IMG/VR virus record: IMGVR_UViG_3300018080_000165
Location: 1 to 64,000 of that record
DNA length: 64,000 nucleotides
Strand: one strand, 5' to 3'
From: a virus
How positions within the stretch are numbered: position 1 is the stretch's first letter; every line of letters starts with the position of its first letter. Both the position numbers and the translations under genes were made by a program. Below the pieces are notes generated by a model that was not told the DNA's origin, ran no database searches, and saw nothing but the letters and a program-made list of their open reading frames with translations. This document shows positions 1 to 64,000 of the stretch, one piece after another.

Positions 1-445
1 CGGGTCAAAACGACAAAAAACCTATCCTCCTCAGGTCACTTTCAAAACTACCGGAAAAAGAAAAAAAGAACACCTTACCGGCGCTACCGCGCCTAGCACG
101 TTGGTTTGAAACGACCGATACCGGATAGCGGCGCATACCCCATGACCCACCTATGTTTTTGTCCACCTAGCACGTTTTCGTTTACCTGTTCACACTATGA
201 CTTCCTGCCCACGTCTTTTTTCTCGATTGAAATGAACATCACACAGAAGTTCTTTTCGATTGTTCTGGTTGAAGTAGATGGAATCGGGGCTGGAGGGAAT
301 GAATGGTCGTGAGGGACAGGAAAACCGTGTTACAGGGAAAGTTTCACACAGGCTCTATGCTCTACTCTTCCCTTATGACACTACAGAGCCTTTCTTCAGG
401 CCGCGAATTTTTGGTGAGAGGATTTTTGTTTTGACCAAAAAGGAA
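1..445. other. Gene-free left end of the window
   Basis: No ORF here has a credible ribosome binding site or protein-like composition; the short plus-strand frames are low-complexity. It lies just downstream of the last recognisable leftward gene (446-1516). The segment has imperfect inverted repeats, for example GGCTCT near 345-355 against AGAGCC near 384, and an A/T-rich dyad around 419-448 that could end the upstream transcript. A 17-18 bp motif, CCACCTAGCACGTTTTCG, at about 162-179 recurs with one mismatch on the opposite strand inside the neighbouring gene. It may be regulatory or the edge of another structured element. Confidence 0.4.
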
Positions 446-1516
446 TCAGAACTCTTTCGCGAAGTCGTCGAGAACCTCGTCAAGTTCGGTTTCCTTGTGG
501 GTTTTCAGTTCGGCTTCAACTTGTTTGTCGGGAAGTTCTTCCGGCGGGGGTTCCACGATCACTTCGCCTTCAGCATCCTTGAAATCTTCTTTCGTGCCGA
601 TTTTTCCAAGATCGCCGAAAAGACGTTCGATGATTCGAGGACCGGAGATGTGGTCCGATCCTGCTCCGGGAGGGATTCCCTTGTCCCGGTCTTCCATGAC
701 TTTCGTTTTGCGCATCTCGTTTAGCTGCTCGTGTGCGGCGTCTAGACGGGAAGAAGTCTTGTCGTCTATGATCCCGCCCGCCAAGCGTTGCTGGATAAGA
801 CCGAGTTCGGCCGTTTGGAGGTTCGCTTCAATGATCCTTAGCTGCGCCAGCTTGATGTCCTCGATCCCTTCGAGATGGACCGATTCTATGATGTCCGTGA
901 ATCCGCATTCGTAGTCGGGCCTGAACTGGGGGCATTGGGTGGTAAAAGCGCATGTGTTGCATGTGATGGGGGGCAGCTTCTTACCGAATCCCTTGTTCAG
1001 CTTTTCCATGGATCGTTTTTGGGCGGGAGTGAGCGGCTTAGCAGGTTCCGGCGGCGGGAGGGCGTTCTGGTGTTGTGCTTCCGGTTGAGATTGTTGGTTT
1101 GGCTCTTCCTGACCGTCCTTCGTCTCTTCAGGGACTTCCTTGGCACCGTCGCCATTATCACCTACCTTTCCAGAGGGTTCCTCAGTCTTGGGTTCTTCAG
1201 TCTTGACCGGGGTTGTTTTTTCGGGCGGGGGAGAGGGTTCGACAGTCTTCGTTTCGGCTTCCTTGGCGGGTTCCTGGAGGGGTTCCTGTGCCGAGTCTTC
1301 GGTATGCGTTTTAGGGTCGTTCCCGAAAGCGAATGGGGCACGAGTTTTCGGTACAGCATCGTCTGTGCGGCGAAAGGCACCTTGCACGCCTTTTCGGTCC
1401 TTCCGGGGCGGTTTTCGCTTCACCGAGCACGCTTTGGGGCGCTTCTTGGCCTTGCCCGAAAGCGTGCTAGGTGGGGTGTCCGAAAACGTGCGAGGCGGCT
1501 TCCGGCGCTTACCCAT
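446..1516 (-). CDS. Disordered, charged protein with a CxxC-type metal site
   Basis: The 356-residue protein starts after a clear GGAGG box nine bases upstream. Residues 1-65 are basic, 65-165 are a Pro/Glu/Lys-rich disordered linker, and the rest is a compact domain. That domain begins with a CNTCAFTTQCPQFRP-type cysteine cluster (four Cys over about 20 residues), followed by helical sequence. Similar cysteine clusters occur in phage proteins near terminase genes, so a DNA-packaging role is possible, but I cannot assign a function. The stretch TPAQKRSMEKLNKGFGKKLP resembles the start of the next upstream gene (1534-1740), which suggests an old duplication or a split gene. Confidence 0.7.
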   Translation of the reverse strand: MGKRRKPPRTFSDTPPSTLSGKAKKRPKACSVKRKPPRKDRKGVQGAFRRTDDAVPKTRAPFAFGNDPKTHTEDSAQEPLQEPAKEAETKTVEPSPPPEKTTPVKTEEPKTEEPSGKVGDNGDGAKEVPEETKDGQEEPNQQSQPEAQHQNALPPPEPAKPLTPAQKRSMEKLNKGFGKKLPPITCNTCAFTTQCPQFRPDYECGFTDIIESVHLEGIEDIKLAQLRIIEANLQTAELGLIQQRLAGGIIDDKTSSRLDAAHEQLNEMRKTKVMEDRDKGIPPGAGSDHISGPRIIERLFGDLGKIGTKEDFKDAEGEVIVEPPPEELPDKQVEAELKTHKETELDEVLDDFAKEF

Positions 1517-1533
1517 GTTAGGGTTCCTCCTGG

Positions 1534-1740
1534 CTAACGCTTTTCGTACATCGTCTGGTGAATCCGGCTGCCTCTTCCCTGGGCGTCGATCCTGTTCGTC
1601 AGAGCGTAGTGGACCTTCCAGGGCAGCGCGGGAGTCTTCTTCCGTCTCTTAGGGGGCACATTCGATAGAGGCATCTTGCCCCCGAACCGCTTCAGGGCTT
1701 CCTTGTGGGCTTCCATATCGCGTCGTTGGTTCGGCGTCAT
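1534..1740 (-). CDS. Small basic protein, function unknown
   Basis: This encodes 68 residues. The ATG overlaps the TGA stop of the nuclease gene upstream (TGATG), a translational-coupling arrangement. Its N-terminus (TPNQRRDMEAHKEALKRFGG) resembles an internal segment of the 446-1516 protein (TPAQKRSMEKLNKGFG), so the two may share a small helical module. No catalytic motif is visible. Confidence 0.6.
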   Translation of the reverse strand: MTPNQRRDMEAHKEALKRFGGKMPLSNVPPKRRKKTPALPWKVHYALTNRIDAQGRGSRIHQTMYEKR

Positions 1741-2177
1741 CACTTGGCACCCTTCTTTCGCTTCTTCTTGTAGGGCTTCGCGAAGCCCCTGTCAAGGAGT
1801 TCTTCGTTCAGGTTGGTCCACTCGTCGTCCAAGTTCCACCTGTACCAGACGATGGCCAAGTAGCGCCCGAAGGAGTCCGACTTGGACGTTTGGACTTGGA
1901 GGTAGGCTCTCCATCCTTCCCTGGAGTCGAGCAAGTCCGGCAAGTCGAGCACGTCTCCCGACAATTCCTTGAGGATGAAGGTCTTTGCCTGCCGTGCCGC
2001 AATCCTCTCATTAGGATTCCTGGACATGAGTTTCAGCGTGTCTATCTCGGCAAGCCTGAGTCGCTGCCTCGTGGTCATGTGGAATCCGAGATCGATGTCC
2101 ACATCGATGATATCCCCGTCAATCACCCTCACCAGTTTGGCCTTGTACACGTAGCACAGCAGCAATTCGTCGCTCAT
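1740..2177 (-). CDS. Staphylococcal-nuclease-like (SNase/TNase) protein
   Basis: The 145-residue length fits a single SNase domain (OB fold). The N-terminal strand reads KLVRVIDGDIIDVDIDLG, followed by RLRLAEIDT, which aligns with the family's metal-binding Asp and first catalytic Arg. A later SFGRYLAIVW segment supplies a second Arg, and an ERIAARQAK helix lies between. The family cleaves DNA and RNA in a Ca2+-dependent way. There is no signal peptide, so the protein acts inside the cell, perhaps on host nucleic acids. It overlaps 1534-1740 by the stop/start codons. The fold call is good; activity is not shown. Confidence 0.75.
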   Translation of the reverse strand: MSDELLLCYVYKAKLVRVIDGDIIDVDIDLGFHMTTRQRLRLAEIDTLKLMSRNPNERIAARQAKTFILKELSGDVLDLPDLLDSREGWRAYLQVQTSKSDSFGRYLAIVWYRWNLDDEWTNLNEELLDRGFAKPYKKKRKKGAK

Positions 2178-2189
2178 CTCACTTCCTCC

Positions 2190-2522
2190 TTAGATCGTGT
2201 CCAACTGTCCAAACGCCCGAACGACCTTATCCCATTCCTTTGGGGACACTGTTTTCTCCATCGTGTAGAAATCGGTTCCGATCTTGTACTTGAGTGTCGC
2301 ACCGCAGAAGAAAGCGCACTCTTCCCTGTACTCAGACTCAGAATTAGGACCCATCAAGTTGAAGTTGGAAGGAACGTTTATGGCCTTACGAATGGCTCTT
2401 CCCAAACAAGTCTGGCAGACGACTCTACCCCAACATGGAGTCTTTTCTTCTATCAAACTGTAGTAGCGGTTGCAGATTTCACACTTTGCCAAGTTCTTTA
2501 ACAAGCCGTCTACCGGGCTCAT
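2190..2522 (-). CDS. Zinc-ribbon protein of a tandem family (1)
   Basis: This encodes 110 residues from an ATG that overlaps the upstream stop (ATGA), with GGAGG seven bases before it. It has CEIC, CQTC and ECAFFC cysteine pairs. The C-terminal helix (KEWDKVVRAFGQLDTI) resembles the ends of the next two genes (W-x-E-A-x-x-A-x-x-R-L-E). It is the first of three adjacent genes with the same plan, probably arisen by duplication. The function is unknown; nucleic-acid or protein binding is likely. Confidence 0.7.
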   Translation of the reverse strand: MSPVDGLLKNLAKCEICNRYYSLIEEKTPCWGRVVCQTCLGRAIRKAINVPSNFNLMGPNSESEYREECAFFCGATLKYKIGTDFYTMEKTVSPKEWDKVVRAFGQLDTI

Positions 2523-2842
2523 TCCAAGTCCTCCAATCTTTCCGCTGCATCCACGGCTTCGTCCCATGTGCTGTTCGGTTCCTTGACCGGAGGCTTAGGC
2601 GTGTTCTCGTCCACGTAAGCGGGCATCTTGTATGTCGCTCTCTTCTGTCCGCAAATAGGACAGACGAACCCGTCTCCGCGAATGATAGTCCGTTCCTTAA
2701 GACGAACTCCCGCACTGAACGTAAAAACCTCGTCGTCGAAATCCAGCGCGTTCAAAGAACACATGTCACAGATTTTACTTCCGCAACAATCCATGACCAC
2801 GAGTGCTGCGGATGTCGCATTGCAGTTGTCGCACTTATGCAT
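2519..2842 (-). CDS. Zinc-ribbon protein of a tandem family (2)
   Basis: The protein has 107 residues, and its ATG overlaps the upstream TGA (GTGATG). It opens with CDNC, then CC and CDMC pairs, and has a central CPIC-type ribbon (GFVCPICGQKRA). It ends in the family helix TWDEAVDAAERLEDLE. The two Cys4 groups suggest two zinc ions. The function is unknown, and its neighbours have the same architecture. Confidence 0.7.
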   Translation of the reverse strand: MHKCDNCNATSAALVVMDCCGSKICDMCSLNALDFDDEVFTFSAGVRLKERTIIRGDGFVCPICGQKRATYKMPAYVDENTPKPPVKEPNSTWDEAVDAAERLEDLE

Positions 2843-3159
2843 CACAAACTCTCCAACCTCTTGAGAGCATTGAGTGCTTCATTCCACTTGGCCATGTTTC
2901 TTTTTTTGTTTACGTGTACACGCCACTCCCCTTTGTCCGGTCCTTTTGTGTACACCGATACGCGAATCCTTTCTCGGCACATGAAACAGTATTCATAAAC
3001 ATAGTTGTACACGGAACCGATTTTCATTCGCTGATATATTTCTCCCATGCAGTCAAAGCACATATAGATTTCACAGCACCCATATATGCAAAACAACTTG
3101 TACTTGATAGGGCACCGGCATCTTGCGCATCTCGCGATTCTTTTTTCACCCTGTAGCAT
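2842..3159 (-). CDS. Zinc-ribbon protein of a tandem family (3)
   Basis: This encodes 105 residues, translationally coupled to the DpdA-like gene (its ATG overlaps that gene's TGA). The cysteines are arranged as CARC, CCEIYMCFDC and CFMC. The C-terminal helix KWNEALNALKRLESL matches the tandem family. Being directly downstream of and coupled to the DNA-modification enzyme, it may act with it, but that is inference. Confidence 0.7.
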   Translation of the reverse strand: MLQGEKRIARCARCRCPIKYKLFCIYGCCEIYMCFDCMGEIYQRMKIGSVYNYVYEYCFMCRERIRVSVYTKGPDKGEWRVHVNKKRNMAKWNEALNALKRLESL

Positions 3160-4442
3160 CACTTGTCTCCATAGAACAAGTCCATACCTTCGGAGTCCAA
3201 ACGCTCGACGGGATCAACCTCAGGATCATCCCGTTTGTGCGTGACGAAACGGGGTTTGAACTCTTCAGGCGATGTTCTTTTCCTCGCGCCTGCAGAAACA
3301 AGAAGACCGAGATTGTACGCGCGTCTGAGCGCGTCCAGTTCGTCTGGTTTTGGGTTGGCCATGTCCGCGATCTTCTTTGCCGCGTCATCGGTGAACAGGA
3401 CACCCACATCTTCCGGCGGATTGCTCACGATCCATTTCTTGATCGTCTTCAATCGACCGTGTTGCAGACACGAGAACAGGTAAGCCCGTTCCCGTTTGTC
3501 TTTCATGTCGAGGTTGCCGATCTCTTCTTTTGACAGCCCTTGGGTCAAGAGATACCCCTCAATGCCATCGTCGCTGGCACTCCTCACGACCATGGGCTTG
3601 GGCATTCTCTTTTCCCAATACGCCTTGACCCGATTCACTTTCGCGAGGTATGCTTCCATCTCGACGAACGAAAGCATGTTCATGCGGATTACCTCATAGT
3701 AATCCTCGCTTGCGATCTTGCTCCAGTCAAGCCCAGCGTTTTCGAATTTCACGCGATAGGTCCGGCGGATGTCCTTCTTCGTGTTGTCGTACCGATTGAT
3801 CGTCTTCCCGTTGAAGATGTCCGTCTCCCCGTACTTCGATCCGAGAAGCCACGTTGTCGAATCCACCGAATAGAAGTCGTAGTTCTGAATCTCGGTGCTT
3901 CTCGTGTAGCCGAACACGTGGACTTTGGTCAAGTATTGCCGGGCCGTGGCCATGAGTCGCTGGTAATCGTCGTTAAAGCCGGAACCTATTCCGACGAAAT
4001 CGTATCGCTGGCAGTAGGCTTTGAAATCGTTTTCGTCATGCCACGTGTCGTGCCACACAAAGACGATTGGAACAACGGACTTGTTCATCTTCTCGAAGAT
4101 TTCTTCGCGCCACTTCTGCGCGACATCACCTACAATGGTGTCGATGTCCAGTTCCGCCGCGCAAAAGATATAGTCCCTGTATTTGCGGAGAAACTTGGCG
4201 TAGTCCCTCACGTACCTCTCGTAGAACTTGAGCGGCTTCTTCCATCCCTTCATAAAGAAGGTGAACGCACCCGAGTCAATGAACACGTCGATGTCGGGGT
4301 CCGCGTCCTTCCGCCGCTTGAGGTAGTCAGGATTCTTTCGCAGCGTCCAGTACGTCATCAGCACCGACTTGCCGCCCATCTGCTTCATCGAATCGTAGAA
4401 CTTAGGGACTTCACCACCGGACAAAAACACACGGGTAGGCAT
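3159..4442 (-). CDS. dpdA: DpdA-like DNA 7-deazaguanine transglycosylase
   Basis: The 427-residue protein has the features of phage DpdA proteins, which descend from tRNA-guanine transglycosylases (TGT). FIDSGAF at residues 54-60 corresponds to the TGT DSGGF motif with the base-recognising Asp. YSVDSTTWL at 191-199 carries the Asp expected at the TGT nucleophile position. CAAELDID near 94-101 and GIGSGF near 151-156 fit strands of the TIM barrel. In this family the enzyme exchanges guanine in DNA for a free 7-deazaguanine base. The biosynthetic genes lie 15 kb away (19555-24000). The C-terminal 120 residues are helical and may bind DNA or partners. The family call is fairly sure; DNA as substrate is inferred from the absence of a phage tRNA target. 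Confidence 0.78.
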   Translation of the reverse strand: MPTRVFLSGGEVPKFYDSMKQMGGKSVLMTYWTLRKNPDYLKRRKDADPDIDVFIDSGAFTFFMKGWKKPLKFYERYVRDYAKFLRKYRDYIFCAAELDIDTIVGDVAQKWREEIFEKMNKSVVPIVFVWHDTWHDENDFKAYCQRYDFVGIGSGFNDDYQRLMATARQYLTKVHVFGYTRSTEIQNYDFYSVDSTTWLLGSKYGETDIFNGKTINRYDNTKKDIRRTYRVKFENAGLDWSKIASEDYYEVIRMNMLSFVEMEAYLAKVNRVKAYWEKRMPKPMVVRSASDDGIEGYLLTQGLSKEEIGNLDMKDKRERAYLFSCLQHGRLKTIKKWIVSNPPEDVGVLFTDDAAKKIADMANPKPDELDALRRAYNLGLLVSAGARKRTSPEEFKPRFVTHKRDDPEVDPVERLDSEGMDLFYGDK

Positions 4443-4443
4443 T

Positions 4444-4656
4444 TCATTTCCCCTTGTACTTGTGCAAGTACATTTCTTGGGAGAGAACTCCTGTCATGTC
4501 TTGGCAAACGACTCTCCCACAACCGGAACAGTCCAAAGGGACATAGACATCCTTACACTTTTCTCCGTCACACTGGGAGGCTTTCCCGTGAAGAAAAGTT
4601 TTCTTGCACTCAGGACAAACCGATGTTTCACTCCCGCAACAAGGACACCGTATCAT
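4444..4656 (-). CDS. Small double zinc-ribbon protein
   Basis: This 70-residue protein starts at an ATG overlapping the TGA of the gene upstream (ATGATG context). Nearly one residue in six is Cys: CPCC, CPEC, QC-x4-KC and CSGCGRVVC, enough for two or three zinc sites. The much longer frame upstream of this start is a shadow of 4653-4898. It lies directly upstream of dpdA with a one-base gap. Function unknown. Confidence 0.65.
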   Translation of the reverse strand: MIRCPCCGSETSVCPECKKTFLHGKASQCDGEKCKDVYVPLDCSGCGRVVCQDMTGVLSQEMYLHKYKGK

Positions 4657-4898
4657 CTCGCCACTCTCTTTCTGTTCTTGTGCTGCCTGTCCAGCTTCTT
4701 GATGATCTTCTCTTGGTTCTCCAAGATCAGATCGACCTTTTGATTCATGGTCAGCTTGCCGTCCTTGATCTTCCCTTGCCGCCACAGTCTGACGTAGCAC
4801 GCATGGCACAAAGGGAACTTCTCTTTGAGCCGGTGCTTCGCGGGAGTGCGGCAACCTTTCGCCGAGCAACTCCTTTTCTTCTTCAGTTTCTTTTTCAT
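4653..4898 (-). CDS. Small basic zinc-binding protein with coiled-coil end
   Basis: The protein has 81 residues and follows a GGAG box. A basic N-terminus leads into CSAKGC and CHAC, a four-Cys site common in small phage DNA-binding proteins. It then has a heptad-like helix (KVDLILENQEKIIKKLDRQ) and a basic tail. Its stop overlaps the next ATG. No function can be assigned. Confidence 0.7.
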   Translation of the reverse strand: MKKKLKKKRSCSAKGCRTPAKHRLKEKFPLCHACYVRLWRQGKIKDGKLTMNQKVDLILENQEKIIKKLDRQHKNRKRVAR

Positions 4899-4910
4899 GT
4901 GCTCTTCTCC

Positions 4911-5393
4911 TCAAAAGTCCTTACGATCAACCTCCACGTTCTCTTCAGCAGCGAGGTTGTACAACGAGTTCAGCACGGTTTCCCAAGAAAAAATCGTCGC
5001 GTTCGCGATGCCGAACAGGTCTTTGGGTGCGTTCCACCAAAGAAAACCTTTTTGACTGGCTGACTTCACCATCTCTTTGTACCATTCCTTCACGTCTTGA
5101 AGGAAACGGTAGTGCCTGTGCCGATAATTCGTCGGCATCTCCTGTTCCAGTTCATTGAAGATGACGACCTTGCAATAGAACAGCGGGTGAATGGAACTGT
5201 TCGAAGAAGTCTTCGCGCGCACTCTCACCACATAGATGTGCATGTTGAGACGCTTGTCCCTGTCGCCGTGCTTCAACTTGACCGAGAGAAGGAGTTTCTC
5301 TCCTCCCGCGCTAGAACGCAAAAGGGCTTTTCTTTCTTTTGATGACGGCTTTTTTCTTCGGCGGTTGCTGAGTTGTTTGAACCTTCTGGCCAT
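4911..5393 (-). CDS. Unknown protein, basic N-terminus
   Basis: The 160-residue ORF starts at an ATG with AAGGAG seven bases upstream, inside the end of the previous gene (82-base overlap). The first 35 residues are very basic; the rest (from about residue 50) is a mixed fold rich in Tyr and Trp. A second GGAGGAG lies at the stop of the upstream gene without a standard start codon at normal distance, so a shorter TTG-initiated form of about 120 residues is possible. No recognised domain. Confidence 0.6.
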   Translation of the reverse strand: MARRFKQLSNRRRKKPSSKERKALLRSSAGGEKLLLSVKLKHGDRDKRLNMHIYVVRVRAKTSSNSSIHPLFYCKVVIFNELEQEMPTNYRHRHYRFLQDVKEWYKEMVKSASQKGFLWWNAPKDLFGIANATIFSWETVLNSLYNLAAEENVEVDRKDF

Positions 5394-5673
5394 GTGTCAT
5401 CTCCTTCGCGTTCGGCTTGCCCTTCACTCTCAATACAGTGAGCACAGGCTTCGGCTTCACGCACGTATCCTGTGCACACCTGTTGAGAATTTTATGGTGA
5501 TATTCCGCTTGCTCCTTCTTGGCGTACACGGCGCGCTGTTTCTTGTTTTTAACCCAAAGTATTGATCGGCCCACGAAACGCTGAAAGAAGTACACTTCCT
5601 CTTCACGTACTGTCTCCTTTTCGCCGGGCCATATCGTTCTTGTTCGAACAGACCTTATCACATAGCCGCTCAT
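5311..5673 (-). CDS. Basic protein ending in the FAF tag
   Basis: This encodes 120 residues; the ATG follows a GGAGG box and lies two bases past the stop of the small membrane protein upstream. The sequence is Lys/Arg-rich throughout and ends KKKAVIKRKKSPFAF, one of the recurrent C-terminal tags in this genome. No enzymatic motif is seen. It overlaps 4911-5393. Confidence 0.65.
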   Translation of the reverse strand: MSGYVIRSVRTRTIWPGEKETVREEEVYFFQRFVGRSILWVKNKKQRAVYAKKEQAEYHHKILNRCAQDTCVKPKPVLTVLRVKGKPNAKEMTHGQKVQTTQQPPKKKAVIKRKKSPFAF

Positions 5674-5675
5674 TG

Positions 5676-5819
5676 TCAATCGTCCTCCTTGGGCCATTCT
5701 CCTTCTTCGATCCACAGGCCCACGAGTTCCGTGAAACCTGAAGCGACGATGAGAAGCCAGGAACAAAATTGAATGAACTCCGCGACAAGGTAGACGAACT
5801 CAGCCAGAAGTATCCTCAC
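5676..5819 (-). CDS. Small single-pass membrane protein
   Basis: This 47-residue reading frame starts at GTG with AAGGAG seven bases upstream and overlaps the end of the preceding gene by 20 bases. The frame runs from a hydrophobic start (LAEFVYLVAEF) through one membrane-spanning segment (SWLLIVASGFTELVGLW) to an acidic tail (EEGEWPKEDD). The coupling on both sides and the amphipathic pattern support a real gene. Function unknown; a membrane-acting accessory peptide is possible. Confidence 0.55.
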   Translation of the reverse strand: MRILLAEFVYLVAEFIQFCSWLLIVASGFTELVGLWIEEGEWPKEDD

Positions 5820-6303
5820 CCATTGACTCCTTCAATCCTTGCTCTTCGACCCGTTTCCGCTGTTCGATCCCCGCCCGGATGGAGTTGACGAGCGTTGCGC
5901 GTGCGAACTCTGGCGGCATCTGCGAAAGCATCTTCTTTGCCAGGAACGCAGCCGCGACACCCTCTTGTTCTATCCCGTAAACGACTTTGACTCCTTCCTG
6001 AATGATCTTTCCGATGACTTGGGCGGACGTTTGCCATCCAGGCTCAATCACCATGAACCGTAGCCACATGAACTGCGCCAGTGTGGCTTCGCGTATCTTC
6101 ATGGAGAACTGGATTTCCTTCGGCTTCTTCGGATCGGCTTGATGCTGGCGCATGAAGAACGTGAACTTGTTCTGCGCATCACCCATCAGCTTGTCGATCT
6201 CGTGCATCTGCTTCTGCTCTTCATGCGTGAGATTCAAAGCCTTCTCAAATTCTTCCTCGTCCTTGTCTTTCCAGCCATGACCGGCATCGTATTCGCTGCT
6301 CAT
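5800..6303 (-). CDS. Helical protein, function unknown
   Basis: The 167-residue, mostly helical, soluble protein has an acidic start (SSEYDAGHGWKDKDEEEFEKALNLTHEE). It has no cysteine motif or nucleotide-binding loop. Its 3' end contains the ribosome binding site and start of the small membrane protein gene. No family recognised. Confidence 0.65.
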   Translation of the reverse strand: MSSEYDAGHGWKDKDEEEFEKALNLTHEEQKQMHEIDKLMGDAQNKFTFFMRQHQADPKKPKEIQFSMKIREATLAQFMWLRFMVIEPGWQTSAQVIGKIIQEGVKVVYGIEQEGVAAAFLAKKMLSQMPPEFARATLVNSIRAGIEQRKRVEEQGLKESMGEDTSG

Positions 6304-6321
6304 TTGTCCGTTGCTCCTTTC

Positions 6322-6675
6322 TTACGTCCAAAAGTTTCCACGTAGCCTTGCTTCCGCTTGAACGGCATCCTTTGACTCCTTCAAACCGTTTCCCGTCAAC
6401 TCACGATATGCTTTGATCGTAGCGATTCTGTTGTGCACCCCGAAAGGATGGTGTTGTGTATCGAAATAAGAATACGTCCGTGCTTTGTCCACGACCTTTT
6501 CCCAACTTACCGCTTTTATTGTGATGACACCTTTTTCTAAAAGATCGACGAGTTTGTGCAGCCGACGACAGACCATCGGTTCCATCGTCTCGATTTCATC
6601 TTCTTCCTCGCACAACGCGAGTACCGTCAGCCACGACGCGGTTTCACGTAGCAGTTCCTTCGTTTCGTCGTCCAC
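6322..6675 (-). CDS. Protein with an L7/L12-like C-terminal motif
   Basis: This encodes 117 residues. The acidic helical N-terminus (residues 1-45) is followed by a segment near residues 85-110 reading IKAYRELTGNGLKESKDAVQ. That resembles the C-terminal domain of ribosomal protein bL12 (VREATGLGLKEAKDLVD), the part that contacts translation factors. A second gene (26482-26946) has the same motif. The match is short, so a real fold relationship is a suggestion rather than a conclusion. Confidence 0.65.
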   Translation of the reverse strand: MDDETKELLRETASWLTVLALCEEEDEIETMEPMVCRRLHKLVDLLEKGVITIKAVSWEKVVDKARTYSYFDTQHHPFGVHNRIATIKAYRELTGNGLKESKDAVQAEARLRGNFWT

Positions 6676-6687
6676 GGCTTTCCTTTC

Positions 6688-6921
6688 TTAGTTGTACTGG
6701 AACATCCGCCGTTGTTCGTTCAACTCGATCACCTTGAGCATCATGCGCCCGTCTTCATCGGCGCATTCGTCCGGGTCACAAGCGGGACAACAGGGAACAT
6801 GAAGGGATTCTCCTGTGGGCACCGTGCCGTCGGGCTGTCTCACTCGTTCCATACGCCCAACTTTGCAGCCACACTGGTTACAAAACACAGGAATCGTATC
6901 CACAGGTACCTCATCACTCAA
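6688..6921 (-). CDS. Zinc-ribbon protein
   Basis: The protein has 77 residues. CNQC (residues 14-17) and CCPAC (about 44-48), plus nearby DPDEC, form a Cys4 ribbon, with a Met-rich helix at the end. Its start overlaps the stop of the gene upstream. No specific function. Confidence 0.65.
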   Translation of the reverse strand: MSDEVPVDTIPVFCNQCGCKVGRMERVRQPDGTVPTGESLHVPCCPACDPDECADEDGRMMLKVIELNEQRRMFQYN

Positions 6922-7223
6922 AATGCAAACCCTTTCTGCTTTGATTTCTTTTTCACAATTTGTTCTTCCGGCATCGCATCATCGATAGCCTTTGCCATTT
7001 TTTTGACGATGACATGCCGCGCCTTGTAAATCCGTTCGATGAGTTCGGTGAGATCGTATGGAGTACCGAAGACTGTAATAGAGAAATCATCGTGAGTAAA
7101 CGCACGAGGTTCTTTTCCAGTCTTCCTTTGCTTATCCCACCTTCTCCTCACGGCCTTCGAAGCGTGCCGGAAGTCCAGTTCGAAATGCGCCAGACGATTC
7201 TCTCCCCTGGACCACACGATCAC
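6918..7223 (-). CDS. Basic protein ending in the FAF tag
   Basis: I place the start at a GTG with GAGG eight bases upstream, just past the stop of the preceding gene, giving 101 residues; the longest frame would start at 7274. Residues 15-60 are basic (FRHASKAVRRRWDKQRKTGKEPRAF). The C-terminus KKKSKQKGFAF is one of the shared tags. No known domain. Confidence 0.6.
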   Translation of the reverse strand: MIVWSRGENRLAHFELDFRHASKAVRRRWDKQRKTGKEPRAFTHDDFSITVFGTPYDLTELIERIYKARHVIVKKMAKAIDDAMPEEQIVKKKSKQKGFAF

Positions 7224-7233
7224 TCCAACATCC

Positions 7234-7554
7234 TCAAAGCCTTTTACCTTTAACTCTTTTCGCAAGCTGGGCATTCGCCTTGTCCCTCGCTGCCTTGGCT
7301 TCCTTCACTGTACCGAAAACGTTTCTTTCCTCGACGATGTGCAGATTCCTGTTCCGTTCCATCAAAACGTAAGTGACGTGGTACCTTAAAAGAGCGTGCG
7401 TGATTCGCAACTCAAACACCTTTCCTCTCGCACTCACGTATTTCATATCGGCGATCAAGTGTCTCTCACCGCACTCCGAGCATGGGTGCTCTCTGATACA
7501 GCTTACCTCTTTGACAAAGTATACCGTATCGTCGAGATCGAACTTGGAAGCCAT
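7234..7554 (-). CDS. Small protein with a Cys2-His-type metal site
   Basis: This encodes 106 residues from the ATG that follows AAGGA nine bases upstream; a start ten codons earlier also exists. Residues 15-30 hold CIREHPCSECGERH, a probable zinc site near the N-terminus. The C-terminal part is helical and basic (KEAKAARDKANAQLAKRVKGK). Function unknown. Confidence 0.6.
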   Translation of the reverse strand: MASKFDLDDTVYFVKEVSCIREHPCSECGERHLIADMKYVSARGKVFELRITHALLRYHVTYVLMERNRNLHIVEERNVFGTVKEAKAARDKANAQLAKRVKGKRL

Positions 7555-7583
7555 CAATTTCAATCCTTCTTCTTTTTTCACCA

Positions 7584-8183
7584 TCAGAAAGAAAACCCTC
7601 CTTCCTTCTTCCGTTTCCTTCGCTTGGCCGATTTCACGAACTCCTTCGGCTTCACCTTCTTGTTCAGTTTCTCGACCAGCGATTCGAATTTCGGATCGTC
7701 GTCTTGCACGATTCGAAGATGGGCCAAGTACAGGAACACATGGTGAGCGGAAGGAAACATAGACACCGATTCCTCAAGAATGGCGATAGGCGCTTTCACG
7801 CAATCGTAAGGATACCTGTTCGCCCATCCCCATCCCATGCACAGTTTTTTCCGCCCGCTTTTCCCGCCCAACATTCGGCCAGCCGTCACGTCGAATGTTG
7901 ATCGATCAATGGGATATTTCTTACCGTCATCGTCGTGGATGTAGGGTTTCTTCCTGTCATGGGCGAACACTCCGGCGTAACGGTCGCCCACGATGAAAGA
8001 AAGCTGTTCACCCATGGCCGTGACAGTGCCATACTCGGTATCCCCTTTGATGTTTGATCCCGATTGCACACTACCCTTTCCGTTCGCGGCCCTCCAAGCC
8101 GTATAGATGTTGAATGTTTGGTTGTGAAATGCTCCAAGGGAGCACGCGATCTTCCCGTCTCCCCGCAGCATTACAAGGATCAT
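7584..8183 (-). CDS. Unknown protein ending in the FSF tag
   Basis: The start is an ATG with GGAGG five bases upstream, giving 199 residues; the upstream extension is a shadow of the next gene. The N-terminal 140 residues look like a compact mixed fold (ILVMLRGDGKIACSLG, then GDRYAGVFAHDRKKPYIHDDDGKKYPID). The last 35 residues are Lys/Arg-rich and end KKEGGFSF, a shared C-terminal tag. No catalytic signature recognised. Confidence 0.7.
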   Translation of the reverse strand: MILVMLRGDGKIACSLGAFHNQTFNIYTAWRAANGKGSVQSGSNIKGDTEYGTVTAMGEQLSFIVGDRYAGVFAHDRKKPYIHDDDGKKYPIDRSTFDVTAGRMLGGKSGRKKLCMGWGWANRYPYDCVKAPIAILEESVSMFPSAHHVFLYLAHLRIVQDDDPKFESLVEKLNKKVKPKEFVKSAKRRKRKKEGGFSF

Positions 8184-8193
8184 GTCTACCTCC

Positions 8194-8691
8194 TCAGAAG
8201 GAAAAGCCTTCCTCCTTTTTCTTTGGCAGCGTTTCTGTTTTGATCCGTTGCCAGCCCATTCTCCGCAAAGCTCCTTCAAGTTGAATCGTTTCATACCCCG
8301 CGTGCAATGCGTCTGGATCGTCGGTGAGTTCCCTGTACGCGAGATTGTCCAATACGGACTGTATCGTCTCGCACAACACTTTGTCACCGGCTTGCCTTCT
8401 CAATGCGCCGAATTTCTCCGACACTTGTTTCAAGAAAATACCTTCATCGATATTCGCTCCGGTCACGGAATAGTTGCGATGCACATAATGACGGATCAAA
8501 ACATACGCAAGCACGGCAAACGCATCAGCATCCGGCGTGATGACCTTCACCACTTCAACAGGCTGGTTCACGGGAGGCGGTACTTTCTTCTTCGTCTTCT
8601 TCTTGATGTTCTTCTTCTTGGCTTTCTTTTTCAGAACAACGTGCTCACCCCCACCAAAGTCGAATGCTGATTGATGTTTGCGCTTAGGCAT
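8194..8691 (-). CDS. Lys-rich protein ending in the FSF tag
   Basis: This encodes 165 residues from an ATG nine bases after GGAGG. Residues 1-50 are a Lys-rich tail (KKKAKKKNIKKKTKKKVPPP). Residues 55-140 look like a winged-helix or similar helical domain (AFAVLAYVLIRHYVHRN and onward). The protein ends KKKEEGFSF. DNA association is plausible; no family recognised. Confidence 0.65.
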   Translation of the reverse strand: MPKRKHQSAFDFGGGEHVVLKKKAKKKNIKKKTKKKVPPPVNQPVEVVKVITPDADAFAVLAYVLIRHYVHRNYSVTGANIDEGIFLKQVSEKFGALRRQAGDKVLCETIQSVLDNLAYRELTDDPDALHAGYETIQLEGALRRMGWQRIKTETLPKKKEEGFSF

Positions 8692-8800
8692 CTGCGCTTG
8701 CCTCCGCCACTTGGTCGAACTGGATGTCACACCAAGTCAGGTTCCTCTTTATCTGACTCACGGGGGGCTGAGTGATCTTGAACCTCTTCGCTATCGTCAC
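8684..8800 (-). CDS. Very small protein similar to the end of the VWA protein
   Basis: This is a 38-residue frame from GTG with GAGAGAAG upstream, filling the gap between the VWA gene and 8194-8691, whose ATG it overlaps. Its last residues (DIQFDQVAEASADA) resemble the C-terminus of the VWA protein just upstream (SIQFDDIAKAASD). It is either a duplicated interaction peptide or a remnant. The similarity is visible but short. Confidence 0.45.
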   Translation of the reverse strand: MTIAKRFKITQPPVSQIKRNLTWCDIQFDQVAEASADA

Positions 8801-8824
8801 TTGCAAAACTTCTCTCTTGAGTCG

Positions 8825-10402
8825 TTAGTCTGACGCGGCTTTCGCAATATCATCAAACTGGATACTCTGAGGATCGACCTTGTAGTACGATGCCGCCAGC
8901 TTTCGCAGTGGCGTATCCGCGTGTGCAATGTAGCCTTGCGGAGACACATCCAACACATGCAACCGAATGTCGTCTTTCAGTATGCCTGCCAGTTTGCTCT
9001 CGTCAACGTATGACTCGGCATCCGAGATCAAAAGGATTTCGGCTTTACCTTTTCCTTCCTTCTCCTTTTCCCGGATGTCTTCACAAGCCGCTTTCAAGGC
9101 GAGCATGATTTCGGTTCCACCCCCGTTGAAATCGGAGATGCCAACCATGCGCGCGAGATCGGCCATCGAATCGTCGTCGTCCGCGATCTTGAGCCGATCC
9201 GGCTGGCCAGCGAAGAACCGGAACAGCATGGTTCCCTGTTCCAAGCTGATCTTTTTGATGACGGACAGGCACAACGCGGAAGCGAAAGTTCCCTTCGTGT
9301 GCAAGGCGTAGACGTTCGGCGCGATCATGGAGTTCATCGAACCCGACACGTCCAGCAAGGTGTGGAAATACTGCTTCTTCTTTTGCCGTTGCATGTCCTG
9401 CCGGACTTGGAGTTCCCCCGTGACCAGCTTCTTGTCCATCATGTCATCGTCAATGACTTCACCGGGGAGCGCCTTGGGAACTTCCTCCACGGTCCTGATC
9501 TCCCTCGCGCGGAAATCGTGGGAGATGTACTCCACGTCTTCCTTCTCTTCCGATTCACCCGGCAATAAAGTTTCGTTGAACGTTCTTGCCAGTTCGAAGA
9601 TCGCAAGCTGCCTTGACGTAACATCGTCCACCATTTGCTCAAGACGCTTGACGAAAGACTCTCCCGTGAATGTGGCATCGAATTCCGGCGTTGCCTTTCC
9701 GACCTGATTCATCGGAATCATCATGTTGACCAATTCCACGGTGGCACTCTCTCCCCCGTTCTGTTCCATGTGTTCCGCGAAAGCGGCACCTTGGATCGGA
9801 TCGAGAATGACAGTGAGGATCGAGAGCGCGATCACGGCGTGAACCAAAGGATCGACGGCGGACGGAGGTTCCTTACAGTCCTTGCTCACCTTCTTGGTGT
9901 GGTCAATGGAAAACGTGTTCGGCATGTTGTGATACGACGTGTGCCCTTTGCTGAACTGCTTTCCGAACGCACAATCCTTCGCGTGATTGCACGCATTGCA
10001 CCGCGCGGGTTGAGTCTTTGCGCTCAGCTTCTTGAAGATGGCCAACAACCTCTCCACGGCATCGTAGGTGTCCTTGACTTGGCACAACTTCAGAAAGTAC
10101 GGAAGGTGTTTCAGCTTCCGAAAGAAGGAATAGTGCTTCGCCATTCGCTTGTACGCGGCAGTCCACGTCCACCCTTCGTCTTTCATCATCCGCTTGACAT
10201 TGCGCTTGGCGTTCTTCCGGGACATGAGAGCACGGCCTGTGGACTTTAGCATGAGGTACAAGTCCTGGACGAAACCCTCATCGTCGATCTGGAACTTCCG
10301 TGCGATGGCGTGAAGTTCCTTTTTCACATCGTCGTCAAGGACAGGCATCCGCGTTCGCTTCAGCCTCTTCTCCTTGTGGTAATGATAACATACCCGGATC
10401 AT
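8825..10402 (-). CDS. VWA-domain protein (MoxR partner)
   Basis: This encodes 525 residues from an ATG with AAGGAGGGG upstream; the stretch before it is out of the gene. The N-terminal 250 residues are helical and contain a four-Cys group (CNACNHAKDC). The C-terminal third is a von Willebrand A domain: LLDVSGSM is the DxSxS metal-binding MIDAS loop, GGGTEI supplies the MIDAS Thr, and LLISDAES the later Asp. VWA proteins next to MoxR ATPases act as adaptors in metal-dependent protein remodelling, as in ViaA with RavA. The ATPase gene is directly upstream with a 13-base gap. Confidence 0.82.
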   Translation of the reverse strand: MIRVCYHYHKEKRLKRTRMPVLDDDVKKELHAIARKFQIDDEGFVQDLYLMLKSTGRALMSRKNAKRNVKRMMKDEGWTWTAAYKRMAKHYSFFRKLKHLPYFLKLCQVKDTYDAVERLLAIFKKLSAKTQPARCNACNHAKDCAFGKQFSKGHTSYHNMPNTFSIDHTKKVSKDCKEPPSAVDPLVHAVIALSILTVILDPIQGAAFAEHMEQNGGESATVELVNMMIPMNQVGKATPEFDATFTGESFVKRLEQMVDDVTSRQLAIFELARTFNETLLPGESEEKEDVEYISHDFRAREIRTVEEVPKALPGEVIDDDMMDKKLVTGELQVRQDMQRQKKKQYFHTLLDVSGSMNSMIAPNVYALHTKGTFASALCLSVIKKISLEQGTMLFRFFAGQPDRLKIADDDDSMADLARMVGISDFNGGGTEIMLALKAACEDIREKEKEGKGKAEILLISDAESYVDESKLAGILKDDIRLHVLDVSPQGYIAHADTPLRKLAASYYKVDPQSIQFDDIAKAASD

Positions 10403-10415
10403 TTCCCCTCCTTTC

Positions 10416-11606
10416 TCAGAAAGTCGGCAAGTCTTCGGGCTTGATTCTCTTGCTGACGGCTTCCAGAAGTTTCGCGCAACGCTGCTCGACTTCAGCGAAA
10501 CCCTTCTCCACGCTGGCATCGGGATTCACAGGCACCTTCCTGTTCTTGAAGCCGCCCTTGATGGTCATCAATTCCTGATGGTACTTCACCAAAAGGTTCG
10601 CGCTCCCGGTCTTTGTCTTCGCTTCGACCTTATCGAGAACACGGGAGAACGTCTGCAACTGCTTCCGCGACTTGCTCTTCTCTTCGATGTTGCCGACGAC
10701 TTTCTGATAGACTTCCTCGAAAGCCGTTTCGTGGTCGCTGTTACCGATGAAACAGAGTCCGAAGCGGGTCGCGTGAATGTCTTGCGCTTCGGCTTCCGTT
10801 CGCCCGTCCAGGATAGCGGATGCCTGGATGAGCATGGCCGACCACACATACCGCCGAGTGGAGATGTCCTCGCCCTTCCCCAATCTCTGCCGGTAGAGTT
10901 CGAAGAGTTCGTCGTAAGCCGCGACAACATCCTCATCGACTTCGACCGTCTCCCGGAGATCGGCCAGCTTTTCGATGTCCTCGAATGAAATGGTTCCTTC
11001 GACTTCCGGCAATCCGTTTTCGAGGAACGCCGTCACAACATTAATGCGTGACGCCCCCTCTTCCAGATCGGGAACCTTGATCCGGCACAGGAAACGATCC
11101 GCGACGGCCTGCGCGTCGTTCTTGTCACGCCAGAAATTCGACGTGGCAATCGCGGTATGCAACGGAGACTGGACGGGCTTTCCGATTGAACGGGTGTACT
11201 CCCGTTCGTTCAGAACCTCGTTCATGCTCCGAATGCACGCATCGCTTGCGTCGAAATACTCTTCCAGACGCGCAAGCTGGCAGTCGGCCATCCCGCCTCT
11301 GATGTTGTACTCATACTCGCCTTCCTCCCGCCACTTCTTCACGTTCAGAGGACCAAACACCGCTTCCTCTGTCATCTGGCGGGTAAGCTGCTTGTGAAAG
11401 TACGATGCCCCTTCGATGGATTCCAAAAGGAGTTTCGCGGCAAGAGACTTCGCCGTACCGGGAGGACCAAACATGAATGCGTGCATCCGAAGGATGAGTG
11501 CATAGATGCAGGCACGTAGCGCGTCTTCCCTTTCCGCCAGCACTTCGTTAACCTCCTTTTCAATCTCCAACAGGTTCTCGACGATTTTTCTTTCGTGGTT
11601 GGTCAT
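10416..11606 (-). CDS. MoxR-family AAA+ ATPase
   Basis: The 396-residue protein starts after GGAGAG. The Walker A loop FGPPGTAKS lies at about 46-54, and the insert that follows (QMTEEAVFGPLNVKKW) matches the MoxR/RavA signature preceding the second nucleotide motif. An MNEVLNERE segment follows the Walker B region and an arginine-finger region (ADRFLCRIKVP) comes next. MoxR ATPases are hexameric chaperone-like motors that work with VWA proteins; the VWA gene is next in the operon. The phage pair may help assemble virions or remodel host complexes; the target is unknown. Confidence 0.85.
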   Translation of the reverse strand: MTNHERKIVENLLEIEKEVNEVLAEREDALRACIYALILRMHAFMFGPPGTAKSLAAKLLLESIEGASYFHKQLTRQMTEEAVFGPLNVKKWREEGEYEYNIRGGMADCQLARLEEYFDASDACIRSMNEVLNEREYTRSIGKPVQSPLHTAIATSNFWRDKNDAQAVADRFLCRIKVPDLEEGASRINVVTAFLENGLPEVEGTISFEDIEKLADLRETVEVDEDVVAAYDELFELYRQRLGKGEDISTRRYVWSAMLIQASAILDGRTEAEAQDIHATRFGLCFIGNSDHETAFEEVYQKVVGNIEEKSKSRKQLQTFSRVLDKVEAKTKTGSANLLVKYHQELMTIKGGFKNRKVPVNPDASVEKGFAEVEQRCAKLLEAVSKRIKPEDLPTF

Positions 11607-11621
11607 AGTTCTCTCCGGTTG

Positions 11622-11658
11622 AAAGAACGGGAGTGGGGACTTTGACATCCCCACTCCC
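11622..11658 (-). terminator. Hairpin terminator before the MoxR gene
   Basis: A perfect 11-bp stem (GGGAGTGGGGA with TCCCCACTCCC, arms 11629-11639 and 11648-11658) has an 8-base loop. On the minus strand it is followed by GTTCTTTC. It lies between 11666-11986 and the MoxR gene and could end transcripts from the basic/acidic protein genes upstream. The T-run is short. Confidence 0.6.
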
Positions 11659-11665
11659 GACTACC

Positions 11666-11986
11666 TCAAACGAGGCTGAAGCCGTAGCGGATACGGACGG
11701 GAATCTCGTTCCCGAAAGCCCGGATGTCCTTGACGCTCTCCGGTTCGTACCCACTCAGTTCCTTCTTGACGGTATCCTCGAAAGCCCTTTTCGGGGTCGT
11801 GAAGACGTGATTGCCGCCGTCAGTAAACGAAACAACAACGGCTACCTCCTTCGCTTTCCTTCCGCGCTTGCCCTTCTTCCTTCCGTTGGCGGGCTTGCGC
11901 TTCTTGTACTTGCGCTTCTTCTTCGCGGGAACCTCTTCGTCCTCTCCGCGAGGCTTCTTCCGCTTCTTCCGTTTCTTCTTCGCCAT
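11666..11986 (-). CDS. Histone-like basic protein
   Basis: This encodes 106 residues after a GGAGGG box. The first 48 residues are mostly Lys and Arg (KKKRKKRKKPRGEDEEVP, then KKKRKYKKRKPANGRKKG). The remaining 55 form a small mixed domain (VAVVVSFTDGGNHVF). It probably binds nucleic acid and sits beside the poly-Glu protein gene. A hairpin terminator follows. Confidence 0.65.
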   Translation of the reverse strand: MAKKKRKKRKKPRGEDEEVPAKKKRKYKKRKPANGRKKGKRGRKAKEVAVVVSFTDGGNHVFTTPKRAFEDTVKKELSGYEPESVKDIRAFGNEIPVRIRYGFSLV

Positions 11987-12069
11987 TTCCTACCCTCCTC
12001 GAAAAGAGAAAGTGGTAGGGCGTGACGCTTCACAAATCGCCGCCTCCGCCCCACCACATGATTCAGCGC

Positions 12070-13416
12070 CTACCTGCGCTTCCTGGCCGTCTTCTTGCGC
12101 GGAGCCTTCGGCTTCCGCTTGGCGGCTTTTTTCACGGTCTTCTTTGCCACTTTCTTTTTCCGGCCCTTCTTTACCACCTTCTTCTTTGCCGCCTTCTTCT
12201 TCACTTTCTTCCTGCCCTTCTTGGCAGCCTTCTTGGGATCGATCTCCCTGTATGCGAAGGCCCGCTTTTTCTTCTCATCCGGCGGCACCAAGGCGAAGAC
12301 GGTTCCCGTCACCGAATCCATCGCGGCGAATTCGTCGTCCTTCATTTGGGCTTCCACGTTCGCCAGCGCATCCCCGTCGAGTTCCTTTTCGGCAGGGATC
12401 ATCACCACCCCATTGCAGAACGGCGTTGCTCGGTCGTTCTTCTCGTGCGTGATGATGTAAGGCACGTCCAGATCGGCGATCTCTCCACCGTCAGCCACGA
12501 AGAGTGACTTGAAAAGCGTGTAGGCCGTCCAGAGTTTCTTCTTCTTCAACAATGCCGGAATCTTTGCGTATTCCGGCCACTGCTTCGTGTTGCAGTGCTT
12601 GTAGTGTCTCGGTTGGAAGAAGTCCGCGAACTCCTTTTTCACCGAGGCTTGCGTTGCTTCCTTCGACTTCCTAGCTCCGGCGACGAACTCTTTGGCGACG
12701 GTCAGACGATCCGGGTTGTCTTCCTCGTCACCTTCTTCGTCGTCGGCTTCCGCTTCCTCTTCTTCTTCCTCTTCCTCTTCCTCCTCTTCTTCCTCTTCGT
12801 CAACCTCTACTTCGTCTTCCTCTCCTTCCTCTTCCTCCTCTTCGTCCTCTTCGGATTCCTCTTCCTCTTCTTCTTCCTCTTCTTCGTCCTCCTCACCTTC
12901 CTCCTCTTCCTCTTCCTCCTCCTCTTCTTCCTCTTCCTCTTCTTCGGATTCCTCTTCCTCTTCTTCTTCCTCTTCCTCGTCCTCACCGGCAGCGAGCTTT
13001 TCGCAAGCCTTCTTCACTGCGGCTTCCTTGTCCTCCAACTTCTTCCCGACCTTCACGTCGAGCAGACGGGCCGCTCGGGTCAAGGTCTTTTGGTTGGCAA
13101 CGGCGTCCTCATCGCTGCACACTGCCGCGATACCTTCCAGCGCGGCCTTGATGTCGGCGAAGGTCATGTCGCCAGGATCGACGCCGATCTTCTCACAAAG
13201 GGCCTTCAACTTCTTGCCCTTCATCTTCTTGATGAGTTTCGCGGAAGGAAGACCGATGTCGATGGTTTCCGCTTCTTCTTCTTCCTCTTCCTCGGGTTCC
13301 TCTTCCTCGGCAGGCTTCGCGGCCTTTCCACCGAGAATCTTGCCGAGTGCCGCGAAGAACTTCTCACAGAGCGCCAAGCACTTCGCGCCCTTCACAATCT
13401 TCGGACTTTTCGCCAT
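12070..13416 (-). CDS. Poly-glutamate protein with a histone-H1-like tail
   Basis: The 448-residue protein starts after AGGAGA. Residues 1-150 alternate helical segments with short acidic runs. Residues 150-235 are almost uninterrupted Glu with a few Asp/Ser/Gly. Residues 245-385 look folded (VAKEFVAGARKSKEATQASVKKEF, then FALVPPDEKKKRAF). The last 60 residues are Lys/Ala/Arg-rich repeats like histone H1 (KKAAKKGRKKVKKKAAKKK). Acidic and basic blocks in one chain recall eukaryotic nucleolin or histone chaperones. No enzyme motif. It may bind or organise DNA or mimic it; the function is unknown. Confidence 0.75.
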   Translation of the reverse strand: MAKSPKIVKGAKCLALCEKFFAALGKILGGKAAKPAEEEEPEEEEEEEAETIDIGLPSAKLIKKMKGKKLKALCEKIGVDPGDMTFADIKAALEGIAAVCSDEDAVANQKTLTRAARLLDVKVGKKLEDKEAAVKKACEKLAAGEDEEEEEEEEEESEEEEEEEEEEEEEEEEGEEDEEEEEEEEEESEEDEEEEEEGEEDEVEVDEEEEEEEEEEEEEEEAEADDEEGDEEDNPDRLTVAKEFVAGARKSKEATQASVKKEFADFFQPRHYKHCNTKQWPEYAKIPALLKKKKLWTAYTLFKSLFVADGGEIADLDVPYIITHEKNDRATPFCNGVVMIPAEKELDGDALANVEAQMKDDEFAAMDSVTGTVFALVPPDEKKKRAFAYREIDPKKAAKKGRKKVKKKAAKKKVVKKGRKKKVAKKTVKKAAKRKPKAPRKKTARKRR

Positions 13417-13437
13417 CGTTTCATTTCTCCTAAAAGG

Positions 13438-13773
13438 TTAGTGACGTTTTTTCACAACCCGACTCTTCCGTTTTGAACTCTGCCCGTCTACATACAATCC
13501 TCCTTTCCATGCGTCCGGGTTCCAGCGGATCACCTGAATCGGACAAGCCCCGTTCTCGAAGACGGTCGCGCGAATCCCCTTTGGGATGATCCTCTTTCCG
13601 CGCTTAATCCCCAAAAGCAAAACCAGATGCTTCGAATCGCCCTTTCCTTCTACCTCCTTTCCGCACACGTACAAGTCCCGATTCAGAAATTTTTCGTCCA
13701 GATGCTTTGCCACGATCACGCGGGTTCCTACCCGGAAGATTCTTTTCTGCCGCCGGACCAGTGCGGCGTACAT
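13438..13773 (-). CDS. Unknown basic protein
   Basis: I use an ATG with AAGGTGG upstream, giving 111 residues. The sequence is a beta-rich fold (VGTRVIVAKHLDEKFLNRDLYVCGKEV, then LVLLLGIKRGKRIIPKG) with a basic C-terminus (SSKRKSRVVKKRH). It overlaps the 3' part of 13604-14032 by about 170 bases in another frame, so one of the two ends may be misplaced. No family recognised. Confidence 0.55.
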   Translation of the reverse strand: MYAALVRRQKRIFRVGTRVIVAKHLDEKFLNRDLYVCGKEVEGKGDSKHLVLLLGIKRGKRIIPKGIRATVFENGACPIQVIRWNPDAWKGGLYVDGQSSKRKSRVVKKRH

Positions 13774-14032
13774 ATCCACCTTGCTTTCTCCTTTCCAGGC
13801 ATTCGACGTATGCCAATGTGTCAAACGCCCCCCGGTCCACGAGGAACTTGATGTGAGAGCATATCGTGCTCTTGCACCGAGTACATGATATGCTCCCCGA
13901 TCTGTACTGCGTGATTGTGAAGTGAGACTTCTTTGTTTTGACCTTGAACGTTTTCTGGATTTGGTTGCCGGTCCTGGAGAAGTCTCCCAACATGGTGTAG
14001 CGGAACATCTTGGTCTTGTACTTGCGCCTCAT
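13604..14032 (-). CDS. SWIM-type zinc-finger protein
   Basis: The N-terminal 75 residues contain ISCTRCKSTICSHIKFLVDRG, the CxC-xn-CxH arrangement of SWIM zinc fingers, found in recombination mediators and transposase-related proteins. The frame then runs on through 60 basic, low-complexity residues overlapping 13438-13773. The real protein may therefore be shorter, or the overlap may reflect a frameshift. Its stop is one base before the PC4-like gene upstream. DNA binding is likely; the role is unknown. Confidence 0.55.
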   Translation of the reverse strand: MRRKYKTKMFRYTMLGDFSRTGNQIQKTFKVKTKKSHFTITQYRSGSISCTRCKSTICSHIKFLVDRGAFDTLAYVECLERRKQGGYVRRTGPAAEKNLPGRNPRDRGKASGRKISESGLVRVRKGGRRKGRFEASGFAFGD

Positions 14033-14407
14033 CTATCTCGCCGACCTTCGGCCCTTCTTCTCGGCCTTCTTCTTTTTCTTCCCCCCGGTCCTGTTGGCTT
14101 CCTTCGGCACGTCACAGTCCGCCAGTTCGGCGATGTCCACCTTTCCGGCATTGATCCCTTTCAGATTGACATTCACCAAGGCGGACTTGATGGCCTTGTA
14201 GGAAGAAATGGTCAACCGGACGCCACGAGGCGAGGGTTGCCACGTCTTGTACGTCTCCGAATCCTCGCGGTTGTCGAAATACCACCGACGAATGTCGATC
14301 ATCGGCTTGCTCTTCTTGGTCTGCTGGACGACGCGAACTCGTAACTGTTCGCGCCCCAGGTCTTCCACGTACACCAGGACCGACTTGTCCGGGTCTGTTG
14401 ACACCAT
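14033..14407 (-). CDS. PC4/p15-like single-stranded-DNA-binding protein
   Basis: The 124-residue protein has a central domain IDIRRWYFDNREDSETYKTW, followed by PSPRGVRLTISSYKAIKSAL. This matches the core of the transcriptional coactivator p15/PC4 family (IDIREYY...KKGISLTLEQWKALK). These proteins form homodimers that bind single-stranded DNA and act in transcription or repair. The C-terminus is basic (GGKKKKKAEKKGRR). The start follows GGAGGGA and is coupled to the small membrane protein gene. A role in late transcription or replication is plausible. Confidence 0.72.
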   Translation of the reverse strand: MVSTDPDKSVLVYVEDLGREQLRVRVVQQTKKSKPMIDIRRWYFDNREDSETYKTWQPSPRGVRLTISSYKAIKSALVNVNLKGINAGKVDIAELADCDVPKEANRTGGKKKKKAEKKGRRSAR

Positions 14408-14408
14408 C

Positions 14409-14582
14409 TCATTCCCTCCAAAAGAAAATCCACTTCACGAGAAAACCAACGACGACGATGAACACACCACAGATGAACGCGGTGAGTAGATCAGCACCCG
14501 CGTTCACTACATTGTACTCTTCTCCTTTCTTCTTTTTCATGCTGTCGGCAAAACGATCCCAGTGACTCTTGTCCTTGCTCAC
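14409..14582 (-). CDS. Small membrane protein
   Basis: This 57-residue frame starts at GTG about ten bases after GGAGG and ends just before the PC4-like gene. A charged N-terminus (SKDKSHWDRFADSMKKKKGEE) precedes one long membrane segment (LLTAFICGVFIVVVGFLVKWIFFW). Spacing, RBS and hydrophobic pattern support a real gene. Function unknown. Confidence 0.65.
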   Translation of the reverse strand: MSKDKSHWDRFADSMKKKKGEEYNVVNAGADLLTAFICGVFIVVVGFLVKWIFFWRE

Positions 14583-14615
14583 ATCAAATCAACCTCCTTT
14601 CACGCTCCGCGCAAA

Positions 14616-15440
14616 TCAGAAAGCGAACGACGACTGCCGCGCTTTCTTACCTCCTTCGATCCGGGCCTTGTGCTTCTTGAAATACGCGAGAAGAGCATTT
14701 CTTCTTTCGATCTTACTCTCCCTCTTCTTGCACAAGTCGATCATCTGACTGCCTTCGAGGCGAAGAAGACCCAATTCCTTGGCGGTCTTCCGGTAGTCCA
14801 CGCCCGTCAACGCTTCCAGATAACCGAACTGGCTTTTCGTGATCTCGTTGCCAGGAACCCGATTGTATCTCCTCTTTCCCATCTTCTTCTGTTCGGACTT
14901 CGGCAGTCCGTTCTTTGTCCGTGCGTTGTCGATCATCGCGGACATCTGTTTCTTGGTATAATTGCCAACGACTGCCGTTCCGCTCAGGTCTTCGTAGTAC
15001 CTGATTTGCTTCGCCGTGGCGGGTTCGTTCTCTCTCCTTTCCTTTTCCGCCGCCAACTCCGAAGGACGCTTAGCCGTCTTCCTTCTGGCGACACCGGCCT
15101 TCCACATCTCCTTCGCCCGTTCGCGGACACGTTTCAGCACGCCAGCCCAGTTCTCCGTTCGATTGATCCGAGTGGTCTTGGCCAACGGAGCTTCCTCTTC
15201 AGGATTCTCCCACCGCCGGACAGCGACAACGCGGATCGCGTCTTCCCCTTCCCCACGAAACTTGTCGCCTTTGATGCTGGAATAGATACGCACCCAGGCG
15301 CGAGTACGTAGCTTCTTCCCGTTCTCTTGCGCGACGATCTGCCGTTCGAAGACACGTTCCCCCTTGGACTCCGTTTCGAGGAACGACATGTTCAACATCA
15401 AATGCAAGAACCTTTTCACTTTTATCGAGTCACTCGGCAT
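14616..15440 (-). CDS. Basic helical protein ending in the FAF tag
   Basis: This encodes 274 residues from an ATG nine bases after AAGGAG. Residues 15-75 form a beta-rich part (RAWVRIYSSIKG); then come two similar helical units beginning ATAKQIRYYEDLSGTAV and ITKSQFGYLEALTGVD, which look like an internal duplication of a small helical module. The protein ends GKKARQSSFAF, a shared C-terminal tag. No enzyme motif; nucleic-acid binding is plausible from charge. Confidence 0.65.
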   Translation of the reverse strand: MPSDSIKVKRFLHLMLNMSFLETESKGERVFERQIVAQENGKKLRTRAWVRIYSSIKGDKFRGEGEDAIRVVAVRRWENPEEEAPLAKTTRINRTENWAGVLKRVRERAKEMWKAGVARRKTAKRPSELAAEKERRENEPATAKQIRYYEDLSGTAVVGNYTKKQMSAMIDNARTKNGLPKSEQKKMGKRRYNRVPGNEITKSQFGYLEALTGVDYRKTAKELGLLRLEGSQMIDLCKKRESKIERRNALLAYFKKHKARIEGGKKARQSSFAF

Positions 15441-15835
15441 CCGTGGGTTCTCCTTCCTCTTCTTCCTCCCTCTTCTTCCTCTTCCAAGGTCCTTTGCCCT
15501 TTTTCGAAAACGTCGTACATGACTTCGAGAGACACCTTCCCTTCTCTCATGTACTCTTCGCCCGCGTCCTCAATCGCGTAGCGATTGTTCCAGATGTAAA
15601 CGTGCGGCTTGTGACTGTTCTTCGAACGGGTGCGGAGATACAACTGCTCGTCGGCCACCAAATGACCGTCTTTCCACATCCGCTTTTTCACGAGATCGTG
15701 ATCGCCCGCATTGAGCAACAGCTTGATGTGGTAGAGAAGCTGGGACTCTTTGCTTCCCCATGAACCGCCCTTGATTGGAGGATCACCTTTCTCCCGCGTG
15801 ACGATCAGACTCGATCCTTCGAAAACAAGTTTCAT
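15422..15835 (-). CDS. Unknown protein with acidic/basic tail
   Basis: This 137-residue protein follows an AAGGA box. The first 105 residues are a mixed fold (MKLVFEGSSLIVTREKG). The end has a Glu run followed by Gly/Arg (TLEEEEEGGRRGRR). It overlaps the next start by 19 bases. No recognised family. Confidence 0.6.
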   Translation of the reverse strand: MKLVFEGSSLIVTREKGDPPIKGGSWGSKESQLLYHIKLLLNAGDHDLVKKRMWKDGHLVADEQLYLRTRSKNSHKPHVYIWNNRYAIEDAGEEYMREGKVSLEVMYDVFEKGQRTLEEEEEGGRRGRRTHGCRVTR

Positions 15836-15847
15836 GGTTTTTCCTTT

Positions 15848-16135
15848 CTAATCCAGGTATTGAACTTTCACGGAACCCCGGAATCCGTGTTTTTCCATGT
15901 GATCTTTCGTGTAGTTCTCCCTGAAGACTTCGATTTCTTCCGGCGAGCGCCAGCCCGTGATGGTGCCTGTCACACCTGTTCCCGCTCCCTTCGCCGTGTA
16001 GATTCGACCAAACGTAGTGAGTTTGACCTTTCGCTTGCCATCCGTGTCGAAAGGCTTCCCGCACTTGTGGCACGCATCCTGGAAATCGAGATCGAAGACC
16101 GTACCACAGGCATCGCATGTCCAGCTTGCCATCAT
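15848..16135 (-). CDS. Zinc-ribbon protein
   Basis: The protein has 95 residues, with its start overlapping the upstream stop (AAATGATG). It opens with CDACGTVFDLDFQDACHKCGKPF, a Cys4 zinc ribbon, followed by a beta-rich domain (KLTTFGRIYTAKG). Function unknown. Confidence 0.65.
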   Translation of the reverse strand: MMASWTCDACGTVFDLDFQDACHKCGKPFDTDGKRKVKLTTFGRIYTAKGAGTGVTGTITGWRSPEEIEVFRENYTKDHMEKHGFRGSVKVQYLD

Positions 16136-16347
16136 TTCCCCTTTTCTCTGGTTCGCCCTTTCGAGTCCTGTTCCAGCATACGTAGCCGACCCATGTGGCG
16201 AATCCAGCTTCGGTGGACAGGCTCGTCCCGCTTCACGCAATCGAGAATGTCGGGAAGCGCCTCCCGCATTTCCCGGCGCGTGGAACCCGTCTCCTTCTTC
16301 ACGATGTCCAGGATCATCTTGGTCGGGAACTTCGAAAACAGTTTCAT
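16132..16347 (-). CDS. Small helical protein
   Basis: This encodes 71 residues from an ATG with AAAGGAG upstream. It is wholly helical and charged (ILDIVKKETGSTRREMREALPDILDCVK), with a basic end. The pattern suits a small DNA-binding or winged-helix fold (SWIRHMGRLRMLEQ), unproven. Confidence 0.6.
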   Translation of the reverse strand: MKLFSKFPTKMILDIVKKETGSTRREMREALPDILDCVKRDEPVHRSWIRHMGRLRMLEQDSKGRTREKGK

Positions 16348-16360
16348 GGTTTTCTCCTTT

Positions 16361-16690
16361 TCAAAACGCGAAAGAACCTTGCTTCGCTTTCTGGCCAACG
16401 TGCTTACCCCCACCTTTCTTCTTAGCCTTCAACTCCTTGTCCTTCCTGGCTTGCGCGGCCATCTTCGCCTTGTACGAGATTTCGTACAACTCCATCATCT
16501 CGTCCAGCTTGGACCGGACGCCTTTCGGCGTCCACTTGCCCTTGAGCCAGTACGCGCAAGCGGCGTACATGTGAGCACCCGCCTGGGTGTCGTCGGCTTT
16601 CTTGGCTTCCTTGATGGCCGTAAGACTCTCTTTCTTCTTGGCCGGTTCCTTCTCCTTGACTGCCTTCTTCACAAGCTTTTTCTTTGCCAC
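16361..16690 (-). CDS. Lys-rich helical protein ending in the FAF tag
   Basis: The 109-residue protein has a Lys/Glu/Ala-rich start (KKKLVKKAVKEKEPAKKKE), a helical middle with Tyr/Trp (MYAACAYWLKGKWTPKG) and a basic end GQKAKQGSFAF, one of the shared C-terminal tags. No known domain. Confidence 0.65.
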   Translation of the reverse strand: MAKKKLVKKAVKEKEPAKKKESLTAIKEAKKADDTQAGAHMYAACAYWLKGKWTPKGVRSKLDEMMELYEISYKAKMAAQARKDKELKAKKKGGGKHVGQKAKQGSFAF

Positions 16691-16693
16691 TCG

Positions 16694-17131
16694 TTATCTC
16701 CTTTTCTTCCACACATCCCGGAAGTACCAGCCATACTCGGGAACACCATTGCCGTCGATCCTCTTGCACACCTGTCGGAGCGCAAGATCGAACAGTTCGA
16801 AGATGTCATCCTTGATGTCGTTCCGGTCTCTGCCGGAAATGGTGATCTTGAATCCTACGAACTGGGGACGCACAATGACAGTGTGGTATGTCCACCCGTC
16901 GTAGAATCCATACTTGTTCATGTGGTGAAATGATGTGTCGAAAACCAACTTCTCTGCCGTCGAACGGTTGCAGTCCAGTGTGGTTCCGTCGTCGAACCCG
17001 CCCCCGGACGGATAAAACTGCTCTTCCATCCATTGAAGTGTGCTGTAGTACGCGTGCGTATGGTCATCCGTGCACCTTGTCAGCGCGTTGAGAATGGAAG
17101 ACAACTCCTGTGCCACGGTGTATTCCGACAT
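16694..17131 (-). CDS. Unknown soluble protein
   Basis: This encodes 145 residues of mixed fold, without cysteine motifs or nucleotide loops. The C-terminal part (VRPQFVGFKITISGRDRNDIKDDIFELFDLALRQV) is beta-alpha in character. RBS AAGGAG precedes the start. Not recognised. Confidence 0.6.
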   Translation of the reverse strand: MSEYTVAQELSSILNALTRCTDDHTHAYYSTLQWMEEQFYPSGGGFDDGTTLDCNRSTAEKLVFDTSFHHMNKYGFYDGWTYHTVIVRPQFVGFKITISGRDRNDIKDDIFELFDLALRQVCKRIDGNGVPEYGWYFRDVWKKRR

Positions 17132-17155
17132 TTGAATCTCCTTTCTTCTCCGAAC

Positions 17156-17500
17156 TCAGACACGAGCCTGTGCCTTCAACTCTCCGTTCGCTGCGATCTC
17201 GTCTCCGTCCTTGAAAGGGAAGCCGCGTTTCCATCCTTCGTGCCAATACCACACGTGGGAATGTTGGCTGATCCTGTAGTTCCCAGGCAAGTACCGATTG
17301 ATCCGGTCTTTCGTGGTGACGGTCTCCCATCCGCCCGTCACCACGATGATTCTGCCGTCCGGCTTGAAACGTAGGATGTTGGTTCTGTGCAACCGGACGC
17401 AGATGTCCTTCCCGTCCCGCTCCAAGTAGGTGTTGTTCGTCAACTTACGGCTTTTCTTACACCTGCCTTGAAGCAAACTGTCCGCTTTCTTGTAAGTCAT
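17156..17500 (-). CDS. Conserved phage protein with TVTTKDRINRY motif
   Basis: The 114-residue protein starts after AAGGAG. It reads LTNNTYLERDGKDICVRLHRTNILRF, then GGWETVTTKDRINRYLPG. I recognise this pattern from small conserved proteins in several actinobacterial phages, where the function is unknown. The C-terminal part is aromatic (HVWYWHEGWKRGFPF). Its start overlaps the upstream gene's end. Confidence 0.65.
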   Translation of the reverse strand: MTYKKADSLLQGRCKKSRKLTNNTYLERDGKDICVRLHRTNILRFKPDGRIIVVTGGWETVTTKDRINRYLPGNYRISQHSHVWYWHEGWKRGFPFKDGDEIAANGELKAQARV

Positions 17501-17898
17501 TCCCGTTCTCCTTTCTTCTTCAAGAGTGTTTTGACGGCCCATTTGCGCATTGCCGCCCATTCGGTTCCGACACTGTTCCAACCCCCGCCCTTGTTCCAGG
17601 CGTCGTACAACTCTTGCGGGAGCGGAATGCCTTGCTCCCACGTCTTGCGGGAAACAGTCTTCGGCAAGCCGCTGTTACCGTAAGCGCCGCACACGAAGAC
17701 AGTCCTGTTCTTGACACGGGCACAGCCCATCATCCAATGTCCGCATTGCCTGAGTGCGACCTTGCGGACGATTCCACGTAAATTGTTTTTCTTACCCACG
17801 TCCTCATCGTCCGGTTGCATGAGGATCAAAAACGGAGCGCGTCTGTGATGCTGCTCCGTACCTTTGTAGTACGTCCCTGCTTCATCTGTCACGTACAT
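17497..17898 (-). CDS. Unknown protein
   Basis: This encodes 133 residues. Residues 48-72 (LRQCGHWMMGCARVKNRTVFVCG) contain three Cys and a His that could bind metal. The end is basic and helical (MRKWAVKTLLKKKGERE). It overlaps genes on both sides by a few bases, indicating a coupled operon. No function assigned. Confidence 0.6.
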   Translation of the reverse strand: MYVTDEAGTYYKGTEQHHRRAPFLILMQPDDEDVGKKNNLRGIVRKVALRQCGHWMMGCARVKNRTVFVCGAYGNSGLPKTVSRKTWEQGIPLPQELYDAWNKGGGWNSVGTEWAAMRKWAVKTLLKKKGERE

Positions 17899-18268
17899 GC
17901 CGGTTCTCCTTTTTCATCAACCGGAATTGACCAGAACATATGGTCAATCTGCCGGACATCCTGTCCTTCTTGTTCTTTGCTGCGCACACATAGTTCTTCA
18001 AGCTACCGCCGGCAGGAACACGGGTTTTCACCCCGCATCTTTGGCAAACAACATCCCTTGTCTTCCGAACATACACCGTCTTTGCCTTCTTCTTCGTTTT
18101 GGTCCCGCTCCCGAAGATTTCGGGATGGCTCTTTGCCAAGCGTTTGTTCACCGCTTCCAGAAGCGCGTTGTTAGGATCGTTGTCCATCGCTTCGCCCAAT
18201 TTCACGAACTCCTCATCCCGAAGATGCTCTTCGAGAACCTTCGCTGTCTTCACGAAAATCGCTTGCAT
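17882..18268 (-). CDS. Zinc-ribbon protein with helical N-terminus
   Basis: The protein has 128 residues. The first 50 are helical; then comes a basic linker (GTKTKKKAKTVYVRK) and a ribbon CQRCGVKTRVPAGGSLKNYVC with a later Cys near SGRLTICSG. It resembles phage SprT-like or Com-type zinc proteins in layout, without their catalytic His motif. Function unknown. Confidence 0.6.
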   Translation of the reverse strand: MQAIFVKTAKVLEEHLRDEEFVKLGEAMDNDPNNALLEAVNKRLAKSHPEIFGSGTKTKKKAKTVYVRKTRDVVCQRCGVKTRVPAGGSLKNYVCAAKNKKDRMSGRLTICSGQFRLMKKENRHVRDR

Positions 18269-18321
18269 GATTCTCTCCTTTCAGATTGTGTTTTCGTCAC
18301 TTGTGAAAACGAAGAAGTCAA

Positions 18322-18663
18322 TCAACCTTTCTCACGTAGCACACACCCACCAGTGCTCTCTTGATTTCGTGTTCGGCGGACTTCTTCGCTTCGAGAGCAT
18401 CCTCTTCCCGACGATGTACTCCGTACTCGGGATGGATTCTCGACTCTTCTTCCGTTGTCATCGTACCCTAGAGAACGCGCGGCTTGATGGACGTACTCAG
18501 CAAACTTCGCGTCCACCGCCGAAAACTCGACGCCCTGTTCTCTCATTGCATCGACCGATTCCAAGGTCTTTTCCCCGATCTTGGCGATGTCCAGGATGTG
18601 CATGTCGTCTTCACGACCCAAGACGACAGCAACTTCGTACAAAAACGCTTTGACACGACCCAT
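18322..18663 (-). CDS. Unknown helical protein downstream of the structured RNA
   Basis: This encodes 113 residues from an ATG with GGGAG upstream; another ATG is two codons earlier. The N-terminal 75 residues are helical (GRVKAFLYEVAVVLGREDDM). The end is basic and low-complexity. It is the first gene downstream of the candidate noncoding RNA, so it may be read from the same promoter. Confidence 0.55.
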   Translation of the reverse strand: MGRVKAFLYEVAVVLGREDDMHILDIAKIGEKTLESVDAMREQGVEFSAVDAKFAEYVHQAARSLGYDDNGRRVENPSRVRSTSSGRGCSRSEEVRRTRNQESTGGCVLREKG

Positions 18664-18689
18664 GGTCATCTCCCTCTCTTTCTTCGGTT

Positions 18690-19335
18690 CACTTCTCAAA
18701 GGCCACTAGCAGTGCTCCCGGCGTTTTCGCGATCCGCCGCTTTTTGCGTCGCGCCTAACCCGCGCTTTCAAGCCAACGTGCCGACCTGTTCCGCGCTCGT
18801 GACGCCGCATTTTGTTTTCGGCTTGAATCGACATACCAGAAGCATTAGCTAGGGGTCTTTTCCCCTATCCACGGCGAGACTGCGACTTTGCACGTGCATT
18901 CCCCGCGACCTGGCCTATCGGCACGGCCCGCTATGGTTTTGGATTGCCTTACGGGACGAGGTTTGCACGCGACAGCTTTTGCCAAGACTTAGAACCTAAC
19001 CATTCCGGTTTTCTGGATTAGGACGGGAGCGAAGATGGCCCGCTTGTCACCACCTAGCCCGATCCGCCGTTCGTCCGAAGGTCTGCTTGGCCGCTTGTCC
19101 GTCTCTGTGTGTTCGCAACCGGGTGCTTTCCCGGTCCACTCGCGGTTTGCGGCCCGCCCCTAGCAATCGTCTCCCGACGATTCCGTGGGCGCGAACCCCG
19201 CTCTTAATCCTGCGATTCATTCCCGCGACCTTGGCTTGCTCCGTTGGATTCGGCTTCAGGCCGTACCCTAGCTCGGGTTCCCCGCGCGTCACATAGAACG
19301 CGATAACCGGGTTTCGCCGTCGCTCGTAAATCGCT
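18690..19335 (-). ncRNA. Candidate large structured noncoding RNA
   Basis: About 650 bases lack credible ORFs but are full of stable stems. Examples are AATCGTC/GACGATT closing a GGGA (GNRA-type) tetraloop (19165-19182), itself enclosed by CGCCC/GGGCG; ACCGGG/CCCGGT (19118-19135); TAGGGG/CCCCTA (18850-18867); a long-range TTCAAGCC/GGCTTGAA pair (18767-18774 with 18820-18827); and a nested CGCGA/TCGCG plus CGC/GCG hairpin (18728-18753). A strong leftward promoter lies at its upstream edge. It is not rRNA, tmRNA, RNase P or a group I intron by its conserved motifs. Size and phage setting recall large ornate RNAs such as GOLLD or ROOL, but I cannot match their consensus. The 3' end is uncertain. 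Confidence 0.6.
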
Positions 19336-19350
19336 CAATTGTCAAAGAAC

Positions 19351-19393
19351 ATTATACTATGTGGCATTATAGCGAAATGCCAGCATAGTGCAA
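19351..19393 (-). promoter_or_regulatory. Strong sigma70-like promoter for the structured RNA
   Basis: On the minus strand TTGCAC (19388-19393) is separated by 16 bases from a perfect TATAAT (19366-19371). A second TATAAT lies 15 bases further (19351-19356). The first -10 box sits inside the hairpin GGCATT/AATGCC, a possible operator. This is the best promoter by sequence in the window and points into the gene-free structured region. Confidence 0.75.
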
Positions 19394-19414
19394 GCACAGA
19401 AAAAACTTTTTCAC

Positions 19415-19456
19415 GTGAAATTTCACTAATTCCTGCACATGGTGCACAAGTGCAGG
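19415..19456. promoter_or_regulatory. Palindromes upstream of the RNA promoter (operators?)
   Basis: A perfect 12-bp palindrome GTGAAATTTCAC (19415-19426) and a 7-bp inverted repeat CCTGCAC/GTGCAGG (19432-19456), with the palindrome GTGCAC in its loop, lie 20-60 bases upstream of the -35 box. They look like regulator-binding sites, or a terminator for the QueE-ended operon plus an operator. The rest of 19457-19554 holds nothing I recognise. Confidence 0.45.
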
Positions 19457-19554
19457 ATAGGGCCACATCTGCTTATAGGTTATCACATGACGGTAGACGG
19501 GGTTTACCAGATTACCTCTATGCGAGCAAAGAAAGGGTATAAGTGACCTTGAAC

Positions 19555-20370
19555 CTATGCCATGCCGAGAAACTTGTGAACCTGTGGGACAAACCTGACG
19601 GCCAAACACCTTTTCACATCGTCGCTGAACGGAAAGGCAAAAGCACATTGATTTGTTTCACGTTGGTTTGAAAACACCTTGTCTTTTTCGGAAAAGATTC
19701 CACTCTCCAATATCACCTTTATCGCATCTGGATGGCCGTCAGCGGGTTGGATGAAAACTTCTCTCACAAAGACTTCTTCTTTCAGGATTTCCTCGACTTC
19801 CCTCATGTCCTGTTCCGTGCCGACAACGAACTTGAAATAGCAATTCGTCATATAACGGACCAATGTAGGAAGCGCACTGCGCCTACCGGAGCTAGAGAGT
19901 TTCGGAGAAATGATCCATGCGTCAATGCAAACGAAATGTTTCGGATCGCACTTGTCCAGAAGTTCCCCGTTCGTTTCGATTGAAGTCCCGAACGCCGGTT
20001 CGATCTCTTTGCAGATTTGAACAATCTGTGGAAGGAAGATAGTAGGCTCACCGCCAGTGAAAACAACATGGCGCTTGTGAAGAGGAAAAGACTTCAAAAC
20101 AGAAATAACATACTCGACAGATAACGAAAGGTGTTTTGTTTCCGCCTGACTCGGTTTGATATTTTCCGGTTTGTAGCCGCTATCGCACCAACTACATGTT
20201 CGATTGCATCCAAGAGTCCTCAGAAAAACAGAAGGAAGGCCAACTGTTGGACCTTCCCCGGAAATCGTCTCATAAATTTCATGTACACCAATTTCTTTAG
20301 GAGTTCCTTGCCTCCGCATAAGATGTATTCGTTTCCCAAACGCGAAGGGAGTCCAGTCTTGCGGATTCAT
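19555..20370 (-). CDS. queE: 7-carboxy-7-deazaguanine synthase (QueE)
   Basis: The enzyme is a radical SAM protein that converts 6-carboxy-tetrahydropterin to 7-carboxy-7-deazaguanine (CDG). The longest frame has 271 residues. The iron-sulfur motif CNRTCSWCD is at about 55-63, after EIYETISGEGPTVGLPSVFLR, the typical QueE opening. FTGGEP near residue 114 is the SAM-binding GGE motif. The start is uncertain: ATG at 20370 overlaps queD by 74 bases with a weak RBS, and another ATG is at 20319. It is the last gene of the que operon. Confidence 0.9.
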   Translation of the reverse strand: MNPQDWTPFAFGKRIHLMRRQGTPKEIGVHEIYETISGEGPTVGLPSVFLRTLGCNRTCSWCDSGYKPENIKPSQAETKHLSLSVEYVISVLKSFPLHKRHVVFTGGEPTIFLPQIVQICKEIEPAFGTSIETNGELLDKCDPKHFVCIDAWIISPKLSSSGRRSALPTLVRYMTNCYFKFVVGTEQDMREVEEILKEEVFVREVFIQPADGHPDAIKVILESGIFSEKDKVFSNQRETNQCAFAFPFSDDVKRCLAVRFVPQVHKFLGMA

Positions 20371-20713
20371 GCTCGAAACACTCCTTCATCTCCGCGAACC
20401 AATGAAGCGCCAACACTTCAACCGTAGGGTCTTGATGGATTATGAACACGTGTTCCCTGAAGCCGCCCTCAATGAGAACGCCCGCGAGAGGATCGTCTAT
20501 TTTGAGAACGACTTTATGATCCCATCTCTCCACGACGTGTTTCAACTTTTTGAGTTCCGCGAAGTCCACCACAAATCCGTTGTCGCCTATGTTGCCGTAG
20601 GCCGTCAACTCCACGCGGTAGTTGTGCCCGTGCAAGAAACGACACTTCCCTTCGTGCCGCATCAACCTATGGGCGATAGAGAACTCGCCCAAAAATTTCG
20701 TTACCTTGACCAT
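20297..20713 (-). CDS. queD: 6-carboxy-tetrahydropterin synthase (QueD)
   Basis: The 138-residue protein is of normal QueD size. It makes 6-carboxy-5,6,7,8-tetrahydropterin from dihydroneopterin triphosphate. CRFLHGHNYRVE holds the catalytic Cys and two zinc-binding His; FSIAHRL supplies the first zinc His; FVVDFAELKK and WDHKVVL are the conserved core and catalytic Asp/His. The start follows GAGG. It lies between queE and a small zinc protein in the operon. Confidence 0.92.
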   Translation of the reverse strand: MVKVTKFLGEFSIAHRLMRHEGKCRFLHGHNYRVELTAYGNIGDNGFVVDFAELKKLKHVVERWDHKVVLKIDDPLAGVLIEGGFREHVFIIHQDPTVEVLALHWFAEMKECFEHESARLDSLRVWETNTSYAEARNS

Positions 20714-20717
20714 TAGT

Positions 20718-20915
20718 TTACCTCATTCCTAGGCTACCTCTTCCTTTGTCCTTGCACGCATTCCGACCGAGTTTTTGTTCGATCCACACTTGCGCCATGG
20801 GCCGATCTTCTTTCTTCAACGTCTTGAAATCCTCAAAGCACTCATTACACACGGCATGTCCCGCGATTGTCCTATGAGGATTCCCTTCGTTTTCCCGGCA
20901 GGCGCAACATCTCAT
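20718..20915 (-). CDS. Small zinc-ribbon protein in the que operon
   Basis: This 65-residue protein begins CCACRENEGNPHRTIAGHAVCNECFEDF, a Cys4(His) site typical of phage zinc-binding peptides, followed by a basic helix. It lies between queD and the YegP-like gene with tight spacing. Function unknown. Confidence 0.65.
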   Translation of the reverse strand: MRCCACRENEGNPHRTIAGHAVCNECFEDFKTLKKEDRPMAQVWIEQKLGRNACKDKGRGSLGMR

Positions 20916-20918
20916 ACC

Positions 20919-21224
20919 CTACTCTCCTTTGTCTTCTTCGGATTTTTCACCTTCATCTTCCTTGGGCGCTTCTTCAGGGGATACGACAGTCTTCGGAGGA
21001 GCGTCAAAGACGTACTCGACAGTCTTGTTCTTTACGGCTTCGGTGAAATTCCGAAACATGTTCACGCAATCGACACGGTTCTCGTAGCCTTGCCCGCCTT
21101 GCGAGCCGGTGCCGAAGAGATAATTCCCGTTGGCACTGTACACGCTTACCTCGTGTTTGGCTTTCTTTCCCTTTCCCTGCCTGCTGAACACGACTTGATG
21201 AGTCATCTTTCCTGAAATCGCCAT
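20919..21224 (-). CDS. YegP/DUF1508-like protein, with a possible membrane-anchored long form
   Basis: The short form (101 residues) starts at an ATG with AAGGAG upstream. SANGNYLFGTGSQGG and YENRVDCVNMFRNF resemble the DUF1508/YegP repeat (ANGxxLxxSxxYxxxxxxxxGIxSV). The end is acidic (EEAPKEDEGEKSEEDKGE). The frame continues upstream without a stop to ATGs at 21329 and 21341, adding one membrane segment (LMYALTIIALVGALSFFAFW). So a membrane-anchored 136-140-residue isoform could share the same C-terminus. The still longer frame runs through the tRNA-like fragment and is unlikely. Confidence 0.65.
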   Translation of the reverse strand: MAISGKMTHQVVFSRQGKGKKAKHEVSVYSANGNYLFGTGSQGGQGYENRVDCVNMFRNFTEAVKNKTVEYVFDAPPKTVVSPEEAPKEDEGEKSEEDKGE

Positions 21225-21386
21225 TGATTCGCTCCTTTCTTTCTCTTCAATCTTACTTCTCCAAAAAGCAAAAAACGACAATGCTCCCACAAGAGCTATG
21301 ATCGTGAGCGCATACATTAGGTCTACCATGTGATCTCTCATGGTTTTACTCGCTCGTGATTCGAAGTTCTCCAAAACAGCGCGTCG

Positions 21387-21414
21387 TGGCTCCCCCGCCT
21401 GGATTCGAACCAGG
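21387..21414 (-). other. tRNA 3'-end fragment (T-arm, acceptor strand, CCA)
   Basis: On the minus strand a perfect T-arm (CCTGG, loop TTCGAAT, CCAGG; 21398-21414) is followed directly by a 7-base acceptor strand CGGGGGA, one discriminator base and CCA. No matching 5' acceptor strand, D-arm or anticodon arm lies in the 60 bases upstream, so this is not a full tRNA. Such 3' ends occur as phage attachment cores copied from a host tRNA gene, or as remnants of a decayed tRNA gene. Confidence 0.55.
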
Positions 21415-21539
21415 AATCGCGGATTACGCAGAAAGACGGAGCCTCCCAACAGTAACGGCACGATGACAAACAGCACAGAGCAACACGCACTTCTCAGCTT
21501 CTTTCCGCAGTCGTTCATATGATTCATTACACCCAGCAA

Positions 21540-21632
21540 TTACAAATAGCTTTCGTATGCCTTTTCGATGATGAAAGTCAAAGCCTTCTCGCCCATCTCG
21601 CGTCGGCGTTTTGTCTTCGTCCCTTTCTGCAT
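21540..21632 (-). CDS. Tiny basic protein (30 residues)
   Basis: The frame has an ideal ribosome binding site (AAGGAG seven bases before ATG). The N-terminal half is basic (QKGTKTKRRRE), the C-terminal half an amphipathic helix (KALTFIIEKAYESYL). It lies between folE and the tRNA-like fragment. The RBS is the main support. Confidence 0.5.
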   Translation of the reverse strand: MQKGTKTKRRREMGEKALTFIIEKAYESYL

Positions 21633-21676
21633 TTTCAATCTCCTTCGCCGTCGTGATACCATTTCACCACAGGGAA

Positions 21677-22243
21677 TCATTTTATGTGCTCCAGGATTTC
21701 ATCCTTGACTTGCAAACCCGCTTGCCCGAGCACGACGCAGACTTTGGTCGCCGCATGGATGTCACCAGTTCCCGTGCATACACACGCATGGTGGGCCTTG
21801 GAGAGAACGCAAACGGCTTCAGGTTTGAGCCTTTCTTCAAGCTCTGCGGCGATTCTATGCGTGAACTCTTCTTGAAGAGTTCCGACCTTCGAGAAGAATT
21901 CAACCAACTGTGGAAGTTTCGAGAATCCGACGATGTGTTTTCCTGGTAAATAACCGATTCCGACTGTCCCATAGAACGGCACGAAGTGATGTTGGCAGAT
22001 CGATACGAAACAGATGTCTCGCATGACAACGATGTCGTTCCCTCTTGATTTGAACAACTTGAAGTCGAAAGGTAATCGGTGAGGATAGCGATCATTGATC
22101 TTGTCCTTGTTCGCTGTCATCTGTTCAAGCATCTTGACGACACGCCGGGGAGTCTCCAGCGTTTCGTTCTTCAGCTTTATGCCTAGATGGTGGCACATCC
22201 GGGCATAGGCTTTTTCAGCCGATTTACGCTTTCTGGCGTTCAC
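21677..22243 (-). CDS. folE: GTP cyclohydrolase I (FolE), divergent active site
   Basis: This enzyme starts the pathway by opening GTP to dihydroneopterin triphosphate. It has 188 residues. SICQHHFVPFYG at 81-92 carries the zinc Cys and His pair, and GYLPGKHIVGFSKL and QLVEFFS are typical GCH-I core. HHAC near 151-154 supplies the second zinc Cys. Two oddities: the usual C-E-H-H is C-Q-H-H, and the conserved A-R-G after the second Cys is replaced by CTGTG, losing the triphosphate-binding Arg. It may be slower or use a different substrate. It overlaps queC by 20 bases. Confidence 0.85.
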   Translation of the reverse strand: MNARKRKSAEKAYARMCHHLGIKLKNETLETPRRVVKMLEQMTANKDKINDRYPHRLPFDFKLFKSRGNDIVVMRDICFVSICQHHFVPFYGTVGIGYLPGKHIVGFSKLPQLVEFFSKVGTLQEEFTHRIAAELEERLKPEAVCVLSKAHHACVCTGTGDIHAATKVCVVLGQAGLQVKDEILEHIK

Positions 22244-22925
22244 AGAACTCCTCCCAACCCTTCTTTCGGAGTAAGCAAGCTGGACATTTTCCGCATCCGT
22301 GTCCCCAACTGTGTTTGCCTAACCCTGTGTTATAGCAAGTCGCTGTTTCAGTCAAGATGGTTTCCAGAACGCCCAACTCATCCGCTGCTTCAAAGATGCG
22401 CGCCTTCGTCATGTTTATTAACGGCGTGAACAGGCGCACAGTGTTCTTAGGCAATCCCAAGGCGAAGTTGATAGCGTCTTCACACGCAGCAACAAACTCA
22501 TAACGGCAATCAGGATAGCCGCTGGAATCCGCTTGGCACACGCCGCTGTAGATGTGCTCTATCCCCCGGCTGACGGCCACTCCGGCAGCGATAGAGAAGA
22601 ACACCATGTTCCGGCCAGGAACAAACGACGTGGGCAATCCCTTGAACCTCTTGCTTTCCTCGATCTTCTCAAAACTGTACCCTGTCAGAGCGGAATCGAG
22701 GAGTGCTCCGTAGTTCTTCAAATCAACGGTGTCGTGCTTGCGGACTTCGAAGATTTTCCCTATCCGCTTTGCTTGGAGCAGTTCCATCTCATGCCGCTGG
22801 CCGTAACAAAAAGACAGAGCATCCACGAACGGATACTTGAAGTTCCGTTTCATCAGCGCAAGACAGGTTGCCGAATCCTGTCCGCCGGAAAGAAGAATCA
22901 GTGCGCCTTTTTGTCCTGATTCCAT
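22224..22925 (-). CDS. queC: 7-cyano-7-deazaguanine (preQ0) synthase, QueC
   Basis: The protein has 233 residues from the ATG with AAGG upstream. It converts CDG to preQ0 with ATP and ammonia. The PP-loop SGGQDS lies at residues 13-18, with FCYGQRHEMEL just after it. FVPGRNMVFFSIA is a conserved QueC core segment. CYNTGLGKHSWGHGCGKCPAC gives the four zinc Cys near the C-terminus. All signatures of QueC are present. It overlaps the paralogue upstream by 28 bases. Confidence 0.93.
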   Translation of the reverse strand: MESGQKGALILLSGGQDSATCLALMKRNFKYPFVDALSFCYGQRHEMELLQAKRIGKIFEVRKHDTVDLKNYGALLDSALTGYSFEKIEESKRFKGLPTSFVPGRNMVFFSIAAGVAVSRGIEHIYSGVCQADSSGYPDCRYEFVAACEDAINFALGLPKNTVRLFTPLINMTKARIFEAADELGVLETILTETATCYNTGLGKHSWGHGCGKCPACLLRKKGWEEFCERQKA

Positions 22926-23596
22926 TTCTTGTACACCTTCTGTGCAGAGGTTATCGCGGAAGCCCGAACCAAACATGCGAGGCACACTTCGCAACCTTTT
23001 GGATCGTAGTTGCAGGAATTCGTTTTTTCAAGATCGATGCCGAGACTAAGCGCGAGCAAAGCAACTTGATGCTTCTGGAATCCGCATTCAAGAAACGGCG
23101 CTCGTATCTCGGTGATTTCGTCTTTCGTGAAGCCGCCGACTTCCTGAAGTTCCCGATACGTGTCAAGGAAAGCGGAAGTGCGATCCGAATGCGGTTCCTC
23201 CTCTTCGTGATGGAAACCCACGAACAGGTCCATCTCTTCTATGCTGGCCAAACAAGCGCCCTGTGTGATGAGGAAAGTGTTCCTTCCGTTGATGTAGTCC
23301 TTGGCAATGGAACTGCGTCCAGGTTCTATCTTCTCGCCAAAGCGGAAAATCGGCCCGCCTTTGACTTCATCTTTCATCGGTATGTCAGCCCTGTGCCTCA
23401 CCAAGAATCCTCTCCCGAGAACTCCTTGATGATACTCGACGTACTCTATGGACTTTTCTGTTGTCACTTGCCCGAAGTCAACGACCAAGTTGATGATCCG
23501 TTCTTCAGGGTTCACTCCGTACACAAAGGGGTTCTTTGCGATGGCATAGAACAGCGCGGTAGAATCTAGTCCTCCAGAAGCCAGGATCACGGGCAT
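22898..23596 (-). CDS. QueC paralogue (second PP-loop enzyme)
   Basis: The 232-residue protein starts after AAGGAG. It keeps the PP-loop SGGLDS (7-12), the YINGRNTFLI core and a C-terminal zinc cluster NSCNYDPKGCEVCLAC. It is clearly different from the queC next to it, and the early Y-G-Q-x-H motif is replaced by VDFGQVTTEKSIEY. Having two QueC-type enzymes in one operon suggests the second performs another ATP-dependent step on a 7-deazaguanine or its carboxylate. QueC redundancy or a DNA-level tailoring step are alternatives. Confidence 0.8.
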   Translation of the reverse strand: MPVILASGGLDSTALFYAIAKNPFVYGVNPEERIINLVVDFGQVTTEKSIEYVEYHQGVLGRGFLVRHRADIPMKDEVKGGPIFRFGEKIEPGRSSIAKDYINGRNTFLITQGACLASIEEMDLFVGFHHEEEEPHSDRTSAFLDTYRELQEVGGFTKDEITEIRAPFLECGFQKHQVALLALSLGIDLEKTNSCNYDPKGCEVCLACLVRASAITSAQKVYKKWNQDKKAH

Positions 23597-24000
23597 TTTC
23601 TTTCTCCTTCCGCTGTGCAACGTATCCTCACACCGCCGCGAGAGTTGAACGTGGTACTCACACTCACAGTCAAAGGATCGATGGCTTTCAAGAAGTCATC
23701 TCGAATCCTTGCTGTGATGCTTTCCTGAAACGCCTTGAAGTTCCTGTAGCTCCCCAAGTACAGCTTCAGCGACTTCGATTCACAGATGCTTTCGAAAGGC
23801 GTGTACTGTATGTCGATTGCCCCGAAGTCCGGTTGTCCCGTCACCGGACAGAGAGACGTGAACTCTTCGAAAGAAATGCAGATACTCGGCGTTGGATGCT
23901 TCACTTGGAAAGGAACGCCTACGAGCAAGGATGGCGAATATTCTTCTGGAAACGGAACCACTTTGCCGAGCGGGATGTCTTCCATGGCCGTACCGTCCAC
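23587..24000 (-). CDS. queF: preQ0 reductase, short QueF
   Basis: The protein has up to 137 residues (GTG start; an ATG five codons later is equally possible). It reduces preQ0 to preQ1 with NADPH. SLCPVTGQPDFGAI at 49-62 contains the catalytic Cys51 and the Asp; ESKSLKLY at 74-81 is the intact QueF motif for NADPH binding. This makes a true reductase more likely than the QueF-like amidinotransferase, which lacks that motif. It is first in the operon, just after a hairpin terminator/attenuator. Its presence predicts preQ1 as the base made. Confidence 0.92.
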   Translation of the reverse strand: MDGTAMEDIPLGKVVPFPEEYSPSLLVGVPFQVKHPTPSICISFEEFTSLCPVTGQPDFGAIDIQYTPFESICESKSLKLYLGSYRNFKAFQESITARIRDDFLKAIDPLTVSVSTTFNSRGGVRIRCTAEGERKCP

Positions 24001-24010
24001 TGCGGAGAGT

Positions 24011-24064
24011 AAAAGAAAAAGGCGAGTATTTCTAGCGTCCGCAAACGCTAACGGTTGACTCGCC
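24011..24064 (-). terminator. Terminator or attenuator ahead of the que operon
   Basis: On the minus strand GGCGAGT pairs with ACTCGCC (24058-24064 with 24021-24027), enclosing a second stem TAGCGT/ACGCTA, and is followed by TTTTTCTTTT. This is a good intrinsic terminator directly before queF, between the promoter at 24291-24319 and the operon. Partial read-through here could set the level of preQ1 enzymes. It does not match the preQ1-I riboswitch consensus that I know. Confidence 0.7.
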
Positions 24065-24083
24065 TTCCCCCTACAACGAATGC

Positions 24084-24239
24084 TTACGGTCGCGGGGGAC
24101 GCCTTCGCTTGCCAGCCTGCACGCCCAGGCGCTGTCTGCCACGGCCTGCCGCTGCACCCCCACGGCGACGGCCTGCACGAACGCCTCGACGCCCTTTGCG
24201 GCCTGCCGCTGCTGTTCCCCCCTTTCCTCCCCCTGGCAT
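24084..24239 (-). CDS. Small Gly/Ala/Arg-rich basic protein
   Basis: This encodes 51 residues from the ATG with AGAGGAGG six bases upstream (a frame start 17 codons earlier lacks this). It is almost entirely Gly, Ala, Arg and Lys (GRKGRRGVRAGRRRGGAAAG), ending KRRRPPRP. The composition suits a nucleic-acid-binding or condensing peptide. It is the first gene after its own promoter and is followed by the terminator at 24011-24064, so it would be strongly expressed. Confidence 0.65.
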   Translation of the reverse strand: MPGGGKGGTAAAGRKGRRGVRAGRRRGGAAAGRGRQRLGVQAGKRRRPPRP

Positions 24240-24290
24240 GATCGCCTCCTCTCTTCCTTGTACCGGCCTGAGTGCCAGTACGACGATCAC

Positions 24291-24319
24291 AGCCTAGTAG
24301 AATCCCGGCTTCCCGTCAA
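24291..24319 (-). promoter_or_regulatory. Promoter TTGACG-N17-TAGGCT
   Basis: The -35-like TTGACG (24314-24319) overlaps the stop of the gene upstream; the -10-like TAGGCT is at 24291-24296. Two other sites in the window (25158-25185 and 44444-44472) share the form TTGAC(A/G)-N16/17-TAGNCT. It would drive the basic peptide gene and, past the terminator, the que operon. Confidence 0.55.
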
Positions 24320-24780
24320 GCGGACGGCTTATCCGAACTTGCTTCTTGAGGGGTTATTTTATGCACAGGACGCCAGTTTGCAACCCTGAAATTCTTGTGA
24401 TTCTCAGGAACCACACTCACAAGGCGCAAAACTGAGCAATCTTTGATGATTTTTTCCTTCGTTTCCCGGTTCTCGACTACGACGCTCGTCCAGTAGGGGA
24501 TACAGGCGACACGCAGCCTGGAACGCTTGGTGACGAAATCCCTGTTGATGGCCCTGCATGTGATGATCGCGCACTTGTACGCTTGGTGGCCCGCGTTCGC
24601 CCCGAGAAAGACGAACTCGATAGGGCGCACTCCCCGTGCCCACAGGTTGTAGGCGTCCATCCCTATCTTGAAAACTTGGGTCGCTCCGCTGATCCTCACA
24701 GACCCCCGGTGGTAGCTGTACTCAGCCTTCTTCACCGAGCCGGTCTTCTCTTCTTTGATGTTCCCGTTTGCTTCCGGCAT
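24316..24780 (-). CDS. Unknown protein
   Basis: The start is an ATG with GAGG upstream, giving 154 residues. An acidic/basic N-terminus (EANGNIKEEKTGSVKKAEY) is followed by a beta-rich domain (VRPIEFVFLGANAGHQAYKCAIITCRAINRDF). It overlaps the nuclease gene upstream by 49 bases. No recognised family. Confidence 0.6.
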   Translation of the reverse strand: MPEANGNIKEEKTGSVKKAEYSYHRGSVRISGATQVFKIGMDAYNLWARGVRPIEFVFLGANAGHQAYKCAIITCRAINRDFVTKRSRLRVACIPYWTSVVVENRETKEKIIKDCSVLRLVSVVPENHKNFRVANWRPVHKITPQEASSDKPSA

Positions 24781-25136
24781 TGTTCCATCCTCGCTTTCGG
24801 CAGTAGGGCAGCAATGGTTTTGATGTCTCCCGGATCGATCAACACAAGGAACTGAGGGCATCCCTTCTGTCTGTGTTGTCGCCGTTGGGCCAAGGCCACG
24901 ATGAGAGGCTTACCCTCTTCCTGTGCCTTGGGAAGCTGCTCCTTCCACAGCTCCACAGCCGCGTGCTTGTCGCGGTACTTCGTTTCGATGTAGAAGTGAG
25001 GGCTACGGGAGTCTGATTGGGTGTCGTGGCCCGAGTTGCTACCAGACAGAGGAACGCGCTTGGTTCCGAAGAACGCCGCTACATCGGCTTCGACCTTCTT
25101 CCAGTGCTTCGATCTCTGCTTCGCTGTGCGGGCCAT
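24732..25136 (-). CDS. PD-(D/E)XK nuclease, Holliday-junction-resolvase-like
   Basis: This 134-residue protein fits a minimal resolvase/VRR-type nuclease. An early Glu (KKVEADVAAFFG), GSNSGHDTQSD and YIETKYRD provide the E...D...E-x-K catalytic set; a helix then contains LPKAQEEGKPLIVALAQ. It has its own promoter 20-50 bases upstream. A role in resolving recombination or packaging intermediates is likely. A second such gene is at 29506-29823. Confidence 0.65.
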   Translation of the reverse strand: MARTAKQRSKHWKKVEADVAAFFGTKRVPLSGSNSGHDTQSDSRSPHFYIETKYRDKHAAVELWKEQLPKAQEEGKPLIVALAQRRQHRQKGCPQFLVLIDPGDIKTIAALLPKARMEQCRKQTGTSKKRRPAR

Positions 25137-25157
25137 GACTCTCTCCTGATCTGCCGA

Positions 25158-25185
25158 AGTCTACGAGGTTTTCACCGCCTGTCAA
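25158..25185 (-). promoter_or_regulatory. Promoter TTGACA-N16-TAGACT
   Basis: A perfect -35 TTGACA (25180-25185) and TAGACT (25158-25163) lie 16 bases apart, just upstream of the nuclease gene at 25136. It belongs to the TTGAC-N16/17-TAGNCT group in this window. Confidence 0.65.
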
Positions 25186-25233
25186 CCATTTCCTCTTCGA
25201 CTTCTCGTTGATGACTCGGCTTTCTCCGGCAAC

Positions 25234-25725
25234 TCAAGCTCGACTAGAGCGTTCATACTCGACACTCCTTCTGCTTTGATCGCGGCTCAACGCCTTGGAT
25301 TTCCGGTCGTAGTTGTCCACTCGCGTTTCAAGGGCGATTTTCATCGCCTCAAGTTCCTCGCACCTACGGACCAACTTTTGAATCTTCGGATCAAGGTCCA
25401 TCTCCGCATCCTGTTCGTACTTCTTTTTCCCTCCGCTTGCGAATCGAATCCTCGCCCTTGCCGTGCGCAAACTTCTTTGCGCACCGATCAACTGGATTCT
25501 CGTTTTGGCGAGATGATCGTTGGCATAGGCATACCACGCCACCATAGCCGTGTAAGCTCGTTGCAGCCTCTTGGGCGGCAGGCGTGTAGGGTCAATCGGC
25601 ATTTGCGCCGTGCTGTCCTTCGGCTTGTCCGTATCGACGATACCTACAGCGCGAATGCGGCGCTCCGTTTCTTCGAGGATGGTCCTTTTCTTTTTGCTTT
25701 TCGTCCCTTTGCGTTTTTTAACCAT
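25234..25725 (-). CDS. Basic coiled-coil protein
   Basis: The 163-residue protein follows an AAGGA box inside the end of the upstream nuclease gene (82-base overlap). The N-terminal 20 residues are Lys/Arg-rich; residues 60-150 are long charged helices (DPKIQKLVRRCEELEAMKIALETRVDNY). No domain recognised. Confidence 0.6.
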   Translation of the reverse strand: MVKKRKGTKSKKKRTILEETERRIRAVGIVDTDKPKDSTAQMPIDPTRLPPKRLQRAYTAMVAWYAYANDHLAKTRIQLIGAQRSLRTARARIRFASGGKKKYEQDAEMDLDPKIQKLVRRCEELEAMKIALETRVDNYDRKSKALSRDQSRRSVEYERSSRA

Positions 25726-26552
25726 TTCCTTCCCTTTCTCTCATCCCAACAAATGTTGGTGTAGAAACATCCCTTGCAAGGAAAACGGTGCACAGACTCC
25801 CCTTCCCTCTTCGGCAACTTCCGGTTGTCCACGTGGTCACGGAGATAATCCAAACGCTTCTTCCGTTTCCTTTCGTCGCTCTTGTTGAACTCGAAAAACG
25901 TCTCGCGCAACGTTTGATCGTTCTTGTTCTCGTAGATGAACACGGCACGATGAATCTTCAAGTGCTTCATGTACATGTGAATCTGCTGCTTGTACCCTTC
26001 CTTCCCGTAATGCCGTCCAAGGTTCTTGAAGCCGTAGTCATTGATGGATTTGAAATCGACGATGTACTTCTTCCCCTTTAGACTCACTATGGCGTCACAG
26101 GTTCCTTGTTCATCGCCGACAGTGAAGGGAACTTCGATGTCATCTATCGTACAAAGGCCCATTCGGACGAAGAGGACTTGCATTCGCAAGTGAAGCGAAT
26201 CGCCCGTGGCAAAGATTCGCTGTGACTTGGCGATGTCCGCGATACCACCCATCGGAGGTTTGTTCTTGGGTGCGCGCATGGATTTGTAGACAGTCCTTCT
26301 AGCGCATCCCCCGATAGCGGAAGGATGATAATACTTGTCCCTGTAGTCTTTCTTCGCGGCCTTCCACTGCTTGAACTTGCGTTCGGCCAATGCCAGTTCG
26401 ATCTTTGCTTCGGCACGCCGAATGTCAACGTCCGTTATTTCCCGGCGCATGAGGGCCATCTGTTCATCGTAAAGGAAGCGATCAATGACGTTGATGAACG
26501 AGACTTTCCTCTTCTTCATCTTGTTCACGTCTTTCCACAGGTTGCGAAGCAT
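25644..26552 (-). CDS. Cas4/RecB-like PD-(D/E)XK exonuclease ending in the FAL tag
   Basis: The 302-residue protein has the plan of Cas4-type exonucleases. An early Cys in HPSAIGGCARRTVY (about 76-89) and a late PCKGCFYTNIC cluster could hold an iron-sulfur cluster. GTCDAIVSLKGKKYIVDFKS gives the D...D-x-K active site, and KQQIHMYM the Q-x3-Y motif. These enzymes trim DNA ends and support recombination. It ends KKRSAAFAL, the tag also seen on RecA. The start at 26552 overlaps the upstream gene. Confidence 0.78.
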   Translation of the reverse strand: MLRNLWKDVNKMKKRKVSFINVIDRFLYDEQMALMRREITDVDIRRAEAKIELALAERKFKQWKAAKKDYRDKYYHPSAIGGCARRTVYKSMRAPKNKPPMGGIADIAKSQRIFATGDSLHLRMQVLFVRMGLCTIDDIEVPFTVGDEQGTCDAIVSLKGKKYIVDFKSINDYGFKNLGRHYGKEGYKQQIHMYMKHLKIHRAVFIYENKNDQTLRETFFEFNKSDERKRKKRLDYLRDHVDNRKLPKREGESVHRFPCKGCFYTNICWDERKGRKWLKNAKGRKAKRKGPSSKKRSAAFAL

Positions 26553-26946
26553 TCTTCTTTGACTCCCTGTATTTGTCGATCTGACCCTTAGCTTCTTTCA
26601 AACCAAGACCTGTTCTGGCACGGTACTTCTTGACGGCAGGAATGATTCCATCCTGAATGTGTTTATCGACCAGCTTCTTCTCTTCCTCGTTCAATTCTGG
26701 AAACGTACCAACACGAACGGCCTTGGTGATCTCCGGGTACGCTTGCCACACATGAGCCGCCCGAGTAGTGACCACGCGATGCTCCGTTCCGGGAGCGTAG
26801 GCGTCGATATACTTCTGAAGTGTTCTTTTCTTGTGCGCCGTCACAAGATCGACAGTTTCATATTCGAAGCCTTTTCCTTTGATAGTTCGCAAAAGTCCGT
26901 AGTAAGTCCGCTTCGTCCTTGTACCAAACCCCATTGCGCTAGCCAT
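26482..26946 (-). CDS. Protein with an L7/L12-like motif
   Basis: This encodes 154 residues. The first 80 are a mixed basic domain (GFGTRTKRTYYGLLRTIKGKG). Residues 112-132 read AVKKYRARTGLGLKEAKGQ, strikingly like the bL12 C-terminal helix (ATGLGLKEAKDLV) and like the motif in 6322-6675. The tail is acidic. The function is unknown; mimicry of the ribosomal stalk is an idea only. Confidence 0.65.
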   Translation of the reverse strand: MASAMGFGTRTKRTYYGLLRTIKGKGFEYETVDLVTAHKKRTLQKYIDAYAPGTEHRVVTTRAAHVWQAYPEITKAVRVGTFPELNEEEKKLVDKHIQDGIIPAVKKYRARTGLGLKEAKGQIDKYRESKKNASQPVERREQDEEEESLVHQRH

Positions 26947-26967
26947 GATCGTTTCTCCTTTCGGTCA

Positions 26968-27023
26968 GTGAAAATGCAAACGCGGGTTCAAGGCGTCGGC
27001 TCTCCCTCTCCCCCGCGTTTGCA
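26968..27023 (-). terminator. Terminator after the Cys-rich protein gene
   Basis: A perfect 12-bp inverted repeat TGCAAACGCGGG/CCCGCGTTTGCA (arms 26975-26986 and 27012-27023) is followed on the minus strand by TTTTCACTG. The 25-base loop is purine-rich. It would end the transcript of the gene at 27057-27491. Confidence 0.7.
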
Positions 27024-27056
27024 AGCCGCCCGTCCCAGGGGGCAGCCGTTTTCCAA

Positions 27057-27491
27057 CTAGTTACCCAATGTTTGTGCACAAAATGTACACAAATTAACCT
27101 TCTTGACGCAGCATCCATCACACACACGTTGCCCACACGAAGGGCATGTGCTCAATTCCCATGGAGGTGTAGAAGAAATACAAATAGCACAAAAATGATC
27201 GTCATCATCTAACTCATCATCTAACTCATCATCGTCTTCAACTTCTGCGTTGGCTTTTTCAATACACTCATCACAATGCCCATCACACTCGTTGTCGCAG
27301 CCACAAACGGTGTCAAAACAATCAGAACAAATAGGCTTTTTCTCAGTTTCCATTTCAATGAAAAACACACAAAACGGACACGTATTCTGTCCGCACACAC
27401 AACACTTACGGAGTTCTGTGCCCGCCCTTCCGCAAACACCGCATTTGCAACTATCGGGCATTCGCTCTCCGGTTAATCCGTCTTCGATCAT
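27057..27491 (-). CDS. Cys-rich multi-zinc-finger protein
   Basis: The 144-residue protein starts after AAGGGA. It has about 26 Cys, mostly in pairs: CGVC, CCVCGQNTCPFC, CSDC, CGCDNECDGHCDEC, CAIC, CPSCGQRVCDGCC and CTFC, enough for several RING- or ribbon-like zinc sites. An acidic stretch (VEDDDELDDELDDDD) sits at about 90-105. Function unknown; protein-protein interaction is most likely. Confidence 0.7.
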   Translation of the reverse strand: MIEDGLTGERMPDSCKCGVCGRAGTELRKCCVCGQNTCPFCVFFIEMETEKKPICSDCFDTVCGCDNECDGHCDECIEKANAEVEDDDELDDELDDDDHFCAICISSTPPWELSTCPSCGQRVCDGCCVKKVNLCTFCAQTLGN

Positions 27492-27732
27492 TCCGTGTCC
27501 CTTTCGCGTTCGCACTTCTTGAAACCGGACGAAGATTCGATGAAGCGTTTTTGCTTGTCGGCCCGCCCTGAATGTTGTGGTTCTTCTTGTCCCGCGTCAC
27601 GGGCTTGACATGGCCAACAAGTTTTCCCGTCCCGCGTAACTTGTCCCGCATCTTTGCCATGTTCGCCCATCTTCCGTCCTTCCAGTTCGATCCCGCCTTT
27701 CCCTTCTTGCTCCCTGAACCTTTGCCGCCCAC
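27451..27732 (-). CDS. Small basic protein
   Basis: I start at GTG with AAGGAGG eight bases upstream, the box lying in the last codons of the homing endonuclease; this gives 93 residues. It is Gly/Lys/Arg/Asn-rich (GGKGSGSKKGKAGSNWKDGRW) with no folded-domain signature. Overlapping frames here are shadows. Confidence 0.55.
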   Translation of the reverse strand: MGGKGSGSKKGKAGSNWKDGRWANMAKMRDKLRGTGKLVGHVKPVTRDKKNHNIQGGPTSKNASSNLRPVSRSANAKGTRNDRRRINRRANAR

Positions 27733-27734
27733 TG

Positions 27735-28311
27735 TTACGCCCTCCTTTTTCTCTGCTTCGTAAGCCAGCCCCAAGATCGACCAAGTTTGATGTCTGTAAT
27801 CGTAACTTGATGAACACCAAACTTCCTAGAGATTTCAGTTGGGCCTTCACCTTGCGCTAACAATCGACAGATACGGCGCACATCTCTTTCCTTCAACTTA
27901 GCCCCGTTTTGCTTCGATCCTTGAACATGCGTTCCGTGCCGCTTTTTGTCAGCTATGTTTTCTTTCTTAGTCCCCCAAACCAAATTGCCGATCCTGTTAT
28001 TGGCCGGGTTCCCGTCCAGATGACGGCATTCCATGCCTTCAGGACACGGGCCGACGAAAGCAAGAAGCACAAGACGGCAAACCTTGAAGTTGAACGACTT
28101 GTTGCTAAGGCTAAACGTAATGATCGGTCTTCCGTTTTCCGAGATGTTGTGCGGGCGTATCCTGGCCGTCTGGCCGATGAAGTGTCTAAAGCCACGACAC
28201 GCCCCCTCTTGTTTTTCGCGCCCAAAAAGAACGCACACGTCCCTGGTCGGAGACTTCATATCCTTCCCATCCGGGAATGGGCTTCCAGATTTCTCTCTTC
28301 CGCCCGCCCAT
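27735..28311 (-). pseudogene. Frameshifted HNH homing endonuclease (NUMOD4-HNH)
   Basis: A gene with an AGGAGGAG ribosome binding site starts at ATG 28311 and reads EIWKPIPGWEGYEVSDQGRVRSFW, the NUMOD4 motif, but then stops at TAG. Removing one base from the G5 run at 28202-28206 restores the frame into GFRHFIGQTARIRPHNISENG, then the HNH core (RHLDGNPANNRIGNLVWGT) and a helix-turn-helix end (GPTEISRKFGVHQVTITDIK). So the gene is broken by one base, or the run is a sequencing error. The intact HNH part alone (start at 28259) would lack the NUMOD4 domain. It is a relative of the intact gene at 60519. Confidence 0.8.
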
Positions 28312-28322
28312 CGCTCTCCTCC

Positions 28323-28553
28323 TCAATCTCCGTTCACTGCTTCAAACTTGAACACTTCCCCCGGCAAAAAGTTCTTGGCTTCTTCCTTGGGCACGAATAT
28401 ACGAAGCTTTCCATCGTCCACGTCTACACAGTTTTCCTTTCCATCCTGTGTGTATCGCAAACACGCGGAAAACAACACACTGTAAGCGTTATCGGCCATA
28501 CTTTCTCTTGCGATGCCTTCCACACGCAAATCAACTTCCTTTAATATCAACAT
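28323..28553 (-). CDS. Small unknown protein
   Basis: This 76-residue protein follows GGAG. It looks like a small beta-rich fold (LILKEVDLRVEGIA, then KLRIFVPKEEAKNFLPGEVFKFEAV), resembling host-factor-sized phage proteins. No motif recognised. Confidence 0.6.
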   Translation of the reverse strand: MLILKEVDLRVEGIARESMADNAYSVLFSACLRYTQDGKENCVDVDDGKLRIFVPKEEAKNFLPGEVFKFEAVNGD

Positions 28554-28863
28554 TTTTTTCTCCTTTCAGGAACTCGACAAGATCGGGATTGAAAACGGCA
28601 AACACATCATCCTCTTCTTTCATAACTTCGACAACTTCTTCGACAGTAGGCGTAGGGCGTTCTCCGCATGAGTACCTTGCATCCATCACGTAACGCTTCG
28701 CTTCCACTTCCCGCAACTTCGTAAAGAGAGGATGATTCCGAACAAACTTATCCGCTTCGTTCTTGCAAGGACAACAAATATATGCCGTGATTCCTCCTCG
28801 AAACTTTGTCATTTCCCTGCCGAAAAGACCGGCTGCTCTTCCACATCGCTCACACTTGTTCAT
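28531..28863 (-). CDS. Zinc-binding protein
   Basis: This encodes 110 residues. CERCGRAAGLFG and ICCPC form an N-terminal Cys4 site; residues 50-110 are helical and acidic (VEEVVEVMKEEDDVF). It overlaps 28323-28553 by 23 bases. Function unknown. Confidence 0.6.
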   Translation of the reverse strand: MNKCERCGRAAGLFGREMTKFRGGITAYICCPCKNEADKFVRNHPLFTKLREVEAKRYVMDARYSCGERPTPTVEEVVEVMKEEDDVFAVFNPDLVEFLKGEKNVDIKGS

Positions 28864-28864
28864 C

Positions 28865-29020
28865 TCAAATCTCCTTCCCTCTCAGCGCCCGGTACTTCTC
28901 CAAAGCTTCCTCTTTTGAAGCACAGCTTTTCAACTCCAAGTACCATTCCCTAGGCAGCTTCTTCCCGTGGACTTTCTTAACTGCGCGAAGGATTTTCTTT
29001 TCCTCCTTGTACCGGGCCAT
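28865..29020 (-). CDS. Small helical protein
   Basis: This 51-residue, fully helical, charged frame (ARYKEEKKILRAVKKVHGKK, then EWYLELKSCASKEEALEKY) overlaps the HicA-like gene and ends just before the next start. Composition and tight packing support it. Confidence 0.55.
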   Translation of the reverse strand: MARYKEEKKILRAVKKVHGKKLPREWYLELKSCASKEEALEKYRALRGKEI

Positions 29021-29207
29021 GTAGGTTTCTCCTTATCGCCCTCTTTGCCTTGTGCTCGATTCCCGGTGACGCTTCCGTGTGCGCGCCACTGAGAGGGATG
29101 TTCACTATCTCGCCGTTTGGCATCCGGTAAATCTTGTGACTCCCCTTGCTACGTAGGAACTTTCCCCCTTCACTCTCCACTAATCTGATTAAGGCTTTTG
29201 TCTTCAT
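28977..29207 (-). CDS. Orphan HicA-like mRNA interferase
   Basis: The 76-residue protein matches the HicA double-stranded-RNA-binding fold. It opens KALIRLVESEGGKFLRSKGSHKIYR, where the His of GSH is the catalytic residue, followed by NIPLSGAHTEASPG and a closing helix. HicA toxins cleave mRNA and normally pair with HicB. No HicB-like antitoxin is next to it (the neighbour 29170-29385 lacks the HicB pattern). In the phage it may act on host transcripts or be inactive. Confidence 0.7.
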   Translation of the reverse strand: MKTKALIRLVESEGGKFLRSKGSHKIYRMPNGEIVNIPLSGAHTEASPGIEHKAKRAIRRNLHGPVQGGKENPSRS

Positions 29208-29385
29208 CGAGTTTGTCTCCAAAGGCCAATACGAACGCCCCGATCAACGCAGACGCTTCTTTTGAATTAATGGGGCGGTTTTCTCCGCTTACCCCGAACC
29301 AGGTTTCTCCGGTTGTGTCTCGGGAAACAGTTAGAGACGGACCTTTCCGCAAGTGCACATTAATTTCAAGATCGATCTCAGGCAT
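29170..29385 (-). CDS. Small unknown protein upstream of HicA
   Basis: The 71-residue protein has its start overlapping the previous stop (TGATG). A beta-rich N-terminus (EIDLEINVHLRKGPSLTVSR) is followed by a helix (EASALIGAFVLAFGDKL). It could act as the unpaired toxin's partner by position, but has no HicB signature. Confidence 0.55.
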   Translation of the reverse strand: MPEIDLEINVHLRKGPSLTVSRDTTGETWFGVSGENRPINSKEASALIGAFVLAFGDKLDEDKSLNQISGE

Positions 29386-29483
29386 CACTCATCCTCCACA
29401 AAGTGATAGTCGAACGTTGATTCCGCCAGGACATACACGCGCATGTCCTCAATCCCTAAGCTGTTTGCCACACTGTTCCACAA
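29385..29483 (-). CDS. Possible very small protein (32 residues)
   Basis: The frame starts at TTG and ends in the TGATG overlap with the next gene. Its sequence MRVYVLAESTFDYHFVED resembles the C-terminal strand of the nuclease upstream (VNVYILTETTFDFVRDA). The weak start codon and RBS make this tentative; it may be a duplicated fragment. Confidence 0.35.
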   Translation of the reverse strand: MWNSVANSLGIEDMRVYVLAESTFDYHFVEDE

Positions 29484-29505
29484 TGTATCTTACTCACCCT
29501 CTCTT

Positions 29506-29823
29506 TCATTCTCTAAGTCTCCTTTCTATCGCATCTCGGACAAAATCAAAAGTTGTCTCGGTCAAAATATAAACATTCACATCTTGAATTTGAATCTCCA
29601 TGAGCGGTTCCAATCCTTCTTTAGCCGCCCGTTCAATGATCTTCTCGATGTCAGCCTTCTTCAAGATGATTTGTTTCTTGTCCGTCCTCTTACATTCCGC
29701 AAGCCACTGCGGACCTTTCACATCCCCTTTGTTGCGCCATCCGCATCCCGATCCCGGCTGGACACGCCCGTTCAACTTCTCAGCCAAGCGTTTCTCTTGT
29801 TGATCCGATTTCAGCCGCTTCAT
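29506..29823 (-). CDS. Small PD-(D/E)XK nuclease, resolvase-like
   Basis: The protein has 105 residues. An early Glu (QQEKRLAEKLNG), GSGCGWRNKGDVKG and WLAECKRTDKK supply the E...D...E-x-K set of Hjc-type Holliday-junction resolvases. The rest is a helix and strand (VNVYILTETTFDF). It follows recA directly, with its start in the recA stop (ATGA), which suits a recombination role. Confidence 0.65.
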   Translation of the reverse strand: MKRLKSDQQEKRLAEKLNGRVQPGSGCGWRNKGDVKGPQWLAECKRTDKKQIILKKADIEKIIERAAKEGLEPLMEIQIQDVNVYILTETTFDFVRDAIERRLRE

Positions 29824-30932
29824 AGCGCGAACGCCTTTCTGTTCTTCTTCTGCCGCTTTTTCGCTTTATCCCCGGTGCGCTTCAGTTGGAGTTTTCCTTT
29901 GTGTACCTTCATCACATCGTTGTACAAGTCCTGCAAGACGTACTTGTCCATGTAGATTTTCTTGCAGAACTTCTCTCTCCCGTTGGCCTTGATCCCCTGA
30001 TAGGAGTAGGCGTGTCCCTTCTTTCGGACAATCCCGTATACCACGGCCATGGGAAGAAGGTCAAGCGCATTGTCGATGGTTCCCCCTTCCCGGTATCCAT
30101 ATGCCCGATTGTAGAAGTTGAAGAATCCCCGTTCGTTCGCGTTGCCGCCGGTCTTGTTCTTCACAACGACGAATCCCACCGTTGTTCCCACGGCCTGTTT
30201 CAACGTCTCCCCGCTTTCCTTGATTTCCTCATAGATGTAGCCTTTGCGGTACAGCTTCACGCAGACAGATGCCGCGTGTTCAAGCGCCTTTCCCCCCGGT
30301 GCCGTTTCAGGATCGCCGAACATCACGCCGATTTGAACACGGACTTGATTCAACAAAAGGATGGTCGATTTCGGCGTAGAAGAAAGCAAATCCTTCTTCA
30401 ATCGCGGAATCAGCTTACGCAGCATCTTGGACACGAAACGCGGGTGCATCCCGACACTGCTTTTCTCCATCTTCTTCTCGACTTCGAAGTGCGGTGTGAT
30501 AGCACCGATGGAATCGAAGATCACCAAGACTTGATCCCCCTCGTCCAACACATCGCAAACGATGTCCACGGACTGTTCGCTTGTCGTCGGCGACACGAGA
30601 AGGAACTTGTTCGGATCGGCGTCGAGGAACTTCAACCACTTCACATCGAAAGCGTTCTCCACATCGATGTAGACAACGTACCGCTTCTTAGGCTCTTTCT
30701 TGATGAACTTCGTGGCTCCGCAAATAGCGAGCGTGCTTTTATACGCGCTGTAGTGTCCTATGACTTCGTTTATCCGGCCTTCCACGAAGCCCCCGCCTAG
30801 AGCAATATCAAGGGAATGGCTCCCTGTGCTGAAACGCTTGATCGTCAATCCAAGTGCATCGCTGGCACGGACGATTGTTCCCCTACCGTAGCGTTTATTT
30901 ATGCGGTTCATCACAGTCTCTATCGACATCAC
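29820..30932 (-). CDS. recA: RecA/UvsX-like recombinase
   Basis: The 370-residue protein promotes strand exchange. The Walker A loop is an unusual GHYSAYKST (about 58-66), with Tyr before Lys as in UvsX-type proteins rather than GxxGxGKT. The Walker B strand is VLVIFDSIGAI, followed by a loop (EVKKMEKSSVGMHPRFVSKML) and the L2-region sequence (VGTTVGFVVVKNKTGGNANER). The C-terminus is Lys-rich and ends RKAFAL, a tag shared with other proteins here. It likely works with the polymerase, nucleases and SSB encoded alongside. Confidence 0.88.
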   Translation of the reverse strand: MMSIETVMNRINKRYGRGTIVRASDALGLTIKRFSTGSHSLDIALGGGFVEGRINEVIGHYSAYKSTLAICGATKFIKKEPKKRYVVYIDVENAFDVKWLKFLDADPNKFLLVSPTTSEQSVDIVCDVLDEGDQVLVIFDSIGAITPHFEVEKKMEKSSVGMHPRFVSKMLRKLIPRLKKDLLSSTPKSTILLLNQVRVQIGVMFGDPETAPGGKALEHAASVCVKLYRKGYIYEEIKESGETLKQAVGTTVGFVVVKNKTGGNANERGFFNFYNRAYGYREGGTIDNALDLLPMAVVYGIVRKKGHAYSYQGIKANGREKFCKKIYMDKYVLQDLYNDVMKVHKGKLQLKRTGDKAKKRQKKNRKAFAL

Positions 30933-30959
30933 GCTATCCCCTTTCTAAGAGAAACGAGT

Positions 30960-31232
30960 TTACGGGTAAACAAAGTATGGCATCTCTACGACACTTATTG
31001 AAGCTCCACTCTCATCTAACAACTCAACTATGTAAATCTTTTCTTTCACAGCTTTTTTTGAACCATAACTGTCTGCAAAGTGTTTCGAGAGAACTTCTTT
31101 TGCAGAAGCGTCTTCGCCGACAAATCTTGTCAACACAAGAGCAAAACCCTCGATCTCGTGAGCATAGATAACGTCAGGAGGAAGAGGGTTTAGACTTCTT
31201 CCTCCATAGGTAGTGGGTTTTTCTTCACACAT
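30960..31232 (-). CDS. Small unknown protein
   Basis: This encodes 90 residues from an ATG with AAGGAG upstream; an in-frame ATG at 31286 would add 18 residues. It is a mixed fold (VIYAHEIEGFALVLTRFVGED, then KIYIVELLDESGASISVVEMPYF). No motif is recognised. The gap to the polymerase gene (31233-31337) has no other convincing gene. Confidence 0.6.
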   Translation of the reverse strand: MCEEKPTTYGGRSLNPLPPDVIYAHEIEGFALVLTRFVGEDASAKEVLSKHFADSYGSKKAVKEKIYIVELLDESGASISVVEMPYFVYP

Positions 31233-31337
31233 CGAAATCTCCTTCTTATACTCCCTGTAGATGTTTTCTACGGCTTGCTTTAACATCTTGACAGTCAGCG
31301 TCCCACCCCCGGAGAGAAAAACTGTCCCATGATCTCA

Positions 31338-33245
31338 TTAGTTTTTCGCGGTAGCCCATGAGTCTCCGATCCCCACTGAAACCAGTAACGGAATCACAAG
31401 TTTCCTTGTCAGATTTGGCGGCGGTGTTTCCATGAGTCTTTGAACGACCTTCGCTGCTTCGTTCGCGTACTTCGCGGGAACTTCGAAGATCAATTCGTCG
31501 TGAATCTGCATAAGCATCCTGCACTTCATACTTTTCAACTCCTTGCTTGCATCGCAAAGGATCATCGCGTGCTTCAGCCAATCGGCGGCGGAACTCTGAA
31601 TCTGTGTGTTGATGCATTGCCTTTCAGCCGCCTTTCGTTCCCGGAATACTTCGCTGGAAATGTTCCTGATCCTGAAAGGACGGCCACAGATGTTCTTGAT
31701 GAAGCCCCTTTCCCGGCAGGATTCATAAAGCTGTTCCCGGTAGATCGGCACACCGTAATAGATGTTCCAATACTTGTCGATGATGTCTATCGCTTCTTCT
31801 TTCTCTATGAAGACGCCTTCAAGAATCAACTGTCTTTGGAGGGTGAACCACATTCCCTCGTATTGAAGAGCAAAATTGCAATTTTTAGCAATCATATAAG
31901 ACCGATCGTATTTTAATTCCGCCTTAATCTCATCCTTCGTTATTCCTTTAGGCAGCAATCCTGTTTCCACTCCCGTTTGGATGTGAATCGATATTCCCTT
32001 CCGAAAACAACGGAGCATCATTTTATCCAAACTGAAGATTGCCATAAGACGCAATTCAAGTTGTTCCATATCCGCGACAATCAGTTTGTTTCCAGGTTTC
32101 GGCACGAAGCATTCGCGGATATGAAGGATGTCCGTTTTAGAGGGAATCTGTTGAAGATTCGGGTTGGACGACGAAGACCGGGCCGTGCGCGCTCCCACTT
32201 GCGAATAGGTAGTATGAATCCTGTTGTTATCGTCGCAGTAGAGAAAGAGTCCCGTATCCGGCCCGGTAAATCTACGTAATGAGAGATAGGCGTTGTAGTT
32301 GACAATCTGTTTCACCAACGGATGTTCATCCAGCAAATACGCCAAGCAAACCTTGTCAACTTTCGGCCTGCCTGTGGGTGTCTTCTCCACAGGTTCCAAT
32401 CCCAATTTTCCGAAAAGAAACTTTCCTAGCTGTATCTTGGAATTGAGATTGAATTCCTTCCCGTTCTTTTGATAGACTTTGGCCGCACATTTGTCCATCT
32501 TATCTGCCAAAAGACGATCTATCCTCTTGATCCCTTTCGGATTCAGTCTGATTCCCCGGCGTTCCATGCGAATCACACCTGCGAGGCTTTCCATTTCCAT
32601 CTCGAAAAACTTTCGGCGCGTTCCTTTCAACAGCATGTTGCGAACGCCGTCAACGGTCCTGGCTTTGTACCCACGCTCATATGCGTCATAAAGTTTCCAC
32701 GTGGAGATAGCATCGTTACAGGCATAGGGAACAATTTCATCGATGTTCTTCATGTCCACACTGGACGTTTTTCTAAGCCGCATTCCGATAAGAACAGCGC
32801 GTTCCTTGAGCGCATTAGGTATTCTCTCGTCCCAACAGTGTCCCGCAATCATCGTGCAATAGATGGAGCGAAGATCGAACTTCACGCCGTGGTTCATAAC
32901 CATGTTGATGTCGTAGTTGGCATGATGCATTACCTTGGTGAGTCTTCTGTCCGCGAAGAAAGGTTCCAGCTTCTTCATAACGTACTGTGTGTCGAGATAC
33001 GCCGGATCGAAGCTGGATAGAGGGATTCCCCATGCACGATTCTTTCGCGCGATGGATATGAACATCACACGTCCACGGTCAATAACCAACCCCTCTTTCT
33101 TAAAAGTCTTCTTTCCGCCCGGAGCATATGTCTCCGTGTCGAAAGCAAAAGCCCGCCAGAACGGATTCTTGCGCTTGCTGACTTCCTCAAGATATTCACA
33201 CAGAAGACGCAAGTCCTTCTTCGTCTTGACAGTCTTTATCTTCAT
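31338..33245 (-). CDS. polA: Family A DNA polymerase with 3'-5' exonuclease
   Basis: The 635-residue protein has both domains and lacks the 5' nuclease. Exonuclease motifs are FDTET (35-39), HHANYD (107-112) and YACNDA (about 173). The polymerase motif A is VADMEQLELRLMA, with the steric-gate Glu; motif B is IAKNCNFALQYEG; motif C is MQIHDELIF. It replicates the phage DNA. Motif B has Ala and Gln where GL/IYG is usual, which could matter for templates containing modified guanine. It overlaps the next upstream gene by four bases. Confidence 0.93.
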   Translation of the reverse strand: MKIKTVKTKKDLRLLCEYLEEVSKRKNPFWRAFAFDTETYAPGGKKTFKKEGLVIDRGRVMFISIARKNRAWGIPLSSFDPAYLDTQYVMKKLEPFFADRRLTKVMHHANYDINMVMNHGVKFDLRSIYCTMIAGHCWDERIPNALKERAVLIGMRLRKTSSVDMKNIDEIVPYACNDAISTWKLYDAYERGYKARTVDGVRNMLLKGTRRKFFEMEMESLAGVIRMERRGIRLNPKGIKRIDRLLADKMDKCAAKVYQKNGKEFNLNSKIQLGKFLFGKLGLEPVEKTPTGRPKVDKVCLAYLLDEHPLVKQIVNYNAYLSLRRFTGPDTGLFLYCDDNNRIHTTYSQVGARTARSSSSNPNLQQIPSKTDILHIRECFVPKPGNKLIVADMEQLELRLMAIFSLDKMMLRCFRKGISIHIQTGVETGLLPKGITKDEIKAELKYDRSYMIAKNCNFALQYEGMWFTLQRQLILEGVFIEKEEAIDIIDKYWNIYYGVPIYREQLYESCRERGFIKNICGRPFRIRNISSEVFRERKAAERQCINTQIQSSAADWLKHAMILCDASKELKSMKCRMLMQIHDELIFEVPAKYANEAAKVVQRLMETPPPNLTRKLVIPLLVSVGIGDSWATAKN

Positions 33246-33670
33246 CGTCCTCTTCCTCTCTTCTTTCTAGGCGGAGGACCAAACTTGTTTCGGTATTGAG
33301 GGCTTCCGGGCGTGATGATACCTCCCGCATTCGGCTTTGTCTTCATCGCGGCTGCTTGCGTGATTTGCTTCAGGTTCACCACATGCGCTTGAAGCAAAGA
33401 CCGATGTAGTTGGATGTTCTCGCCGGGAATGTTGCTGTCATGGACGATCTTCATGTTGAACAATCCGACGCTGTTGATGTTGTCTTCGTACAGAATGCTC
33501 AAGCACGTGAAGTAGGAGATTCCTTCACGAAGGGTGACAACGGTACTATACTTTTGCTTTTCCTTTTCTTCTTCGTCTTGGTTTGGTACTCCCATGAGAA
33601 TGTCGATTGACTTGACTTTCCCCGATGACTTCGGCGGCTCCTCTTGCGGCGTTTTTTCTTCCTCGCTCAT
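33242..33670 (-). CDS. Unknown protein upstream of polA
   Basis: The 142-residue protein has an acidic N-terminus (SEEEKTPQEEPPKSSGKVK), a beta-rich middle (YSTVVTLREGISYFTCLSILYED) and a basic end (RNKFGPPPRKKRGRGR). It is coupled to polA by ATGA overlap. Possibly a polymerase accessory factor, by position only. Confidence 0.55.
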   Translation of the reverse strand: MSEEEKTPQEEPPKSSGKVKSIDILMGVPNQDEEEKEKQKYSTVVTLREGISYFTCLSILYEDNINSVGLFNMKIVHDSNIPGENIQLHRSLLQAHVVNLKQITQAAAMKTKPNAGGIITPGSPQYRNKFGPPPRKKRGRGR

Positions 33671-33902
33671 TGGAATCGTCCTTTACTTTCAACTTGGCCA
33701 AGTGTTTTCTCAACCTTCTGAGGGTTGTCGGAGTGAATCCGTCCATACGCCCGATGTAAACATATCCAGGTTGTGCTTCTCCGTCGTTCAGCGTCTCCCT
33801 TCGATTGCGCCACATCTCAATAGAAACACGAAGAAAAGCGTGAGAATCAAACTTCTTCTCCCTCAGTCGAAACACTGGAATCGTCTTTATCTTTTTTGCC
33901 AT
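33546..33902 (-). CDS. Basic protein, long overlap with the next gene
   Basis: The 118-residue protein has a folded first part (IPVFRLREKKFDSHAFLRVSIEMW, then YVYIGRMDGFTPTTLRRLRKHL). Its last 40 residues are basic and overlap 33242-33670 by 125 bases in another frame. The overlap is long for this genome, so the true C-terminus could be shorter through a frameshift. No known family. Confidence 0.5.
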   Translation of the reverse strand: MAKKIKTIPVFRLREKKFDSHAFLRVSIEMWRNRRETLNDGEAQPGYVYIGRMDGFTPTTLRRLRKHLAKLKVKDDSNERGRKNAARGAAEVIGESQVNRHSHGSTKPRRRRKGKAKV

Positions 33903-33914
33903 CGCTTTTCCCTT

Positions 33915-33965
33915 AAAAGTAGGGACAGGGTGGAAGAGGCTCGCAACTCAACCACCCTGTTCCCC
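33915..33965 (-). terminator. Hairpin terminator after the SSB gene
   Basis: ACAGGGTGG pairs with CCACCCTGT (33952-33960 with 33925-33933), flanked by GGG/CCC, and on the minus strand is followed by TACTTTTAAG. It lies directly downstream of the SSB-like gene and upstream of 33546-33902. Confidence 0.55.
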
Positions 33966-33996
33966 GAGACACCCCCATTTAGGTAGGAGAGGATGT

Positions 33997-34965
33997 CTAA
34001 TCCTCGTCCATCTCCGCGCCTTCGCTCAGACGGCCACGAATGACCTTCTTTGCTTCCTTACTCTTTAGCGGAGCGTAGTATTTCTTGAACCTCTTCGTGA
34101 GATTCGGCAGTTTCTTTTCGTCGGCCTTTGCCGGACTCTTCTTTTCCGGCCAGAAAGTGTAGGCCACATTCCGCCGTTCCCCGGTTCGGCTGACTTCAAC
34201 GAGCCACAGAGGCAGCTTGTCCTTTTTCTTCTTGCGGATCATCTGAATCTGTTTGTGCCGCGCTTCGTTGACTTCGTAGAATCTCGAATTCATCCTCACG
34301 ACTTTCTTCGTCGCTCTCGAACGATATTTAGTGAAGTCAACGACTTCGTACAGGAAGACGACGGAACGAGGGATATTCTGTTGACAGAACAGACACGAGT
34401 CTTTTTCCGAACAAGTGTACTTCGGAAAGACAGCCTTTCCCCCTCTGCTGCGAGACGGAACCGTGTGCATGAACAGCATGGCAATCGGTTCGTTGCTGCG
34501 AAAGCGGAAAGTCTTCTTGTCCTCCTTCTCGGTGAGATAGGTCACAGGACGAAAACTTGCAGCGACTTCTTTCTGATGTGTTTTTAGGCGGCGATCCGCC
34601 TTCTTCCCACGATGATACCAACCTTCATCGTCGTCTTCCTTGTCTTCGTCCTCACTTTCCTCATCCTCATCCTCATCCTCTTCGTCTTCCTCATCCTCCT
34701 CATCTTCGTCTTCTTCGTCTTCCTCATCCTCGTCCTCTTCCTCTTCATCCTCCTCGTCTTCTTCATCCTCCTCTTCGTCCTCTTCCTCTTCTTCGTCTTC
34801 CTCCTCTTCGTCCTCTTCGTCCTCTTCATCTTCTTCAACTTCAACTTCTTCGTCGTCGTCTTCTTCCTCTTCGTCCTCTTCATCTTCGACAGGACGAGCA
34901 GCCTTGCGCTTCTTTTTCTTCGTCTTTTTCCGTGACTTCTTACTTCGGCGAGTCCTTTTTGCCAT
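33997..34965 (-). CDS. Putative single-stranded-DNA-binding protein with acidic block
   Basis: This encodes 322 residues from an ATG with AAGGAG upstream. Residues 1-25 are Lys/Arg; residues 27-115 are almost only Glu and Asp; the rest is a folded domain beginning GWYHRGKKADRRLKTHQK. That domain has CSEKDSCLFCQQ (a zinc-site pattern like phage gp32-type SSBs), many aromatic and basic residues (VVRMNSRFYEVNEARHKQI) and a closing basic helix. Its location between primase and polymerase supports SSB. The acidic tail of known SSBs is C-terminal; here the acidic block is N-terminal. Function is inferred. Confidence 0.5.
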   Translation of the reverse strand: MAKRTRRSKKSRKKTKKKKRKAARPVEDEEDEEEEDDDEEVEVEEDEEDEEDEEEEDEEEEEDEEEDEEDEEDEEEEDEDEEDEEDEDEEDEEDEEDEDEDEESEDEDKEDDDEGWYHRGKKADRRLKTHQKEVAASFRPVTYLTEKEDKKTFRFRSNEPIAMLFMHTVPSRSRGGKAVFPKYTCSEKDSCLFCQQNIPRSVVFLYEVVDFTKYRSRATKKVVRMNSRFYEVNEARHKQIQMIRKKKKDKLPLWLVEVSRTGERRNVAYTFWPEKKSPAKADEKKLPNLTKRFKKYYAPLKSKEAKKVIRGRLSEGAEMDED

Positions 34966-35128
34966 GACTGCGTGCTCCTTTCTCTCTGTATGCCTCGACA
35001 ATCTCCCGCAACGTTCTTGCCACTGACGGCCTTCCCCCGTCCCGTTTGGCCCGTTCCTTCGCTTCACGCTTCAGAAAAGCAAACTGTTCCTTGCTGAACT
35101 GACCCATGTAGCGGATAAAAGCGGACAC
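34940..35128 (-). CDS. Small basic helical protein, possible ribbon-helix-helix
   Basis: I start at GTG with AAGGGGG upstream, giving 62 residues; an ATG seven codons later has no RBS. Sequence KEQFAFLKREAKERAKRDGG, then SVARTLREIVEAYREKG, is in the style of small CopG/ribbon-helix-helix regulators. It is the first gene after the promoter at 35163-35190, so it could regulate the operon. Confidence 0.5.
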   Translation of the reverse strand: MSAFIRYMGQFSKEQFAFLKREAKERAKRDGGRPSVARTLREIVEAYREKGARSHGKKDSPK

Positions 35129-35162
35129 ACTTCCCCCTTCCTGCCGACGTAAGCCAGTCCAC

Positions 35163-35190
35163 ACTATAGCAGACTGATAGCGTGCTGCAA
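35163..35190 (-). promoter_or_regulatory. Promoter TTGCAG-N16-TATAGT
   Basis: The -35 TTGCAG (35185-35190) and -10 TATAGT (35163-35168) are 16 bases apart, in a gene gap between primase and the SSB operon. Its form resembles the RNA promoter at 19366-19393 (TTGCAC-N16-TATAAT). It would drive the 34940 and SSB genes and those below. Confidence 0.6.
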
Positions 35191-35209
35191 GCAGTAAAAA
35201 CATATTCTC

Positions 35210-36163
35210 CTAAACTCCTAGCCAGTTGGAACTTGTGAGGGCTTTAATGATCTGGAGATGGCTGCAAGAGCCAGGGTCTTCTTCCGGCCAGCGAACGTGC
35301 TTCAGGGGGCAGGAGCTACCCAATGTCATTTCCAGTATCGTCGTTCCCTCGTTGCCGTCCTCGTCATTGTCCAGTCCACCAACGAACGGTCCACCGATCT
35401 CCCGCAACTGTTTAACTTGGGCCTTTGAAACTTTGCAGTTCCCCAACCCGACGCCCAACATCCGGGTCTGCTTGTACGTCTGACTCACTCGTATGGCATC
35501 GATTTCGCCCTCCACAATGACGTAGGCCAACGGTTCGTATCTCTGCCACTTCATGTGGCCAAAAAAGAGATGGTTGCTTTTCTTCAGCCCGAAGTATGGC
35601 ATGTATCGTGGGATGCCGCTTTTGTTCACAATCGATCTTCCAGTGCATCCATAGAAATTCCCATCCGAATCATACCACGGAAACATCACACGATACTGTT
35701 CAAGATCGTAGCCAATCTCGTGAAAAGTCTTGGTTAGTGTACCGGATTTTCGGTACAACACCCCACGCTGCCGAAGGTACGCATGAGCGAGTTCGAGATT
35801 CTCTCTTGACGTGAAGGGCGCATATCTCGAAGGCAAGACGATCTCGATTTGCTTCTTGTCTTTGCACGCGAAAAGAAGATTCTCCCTGTCAGTGAGTTCT
35901 ATCCCGTACTCACCAAAGTCCTCTATGAACTCAAGCGCCTTCTCAAGAGTGAACTTCTTCAGTCGAGCTACGAGCGTGAGGAGCGTGCCGGAAGCCCTGC
36001 ACCCGTAGCAATTGAATATCAGTTTCTCCGTGCTCACGCCGAACGAAGGACGATGCTCGTCATGGAAGGGACAAAGGCCGGTTATCTCGTTCCCCCTTGA
36101 AGTCATCTTCAGCCGCTCGATCTTCAACGTGTCCAACAAAAACATGAGTTCGTCACTTTCCAT
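35210..36163 (-). CDS. DnaG-like primase (CHC2 zinc finger plus TOPRIM)
   Basis: This encodes 317 residues from an ATG after GGAG. The N-terminal zinc finger reads CPFHDEHRPSF...FNCYGC (about 28-57), the CHC2 pattern with Cys-His-Cys-Cys ligands. The middle has GRSIVNKSGIPRYM. The TOPRIM motif is YVIVEGEIDAI, with GLGNCKVS and GLDNDEDGNEG giving the acidic D-x-D. It makes RNA primers with the DnaB-like helicase encoded just upstream. There is no extra helicase domain. Confidence 0.88.
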   Translation of the reverse strand: MESDELMFLLDTLKIERLKMTSRGNEITGLCPFHDEHRPSFGVSTEKLIFNCYGCRASGTLLTLVARLKKFTLEKALEFIEDFGEYGIELTDRENLLFACKDKKQIEIVLPSRYAPFTSRENLELAHAYLRQRGVLYRKSGTLTKTFHEIGYDLEQYRVMFPWYDSDGNFYGCTGRSIVNKSGIPRYMPYFGLKKSNHLFFGHMKWQRYEPLAYVIVEGEIDAIRVSQTYKQTRMLGVGLGNCKVSKAQVKQLREIGGPFVGGLDNDEDGNEGTTILEMTLGSSCPLKHVRWPEEDPGSCSHLQIIKALTSSNWLGV

Positions 36164-36173
36164 CACGTTCTCC

Positions 36174-36614
36174 TCAAAACGAATTAGAGGCTTCCCCATG
36201 TTTAGCGTGCCATTGACTATGGTGTGCAACACAAAGCCATCTTACGTTAAGTGGTTTAGCGTAATCGTCGTGATGTGCATGAACTTTTTTTGATCCACAA
36301 ATTACACACGGTTGACGAGATAACTTCCCATTTTTAATAGCACGAAAAACAATGCATGTAGCCTTATTCTTATTCGGATAGCGTATTACATACTTTTTAC
36401 CGTAATCTGGCGATTGTCTATTTCCCCGTTTTCTATCGAACGCCCGATAATACTCAATCCGTTTAAGTCTGTTTGCTTTAACATCTTTTTTCGTACATTT
36501 CTTACACTTATTCACACACCCGTCGCGCATTTCTCTGTGCGCATAAAAATCACACAGCTTTTGTCGCTTCCCACACTTGAAACATATTTTCGTTTTTTTC
36601 GTTTTTTTCTTCAT
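36174..36614 (-). CDS. HNH-type zinc protein, AT-rich insert
   Basis: The 146-residue protein follows an ideal GGAGG. The N-terminus has CFKCGKRQKLCDFY and CKKCTKKD zinc sites; the C-terminus reads CVICGSKKVHAHHDDYAKPLNVRWLC, then HHSQWHAKHGE, a variant HNH (H-H-D...C...H-H) common in phages. Base composition is clearly more AT-rich than its neighbours, a sign of recent arrival. It lies between the primase and the PD-(D/E)XK-like gene; endonuclease activity is inferred. Confidence 0.68.
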   Translation of the reverse strand: MKKKTKKTKICFKCGKRQKLCDFYAHREMRDGCVNKCKKCTKKDVKANRLKRIEYYRAFDRKRGNRQSPDYGKKYVIRYPNKNKATCIVFRAIKNGKLSRQPCVICGSKKVHAHHDDYAKPLNVRWLCVAHHSQWHAKHGEASNSF

Positions 36615-36653
36615 CTCAACACCTCCTGCCTTTCTATGTACAAAAGTATTTTC

Positions 36654-37475
36654 TCAGAAAGGAGCTACGTCGTCCGGTTTTTTCGCCAACAGTTCGGGAA
36701 ACTCCTTGAATCCCTTCGGCCTAGTGTATGAGTACACAGGAAACGAATGCACAGGAAACGACACGTCCTCGAATCGAACTTCAGCACCTTCCACAACACG
36801 ATTCGGAGATTTCACAACATACTCATCCCATTCTGCTATATCGAAACACAAGTCCTCCACAAACGCTTGAAAAGGCGCGTCTCTCAGCTTCTCCAGAAAA
36901 CGGTGTCCGATCTGAATCACTTTATACTCCTCTCCCTTTTCATTGCGCCAAGTCTGATACTCCCGATAATAGCACGTATCCGGCTCCTCTCGGCAAATAC
37001 GGTCTATGATCGTCCAATGAATGATGTCCAAGCACTTGACGCTGGCTAGGACTCTCTCGATCATGTGCCGGACGTTCTTGGACTCTTTCACCAAATTGAG
37101 AGCCGTGTACGTCCACAGGTAGTACACCACCTGATAGTTCTCCCCCTCGTAAGCATGTTCCTTTACGAGTTCTTCGTACAAGTCGAATTGCATACTGGAC
37201 AACTTGAAACAATGACTTCTCTGTGCCGCTTTGCTTTCGATATACGTCCTAGTGCCGCTGTTGAGAAGATCGGGACAAAGGTCGTTGTCCGAATCCGTGG
37301 TCAGACGCTTCCACCGGTTTCCGCCGATCACAAGAGACAGGCGTTCGAAAATCTCCCCCGTAAGCTGCGCCGCGAACTGAGGCTTATTCACTTTGTTCCT
37401 CAACGTGATTCCAGGAAACAGATATGACCCATCCGCGTCACGTTTCCTGTAACGCCGCGTCACTCGTATGTTCAT
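36654..37475 (-). CDS. Putative PD-(D/E)XK-type protein
   Basis: This encodes 273 residues. LCPDLLNSGTRTYIESKAAQ near 67-85 fits a PD...E-x-K active site (D in CPD, E-x-K in ESK), with a preceding Glu in GEIFERLS. The rest is helical with many aromatics (YQVVYYLWTYTALN). It ends DVAPF. It sits between helicase and primase genes, so a replication/recombination nuclease is likely but unproven. Confidence 0.5.
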   Translation of the reverse strand: MNIRVTRRYRKRDADGSYLFPGITLRNKVNKPQFAAQLTGEIFERLSLVIGGNRWKRLTTDSDNDLCPDLLNSGTRTYIESKAAQRSHCFKLSSMQFDLYEELVKEHAYEGENYQVVYYLWTYTALNLVKESKNVRHMIERVLASVKCLDIIHWTIIDRICREEPDTCYYREYQTWRNEKGEEYKVIQIGHRFLEKLRDAPFQAFVEDLCFDIAEWDEYVVKSPNRVVEGAEVRFEDVSFPVHSFPVYSYTRPKGFKEFPELLAKKPDDVAPF

Positions 37476-37478
37476 GGC

Positions 37479-38753
37479 TCACTCCATGATTTTGCGCATC
37501 TTGAACATCTTCCCTTTCTTCCCGCCCCGTGCTGCCCCTATTTCGCCAAGGTCAACAGGCTTCATGTTCATGTTGATGTGAACTTCCCCGTACTGCGTGT
37601 TCCTTCCCTTGATGATCTTGAGCACTCTAAACGGCCTATCTCTTCCTTCAGGCGCGATTAGTTCCAACACGATGTCCGATTCCTGTCCCACGGTATCGGA
37701 CCAAGAAAGCGTTGCCACGCCGCCGCCTTTCTTCTTCCCTTCGGCTTGACGGTTCAACTGAACGGTTTGTAGGAAGAGAACTTTCCTAGCTTTCGCAATG
37801 CGCTTCGCTGTTCGAACGACCTTTATCAAGCGTTGGACTTCATCCCGAACGCCCGTGACTTCGTAGTGATAGATTCCGTCCACGAGAACAACATCGGGAC
37901 CAAAGTTGTCGATCTCCCGCACAAGGCTGTCCAATCCTTGCGCCTCTATACTTTCTTCCCCGACGATCTGAATGACACCGCTGCACTTCTTCCTTGCCCG
38001 CAAACGCTTCTTGTATCGCTTTCTCTGGACGGGCTTCAAGGAACCACTCAGGAAATCCGTCCAGTTTAGTCTCGCGTCTATCGCGTCCAAACGATCCTCA
38101 AACTCTTGTTCGGACATTTCCTTTGTGATAATCAGCACCTTCGCCCCGCTCCAAAAGTAATGCAGCGCGAACTTCAACAAGAGCCAACTCTTTCCGATGC
38201 CGAGACGTGCCGCTATCGTGATAAGATTTTCAGGTCGAAGAGATATGATGTACTTGTTCAATTTCGGATACGGTGTATCAAAAACATCTCCGCTCATAAG
38301 CTGCTTCCTTCGTCGCACCACGGCGTTCTTGTAGCGCAACGTTCCTTTTTTCTTCCAATCGAGCGCCTTTGACGACGTGTGCAATGCCGTTGTTTCCAAC
38401 CCTATCCGCAATTCGGAAATCGCTTTCGATACATCGCCTTGATCGATCAAAGGCGATATGTTTTTGCTGAGTTCCTTCAAGCGAATCAGGTTCTCACGCT
38501 CGACTAGTTGATCGCAGTAATACTCCATCCCTTCCTTCGTAGTGACAATCTTGAAGTCCTTGAACTTCCGCTTGAACGCGGCCTTGCTAGGCGGCTTGCC
38601 GTACTTCTCTTCGAAGTCTTGCAGAAAATTGAAATGCGCCGTGTACGTGTGGAACATGTCGCTCACGAATCCATACGCAGCAAACTTCGCTCTCGTTGCC
38701 TTGTTTCCGCGAAGCCAACGCGAGAGCACAAGGCGTTCAATGTTGACAGCCAC
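37479..38753 (-). CDS. Replicative DnaB-like helicase
   Basis: The real start is GTG at 38753, with AGGAGG seven bases upstream, giving 424 residues; the longer frame is a shadow of the upstream gene. The N-terminal 110 residues are helical (the DnaB-N type). Walker A is ARLGIGKSW (about 185-193), with LIITKEMSEQEFEDRLDA after it (H1a). Walker B is VLVDGIYHYE, and RQAEGKKKGGGVATLSWSD is the loop/H4 region. It unwinds DNA with the primase and is loaded by the 39775-40386 protein. Confidence 0.85.
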   Translation of the reverse strand: MAVNIERLVLSRWLRGNKATRAKFAAYGFVSDMFHTYTAHFNFLQDFEEKYGKPPSKAAFKRKFKDFKIVTTKEGMEYYCDQLVERENLIRLKELSKNISPLIDQGDVSKAISELRIGLETTALHTSSKALDWKKKGTLRYKNAVVRRRKQLMSGDVFDTPYPKLNKYIISLRPENLITIAARLGIGKSWLLLKFALHYFWSGAKVLIITKEMSEQEFEDRLDAIDARLNWTDFLSGSLKPVQRKRYKKRLRARKKCSGVIQIVGEESIEAQGLDSLVREIDNFGPDVVLVDGIYHYEVTGVRDEVQRLIKVVRTAKRIAKARKVLFLQTVQLNRQAEGKKKGGGVATLSWSDTVGQESDIVLELIAPEGRDRPFRVLKIIKGRNTQYGEVHINMNMKPVDLGEIGAARGGKKGKMFKMRKIME

Positions 38754-38764
38754 GCGGTTTCCTC

Positions 38765-39439
38765 CTATCCCAACGGCAGCTTCCACCGGATTGTCGTTTT
38801 CTTGTGCTTGAAGTTCACGATCACTTTCCTCATCGCCTTCCAGAAGGCTTCCCACTCGTCTTCTCTTCCGCGATTGTACATGATGGCGGCAGGATGAAGG
38901 GACTTCACAAAGCTAACGCCGCCGATCTTCAGATTCGCGGGAATGTGAGTCAGCGCAAAAACGCTTTCTGTCGCGCTGTTCCCTAGAAGAATCACGAGTC
39001 GAGGACGCGCGGCCCTCAGGATGCTTTGAAGCCGTGGCCTGCAATTCTCCAACTCTTTCGACGTGGGTCGTCTGTTCTTCACTCGGTTGAAGTCGTTGCA
39101 CGGGCGGCATCCGAGCGCATTAGTTATAAAGCAGTTCGAGTTCTTTCCCTTGTACCGGAGTTTGGCTCTTCGCATCGCGTTGTCGAGATTTTCTCCACAC
39201 TCCCCGACAAACGGGACGCCTTCCTCGTCTTCCACTCTCCCCGGCGCTTCGCCAACCAAGACGATGCCGCTATCCAGTTTTCCTTTCCCCCAAACCATGT
39301 TGGTCCGGTAAGCGGAAAACTCGCATTTCATACAACGACGCCACTTGTTTTGAACATCACACAACTTCTCAAAAGATGATTTCTTCTCGTATTGAATTGA
39401 AGACAGACAGCCAATCCCCTTCAGGGTACTCGTAGACAT
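38765..39439 (-). CDS. Family 4 uracil-DNA glycosylase
   Basis: The 224-residue protein starts at an ATG inside the upstream gene with AAGGGG before it; a start nearer 39370 is possible. GEAPGRVEDEEGVPFVGECG is the family 4 active-site region, and HPAA in the C-terminal motif fits. Cys residues CMKC early and CRPC later can hold the iron-sulfur cluster of this family. It removes uracil from DNA; alternatively it could act on modified bases. Its place between helicase and replication genes suggests quality control of new DNA. Confidence 0.85.
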   Translation of the reverse strand: MSTSTLKGIGCLSSIQYEKKSSFEKLCDVQNKWRRCMKCEFSAYRTNMVWGKGKLDSGIVLVGEAPGRVEDEEGVPFVGECGENLDNAMRRAKLRYKGKNSNCFITNALGCRPCNDFNRVKNRRPTSKELENCRPRLQSILRAARPRLVILLGNSATESVFALTHIPANLKIGGVSFVKSLHPAAIMYNRGREDEWEAFWKAMRKVIVNFKHKKTTIRWKLPLG

Positions 39440-39797
39440 CGTTGTATTCCCCTTTCCACAGTCGTTGCGGGATGTTGCTGTGAATGGTGTGAGGAAAGAA
39501 CCTGTCCCTGAACATTTCGAACTCGGCTTTACAAGACGTTCGAATCAGGTAGTTGTAACAAGCGGGTTCAATCACTTTCTCCGCGAGCTGAAGCCGCCAG
39601 ATTTCATAGTCACAAAGCAAACAAACCACGGCGACCTTTTTCAACTGAATCGCCATGTACTCCGCGTCTATGTTCGCCATGTCCAACGGACGTGCAAACG
39701 GTTTCATCACTTTCCATTTCGGCGGCGGCTTCAGCAACAAGACATCTACGTCGAGCGCGAAAAGCGGTAGAGACTCATTCGTCAGTGCCATCGTCAT
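39369..39797 (-). CDS. Unknown protein
   Basis: The 142-residue protein overlaps the glycosylase gene by 71 bases. The N-terminal half is hydrophobic/mixed (FALDVDVLLLKPPPKWKVM), and the middle includes VVCLLCDYEIWRLQLAEKV. No motif; the location in the replication block may indicate an accessory factor. Confidence 0.5.
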   Translation of the reverse strand: MTMALTNESLPLFALDVDVLLLKPPPKWKVMKPFARPLDMANIDAEYMAIQLKKVAVVCLLCDYEIWRLQLAEKVIEPACYNYLIRTSCKAEFEMFRDRFFPHTIHSNIPQRLWKGEYNDVYEYPEGDWLSVFNSIREEIIF

Positions 39798-40386
39798 CCC
39801 TCACTCGTTTCCGTTTCCACTTTGCCACTCGAATGCAATCAAGCGGCATGAAATTTTCTTCTAACAATCCCATTACACTGTCTCCAAAAGTCTTTTCAAT
39901 TTCAATATCGGTCATTCGCGTTGTTACGACTGTTGGAAGAACTTGCTTATCCCTGAATTTCAGCACGTCATAAAACGCTGCAACCATTCCATCGTTGATA
40001 GCATACTTATCCGCTTGATGCTCTAGCTTCAATCCATCAATAATGAGAAAATCTATTCCTAGGATTTCATCAAACGCTGTTTCATCGAAGTTGCCTGTGT
40101 CGAATTTCAAAGCTGTGAGTTCTGAAAGCGAAAGAAGCTGGACTTTGAATCCATAAGCCAAAGCAGACATGCCGATCAAGTTTGCAAGCAAGCTCTTTCC
40201 GCTTTGATCCGCTCCTTGAATCAAAAGTCCTTCGCCCTTTGAAGCCTTGGACTTCATGTACTTCATGTAGCTTCGAACAACCTTCCGTTCTTTTGAATTC
40301 CCGAGGAAGTTCTTCAACGACTTCCCAAGGAACTTTTTGCTGAAGCCGATTTGAAGCAACTGCGTTTCGGTCATTTCAACTTCCAT
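39775..40386 (-). CDS. DnaC-like helicase loader (AAA+)
   Basis: This encodes 203 residues from an ATG with GGGAGG upstream. A Walker A-type loop GADQSGKSLLA (58-68) and a Walker B IDFLIIDGLK mark an ATPase of the DnaC/DnaA type; a Thr-Arg near VVTTRMTDIEIEKTFG resembles sensor 1. The N-terminal 45 residues would bind the helicase. It sits next to a DNA-binding replication protein and DnaB-like helicase, the usual initiator-loader-helicase set. Confidence 0.72.
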   Translation of the reverse strand: MEVEMTETQLLQIGFSKKFLGKSLKNFLGNSKERKVVRSYMKYMKSKASKGEGLLIQGADQSGKSLLANLIGMSALAYGFKVQLLSLSELTALKFDTGNFDETAFDEILGIDFLIIDGLKLEHQADKYAINDGMVAAFYDVLKFRDKQVLPTVVTTRMTDIEIEKTFGDSVMGLLEENFMPLDCIRVAKWKRKRVRDDDGTDE

Positions 40387-40445
40387 GTTGAATCCTCCCA
40401 AGAACGCGCGCACGCGCATAAAAGAAGACTTCAATGACATCCTCT

Positions 40446-40507
40446 GTTACGATAGTAACATAGGTGTCTCTATATATCACGAGCGAAGCGAGTGATATAT
40501 AGAGACA
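40446..40507. repeat. Long perfect inverted repeat in a replication intergenic region
   Basis: Two 16-bp arms, TGTCTCTATATATCAC (40465-40480) and GTGATATATAGAGACA (40492-40507), pair perfectly around an 11-base loop. A 5-bp stem GTTAC/GTAAC lies at 40446-40459, and a TATAATAATTATA A/T-rich segment follows to 40530. A -10-like TATAAT on the minus strand overlaps it. It may be an intrinsic terminator, an operator, or an origin-like element given its place between a DNA-binding replication protein and the helicase loader. Confidence 0.6.
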
Positions 40508-40554
40508 TATTATAATAATTATATTGCGTATGCAGTGTACTAGTACAAGAAGGT

Positions 40555-41166
40555 CTACAGGCGAAGACAGATGTTGCTGCGCATTTTGAAAAATGTTTCG
40601 GCGTCGTATTCCTGTTTCATTCGAACGAAGTTGTCGGCAAAGAACTCCAACATCAATTTTGTTTTCTTCCCCCCGAACTCCGTAAGCACTTTTCGAAGCA
40701 ACGACAAGTGCCTTGTGTTGTCCGATTTCTTGCGCTTGCATTTCTGATCCTTTCGCCTACCTAGAAGATCGAAGTAGTGCATCGCGTCCCTTGGTTGCCA
40801 ATCTCGTGGATTTGAAGTCAAAGACTCCACGACATCGGGATTCTTCGATTCGACAGCCGCAAAGCGCCAAATCCAAGGCTTGACTTGTGTCTCTCGCTTC
40901 AATCCATTCAACCTCAACAACTTCTTCAGCCGCAACTTGTAGACGACCCGGTTTCCTTCCCCGGCGGATTTCCTCAGCACGCCCATTTCGACCAACTCGC
41001 TCAAATGCTTTTGTATCGTTGATCGAGATGTGTTCCTTATCCGCTTTAGCTCATTCAACGAAGGCAGTTTTCCTCTGTCGAAGTGCAAAAGCATTTCCGT
41101 CAGCGTAACTTTGGCTCCGTCGCTCAGGCCGGGACACCTACACACCAAGGCGATGTAGGTTTCCAC
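40555..41166 (-). CDS. Winged-helix DNA-binding replication protein
   Basis: The 203-residue protein has a winged helix at residues 34-64 (PSLNELKRIRNTSRSTIQKH, then LSELVEMGVLRK), as in phage replisome organisers and transcription factors. The C-terminal part has Lys-rich segments and helices (SLLRKVLTEFGGKKTKLMLEFF). It lies next to the inverted repeat and helicase loader, so an initiator role is a reasonable inference. A transcription regulator is the alternative. Confidence 0.68.
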   Translation of the reverse strand: METYIALVCRCPGLSDGAKVTLTEMLLHFDRGKLPSLNELKRIRNTSRSTIQKHLSELVEMGVLRKSAGEGNRVVYKLRLKKLLRLNGLKRETQVKPWIWRFAAVESKNPDVVESLTSNPRDWQPRDAMHYFDLLGRRKDQKCKRKKSDNTRHLSLLRKVLTEFGGKKTKLMLEFFADNFVRMKQEYDAETFFKMRSNICLRL

Positions 41167-41181
41167 GATCCTTCTCCAAAG

Positions 41182-41439
41182 TTATCTCATTTGCCTCGCA
41201 AGTGCACGCAACGCTTTCTTCATGTCAGGCACTTCGACTTCAAGAACCTCGTCAACAGTTCTCTTCAGCTTCGCGACGGTCTGTTTGACGGATTCTCCTT
41301 TCGACGTGTCAATGGCGGCTTTCATTCCTGCCGTTGTTCCCATCGACTGGTATTCATGGCTCAACTTCACATCTTGCGAGAAAAACACTTCAACGATCTT
41401 TCCCGCCTTTTTCTTCGTCAGTTTCTTCTTTACTGTCAT
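41182..41439 (-). CDS. Small helical protein
   Basis: This encodes 85 residues. Basic N-terminus (TVKKKLTKKKAGKIVEVFF) then heptad-like helices (GESVKQTVAKLKRTVDEVLEV). Its start overlaps the upstream stop (ATGA). Function unknown. Confidence 0.55.
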   Translation of the reverse strand: MTVKKKLTKKKAGKIVEVFFSQDVKLSHEYQSMGTTAGMKAAIDTSKGESVKQTVAKLKRTVDEVLEVEVPDMKKALRALARQMR

Positions 41440-41759
41440 GCCCTAATCTCCTTCTCCAGACGTTTCTTGAGCGCCTGTATTTCTGCAAAGACACGCTCTG
41501 TAAACTTGGTTTCGCCGAAGCCTTTGCCGGGTTTGACTTGTTCCTCTTCGGCTATGCGCTCGTAGATTTCAATTTCTCCTTCCGTGTACCAGCGCCAGCC
41601 GTCTTTCGTTTTGAGAATCGGTTTGGGAATAACTTTCTTCCATTCCCATCTCCGAATCGTTTGCGGCCCGCGATGCAACTTCATCCCCAAGTATCTAGGA
41701 GAGAATACAGCAACTTCCGCATCTCCAATGAAGACTTTCTTTGTCAATGCTTGTGCCAC
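41436..41759 (-). CDS. MerR-like DNA-binding protein
   Basis: The start is GTG with GGAGG seven bases upstream, giving 107 residues; the long upstream extension is a shadow. Residues 17-50 (FSPRYLGMKLHRGPQTIRRWEWKKVIPKP) and GWRWYTEGEIEIYERI form a MerR-type helix-turn-helix and wing. It is followed by a charged helix. Probably a repressor or activator of the early operon. Confidence 0.65.
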   Translation of the reverse strand: MAQALTKKVFIGDAEVAVFSPRYLGMKLHRGPQTIRRWEWKKVIPKPILKTKDGWRWYTEGEIEIYERIAEEEQVKPGKGFGETKFTERVFAEIQALKKRLEKEIRA

Positions 41760-41763
41760 TGGT

Positions 41764-42342
41764 CTACCTCCTACGTTCCGTGTACGACTTGAATGCCCGT
41801 ATCTCTTTGACGATCCTACGACGCCAGTAGTCGTTTTCGTAGGCTTCTTCCAGGTCCACTTTTCTATAGTCGGAAAAGAAGAAAAAAGGATAGGGATAGG
41901 CTGCTTCTTTATGGCCGGTTCCATACAACAATTCCGGGATTCCCCCGTCGTTGAAGAAGGCTTTATACACGTCATTTCCGCAAACAATTACCAGTTTGGC
42001 TTTCGTTAAAAAGAGGCTGGTAAATTCGAAACAATTCCTGGCGCATGTCACGGTCATTTTTGAGATGCAGAACGTGACCGGGACTTGTAAACCTTCATGC
42101 CTAGCATCGAACCCACCGACATCCAAAAGCGTATCGAGAAACCAATGGGCTTTGGATGAAAACATGATGTTGGCTTCGCACATATCGGGAATAGTTGGTG
42201 CGGGCATGAGCATGACAGTATCCGCGTCCAAGTAACCCTTTGGACTTGTCAGTCGCGGAGTTCCGTGAAACTTCTTTCCGCACAAAGTACATGCCAACAC
42301 TTTCTTCTTGAACTTCTTCAGGTTGATCTTACGTCTCGGCAT
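41764..42342 (-). CDS. Divergent uracil-DNA-glycosylase-superfamily protein
   Basis: The protein has 192 residues from an ATG after GGAG. The N-terminal CTLCGKKF and MPAPT (like the GEAP motif of the superfamily) are followed by a UDG-like strand order, ending KLVIVCGNDVYKAF (compare LVLLLGNSA). A canonical catalytic water-activating residue is not clear. It may be a base-recognition protein or an inactive relative. A second superfamily member sits at 38765-39439. Confidence 0.5.
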   Translation of the reverse strand: MPRRKINLKKFKKKVLACTLCGKKFHGTPRLTSPKGYLDADTVMLMPAPTIPDMCEANIMFSSKAHWFLDTLLDVGGFDARHEGLQVPVTFCISKMTVTCARNCFEFTSLFLTKAKLVIVCGNDVYKAFFNDGGIPELLYGTGHKEAAYPYPFFFFSDYRKVDLEEAYENDYWRRRIVKEIRAFKSYTERRR

Positions 42343-42787
42343 CGTTTTTCTCCACAAGAAAGGCTTCGCTCATTTTCGTGTCGTACATCTTGGCGATGTC
42401 GTCTTCGGTCAAATCGCCGTCCGCGAACAGCCCTTCAACCTTCTCTTCTTCGATGATGGTTATCCGTGTCTGCGCCTTTTCGAGAACGCCACGATGCTTG
42501 AGCACTCTTTCCGCTTTGTCTGGATTGAACGCTCCTCTTTCCCGCGTTTCGATTGACATTTTCACGGAGCCGGATCGGACGACAAGATGATTTTCGTCTT
42601 CCTGTTCGCCCAATTCTTTGATAACAGGCATGAATGTGTTTTTGATTGCTTCTTCGCGTTTTTTGTTGTCCTTGTCCGCTTGCTTGAGTCCCATATACTC
42701 AAGCCCTTCTACTTCAGCTTTGTAGAGAGCCACGTTCTTGTCCTCTTCCGTCACAAGGCTTAACGGTTTCGCTTTTGCCTTTGCCAT
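42329..42787 (-). CDS. Unknown helical protein
   Basis: This encodes 152 residues from ATG with AAGGAGAGG upstream. The layout is helical with a beta segment: KAKPLSLVTEEDKN at the start, VRSGSVKMSIETRERGAFNPDK in the middle, and an acidic C-terminus (VEGLFADGDLTEDDIAKMYD). It has the general layout of phage Gp157-type or nuclease-inhibitor-sized proteins; no firm call. Confidence 0.5.
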   Translation of the reverse strand: MAKAKAKPLSLVTEEDKNVALYKAEVEGLEYMGLKQADKDNKKREEAIKNTFMPVIKELGEQEDENHLVVRSGSVKMSIETRERGAFNPDKAERVLKHRGVLEKAQTRITIIEEEKVEGLFADGDLTEDDIAKMYDTKMSEAFLVEKNDAET

Positions 42788-42801
42788 TCGCCTCTCCTTT
42801 C

Positions 42802-44349
42802 TCATGCGATGTACATATCCCGGTATCGAGGAATGTTCAACTTGTCTCGATACAACGGAACTGCACGCTTGATGAAATGCCGACGACACATCGGAATCTC
42901 CCAATCGACACAATGGATTATCTTCGCATCCTTCTTCTTTTCCGCTTTCCGCCTGATCCTGCCCACAACTTGCTCCAAGTCTTGCTCTCCCCCAACCGTA
43001 GTTGTGATGAAAAGCCGATTCAGCGGGGGAATTGAAGCGCCCGACTTGATTAGCTGCATCGTCGCGACAACACAGCGGAGTTTCCTTTCCCGAAGCATGT
43101 TTTCGTACTTCTCGACTTTCTTTCGACTGCCGCCGAGCATGATTGCGACGCCTTTCTTGTAGACTCTTTTAATGGCTTTGCGTAGAGCCTTGGCGTGTGC
43201 CACTCGGTGTGTGACCACAAGAACGGAATTGCTCTTGTCCGCTTTCAATTCCTCGTACACTCTCTGTGCGATGATCTCCGTTCTCTCCTCGCTCTCGGTG
43301 ACAACATCCAGGACAACTTTGTAGTCGCGTTCGCCGTCAGGAGGAACCCTGATCTTCTTCTTCACGAATCGTCCATCGATCTTTGCTTTCACGATGCGGG
43401 TTATCTTTTTCGGCAGCCGTGTTTCCAACTTCAACAATTCAGCATCGGCGATAGGCAACGAGTTCTCGGTTTCTTTTCCAAACGTTCCTTCCATGCTATA
43501 GAATGCTGTACCGAATACTCGGTACATGACTTTGTGCATCCCGTCTTTCCTCTTAGGTGTTCCGGTGATTCCGATCCGATACGCGGCAGGACTTTGGTTG
43601 ACGCATTCGAGGAAAGTTCTCGCGGGACAGACATGGCACTCATCGAACACAACACATCCGAAGTTCTTTTCCCATGTCTTCCAATGCTCTTGGCGTTTGA
43701 ACCACGTCTGCGCCATGGCGACGGTGAAATGCGGGCCTAACGTAGCTTTCGGTCCTCGAATGATCCCGATCTTTTCTTTGTACTCTTCGCCGAACGCCTT
43801 CATAAGATCGTGAATCCATGCGTTCATCACTACGCTCGTGTGAGTGAAGATGAGCGTCTTCTGTTCCAGTTGCATGGCCATGAGGATCACGCCGATAGTT
43901 TTTCCTGCAGCAACCTCCATCACATTGAGGTAAGTGCCCAACGGACGTTGCCTGTCTTCGGCCAGGATGTCTTTTCGGAATTGATCGAGAGAGACTTGTT
44001 GTTCCTTACGAGGAGAAACTTGAAGATCGGGATACGGTTCTTCGATGTCACAGAAGATTCTCTTGTCTATGACTTCTGCTCGGCCTAAAGCATCGTATGC
44101 GTCCTTACCTATAACGCCGCTTTCGAAGACGTATCCACGTGGAACGTAGATCGTCTTACCCTTCTCATCATACATCTCTATGTACTTCTCGACGTTCTTA
44201 ATAAAGGCCGGATTTATGCCGGAATACTTCACAGCTTTCTGGAAAACAGGGTTGGGTATGGTCAAATGGTCCTTGATTCCTTCTCTTACCGATCTTCTGA
44301 ATCCTGAGACACCAACTCTCCTTCCTACGACAAAGCGTAGACTTCCCAT
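42802..44349 (-). CDS. SF2 DNA helicase
   Basis: The start is placed at ATG 44349 (AAGGG upstream) because the longer TTG frame begins inside the -35 box of the promoter. It has 515 residues. A Walker A-like EVAAGKTIG, the DECH box, GITGTP and QVVGRIRR (motif VI) mark a superfamily 2 helicase of the UvsW/RecG-like style. The N-terminal 130 residues have no clear match. It probably remodels replication forks or recombination intermediates. Confidence 0.82.
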   Translation of the reverse strand: MGSLRFVVGRRVGVSGFRRSVREGIKDHLTIPNPVFQKAVKYSGINPAFIKNVEKYIEMYDEKGKTIYVPRGYVFESGVIGKDAYDALGRAEVIDKRIFCDIEEPYPDLQVSPRKEQQVSLDQFRKDILAEDRQRPLGTYLNVMEVAAGKTIGVILMAMQLEQKTLIFTHTSVVMNAWIHDLMKAFGEEYKEKIGIIRGPKATLGPHFTVAMAQTWFKRQEHWKTWEKNFGCVVFDECHVCPARTFLECVNQSPAAYRIGITGTPKRKDGMHKVMYRVFGTAFYSMEGTFGKETENSLPIADAELLKLETRLPKKITRIVKAKIDGRFVKKKIRVPPDGERDYKVVLDVVTESEERTEIIAQRVYEELKADKSNSVLVVTHRVAHAKALRKAIKRVYKKGVAIMLGGSRKKVEKYENMLRERKLRCVVATMQLIKSGASIPPLNRLFITTTVGGEQDLEQVVGRIRRKAEKKKDAKIIHCVDWEIPMCRRHFIKRAVPLYRDKLNIPRYRDMYIA

Positions 44350-44443
44350 GAGAGGATTTCCCTTCTCTTGAAGCACTCCTACGCCCAAACGGCCCGGAAA
44401 ATCGCAAGCTGTGAAAGCTGTGCGAGCTAACTGTTTTGGGGAA

Positions 44444-44472
44444 AGGCTAGGGGGTTCCACACGTTGTGTCAA
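44444..44472 (-). promoter_or_regulatory. Promoter TTGACA-N17-TAGCCT
   Basis: TTGACA (44467-44472) and TAGCCT (44444-44449), 17 bases apart, lie right after the terminator of the tail operon, where a new transcription unit (helicase and replication genes) must start. Same TTGAC-N16/17-TAGNCT form as at 24291 and 25158. Confidence 0.65.
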
Positions 44473-44505
44473 GAGAAAAATAACTCCTTGTGGAGCAAGG
44501 AGTTA
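44472..44505 (-). terminator. Terminator of the tail gene operon
   Basis: A 9-bp stem AACTCCTTG/CAAGGAGTT (44482-44490 with 44496-44504) with a 5-base loop is followed on the minus strand by ATTTTTCTC. It lies directly after the last virion gene (44538-45557), with the replication promoter abutting it. Confidence 0.8.
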
Positions 44506-44537
44506 AGGGGACAATCCAGGGGAAGCGCGAGCGTGGA

Positions 44538-45557
44538 TCAGACAGGATCGTACTTGAAGCCAAGACGGAGCGGAAGGGCCGCGATGTTGATAGCGCCCTT
44601 CGGAACGTTCCTCTTCAGCCACACGGAAAGAACCTCTCCTGCCGCAAGAGTGAAGGCTGTCTGGTAGTGCGGCGGATCGGACGTGGGGGGCGCAAAGAAG
44701 TTGATCCCTGAAGGAGCCACACTGTCTTGAACGATGACCGGCTCCCCTGTGGTTGAATTATACATTCCAATCGACATGTCAATTGGCGAAACAAGTTCGA
44801 TGGTATCGCCTTCGTTTCCTTCGGCTGGAGAAGACATCCGCTGTCCTCTTGCAGCGGCAGAAACAACAAGTGTTCGCCCGTCCGTCCCTCCACGGCTGTT
44901 GTAGTACATGATTTCCTGTGTGCGTGTATTGCGGATGTAGTAGCTCGAAGGAAAGTTCCTGGCGTCGTCGATCTCGATCTGCACATCTCCGCTCTGAGGA
45001 TAGTATCCTTGACAACGAACTCTTGTTGGAAGACCGGGAACTTCGATGACAGGAACAACATTCTTGTAGCTCACAGCCCCCGTGTTCTTCAGGAAAAGAC
45101 ATGCGTAGTTCGGAGTGCCCTTCATCGCTTCATCCAAAGAAACGTCGTCAAAGAGAACGTTCTTGACAGCATCGATGACGGCGTTTTCTTCCGTGTCTGC
45201 GATAGGAAGATCGACAGCCACGACACTGACTTCGATCCAAGCGTTTTCCGTGCTGCTTTCGAGTTCGAAAGTCCCCCCGGCACCCACGGCCACGGATGTT
45301 CCGGCTGTCTTGTCTCTCGGTGCCTGCCAAGCAAGCGTCTGTCCTGAGTTCTTGAAGACAAACTTTCCCACGCCACTGAGGTTCTTTCCGCCTATCTTCG
45401 TGATAGTGACGGCACTCAGGACGAGCATAGGACGCGCGATGAGGCTGGAAACAAGATCGGCACTTATCCTGCCGCCCAAACCATCGTGTCCGGCTTCGTC
45501 ATCCGCCGCAGCGGCGGACTTGCTGTGGAAAAGTTCAATGTCTGAATTGTGCGCCAT
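44538..45557 (-). CDS. Virion (tail-tip/fiber) protein
   Basis: The 339-residue protein ends the tail operon, just before a terminator. It is beta-rich with repeats of hydrophobic-polar strands (KFVFKNSGQTLAWQAPRDK, then ISVGMYNSTTGEPVIVQDS). It has no transmembrane or enzyme motif. Probably a receptor-binding or tail-tip component. Confidence 0.55.
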   Translation of the reverse strand: MAHNSDIELFHSKSAAAADDEAGHDGLGGRISADLVSSLIARPMLVLSAVTITKIGGKNLSGVGKFVFKNSGQTLAWQAPRDKTAGTSVAVGAGGTFELESSTENAWIEVSVVAVDLPIADTEENAVIDAVKNVLFDDVSLDEAMKGTPNYACLFLKNTGAVSYKNVVPVIEVPGLPTRVRCQGYYPQSGDVQIEIDDARNFPSSYYIRNTRTQEIMYYNSRGGTDGRTLVVSAAARGQRMSSPAEGNEGDTIELVSPIDMSIGMYNSTTGEPVIVQDSVAPSGINFFAPPTSDPPHYQTAFTLAAGEVLSVWLKRNVPKGAINIAALPLRLGFKYDPV

Positions 45558-45560
45558 CGT

Positions 45561-45860
45561 TTAACCTCCCTGGAACACTTTGTTCACACGACTCTGATTG
45601 TCTTGAGTCGCGACAGCCGCATTCCTGAAGAAGTTCTCGAATTCATCGAGAACCTCCATGAACTCTTGATACTTTTCTTTCGTGATCTCGGGAGACACAT
45701 CGGGAACAGGCGTTGTGGGCGTAGCAAGCGCGGCGACTTCAGCCTGTACGCCTGTTGAAACATAGGCTTCCCGAACGTCGCTCACCAAGTTATTCGCCGA
45801 GCGAAGATACTTCGCTACTGACTTCGCTCTTGTCAGCACGTTTTGTGCTTCCACGCTCAT
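45561..45860 (-). CDS. Small virion-associated protein
   Basis: The 99-residue helical protein starts after GGAGG within the end of the upstream gene (71-base overlap). Pro/Thr-rich linker (LATPTTPVPDVSPEITKEK) then a helix (QEFMEVLDEFENFFRNA). Likely structural or chaperone-type; function unknown. Confidence 0.5.
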   Translation of the reverse strand: MSVEAQNVLTRAKSVAKYLRSANNLVSDVREAYVSTGVQAEVAALATPTTPVPDVSPEITKEKYQEFMEVLDEFENFFRNAAVATQDNQSRVNKVFQGG

Positions 45861-46188
45861 CAGTTTCTACCTCCTCTTCCCTCGTTACTTTGATCCCTGA
45901 ACGTTCCAAAGCGGCAATCATCTTAGCCGCTTCTTCAGGACTGTCAAACTCAATTTCTTCCGCTCTTTCCCCTCGCTTCTCTCCCTTGGAATCCCTCAAG
46001 GCTTTGATGAAGGGTTCCAGGTCTTTCTCGGCCACATTCGACGCCAGCCGAAACACTTTCGCTTTCTCGTCATACGCCAAAAAGACGAACTGCCGCACCC
46101 CGCTCGCCATCAATTTCAACTCGTCCGACATGTTTGCTTTCATGTAGAACGCATAGCGAGCCTTGTTTGGATCAACCATGTCCGCCAC
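45790..46188 (-). CDS. Unknown protein in the tail operon
   Basis: The 132-residue protein (GTG start; an ATG follows) is helical and acidic: SDELKLMASGVRQFVFLAYDEK, then EEIEFDSPEEAAKMIAALERSG. A Ser/Glu tail overlaps the next gene. No family recognised. Confidence 0.5.
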   Translation of the reverse strand: MADMVDPNKARYAFYMKANMSDELKLMASGVRQFVFLAYDEKAKVFRLASNVAEKDLEPFIKALRDSKGEKRGERAEEIEFDSPEEAAKMIAALERSGIKVTREEEVETDERGSTKRADKSEVSSEVSSLGE

Positions 46189-46630
46189 AGCATCCGCTCC
46201 TTACGTTCGTGTTGATGGCAATGGACGGGGGTTTCTTGCCCGCGTCCCGGTACATGACAGTCAAGTTCATGTGCGCCTTGGCGATCTCGTCTTCTATGCT
46301 TTTTCCTTTCAAGTCAATGGTGATCGTGTGATCCCTGTTGTTCCCGAAACAGAACTTCGCAAACCAACCTTCCGTTTGGATGAGAACAAGATTGTACATT
46401 GCCGCCGTTTCCTGAATCCTTTGCGGCAACGGCGGTTCTTTGTAGATGTGCTGCTTGAACGCCTCTCTCACAACGTCCAAGTTCTCAAGAACGAGATAAA
46501 CGCTTCCATCTCCCTGCATGATGGCTGTCTTTGCAGGACAGTTCTTGAAGTTCACAGCATGAACGTTTATCACGCTCACAGGAACTTCTATGGGCGTTTC
46601 ATCCGGTGAAGTCATCGTGATCGTGTCCAT
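46172..46630 (-). CDS. Unknown protein in the tail operon
   Basis: This encodes 152 residues. Mixed fold (IEVPVSVINVHAVNFKNCP, then RDHTITIDLKGKSIEDEIAKAHMN). The C-terminus ends in GCCGGHG, a possible metal-binding or crosslinking tail. Its position among cysteine-rich virion genes suggests a structural or assembly role. Confidence 0.5.
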   Translation of the reverse strand: MDTITMTSPDETPIEVPVSVINVHAVNFKNCPAKTAIMQGDGSVYLVLENLDVVREAFKQHIYKEPPLPQRIQETAAMYNLVLIQTEGWFAKFCFGNNRDHTITIDLKGKSIEDEIAKAHMNLTVMYRDAGKKPPSIAINTNVRSGCCGGHG

Positions 46631-46640
46631 GGCAGTATCC

Positions 46641-47060
46641 TCACCACTTTCCCAACGGGCAGTGTTCGTTCTTCGCTTTCCACTTCACAGTCAAAAAACA
46701 TCCGCATCCTTCTTCGGTTTCGTTTCTAGGTTCCGTGTCCAGGTACTTCGGTTGTCCGCACACGGGAGCGCCTTGCCAAGCCATCCTGAAGAGTCTCTTT
46801 CCTTCAGGATTCAATGCCGTACACGCTTCACAAATAGCCTGTCTTTCGTTAAACTCCTCTCTTTCGACCTTCGGACCGACCACAGCCTTAGAAAGCTGAT
46901 ACGCTGCCTTCACCATGTCTTTAGCTTTCTCGATGGCCGTATAGTCATGCCCTTCGGAAGCCATTTGATCGACAATCCTTTGATGCCGAGTCTCGGCGGT
47001 TTCTTCTTCTCGGGGAGCGTCTTCCGTTGCCCCGCTGTCACCCACATACTCTTCCGGCAT
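46641..47060 (-). CDS. Cys-rich zinc-binding protein
   Basis: The protein has 139 residues. The last 60 carry CEACTALNPEGKRLFRM, CGQPKYLDTEPRNETEEGCGC and EHCPLGKW, a layout of phage proteins of unknown function that bind zinc. The N-terminus is helical and acidic. Located between tail-fiber genes. Confidence 0.55.
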   Translation of the reverse strand: MPEEYVGDSGATEDAPREEETAETRHQRIVDQMASEGHDYTAIEKAKDMVKAAYQLSKAVVGPKVEREEFNERQAICEACTALNPEGKRLFRMAWQGAPVCGQPKYLDTEPRNETEEGCGCFLTVKWKAKNEHCPLGKW

Positions 47061-47069
47061 CGTCTTCTC

Positions 47070-48110
47070 CTACGGACAAGTGTTGCACGTAATGCAGGGC
47101 GGCAACTGAGCCGCGCAGAAGCCTGGATTCGCGAAGTCAACACAACACGCTGCCATTTCCACAGTGAATCCGTAGCTCCCGCAACAAGGAAGACAGTTGA
47201 AGTCATCAACCCAAAATGCGATGTCCGTTGTCACGATGTTCCCAAAAGGCTGACAAAGACACTGAAAATACTTTGCCCCTCCCGGTCCTCCACCGATCAA
47301 GTTTCCACACGGAGTACATCCGCCTGAAACCAAAGTTGTGCACAGTTTTGTAGGGCACACGCCGAAGATGTTTGTAAAACGGATCAGCGTCATTATACAT
47401 CTCGATGGAACAGTGTTGTTGACACTGGAAATCCTGAGAAGATGTGTAGCGTCTGGAGGACCGCCCGGCCTTCGGCCCGTGCAGACATTCATGGAAACGC
47501 CGCTGACAGGCACATATGCTGGAACAAAGCAGTTCGCGCTCCACCCTGGGGCGGCTTGTGACCAAACAGGCATGAGAAACGTGTGTGCTCCTGGAGCGCA
47601 AGGCACAGGCACATCTCCCGTGCAGCAAAGGTTCAACTCGATTCCCACATCTACATTCAGTTCACAGCAAGAGCAAAGTTCGTCTGCCGTGTTTTTCAAC
47701 GTAACGGAAATCGTCTTTGTTTCCCCGGCGTTGATCCAACAACGGGAAGCAAGCGATTCGATGAACTCGGTTGAAGAGGGACAGAGAAGACATCCTTCTC
47801 TGTAACTGTTGATTGTAACCGCTCCTCTCACAGCGATGGCACAGGTAGTGTTATTGAACACGTCCACTGTGTAAGTAAGTGTGAATCCGTCTATAGCTAT
47901 ACACTGGCCGTAAGGACGGATGAAACAGATTGTCTTGTTTGTCCATCCGGTAGCGTAGAGTTTCAACGGCGGTGGTGTTGCACAATCCGAAGGGCCAACA
48001 GTTATTGTTCCGATGCTTCCCAAGTCAAGGGAATCCTGTGCGCATCCGATGGCAATGTCGGAATTGTCACAACAACAATCAGGATGTGGAGACATTGCCG
48101 GAACAGCCAT
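47070..48110 (-). CDS. Extremely cysteine-rich virion protein
   Basis: The 346-residue protein has 35 Cys (one in ten), often as CC or CxC pairs (HPDCCCDNS, CSCCELNVD, NCLPCCGS, CITCNTCP). Beta-rich segments such as LTYTVDVFNNTTCAIAVRG and INAGETKTISVTLKN resemble Ig-like/DUF11 adhesion domains. Such content fits a disulfide-stabilised extracellular part of the tail or fiber. The start follows GAGG. Confidence 0.6.
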   Translation of the reverse strand: MAVPAMSPHPDCCCDNSDIAIGCAQDSLDLGSIGTITVGPSDCATPPPLKLYATGWTNKTICFIRPYGQCIAIDGFTLTYTVDVFNNTTCAIAVRGAVTINSYREGCLLCPSSTEFIESLASRCWINAGETKTISVTLKNTADELCSCCELNVDVGIELNLCCTGDVPVPCAPGAHTFLMPVWSQAAPGWSANCFVPAYVPVSGVSMNVCTGRRPGGPPDATHLLRISSVNNTVPSRCIMTLIRFTNIFGVCPTKLCTTLVSGGCTPCGNLIGGGPGGAKYFQCLCQPFGNIVTTDIAFWVDDFNCLPCCGSYGFTVEMAACCVDFANPGFCAAQLPPCITCNTCP

Positions 48111-48119
48111 CGTGATCCT

Positions 48120-49238
48120 CTACGGACAGTTGCCAACGTCAGTGTAGCTTCCCGGAGTTCCTGGGTTCACCACTTCAATCGTGATGAATCTCTTTTTCAA
48201 CACACACGTACTTGTATCAAAACAGATGTCATGTAGAACCTGAACAGACGTGTGCGTAAGCCCGCCGCCCTCTTCGATGCAGCCGTAGGTAACTGTGATC
48301 GTTTTTCCACACTGACAGTCGCCTTTGGACGCCACAGTTATTCCCGTGACAACTTCTGTTTCACTCCCGGAACAAGAACCTGGAGGAGATGTAGGAGTCC
48401 AGTCGTCTTCAGGAATCACGATCTCTTTCGTATTGTACGTCAATTTCCACTGCGTTGAAGTTGGAGACGGTGTACAAGAAAAAGTCATTCCGGTAACTAC
48501 ATGAAGTTCTTCGCAACAGTCAAGAGTTCCTTCGTAGTTCTCTTCTGTCGAAGGAAGCAACAGCCGATAAGTTTCAACGCCTTTCACGTGCCCGCTACAA
48601 TCGATTTCAATGACTTTGGGAAAGATGAGATTATCGCAATCGATCCCTCCAGGCATTGCGTTTCCTTTGTCTGCCTGTGGACATCCTACGTTTACACATC
48701 CCCCCGGAGCTATGCCTGCCGCGAAAGCGTTCCAAGGATGAAGAATAGTCAAAGTGGGATCGCATCTCGTCGGATTCCAATTTACGGCGTTTACAGCGTT
48801 CCCTTGTCGGTCGTTTACACGAAAGCCGTCATTCTGTCTGAGAAGTTGTGTTGTATTTATGGTTTTGAGTTGTACGTCTCCAACGTGCCTGTCGTTTCCC
48901 CCGGCACCATCGCAAGGCTCGAACATCTTGATAGAGCCAACGCCTTGATGTTGATGATTGAACGGGGCTTTCGCCTTTGCCATTCCAGGATCGTTTTCGC
49001 ACGTGACAGGTTTGATCTGATTACCTAACCCTCCGACACCATCTTTGCCCGGTTCAGAAGGCTCTTCCGCGTCTTCTACTTCTTCGTCCGTGACTCCGCT
49101 CACTGAAGACGAAAGAGCATTGAGTTGAGCCTGGACTTTTCTGAACTCGTTTTCGAGCCATCCAATACGAGCATCCTTTTCCACCAGTTCTTTCTGGAGG
49201 AAGAGAAGTCTTTTTGCTACTTCGGTTTCCCAAGCCAT
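48120..49238 (-). CDS. Tail fiber/tip protein with coiled coil and many Cys
   Basis: I start at ATG 49238 (GGTGA upstream), giving 372 residues; the longer frame reads out of the upstream gene. Residues 1-50 form a coiled coil (ETEVAKRLLFLQKELVEKD, then NEFRKVQAQLNALSS), a trimer or baseplate anchor type. The rest is beta-rich with about 17 Cys. It may interact with the 47070 protein in the tail tip. Confidence 0.6.
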   Translation of the reverse strand: MAWETEVAKRLLFLQKELVEKDARIGWLENEFRKVQAQLNALSSSVSGVTDEEVEDAEEPSEPGKDGVGGLGNQIKPVTCENDPGMAKAKAPFNHQHQGVGSIKMFEPCDGAGGNDRHVGDVQLKTINTTQLLRQNDGFRVNDRQGNAVNAVNWNPTRCDPTLTILHPWNAFAAGIAPGGCVNVGCPQADKGNAMPGGIDCDNLIFPKVIEIDCSGHVKGVETYRLLLPSTEENYEGTLDCCEELHVVTGMTFSCTPSPTSTQWKLTYNTKEIVIPEDDWTPTSPPGSCSGSETEVVTGITVASKGDCQCGKTITVTYGCIEEGGGLTHTSVQVLHDICFDTSTCVLKKRFITIEVVNPGTPGSYTDVGNCP

Positions 49239-49242
49239 TGTT

Positions 49243-51039
49243 TCACCGTTGTAAGTTGGTAAGCGGCCTGTCGCCAAAGATGAACGGACTGTTGGCGACT
49301 CTTAGGACGAGCGATTGCTTCGCCCTGTTGAACGACATCCCCATTACACGAAGGTCCATCGTTTCCCACGTCAAGTCTGTGCCTGCCGGTCCAGCATCGG
49401 GAACCACCCCTTTACCATCTGGGTAAGGATCGACTCCGAAAGTCTCGGTAGGATCGTACATGACATTGATCGAATCGCCAAGTTCGATTCCGAGATAGTC
49501 GATATAGGGTATGATGTCGGGTCTGGTGTAGCTTTCGTCTCCCGTTCCCGTATGCCGGGGATGGAGATGAATTTGAATTTCGCCGGACACTTTAGGACGC
49601 CCGATCTGTTCCATGAGTTGATCGGCGAAGTCTATCAGGAAAGCCTCATCGTCTCTGACTACGCCTCCGCTCTGATCGAGAATCTTCACCCAATCGATGT
49701 TGTATCGCTGATAGACTCTTCCGTTCGGACATCCTCCGGTCTTCACCACAACAAGTTCGCCAAGGTCTTCCCAAAGGTTCGCGAACAAATCCCACACCAA
49801 GATTTTCGGATCGGTGGGATACTCGTCAACATGTTCGCTACCTTCAGGCGACCAAAAAGGAAGCATGGACATGAGGCGCTTGGGACAGAAGGAAACTACG
49901 TACTCACCACAAGAATTCTTGTCTGCTGGTGGTGTGATCGTAGCAACCTCTACAAGTTCGAAGTCAGCCCATTCCCAAGGCGTCTCTTGCTTTTCGCAAT
50001 GAGGATCGACGCCTTCTGGAATCTCGCCCCCCGGATAGTCTTCAGCCTCTTTGCAACGTCCGAGATTTCTCTTTGGGATGTTCGCCATGACGACAATCTG
50101 ATTGTCTCCCACAACGGAAAACTTCCCGTCCTCTTCCTTGAAAGAGAACGCGGCAGGTCTTATGTCGTTCGGAAAGAGATAGCGACAAGCGAACGGCGGA
50201 CATCCCGAAATCTCTTCCGGGAAATAAGGCTCAACAAGATTGAAGCACGCCGGTTTGTGTTCTGCTTCTATGCACTGACTAAACCATCCCGGCAAGAGTT
50301 GGACATCCGGCCTGTAGCGGAATCGGCCAAGACCTTCAAGCCGAATCTTCTCGTAGCAGTCTGACTTGTCGATCCGAAGATTCAACTTGACGAGGTTGTC
50401 CCATTTTGGCGTCCGAAGATGCCATTGGCCGACCAACTTGCTAAGGCGAATCTCTTTCTGTTTGACGACAGTCAAATCGATGAACTTCGCCTTGTCATTC
50501 AACGAGTCGTAGTACCAGCGCCAAGCAGGACCAAACTTGAGGATTTGCGTCAGCATCTCTCCGATGCTGCGCCCCTCGACTTGAATGTTCTTTTCGATCA
50601 GCACGGAACTAGGAACGGGATCAACGAACGTCGTTCCTGTAAGGATGCTGCTCGCGTTCACGATTGCATTCAATGCGTCTTCAAGATTTTCTTCTCCGGT
50701 GTAGCGTTCGTCATTGAAAGCAAAGCGTGCCGTCGTTTCCGATGAAGAATCGGGGTACTCACGGTCACGAAGAAAAGGTTCCCTGGAAACGTCATCGAAT
50801 CCGTCCGTCAATTCGTAACGCTGGAAGTCTTCGTTAGGAGAAATCTGTTCTTCCAATGTACGCAGCCGACCTTTCAGCCGAACGGTTCCGTTGATCGTGT
50901 ACGTCCAGACCAAATCCATGTCAAGAGGAGTGTCATCCGATCTCTTCTCAACAAGAGTGAACGACAAACGCCATGCGCTTTCAAACTGCATCTCAAGTTG
51001 ATCCTCTCTAAATCCCGTAAGGGTTGTGACTTCAGGCAT
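49243..51039 (-). CDS. Tail hub-like minor tail protein
   Basis: The start overlaps the previous stop (TAAGATG), giving 598 residues. LVEKRSDDTPLDMDLVWTYTI and repeated beta segments with FGPAWRWYYDSLNDKAKFIDL suggest a gp27/hub-like fold common in long-tailed phages. A middle stretch has six Cys. It lies right after the tape measure and distal tail genes, where tail-hub proteins are encoded. Confidence 0.6.
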   Translation of the reverse strand: MPEVTTLTGFREDQLEMQFESAWRLSFTLVEKRSDDTPLDMDLVWTYTINGTVRLKGRLRTLEEQISPNEDFQRYELTDGFDDVSREPFLRDREYPDSSSETTARFAFNDERYTGEENLEDALNAIVNASSILTGTTFVDPVPSSVLIEKNIQVEGRSIGEMLTQILKFGPAWRWYYDSLNDKAKFIDLTVVKQKEIRLSKLVGQWHLRTPKWDNLVKLNLRIDKSDCYEKIRLEGLGRFRYRPDVQLLPGWFSQCIEAEHKPACFNLVEPYFPEEISGCPPFACRYLFPNDIRPAAFSFKEEDGKFSVVGDNQIVVMANIPKRNLGRCKEAEDYPGGEIPEGVDPHCEKQETPWEWADFELVEVATITPPADKNSCGEYVVSFCPKRLMSMLPFWSPEGSEHVDEYPTDPKILVWDLFANLWEDLGELVVVKTGGCPNGRVYQRYNIDWVKILDQSGGVVRDDEAFLIDFADQLMEQIGRPKVSGEIQIHLHPRHTGTGDESYTRPDIIPYIDYLGIELGDSINVMYDPTETFGVDPYPDGKGVVPDAGPAGTDLTWETMDLRVMGMSFNRAKQSLVLRVANSPFIFGDRPLTNLQR

Positions 51040-51040
51040 C

Positions 51041-51571
51041 TTATGGTCCCACCAAAGGTTCTTCCGAAGTCTCGAAAAGCAAGCTGTACTCCACGAAGTT
51101 CTTCGACCCATCGTAAGCGTGACTCATCTTCCGATAGTAACTGTTCACATATCTTCGATAGACTGTGGTGTAGTCGTCCTCATAGACACGCAAAATTCCA
51201 GCATACGGCCCGATGGCGTTCGGAGCGGCACGGATGAAGTCTTCCACTTCCTGAATGTTCCGCCCATGATAGTACAGTTTGTCGAGAACAAGCGCATACT
51301 TGCTTGTGGTTCCCAGCAACAACGGTGCTGGAGTCGAACGAGCCAATCCCTGCCAGTTCAATCCGAAGTCACGAGTAGGATTGGGATTCAAAAAGCCGCC
51401 AATCCCCAAACCAAGTGTTCCACTGGCGGCTGGCGTCGTTTGATCGGACACAAGAGTATAGTATACTCCTATGTCTTTCAATCCTTGGCTCGGTCCTTGT
51501 GTCCTCTCGAAGGTGAATCGAGAGGCGATCTCGCAGCCTATTTCCAGGACCATTGGCTCAATCACGGGCAT
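51041..51571 (-). CDS. Distal tail protein candidate
   Basis: The 176-residue protein starts at ATG with AGGAG. It follows the tape measure gene directly; VYYTLVSDQTTPAASGTLG and NFVEYSLLFETSEEP have beta-rich tail character. In siphoviruses this place usually encodes the distal tail protein (Dit). No diagnostic motif. Confidence 0.5.
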   Translation of the reverse strand: MPVIEPMVLEIGCEIASRFTFERTQGPSQGLKDIGVYYTLVSDQTTPAASGTLGLGIGGFLNPNPTRDFGLNWQGLARSTPAPLLLGTTSKYALVLDKLYYHGRNIQEVEDFIRAAPNAIGPYAGILRVYEDDYTTVYRRYVNSYYRKMSHAYDGSKNFVEYSLLFETSEEPLVGP

Positions 51572-51581
51572 TACTTTTCTC

Positions 51582-54500
51582 CTACAAAGTTGCGCTGTTG
51601 AGGATTTCCTGTGCCGTCGCCACGTTCTCTTTTTTCTCCGCGATGTAGTTCGTGTGCTCTCTCGTCTTCTCGGCGGACTGTAACGCAAAATCAGCGACAT
51701 TTTCGGCAAGCCCGTTGATGGCTTCGATGTTTTCACTTTGAACATCGAGAAGACCTGTGAGCGAAGCATTCGCGTCAGCGACGGAATCATTCAAGGTTGT
51801 AGTTGCCTCACTGAGTGTTTCCAAGTTAATGCCTTTCAGCATTTCGGTAAACGGCACGATAGCTTTGTCAAAAACGGCTTGTACTTCATTCAACTTTCCT
51901 GCAACAGCCGTGAATCCTTCTTGAACTTTGGCCGTGAAGGTTTCTGTAGCCGTCTTGACACGATCTGTGGCTTCTACGGCGGGTTCCGCGATAGGAGCGG
52001 CTTCGGCGGCTTCCGTAGCTCCTTCGACTCCTCTTGCGCCTTCGGCTCCTATTTCTTCCTTCATAACTTCTTGAATTTCGCGCTCTATCTCTTTTTCCTT
52101 TTGTTGTTTTTCAGCAAGAGAAACAACCGTGTGACGAAGCCTTGAATCAGTTTCCTGGAACTGCCTGAAGAGTTCGTTCATCTGCGTGATCGCGGCGTGT
52201 CTGAAAGCAAACGCCTTATCAAGCGGGAACTCTGCCGCGTCAAAAGCCGCTTTCCCGGCGTTCTCTATGAGCGTGAACATCCTGTCGAAGAGTTCTTTGT
52301 TCGCGCTGCTTTGTTTGCTCCAGAAGTCATTCAAAGCGGCCGTTGCCTGAATCAGCCTTTCTCTTGCGGCGGCAACAGCGCCTTCGTCAGTCAAGTCAAC
52401 GTCGTACACTTCTGCTTGGGCCTTGACAAGATCAAGGGCAAACTGAGTGAACTCAAACGTATCCTCCTTACTCACCTTGGCGGCTTTCTTCTCACGCTCG
52501 GCAGGTGCCTTCGCCGCTTCTTCGACGGGCTTGACAACTTCAGGCTTCGAGAGAGCGCGCTTCGCGATGTCTTCCGCTTTGTCAGCGGCTTCATTCAGTT
52601 TTTCATTACCCTTCTTGAACGCTTCGAAAGTCTTTTCGATTGTTTTGGGAAGCGCCTCAAGGAACGTGTCCATTTTGTCGGACAACTTCTGCGTGCTCTT
52701 CTCGATCTCAGTGCGCCTGAAGTTGATGTCGTTGATAAGATCGCGGATGGCTTTGTCGGTAAGTTCACTGACAAAACCAAAAGCCTCTTGTGTCGGGCCA
52801 GCCCTTTCAACGGACGTGAGGATTTTATCGAAGCCTTCAGCAAAGGCTTTCTGCAAGTCCTCTCTTTCAGGAAAGGCTTCTTTGAGTCTTTCCGCGAACT
52901 CAACAGCCAAAGCACCTTGCTTTTCCCGGAACGCTCTCAGCGTTTCCCTGTTTTGCTTCTCGGTTTCCTCAAGCCTCTTCCTGTCCCTCTTGAGACTCTT
53001 TTGCCGCGCTTCGGCGTTTAGAAGGGCTTCCCTTTCAGTTTCAGTGAGTATCTCTCCGCTAGTCTCCTTCAGTTTAAGCTGACGGATCAACTGTTCCGTC
53101 TCACCAAGACTAGCATTGATGGCAACCAACTTCTTTCCTGAAGTCAAAAACTCCGTGCCGAAGTCTTCGAACGTTCGCGCGAACTCACTCAGCTTCTCTC
53201 GGAATTCGACATCCAAAAGCTGTTGGAGACTGGTGAATGTTTTGATGGTCGCGTTTGCGGCATCCAAGCGCGCTTCGTTCGTGGCTTTTTGCTGATCGAA
53301 CTCTTCTTTGAAGATTCGGCGGAAGAACGCCAGCTTCGCGGCTTCTTCAAGTTTCCTTGCCGCATCGGCAAGTTCACGCGAAGCCGTGATAATACCGTTG
53401 GAAGCATTCTTGGCGCGTCTCTCCATCTCTTTCACGCGAGCATCGCCAATAGCAAAGGCTTTCTGCAATTCAGCAGACGCGCTTTTGTAAAGAGCTTGTA
53501 CTTTGCCTTGATTGTTGAACGTCCTGTTTTGGATGTCTGTGATTTTGGTTTCGGTTTCTTCAAGTTCTTTGGTAGCACTTTCGAAATTGCGGTTTCGAAC
53601 CCTGTCTTCCTGTTCGATTTCAAACATCCGCTTCTGCAATTCGAGTTCGAGTGCTTGTCCTCTCAAGCCCTTCTCACGCAACAACTGACGTTCACGATTT
53701 TGGTTGAGAGAATCGAGTCTGGCCTTTTCGTCTTCGAAACCGAGTTCCTGAAGCCTCTCTTGGACTTCAATCCGTTTCTTGAACAAGTCTTGAAGTTGAG
53801 TCTGATCTTCCTTTTTTTGTTCTGCCGCGACTTGCTGGAAACGCTTCTGGAAGCGCGTGAGAGCCACACGTTCAAGACCTACGAAGCCGCCCTTGAGGGC
53901 TTCCTTCTGGAACTCATCAAACAGGTCTTCAAGAGCGTTGATCTGCTTGTTAGGATCGAGCAGCCGAAGTTGTCTTCGAAGGAACGCTTCTCCGCTCTTC
54001 TGAAGTTTGTCCAAGTCACGAACGGCTTTTTGCTGTTCGCGCCGGAAAACTTCAAGCTGCTTCGTCAAGAAAGTTGTTTCAGCAAGGAGGGCATTTTGTG
54101 TGGCCTTGACACGCGCCTTCGCGATGTCCTGGGCAGTCGCTCCTTGCTTACGCAGTGTATCGACGATTGCCATCTCGCGTTTATGAATCGCTTCGATTTG
54201 CGCCGCCATATCCTTTGCAGTTTCCGCCTGTCGCGCGAGAAGAGATTCGTTACGCCGATTGATTCGCTCAAGGAGACGATTGATCCGCACACGTTCCTTG
54301 TCGTTATCCTGGGTCTTCTTCGTTTCCTTCGCAATCTTTTCTTCAAGCTGAAGAATGATTGTTTTGGTATTTTCTTCATCTTTAAGCAGTTCTGGCGACT
54401 TGTCCTTACCTTGAAGTTCCAAATTCCTTTGGATGAAGCGCAGTATTTCTTTCTGAAAGTTCAAACGCTTGCGGAGTGCTGTAAGACCTTTTTCTTCCTG

Positions 54501-57500
54501 TCTAGCAATTTCCTTAGCATTATCCGCAATGCCTTTTTGTAGTTTAGCACGAACTTTCTGTTGCTCCACGATCTCAACGAGTTTGGTTTGCTGTTCCGCC
54601 GTCAAATTGACGAACGTTCGCAATGACTCGTTGGCCGTATCCAATTTCAGGTCCGAAACAAAATCGATGTCAGGAATAGAAACAATACTGGATCGGAATT
54701 TTGTGAGCGTGTTAATGAACTCATCGAACACTTCTATTCCACGCTGTCCACTCCCGAATAGTCGTTCAAGCTGGAACATGAAAGGATTCAGGCCACCAGC
54801 AACTTGCGCAAGAGGAATCCGGCTTGCCTGGAGTTTCGTGGCGAAGATAAGCGCCTGTTCCGATGTGATGTCAAAAGTTTCTCGAAGGCTTTGCAGGTCT
54901 TTATCAAATTGTTTAAGAGCTTCGGCACCAAAAGTGGCTGCGTCGATAGCACCAAAGACTTGAAGAAACTTGGCGAGAGCTTTACTTGCTTTTTCGCTGT
55001 CATCGGAGACAGCTTCAAAAGCAAGTGCCTTGATAAACTCGTTGACTTGTCCGCGCACTCTATCGAAATTGGCTTTATCAACTTCGATTTTGAATTGCGG
55101 CGCATCCTTTCCTACGATGAAGTTGATCCGATCCACAACGCGCTGAACGCGAGCAATAGCTTCCTCTTCGCCTACTTTGCCTTCACGGCTTGTCAACGCT
55201 TCCTGTATGAATTGATCGAAAGCCTGCCGCACGCCCACAGCGCCTTGCCGAAGCGTTCTTGCGATGCCTTCGGTCAAACCTTCCTGATCGATCAACTCTT
55301 GAAGTTTTACGTCTGTACGACTAAACTGCGTGAGCAAATTGTTGATGGACTCTCTTGAAACTTCCGTGAAGTCCTTCAACCCCGTGCTGACACGCTCTGT
55401 AGCATCCGCAATCGTCTTGAACTCTTGGTTCAAAACGTTCACAGCGTTCGTCAACGCGCCGGTTTCTTCTGCCGATTTCTTTGCTTCTTCACGTATTTCC
55501 CTGAGCCTGTTCCTGGTTTTCTCCGTCTGTTTCTCGACAAAGCCGAACGTCTCTCCGAGTTTTTTCCATCCAGTGTTCAAGAATTCCGTAGGCTTTTGAA
55601 TCAGACCAAGAGCATAGGCTAATTCGGAAGCAAGATCGATGATGGCCACAAGGCCAGCAACAAGGATTCCGACAACGGCAATGATCTTTGCTGCGGATGC
55701 AAGGAAGATGAGTGCGGCTTTAGATGCTGCAAGAAAAGCGATACGCACTTTTCCGAGCGCGCCGATAAGACTCACGCCGCCCACACCTGCTCCTGTGATA
55801 GCCGCGATGAGATTGGCAATGGCAATCTTTGCTGCTCTTGTCGAAGCCACCGAGAAGAAAAGGATGGCCCTTGAAGCTGCTCCAAACGCGGGAACAAGTC
55901 TGGCCAACCAAAGAAGAAGTCTTCCCACAGAACCAACGAAAGCCGTTATGACACCGAGCGCACTTCCAAAAACTTCGATGAAGATGAATGCCGCTGTCGC
56001 CACGGTGCCAAGCACAGCAACCAACGCACCAAACTCAATGGCAAGCGTTGCGATCTGCTTTGCGAACTCAGGGTTCTCCTTGATCCATTCGCGCACTTGG
56101 AAAAGCACGTCTTTAACGATCTTACCGAACGGTTCGAACGCATCTCTGATAACACGCCCGATTTCATTCGCCGTTTGCTGGAACTGACTTTGAAGCGTTG
56201 CCAACTGCCGTTGCACCTCCGCTTCAACGGAGACGCCGTCTCGGAAAGCCTGATTGGCGATGAGTTGTTTCTGTGCCACTCGTTCCGTGTTCGCGGCCAG
56301 TAAGTTAAGAACACGTCCAACGCGAATGTTGTTAAGGCCGAGAAGCGTTTGCGCCGTGATCTTTCCTTGCGCATCAAGAGCATTGAATCCCTTCAACACA
56401 AGATCGAGAGCGCCGAGCATATCCGTTTTGAGGAGTTTCGAGAACTCTTCGAAGGAAACGCCCGCGACTCTTGCCGCTTCCCTGGAACGGTCTGTGATCT
56501 GCGCGAGGATTCTCTGCAAGCCTGTTCCTGTGACTTGCGCCGAAACACCCAACTCCGCGAGCACGGCACCAAGAGCCGTCATAGCTCCAATGCCTTCCGT
56601 GCCGAGAATGTTGAACTGATTCGCCACAGGTCCAAGGAACTGCACGAAACGAACGAGAGAAGCAGCGGAGACGGCTGAAGCATCGGCCACGGCATTGAAT
56701 GCGTCGCCGATCTTGGTGATGTTCGCAATGTCGATCTTGAAGAGAAGCGTAAACGACTTGAACGCTTCAGCCGCTTCCTGTCCGGTCAACTGCAACGCGA
56801 TAGCGACTTTTTGGGCTTGCTTGACAAACTGCACGAGATTGTCTTGAGCAACGCCCAACCTCGCAGCCGCTTCCGCAAGATCGAGAACTTCGTTCGTTGC
56901 GATGCCGAGACTGCTTGCAACGTTCGTAAGTTCTTCTCCCAAGTCCCGCAACTGATCGCCGGACTTTCCAACCAAACGCCCGACACGAACAAGTTTTGTT
57001 TCGAACTCGGTGAACGTTTCAACAACGCTGCGCAAGACACGCTGGCCTATCGCGGCAGCCGCCACAAAGCCGAAGAACGACTGTCTCGTTATTCCGAGAG
57101 CACGATTGAGCAATCCCGCTGACTTCGTGGTTTCCGCGAATGCTCCACCAGCACCACCGGCAATACGAGCGCGGTTCAAGTCTCTGATTGCTTTGTTGGC
57201 TTGATTCACCACAGTAGAAAACTGAGTGAAGCCTTTAGATGCCGCCGTGGTAGATGCAGCGATCTTCCGAGTGAAGTTGTTTATCGAAGCGAGTGCCGTT
57301 TGGAGTCCGGCCAATGCCGCGCTGTCAACTTGGATTCTCGCTTTGATAACAAGTCTGTCTTGTGCTCGTTTCCGAAAAGCATCCAGCTTCTTTTCGGCGG
57401 CTTTGAGAGTAGCCGTAAGCGCAGCCTGATTGATTTTGATCTTCAGGTTAAGCCTTGCTTCGACTCGCGTCTTAAACTTCTTCAAGCGTTCTTCAACGAC

Positions 57501-57551
57501 TTGAATACTTCGCGTGTCGAGTTGAAGCCTAATCAGAATGGTTTCGGCCAC
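51582..57551 (-). CDS. Tape measure protein, 1989 residues
   Basis: Sets tail length. Residues 1-150 resemble the TP901-type start with helical repeats (TILIRLQLDTRSIQVVEERL), and LGVAQDNLVQFVKQAQKVA is typical. A hydrophobic block at roughly 500-690 (LATLAIEFGALVAVLGTVATA, then KIIAVVGILVAGLVAIIDL) would pass through the host membrane. The C-terminal half is long charged coiled coil rich in Glu, Arg, Lys and Gln. By the usual 0.15 nm per residue the tail would be about 300 nm long. Confidence 0.92.
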   Translation of the reverse strand: MAETILIRLQLDTRSIQVVEERLKKFKTRVEARLNLKIKINQAALTATLKAAEKKLDAFRKRAQDRLVIKARIQVDSAALAGLQTALASINNFTRKIAASTTAASKGFTQFSTVVNQANKAIRDLNRARIAGGAGGAFAETTKSAGLLNRALGITRQSFFGFVAAAAIGQRVLRSVVETFTEFETKLVRVGRLVGKSGDQLRDLGEELTNVASSLGIATNEVLDLAEAAARLGVAQDNLVQFVKQAQKVAIALQLTGQEAAEAFKSFTLLFKIDIANITKIGDAFNAVADASAVSAASLVRFVQFLGPVANQFNILGTEGIGAMTALGAVLAELGVSAQVTGTGLQRILAQITDRSREAARVAGVSFEEFSKLLKTDMLGALDLVLKGFNALDAQGKITAQTLLGLNNIRVGRVLNLLAANTERVAQKQLIANQAFRDGVSVEAEVQRQLATLQSQFQQTANEIGRVIRDAFEPFGKIVKDVLFQVREWIKENPEFAKQIATLAIEFGALVAVLGTVATAAFIFIEVFGSALGVITAFVGSVGRLLLWLARLVPAFGAASRAILFFSVASTRAAKIAIANLIAAITGAGVGGVSLIGALGKVRIAFLAASKAALIFLASAAKIIAVVGILVAGLVAIIDLASELAYALGLIQKPTEFLNTGWKKLGETFGFVEKQTEKTRNRLREIREEAKKSAEETGALTNAVNVLNQEFKTIADATERVSTGLKDFTEVSRESINNLLTQFSRTDVKLQELIDQEGLTEGIARTLRQGAVGVRQAFDQFIQEALTSREGKVGEEEAIARVQRVVDRINFIVGKDAPQFKIEVDKANFDRVRGQVNEFIKALAFEAVSDDSEKASKALAKFLQVFGAIDAATFGAEALKQFDKDLQSLRETFDITSEQALIFATKLQASRIPLAQVAGGLNPFMFQLERLFGSGQRGIEVFDEFINTLTKFRSSIVSIPDIDFVSDLKLDTANESLRTFVNLTAEQQTKLVEIVEQQKVRAKLQKGIADNAKEIARQEEKGLTALRKRLNFQKEILRFIQRNLELQGKDKSPELLKDEENTKTIILQLEEKIAKETKKTQDNDKERVRINRLLERINRRNESLLARQAETAKDMAAQIEAIHKREMAIVDTLRKQGATAQDIAKARVKATQNALLAETTFLTKQLEVFRREQQKAVRDLDKLQKSGEAFLRRQLRLLDPNKQINALEDLFDEFQKEALKGGFVGLERVALTRFQKRFQQVAAEQKKEDQTQLQDLFKKRIEVQERLQELGFEDEKARLDSLNQNRERQLLREKGLRGQALELELQKRMFEIEQEDRVRNRNFESATKELEETETKITDIQNRTFNNQGKVQALYKSASAELQKAFAIGDARVKEMERRAKNASNGIITASRELADAARKLEEAAKLAFFRRIFKEEFDQQKATNEARLDAANATIKTFTSLQQLLDVEFREKLSEFARTFEDFGTEFLTSGKKLVAINASLGETEQLIRQLKLKETSGEILTETEREALLNAEARQKSLKRDRKRLEETEKQNRETLRAFREKQGALAVEFAERLKEAFPEREDLQKAFAEGFDKILTSVERAGPTQEAFGFVSELTDKAIRDLINDINFRRTEIEKSTQKLSDKMDTFLEALPKTIEKTFEAFKKGNEKLNEAADKAEDIAKRALSKPEVVKPVEEAAKAPAEREKKAAKVSKEDTFEFTQFALDLVKAQAEVYDVDLTDEGAVAAARERLIQATAALNDFWSKQSSANKELFDRMFTLIENAGKAAFDAAEFPLDKAFAFRHAAITQMNELFRQFQETDSRLRHTVVSLAEKQQKEKEIEREIQEVMKEEIGAEGARGVEGATEAAEAAPIAEPAVEATDRVKTATETFTAKVQEGFTAVAGKLNEVQAVFDKAIVPFTEMLKGINLETLSEATTTLNDSVADANASLTGLLDVQSENIEAINGLAENVADFALQSAEKTREHTNYIAEKKENVATAQEILNSATL

Positions 57552-57563
57552 GGTCTTGCTCCC

Positions 57564-57911
57564 TTACCCCATAGAGGGCGGCGGGGGTCTTCTAGGGACT
57601 CGTCCTTTGTAGTTCGGTCGTCCCTTGTTTCTTGCCCCGCTCCCTCTAAGTTTGTTGAGCACTTGCAACTTCTCCACAAACTGAGAATTGATCCCGCGTT
57701 CTTTTGGTCGATCTCCCTTTCCGGCTTCGTCGTACTCTTTCATCACTCGTTTGAACTGTTTCGCGTCGGCATTGACGCCAAGACGAGTGGCGATGGCCAT
57801 TTGTTTGATGTCCTCCAACTCCCCCGTGATGACTTCCTTGTACAAGATGCTGATCTCCTCTTCGCTGAACTCCCACAAGATGTTCCTTATCGTGTACCCG
57901 TGCCTTACCAA
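57564..57911 (-). CDS. Tail assembly chaperone, frameshift product part (GT-like)
   Basis: This open frame has 115 residues from TTG, but extends upstream in the -1 frame through the end of the 57920 gene (DRQSEPVSDAQIISRLVRHG) to a GGAAAAG site. Like lambda gpT of G/GT it would be made as a fusion to the preceding protein. ISILYKEVITGELEDIKQM is helical; the end is Pro/Arg-rich. It lies just before the tape measure gene, where GT fusions occur. Confidence 0.65.
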   Translation of the reverse strand: MVRHGYTIRNILWEFSEEEISILYKEVITGELEDIKQMAIATRLGVNADAKQFKRVMKEYDEAGKGDRPKERGINSQFVEKLQVLNKLRGSGARNKGRPNYKGRVPRRPPPPSMG

Positions 57912-57919
57912 GCGCGAGA

Positions 57920-58537
57920 TTATTTGCGCGTCGGAGACAGGTTCGGACTGGCGATCTTTTCCATCGTCACCAGTCCGCTTAGCAGGTTTTTTAGGATGAA
58001 CTCAAAGTTCTGTTCGAAGATGATCTTTCCAAGTTCAACGATGTCGAAGAACTCAAGTTCATGGACGTAATCGAAAGCCTCCTTTTCGCTGCTGAAGTTG
58101 TACGGCCTTTTGTTGTCATCTGTTTGCGCGAGCGTCTTTGCGATGATTTCCGTCACAGACGCAGAATTGTCCGTGAGCATCTTTCCGATGTTGTCTTCGG
58201 TGAAAATGCCGATCATGGATGAAATGCTGATTGCCAACTCTCCTTGGGGAGAAATCAAACCTCCAAGAGAAGAGCCGAAAATCTGAACGCCTTGGGGTAG
58301 AAGTGTCATTCCCAAGCCCCACGGCCAGCGACGAAGAATCAGTTTCTTCGGGCGCTTTTCCGCGTACATGCCGAGAGGTTCATACTCTTCTTCTCTCGTC
58401 GTAAGAAGTTTCCGAAGCCTTGCCTTTCTTTCTTCTTCGGTTTCTTCCTTCTTCTCAGGAACTTCCTGCTTTGCTTTTTCTTCTTTTTCCGCCGCCAACT
58501 CGTCTACCTTCGTGGCTTCTCCGTTCATGTCAGTCAT
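57920..58537 (-). CDS. Tail assembly chaperone (G-like)
   Basis: The 205-residue protein has an acidic/basic N-terminus (AAEKEEKAKQEVPEKKEETEEE) and a helical domain (PWGLGMTLLPQGVQIFGSSLG). It sits between major tail protein and tape measure genes, the standard place for gpG. It can be translated to its own stop, or shift frame into 57564-57911. Confidence 0.65.
   Translation of the reverse strand: MTDMNGEATKVDELAAEKEEKAKQEVPEKKEETEEERKARLRKLLTTREEEYEPLGMYAEKRPKKLILRRWPWGLGMTLLPQGVQIFGSSLGGLISPQGELAISISSMIGIFTEDNIGKMLTDNSASVTEIIAKTLAQTDDNKRPYNFSSEKEAFDYVHELEFFDIVELGKIIFEQNFEFILKNLLSGLVTMEKIASPNLSPTRK
57956..57962 (-). promoter_or_regulatory. Candidate -1 ribosomal frameshift site GGAAAAG
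   Basis: The heptamer G-GAA-AAG lies in the last codons of the G-like gene. A -1 slip there gives GGA-AAA-GAT and an open frame of 17 codons that joins the 57564-57911 gene without a stop. It resembles the lambda GGGAAAG site but the P-site slip would leave a middle mismatch. The A-site AAG to AAA slip is good. Confidence 0.6.
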
Positions 58538-58545
58538 CTCCCGTG

Positions 58546-58591
58546 ATAAATGAAAGAGAGAGAGTGAGGTTCAAGGCCCTCACTCCCTCTC
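58546..58591 (-). terminator. Terminator after the major tail protein gene
   Basis: A 14-bp stem (58578-58591 with 58556-58569, one G-U pair) and an 8-base loop are followed on the minus strand by TTTCATTT. It lies between the major tail protein and chaperone genes and could lower expression of the genes below it. Confidence 0.7.
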
Positions 58592-58631
58592 TCCTTTTCG
58601 GACAGTAACAGCCGACAGCACATGCTATCGA

Positions 58632-59447
58632 CTAAATGTTCTGGCCAGCCCCAAGTTGCTGAATGACCCCGTAGGGCGCACTCGGCGCAGCAAGGCTGTT
58701 GTCCAGAATGTCCAGTTCCAACTGGAACGAAGTCCAGTCGTCGCTGTTCCAACTGAAGTCACCAGTCGGATTGATCTGAACGTTGTCAAACTGTGCGATC
58801 ATTTCCTGTCCGGTATCCGACACACCGATGAACTGGACCTGCGCAGTCTTGAGAATTTGGGTGAGCGGATTGAAACTTCTGCTCTCCAAAACATCATGCG
58901 TGTAGTCCACTTCAACGAAGTCGCCATCGCCGATGCTGCCAGTGGCAACACGACGGATGGCCTTGTGGCCGAAATGATCCTCGATCACGTAGTCGGTCGT
59001 GACAGTGAACGCAGCGCCGCCACCATACGGTTCAACAACAACCGAAGAGGCGTTGACACCATCCTTCAGAATGCGCCTTTCCGTTCCGGTCAGCTTCATC
59101 ACTTCGGTTGTCACACTCCCACCACCTGGAGAAGCAGCAACGTCCGTGATGTCCCCACCAAGGAAGAAGAGCCGAAGGTTCTCGGGATCGGCTTCAACGA
59201 TGGTGACAGTGATGGTCGAAGAGATTTCCTTGACAATCTTTCGATCCTTCACCCGCGTTCCGGTGGACGCGCAGAAGTGCTCTTGAAAGTCAATCGCTTG
59301 TGCGAAAGGAGCCTCTTCGATGCAGCCAAGATCGACAAATCCGCGATACTTAGGCGGAGTTGCGGAAGCATCGAGAAGTTCGTTCACCCACAAACGAATG
59401 CCCCCAAGAGTGTAGTTGTAGGGACTTGGGCGCTCGTAATGAGCCAT
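58632..59447 (-). CDS. Major tail tube protein
   Basis: The 271-residue beta-rich protein lies between the tail-completion genes and the G-like gene, as expected for the tail tube subunit. Segments such as SSTITVTIVEADPENLRLFFL and SGRDGDFVEVDYTH-like strands (GDGDFVEVDYTHDVLESRSF), plus a long C-terminal SFQLELDIL strand, fit the tube fold. The terminator after it matches a gene needed at high level. Confidence 0.72.
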   Translation of the reverse strand: MAHYERPSPYNYTLGGIRLWVNELLDASATPPKYRGFVDLGCIEEAPFAQAIDFQEHFCASTGTRVKDRKIVKEISSTITVTIVEADPENLRLFFLGGDITDVAASPGGGSVTTEVMKLTGTERRILKDGVNASSVVVEPYGGGAAFTVTTDYVIEDHFGHKAIRRVATGSIGDGDFVEVDYTHDVLESRSFNPLTQILKTAQVQFIGVSDTGQEMIAQFDNVQINPTGDFSWNSDDWTSFQLELDILDNSLAAPSAPYGVIQQLGAGQNI

Positions 59448-59471
59448 TGTTCCACACTCCTGTCTTTGTCC

Positions 59472-59996
59472 TTATCGAAGGCGTCTCAGTTCCTCAAGGA
59501 GAAACTTCCTCGCCTTGGACACAGCCTTTTGCAAGAAACGATTGGGCTTCGCTCCAGGGTGAAGTACGTGAGTGGCATATTGCTTGTAGAGATTCCCCTT
59601 ACCCAATCCCTTCCTTTGTGCTTTGCTCCGTCTTCGACGAAGCGTGTCTGTCCCTTTCCGCAACAAAAAGTTCTTGTTAGGAAAGGCCAGTATTCCCCCC
59701 GCCCTCTTTGCGAAGATGAAGTTCGGGCCGAAGCCTTCAGTCAACGGCAACAAGTGCGGGGCATCCGAAACGACAGTAACGCTATCGCCACGGACGACAA
59801 CACGGAGAGAATCGACTAGTCCTTTTCCTGTTTCTCTACGATAAGGACCGGGAGCATTCTTATCCCCGCGCGGTGCGGTTCTTCGAATCTCCTTTTCGAG
59901 TCTCACACCAACATTCCGCAACGCCTCGCGGAATTCTCTGCGGGCACGCTGTTTGTCAGTCCCAAGCATGACTGCCAATCTGCTTTCAGCCATCAT
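59472..59996 (-). CDS. HK97-gp10-like head-tail joining protein
   Basis: The 174-residue protein reads REFREALRNVGVRLEKEIRR and APRGDKNAPGPYRRETGKG, then SLRVVVRGDSVTVVSDAPH, the HK97-gp10 pattern of a tail-completion factor. A basic C-terminus follows. Start choice between two adjacent ATGs (59996/59993) is open. Confidence 0.72.
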   Translation of the reverse strand: MMAESRLAVMLGTDKQRARREFREALRNVGVRLEKEIRRTAPRGDKNAPGPYRRETGKGLVDSLRVVVRGDSVTVVSDAPHLLPLTEGFGPNFIFAKRAGGILAFPNKNFLLRKGTDTLRRRRSKAQRKGLGKGNLYKQYATHVLHPGAKPNRFLQKAVSKARKFLLEELRRLR

Positions 59997-60475
59997 GGAG
60001 TCCTAACATACTTAGTGGCCCACTGACTGCGGAGCCGGTACGTATCCGTTCTCTCATCGAATACGTTATCCTCAACCGACTCTTGCCGGAAAAGAGCGAC
60101 ATTGATCTTCAAATCCGGCACGGGAGACGGAACCACGGCTTGAAGAAGCCTTGGGGTCACGGCCAACTGAATGGCCCGGTGAACCAACCAAATGGTTTTC
60201 TTCTCCTTCGTCTGCCCTTTGTGAATCACATCGATCTGAACCGTCCCGTCGATCCTTCCGCAAGGATCAACAGTTTCGGCCAGCATGTTAAACGTTACGG
60301 CAGGCAGCTTGCCGTCTGTCAAATCCTCAAGCATCTTGCTGTCGGACGGATAAATCCGATCACCAACAAGCGGCCCAACGCCCGTGGTAGGATCGTCAGA
60401 AGCCACCAACGCGCGTCTAACAGCTTCCAAAATCTCGTAACTAATCGTTAGTGCCCTCCTCATCTTTATTCCCAT
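59993..60475 (-). CDS. Tail terminator protein candidate
   Basis: The 160-residue protein is of size and order typical of the tail terminator (gpU-like) next to HK97-gp10. The fold reads YEILEAVRRALVASDDPTTG, then TVQIDVIHKGQTKEKKTIWLVHRAIQLAV. The start may be ATG 60475 or 60463. Its upstream region is the homing endonuclease insertion. Confidence 0.55.
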   Translation of the reverse strand: MGIKMRRALTISYEILEAVRRALVASDDPTTGVGPLVGDRIYPSDSKMLEDLTDGKLPAVTFNMLAETVDPCGRIDGTVQIDVIHKGQTKEKKTIWLVHRAIQLAVTPRLLQAVVPSPVPDLKINVALFRQESVEDNVFDERTDTYRLRSQWATKYVRTP

Positions 60476-60518
60476 TTCTGACTTGACTATCGCACGATTT
60501 TCGTGTAATAGTTAAGAC

Positions 60519-61013
60519 ATGAGATGGAAACAGATTCCAGGCTACGAAGGCTTCTACAGTGTCTCCCACACAGGACTTGTGAGAAGAGACACTACGGAAA
60601 AAATACTCAAGCCTTCGCCAACGGGCAAAACAGGATATGTAAGCGTTGATCTTTCCAAGAAAGGAAAGCGCAAACGCATAAACATCCATCGTCTTGTGAT
60701 GCTTGCCTTCGTCAGTCCTTGCCCTCCTGGCCTTGAAGTCAACCACATTGACGGAAAAAGAACCAACAACAGACGAGACAATCTTGAGTACGTCACACGC
60801 TCTGAAAACCACCTTAACGCCTACAGAGACAGAGGCGTTAAAGTAAACCAAGGTTCCAACCACGGAATGAGCCGCCTTACGGAACAAAAAGTGAAACGCA
60901 TTCGACGCCTTATTCGAAAAGGTTGGAGCCTCAAACGAATAGCCAAGAAGTTCAGAGTTGATCCTTCCTGCATTTCTAGGATCAAATCCTACGAACTCTG
61001 GAAACACGTTTAA
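60519..61013 (+). mobile_element. Intact HNH homing endonuclease (NUMOD4-HNH), opposite strand
   Basis: The 164-residue protein reads RWKQIPGYEGFYSVSHTGLV (NUMOD4), then NIHRLVMLAFVSPCPPGLEV and NHIDGKRTNNRRDNLEYVT (HNH core with the His and Asn), ending in a helix-turn-helix (WSLKRIAKKFRVDPSCISRI). It is the only gene on the plus strand, in a tight minus-strand tail operon, so it is a free-standing homing endonuclease insertion. Related to the broken gene at 27735-28311. Confidence 0.88.
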
Positions 61014-61027
61014 GTATGACATCTCGG

Positions 61028-61798
61028 TCAGTTCTCCCCGTACCGGCGACACAACAGCCGGTAGAAGTCTTCTCTCGGATCGAAACGAACGCCGACAACA
61101 ATGAACTCTTGATCCGCTCCGGTATGATCCGTGTCAAGAATCCTATCTTCCATTGTTGGCCGGAATTCCGTTTCGTCAAGCAACTTGAATTCTTCCTTCA
61201 ACGCCCAAAAGACGACATCTCCAACAGCGATGATCCCCGAAAAGATCAACTCGGCTTCCATGTCCACGTCGCTTTTGTTTACAGTCAGTACGATCTTTTC
61301 AACGTCGTCTGTCACTTGCCAAGACGGCCCTGCAAATGTCTGAGCCTTGATTCGCGTGTACACAACACCTTTCAAATGGTTGTCTTGGCGAATGAGCATT
61401 TCACAGCGTCCACTTGCAGGGTTGTACTCCTTTCGTTTGATCGTGAACAGATTGCCCGATCCAGACGGCCAAGTAACCACGGAAAGGATGTTCGGGTTTA
61501 CATCGTACACACTCAAAAAACGATCCGTGGGAAGAATCAATCCGCCGCTGTTGGCGATTTGTTCGTCATCCAGATTCGGCACACTGGCGGGAATGGCAGT
61601 GTACTGTTTCACCAATTCCCTTCTAGGCCGAATGTTTCCGCTTCCAAGGTCTTCCCGACAAAAAGCGTATTGGTGAAAGTCTACAAGAGGATCATTCAGC
61701 AATGAACGCTCTTGATGGAAAATTGATTTGAGTTCCTCGTTAAAGGTTACGACTTCACGAGGACCAAGCCCCTTTGGAAAGTTCGGAAGAAGAGCCAA
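61028..61798 (-). CDS. Unknown head-tail structural protein
   Basis: The 256-residue protein starts at TTG with AAGGAG seven bases upstream, inside the previous gene's stop. Beta-rich (LILPTDRFLSVYDVNPNILSV, then KVVYTRIKAQTFAGPSWQV). Next to connector-type genes; a neck or head-completion protein is likely. Confidence 0.55.
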   Translation of the reverse strand: MALLPNFPKGLGPREVVTFNEELKSIFHQERSLLNDPLVDFHQYAFCREDLGSGNIRPRRELVKQYTAIPASVPNLDDEQIANSGGLILPTDRFLSVYDVNPNILSVVTWPSGSGNLFTIKRKEYNPASGRCEMLIRQDNHLKGVVYTRIKAQTFAGPSWQVTDDVEKIVLTVNKSDVDMEAELIFSGIIAVGDVVFWALKEEFKLLDETEFRPTMEDRILDTDHTGADQEFIVVGVRFDPREDFYRLLCRRYGEN

Positions 61799-61799
61799 C

Positions 61800-62120
61800 T
61801 CAAATCTCCTTCAGCGGAACGATGGGTTTGGTGAACTCGGCGAACACCACATCGTCTGTCACAGGCTCGCATGTGCGATGAAAACAATGATCGCACTCTT
61901 GGGTAAAATCCTCAAAGATGTCTTTCGGCCATGCCGCGAGATGCTTTCTCAGACAAATGCGACACTTCAACACTCCTATGATGTACCTGTCGGGGTCGCC
62001 CTTCTCCTTTGGACAGTCAGCCCACGCGCACACGAAATCGTTGGGAACATCGATGTTGATCTCGCCAGCGAGAACGTCATCGATACATTTATCCCAACGT
62101 GCTTCCATCGTGGCGTCCAT
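61800..62120 (-). CDS. Small zinc-binding protein
   Basis: I start at ATG 62120 (GGAG upstream), giving 106 residues; the upstream extension is a shadow. CAWADCPKEKG, CRICLRKHL and CDHCFHRTC provide zinc ligands (C4-type). The position between neck genes is unusual for a zinc protein. Function unknown. Confidence 0.6.
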   Translation of the reverse strand: MDATMEARWDKCIDDVLAGEINIDVPNDFVCAWADCPKEKGDPDRYIIGVLKCRICLRKHLAAWPKDIFEDFTQECDHCFHRTCEPVTDDVVFAEFTKPIVPLKEI

Positions 62121-62121
62121 A

Positions 62122-62316
62122 TCACGCTCTCCGATTCTTTTTCCCTGTCCGTTTCTTCGGTACACTTTTTCCACGTCCGCCCCGGACAAGTTTCTGCGAT
62201 CCTTTTTCCATCTTCCCTTCTTTCTGAAGGGCAGACGTAGCGATGGCAAAAGCACGGCTTTCGTCGAAGCCTTGCCGCTTGAGTGCCGCTACTCTCTTGT
62301 CAAGAATTCTAGGCAT
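62122..62316 (-). CDS. Small basic protein
   Basis: This encodes 64 residues. RILDKRVAALKRQGFDESRAF, then AIATSALQKEGKM is a form common in small phage proteins of unknown function; the end is Lys/Arg-rich (KSVPKKRTGKKNRRA). Confidence 0.6.
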   Translation of the reverse strand: MPRILDKRVAALKRQGFDESRAFAIATSALQKEGKMEKGSQKLVRGGRGKSVPKKRTGKKNRRA

Positions 62317-63121
62317 CTGTCCTCACCTGAAGTTCGTTGGAGATGGCGATGCGCCCATTGTAGTCCGTCGTCCCAACGACGATCCAATAGACGGTATCGG
62401 GAGTCAAGTCACTCAGTCTAGCGGCGTTCTGCCACTGTTCCTGAGAGATGACAAGAATGGGTTCAAGCCCTTCTCTCACGCCTGGATTTGTCAAAGCGGA
62501 AGAAAGGCGCGTCTTATCTTCAATCTCAGGAAGCGTATCGATGTAGACAACGTAAGAGTAGAAGTCACTCACCGTTGCCCGCGTCCACTGGATGTCAATC
62601 GTCGTGTCCGTCTTCTTCAACAACTGAAGCGTTGTTTTCGGAGGAGTGTGTTGAACATCCGTAGGAACCATAGCATCGATCACAATATCTCGCCGGATGA
62701 GTTCTCCTTGAAGAATGCTCTCGTCACCGAGAGTGAGTTGAGAATCATCCAAGTAACGTTCGAACTGTTGCCGAAGTTCCTTTTTGATGAGCGCATTGTT
62801 TTTTACGCTTTGGCCTGGATCGGTTTTCCCGACACGAGAATCAATCAGGAAATACTTGGCGAAGTGGAGTAGGCGCGAATCAGTTACCATCATCGCGGCC
62901 CAAAGAAGAATTGCAGGTTCTTCAATGGGTTTCACTTCATCGAAACTTTGAATCTCTTCATTGAAGAGACGAGCGCCGTCAAAAAGAAACGCCGAGAGTT
63001 CATTGTCTGGTAGCTCATCGTGCGGCACGCTTCCCATAGAGCGCAACCGCCCGATGAGTTCCAGACGCTTCGGGGAATCGATCACACTGTACTGATCCAG
63101 CAACATCACTTCGAAAGACAT
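62309..63121 (-). CDS. Virion protein with a fibronectin type III domain
   Basis: The protein has 270 residues. The N-terminal 165 residues are helical (SPKRLELIGRLRSMGSVPHDE). The last 95 have TTIDIQWTRATVSDFYSYVVY, then LSDLTPDTVYWIVVGTTDYNG, the typical FN3 sandwich (Trp/Tyr pattern and DLTPxTxYxxxV). FN3 on phage particles helps weak binding to cell surfaces. The location is head-tail, so it may be a connector carrying the FN3 decoration. Confidence 0.7.
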   Translation of the reverse strand: MSFEVMLLDQYSVIDSPKRLELIGRLRSMGSVPHDELPDNELSAFLFDGARLFNEEIQSFDEVKPIEEPAILLWAAMMVTDSRLLHFAKYFLIDSRVGKTDPGQSVKNNALIKKELRQQFERYLDDSQLTLGDESILQGELIRRDIVIDAMVPTDVQHTPPKTTLQLLKKTDTTIDIQWTRATVSDFYSYVVYIDTLPEIEDKTRLSSALTNPGVREGLEPILVISQEQWQNAARLSDLTPDTVYWIVVGTTDYNGRIAISNELQVRTDA

Positions 63122-63132
63122 CGTAATTCCCC

Positions 63133-63717
63133 TTACTCAAGCGTGATGGCGTTGTCTCCCTCTTCAAGCGCGTCTGCCACGAAACGGGGGCAAACGTATT
63201 TCATCCCGTCGAGAAAGCTGTTGTACACGTCCTGAAAACTAAACGTGCCTATCGTCGGTGCGGGATGGTGCGACTTCATGGCGCGAATCGTGACGAGTTC
63301 CGTACTGCGCGCCAAAGTCGGATTCGCATCCGTGGGTTGATATGTCTGCATGAACCTTTTCGCCGCGTTGTCGATCTTCGCTTGAAGAGCTTTTCGCTGA
63401 CGAACTTTTTCCATCGTGTTCTGCGAGCGAAGACCGCCAGCGGAAAGAACTTCCGAGCCATCTTCTCGCAAAGCAGCTTCATCCACAAACTCAAACTCGT
63501 GCAGAAACTTTCCTGGCCTTGTTGATCGCGGCTGATTCATCTCAGCAACTTTCGCCGGGTTGTTCACGGCAGCGGAACTTTGTGGTACGATTGTTTCCGC
63601 TGTTGGAGAAGCAGACGGGGACGTGGCAGTAGCCGTGCCCACATCGCCTTTTCCTTCGTCCTTCGGTGCTTCGTTCGTGCCCGCATTCTTCGGGGGAGTT
63701 TTGTTGTCCTTCGCCAT
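63133..63717 (-). CDS. Unknown structural protein
   Basis: This encodes 194 residues. A Thr/Ala/Pro/Ser-rich N-terminal 60 residues (KDNKTPPKNAGTNEAPKDEGK), then a helical part (GGLRSQNTMEKVRQRKALQAK) and a C-terminal domain (FSFQDVYNSFLDGMKYVCPRF). In the head-tail region; no family recognised. RBS AAGGAG. Confidence 0.55.
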   Translation of the reverse strand: MAKDNKTPPKNAGTNEAPKDEGKGDVGTATATSPSASPTAETIVPQSSAAVNNPAKVAEMNQPRSTRPGKFLHEFEFVDEAALREDGSEVLSAGGLRSQNTMEKVRQRKALQAKIDNAAKRFMQTYQPTDANPTLARSTELVTIRAMKSHHPAPTIGTFSFQDVYNSFLDGMKYVCPRFVADALEEGDNAITLE

Positions 63718-63737
63718 GGTCTTTCTCCTTTGTTAGT

Positions 63738-63776
63738 GAAAAATCGACACGGTTGTTTCGAGAGAGTCCACGTGTC
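63738..63776 (-). terminator. Terminator upstream of 63133-63717
   Basis: A 6-bp stem GACACG/CGTGTC (63746-63751 with 63771-63776) is followed on the minus strand by GATTTTTCAC. It lies downstream of the partial gene at the window edge. Confidence 0.5.
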
Positions 63777-63803
63777 ATTCTCTCTACTCACATCCTCGTC
63801 TCC

Positions 63804-64000
63804 CTAGACGAAGGTGACTTTCTTCTGCCCTTGCGAAAGAACCGCCAACGCAGCGGTATTGCTTCCAACACGAGCAGTCACGTAGACATCTTCCGCCGCC
63901 GTGTCGGCGACGTAGCCGCTCACTTTCCCGTCAGCGTCACTCAACATCTCCACACCATCGTTTCCACCTGCCTCCGTGTCAAGAAGTTGACCAAGAGACA
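63804..64000 (-). CDS. Partial virion protein, C-terminal end only
   Basis: The window shows about the last 64 residues to the TAG stop. They are beta-rich and small-residue-rich (VSGYVADTAAEDVYVTARVG, then SNTAALAVLSQGQKKVTFV). This could be the end of a capsid decoration or head protein; the 5' part is outside the window. Confidence 0.6.
   Translation of the reverse strand, partial: SLGQLLDTEAGGNDGVEMLSDADGKVSGYVADTAAEDVYVTARVGSNTAALAVLSQGQKKVTFV

Follow-up and report, generated by a model that had tools for sequence, protein, structure and literature searches.

A candidate noncoding RNA of some 640-670 nucleotides with its own promoter in a gene-dense tailed-phage genome

Large phage RNAs and the locus under study

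The Vibrio phage ICP1 produces an unclassified noncoding transcript of ~800 nt, measured by RNA-seq, from a 1-kb gap without open reading frames (ORFs) between gp139 and gp140 (PMC7567579). Among the large RNAs that have been assigned to families, GOLLD RNA is often located near tRNAs or in phage tRNA islands (PMC12286853). Here we describe a gap in a window of 64,000 bases (positions 1-64000 in a virus record of 76,077 bases) whose layout, by analogy, appears closest to that of the ICP1 RNA. Both are long ORF-less gaps of comparable length between phage genes on the same strand, without an Rfam match or adjacent tRNAs, and with CTAG more frequent than in the rest of the phage. No sequence similarity between them was found, however, and the ICP1 region ends, by eye, in a terminator-like hairpin followed by a T-run, whereas the present gap has none. 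In addition, the ICP1 transcript was measured by RNA-seq, whereas the RNA proposed here is a prediction from sequence.

The earlier note on this DNA had been reminded of GOLLD and ROOL, and the likeness holds for the length class and the phage setting. ROOL (RF03087) occurs in phages or mobile elements and has an equally unremarkable folding energy, but the gap has no covariance-model match, whereas the ROOL of plasmid pMP118 is found by the same method at 130 bits. GOLLD differs likewise in the missing Rfam match, and ARAGORN finds no tRNA gene in the window. The sequence evidence does not support assigning the gap to either family. Phage antitermination leader RNAs of the put or nut type lie between an operon promoter and the first gene, a position that the present region shares, but they are much shorter.

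The record belongs to a tailed phage with portal, major head protein, terminase and a long tape-measure-like ORF, and with replication genes for DNA polymerase I, a primase, a DnaB-like helicase and a UvsX-like recombinase. Named relatives are remote, the terminase being ~30-35% identical to those of Bacteroides phage BS162P1 and Streptomyces phage BRock. The terminase large subunit (L008:9189-12053, record 69189-72053, minus strand) is split by an intein with a LAGLIDADG domain; an insertion at the same site is present in BS162P1 and absent from BRock. The same phage is represented by another record (75,833 bases), which from 19661 rightwards has essentially the same sequence (56 kb, essentially 100%) and extends the far end by ~19.4 kb; the phage genome thus measures at least ~95 kb (roughly 100 kb). 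Since this second record starts at 19661, inside the QueE gene, it is neutral with respect to the gap.

The gene-free gap and its promoter

A gene caller that had been trained on codon usage in this phage yields 97 genes in the 64-kb window, of which 96 run on the minus strand. The stretch from 18670 to 19554 (885 nt) is the sole gap above ~330 nt that is not filled by an ORF; other long gaps hold ORFs of 346 codons (1059 nt, 47061-48119) and of 152 and 146 codons (504 and 490 nt). Upstream it is bordered by a QueE-like radical SAM gene (19555-20370, minus strand), the end of a 7-deazaguanine synthesis cassette, and downstream by an ORF of 115 codons without a family but with a ribosome-binding site (18322-18669, minus strand). 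Codon scores are near zero, stops occur in every frame, and read-through translations match no PHROG family, from which we conclude that the gap is noncoding. The earlier estimate of ~650 nt without genes is thereby confirmed, the gap being slightly wider, and a reading as a protein gene is rejected on codon scores, stops, Pfam and PHROGs.

The predicted RNA body (~640-670 nt, 58% GC) spans 18690-19359 on the minus strand and is composed of 25% A, 26% C, 33% G and 16% U. GC content is 44% in the promoter spacer versus 58-64% in the body (58% overall). The tetranucleotide CTAG, rare in the phage's genes, occurs five times in the body against 0.5 expected, a 10-fold enrichment, and is apparently enriched in the noncoding transcript of ICP1 and in the ROOL RNA used as control as well. 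We also considered a degenerate tRNA or tmRNA array and rejected it, because relaxed-threshold ARAGORN matches are equally dense across the whole window and therefore represent noise.

The body is preceded by a -35 hexamer TTGCAC (19388-19393) within the motif CTTGNACTA (19386-19394), a 16-nt spacer and a -10 hexamer TATAAT (19366-19371), which places the predicted transcript start at ~19359; a second TATAAT (19351-19356) follows 15 nt downstream of the first. Sequence statistics uphold the TTGCAC-N16-TATAAT promoter that had been proposed, at 19393-19366 on the minus strand like all neighbouring genes. Within the 76-kb record CTTGNACTA is found at 19394 and 40549 only (both minus), and the complete layout CTTGNACTA...TATAAT...TATAAT exists in exactly two copies, both intergenic, on the minus strand and correctly oriented. 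The pattern TTGNAC-N13..21-TATAAT is observed twice in 76 kb compared to a mean of 0.05 in shuffled sequences, with none of 150 shuffles reaching two, a count that is indicative only because the pattern was picked after the first site had been seen. Two close TATAAT hexamers are likewise observed twice versus 0.01 in shuffles. A generic consensus scan missed the promoter since its -35 hexamer matches at three of six positions.

The second copy, CTTGTACTA with TATAAT hexamers at 40523 and 40514 (40549-40514, region 40387-40554, minus strand), opens a gene block. Its predicted transcript begins with a perfect 15-bp hairpin (GTCTCTATATATCAC...) and has a leader of ~110-130 nt before the first ORF. 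Over the promoter at the gap lies a dyad, ACTATG(C)TGGCATT-TCGCTAT-AATGCCACATAGT (19356-19389, read directly), whose 13-bp arms with one bulged base resemble an operator; 7 bp of it recur in the predicted fold. Further upstream, after QueE and ~20 nt before a T6 run, the hairpin TCCTGCAC...GTGCAGGA (19431-19457, minus strand, z -2.9) might act as a weak terminator for the operon upstream, although the terminator scan did not recognise it.

Predicted folding and the search for relatives

The earlier note pictured a large, ornate RNA with many stable stems. Its core, a noncoding region of ~650 nt with its own promoter, stands on the sequence evidence; the folding, in contrast, is no better than that of shuffled sequences. 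The 667-nt minus-strand RNA has a predicted energy of -251 kcal/mol, with z of -0.33 and -0.61 in two runs against shuffles (plus strand of the body +0.54 and +0.64), and it does not differ from the shuffles in ensemble entropy, in well-defined positions or in strong pairs. The stems are unremarkable because a sequence of this length and 58% GC gives them in any case, and these model statistics neither support nor refute the label 'ornate'. The perfect 8-bp long-range pair is present, but such pairs occur at chance level (5 against 5.1 +- 3.0 in dinucleotide shuffles). The GNRA-type tetraloop is also there (GGGA at 19172-19175, on a 7-bp stem), yet a GNRA hairpin of at least 5 bp appears in 22 of 100 shuffles.

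This loop caps the first (19158-19189) of two stem structures that form the most stable domain (19089-19200, minus strand). The interval 19081-19210 has a z of -3.6 (-3.59), none of 200 shuffles being as stable, and the scan window 19081-19200 reaches -4.15; after scanning this stability is weak, because ~2% of 158 phage coding windows reach z -3.8. Adenine makes up 0.51 of the predicted unpaired bases versus 0.461 +- 0.017 in shuffles (0 of 100 as high; z 2.2 by pairing probabilities). In the models, the adenine excess and the stable domain lean towards structure. The CTAG excess favours a noncoding character more than any particular fold. The same folding procedure was calibrated on the ROOL of plasmid pMP118 (L167:2264-2806, 130 bits in Rfam), which gives a z of -1.23, and on the ICP1 noncoding transcript (z -1.96). 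As a verified ROOL RNA scores so modestly, folding energy is a weak test that cannot decide the matter, and candidates of this kind need transcription data or homologues.

A covariance-model search with all 4227 Rfam families returned no match to the region, in agreement with the initial impression that no family obviously fits, and GOLLD, ROOL, HEARO and OLE, which had been named for comparison, all failed to match; the ROOL of pMP118 served as positive control (ROOL gathering score 99.1 bits). Searches for homologues came up empty in phages, plasmids, E. coli and IMG/VR, in 43 related records, and, by blastn and nhmmer, in 3.1 Mb of loci (ICP1 locus L168 included). When the stable domain by itself was used to build a covariance model, a scan of 1.2 Mb of relatives returned only the domain itself, and none of the long gaps in 14 related records is similar. 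Searches through the neighbouring QueE and polymerase genes, and through terminase in IMG/VR and GTDB genomes, led only to the same phage or to relatives without the sequence, the closest of which have at most 59% terminase identity and lie on short contigs. The repeated motif AGGTCGCGGGRAATG was rejected as a family handle, its occurrences in 71 viral contigs being chance matches with dissimilar flanks.

Several related phages do have long gene-free gaps, some of them GC-rich and CTAG-rich, which are unrelated to the one described here. Three related records (G026, G032, G041; L212:7067-7774, L220:16884-17619 and L227) have in common a GC-rich noncoding block with 74-79% identity over pieces of ~150 nt and without an Rfam match, possibly a separate noncoding RNA family. 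Two related phage records carry matches to the Type II hammerhead ribozyme just above the gathering score (L198:16655-16722 and L191:13405-13468).

Possible readings of the region

What sequence analysis shows is the gap and its promoter, together with the absence of coding character and of any known family. Some general features of a large structured noncoding RNA are present: the region is noncoding, several hundred nucleotides long, and has its own promoter. Among the 97 called genes, which follow one another in one direction, no other long gap is truly free of genes. A noncoding minus-strand RNA of ~640-670 nt that starts at ~19359 is therefore likely. We tentatively propose, at somewhat under an even chance, that this RNA is transcribed from the promoter at 19393-19366 and exists free of the downstream mRNA. 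Host RNA polymerase would start at ~19359, and the operator-like dyad would let a phage or host regulator time transcription. The RNA may fold into several domains around the stable hairpins at 19089-19200, be cut away from the downstream mRNA by processing, and accumulate in a structural or regulatory role as an orphan-class RNA, comparable to the ~800-nt ICP1 RNA. Speaking for this reading, besides the gap and the promoter layout, are the rise in GC content, the CTAG enrichment, the adenine excess, the stable domain and the ICP1 precedent; speaking against it are the shuffle-like fold statistics of the whole region, the missing 3' terminator and the homologue searches, which gave no sign of conservation.

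The processing step would be needed because a terminator scan gave no hit on the minus strand from the body to the ORF at 18669, where a free-standing RNA gene would have its own. For the same reason the body may instead belong to the mRNA of the operon that runs leftwards from 18669, as a long 5' untranslated leader that acts in cis, e.g., by put- or nut-like antitermination or by translation control; the promoter would then serve this operon, with no separate RNA being made. We rate this as rather unlikely, although a ribosome-binding site and ATG come directly after the body and the promoter copy at 40549 likewise opens a gene block, with a short leader starting with its 15-bp hairpin. A phage leader of 650 nt would be very long; only ~110-130 nt separate the sister promoter from its first ORF, and no cis-regulatory Rfam family was matched.

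Fold statistics at shuffle level would equally suit a body that acts as DNA (replication origin, packaging or partition site) or that is acquired or neutral filler without function. A long gap of a relative lends this reading some support: the 1.3 kb between divergent genes at L181:12898-14231 (record G016) are packed with many CTGTGGATAA/TTATCCACA DnaA-box-like repeats and, judged from these, are likely a replication origin. The gap at 18670-19554 has no DnaA boxes, for which reason an origin was rejected here; it also shows no change in GC skew and, apart from weak matches in two copies, neither tandem nor iteron-like repeats, and 0.9 kb of filler would be odd in so dense a genome. We thus regard a DNA element or filler as unlikely, and as less likely, together with a decayed gene, than a free RNA or a leader. 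That the gap holds a gene which has decayed or was missed, or a number of very small genes, is highly improbable: the codon score of an 81-codon GTG ORF (19047-19292) is weakly gene-like (0.13-0.14), but this ORF has neither a family nor a convincing ribosome-binding site, and all frames are broken by stops and read-through frames lack matches.

Returning to a free noncoding RNA, a bolder version holds that it is a large phage RNA of a new class, without sequence kinship to GOLLD, ROOL and the ICP1 RNA, with a dedicated regulated promoter beside the 7-deazaguanine cassette, and that it would form an RNA-only or RNA-protein particle during infection; we consider this unlikely. If transcribed and structured, the RNA would add to GOLLD, ROOL and the ICP1 RNA another large RNA of obscure role kept by phages, and would suggest that large orphan RNAs are more frequent in phages than is apparent from Rfam.

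The cassette directly upstream of the gap comprises QueE, QueD, FolE and two QueC-like genes. The latter two are adjacent (19555-23596), and a queuine tRNA-ribosyltransferase-like protein (PHROG 887) is encoded at 3159-4442, all on the minus strand. The phage DNA is probably modified by means of these 7-deazaguanine genes, and the divergent second QueC may have a different role. A tRNA-like fragment ~2 kb from the gap (21385-21443, minus strand; GGCTCC...CCTGG-TTCGAAT-CCAGG...GGAGCCA) was called by neither ARAGORN nor Rfam; with an acceptor and a perfect T arm but no D arm, it may represent the remains of a tRNA, a tRNA end of the attP kind or a mimic of a tRNA. On the other side of the gap, the ORF at 18318-18669 (minus strand) shows an apparent frame change near 18461, where an alternative frame of 47 codons is more gene-like; this seems to be an overlap, a sequencing error or a frameshift.
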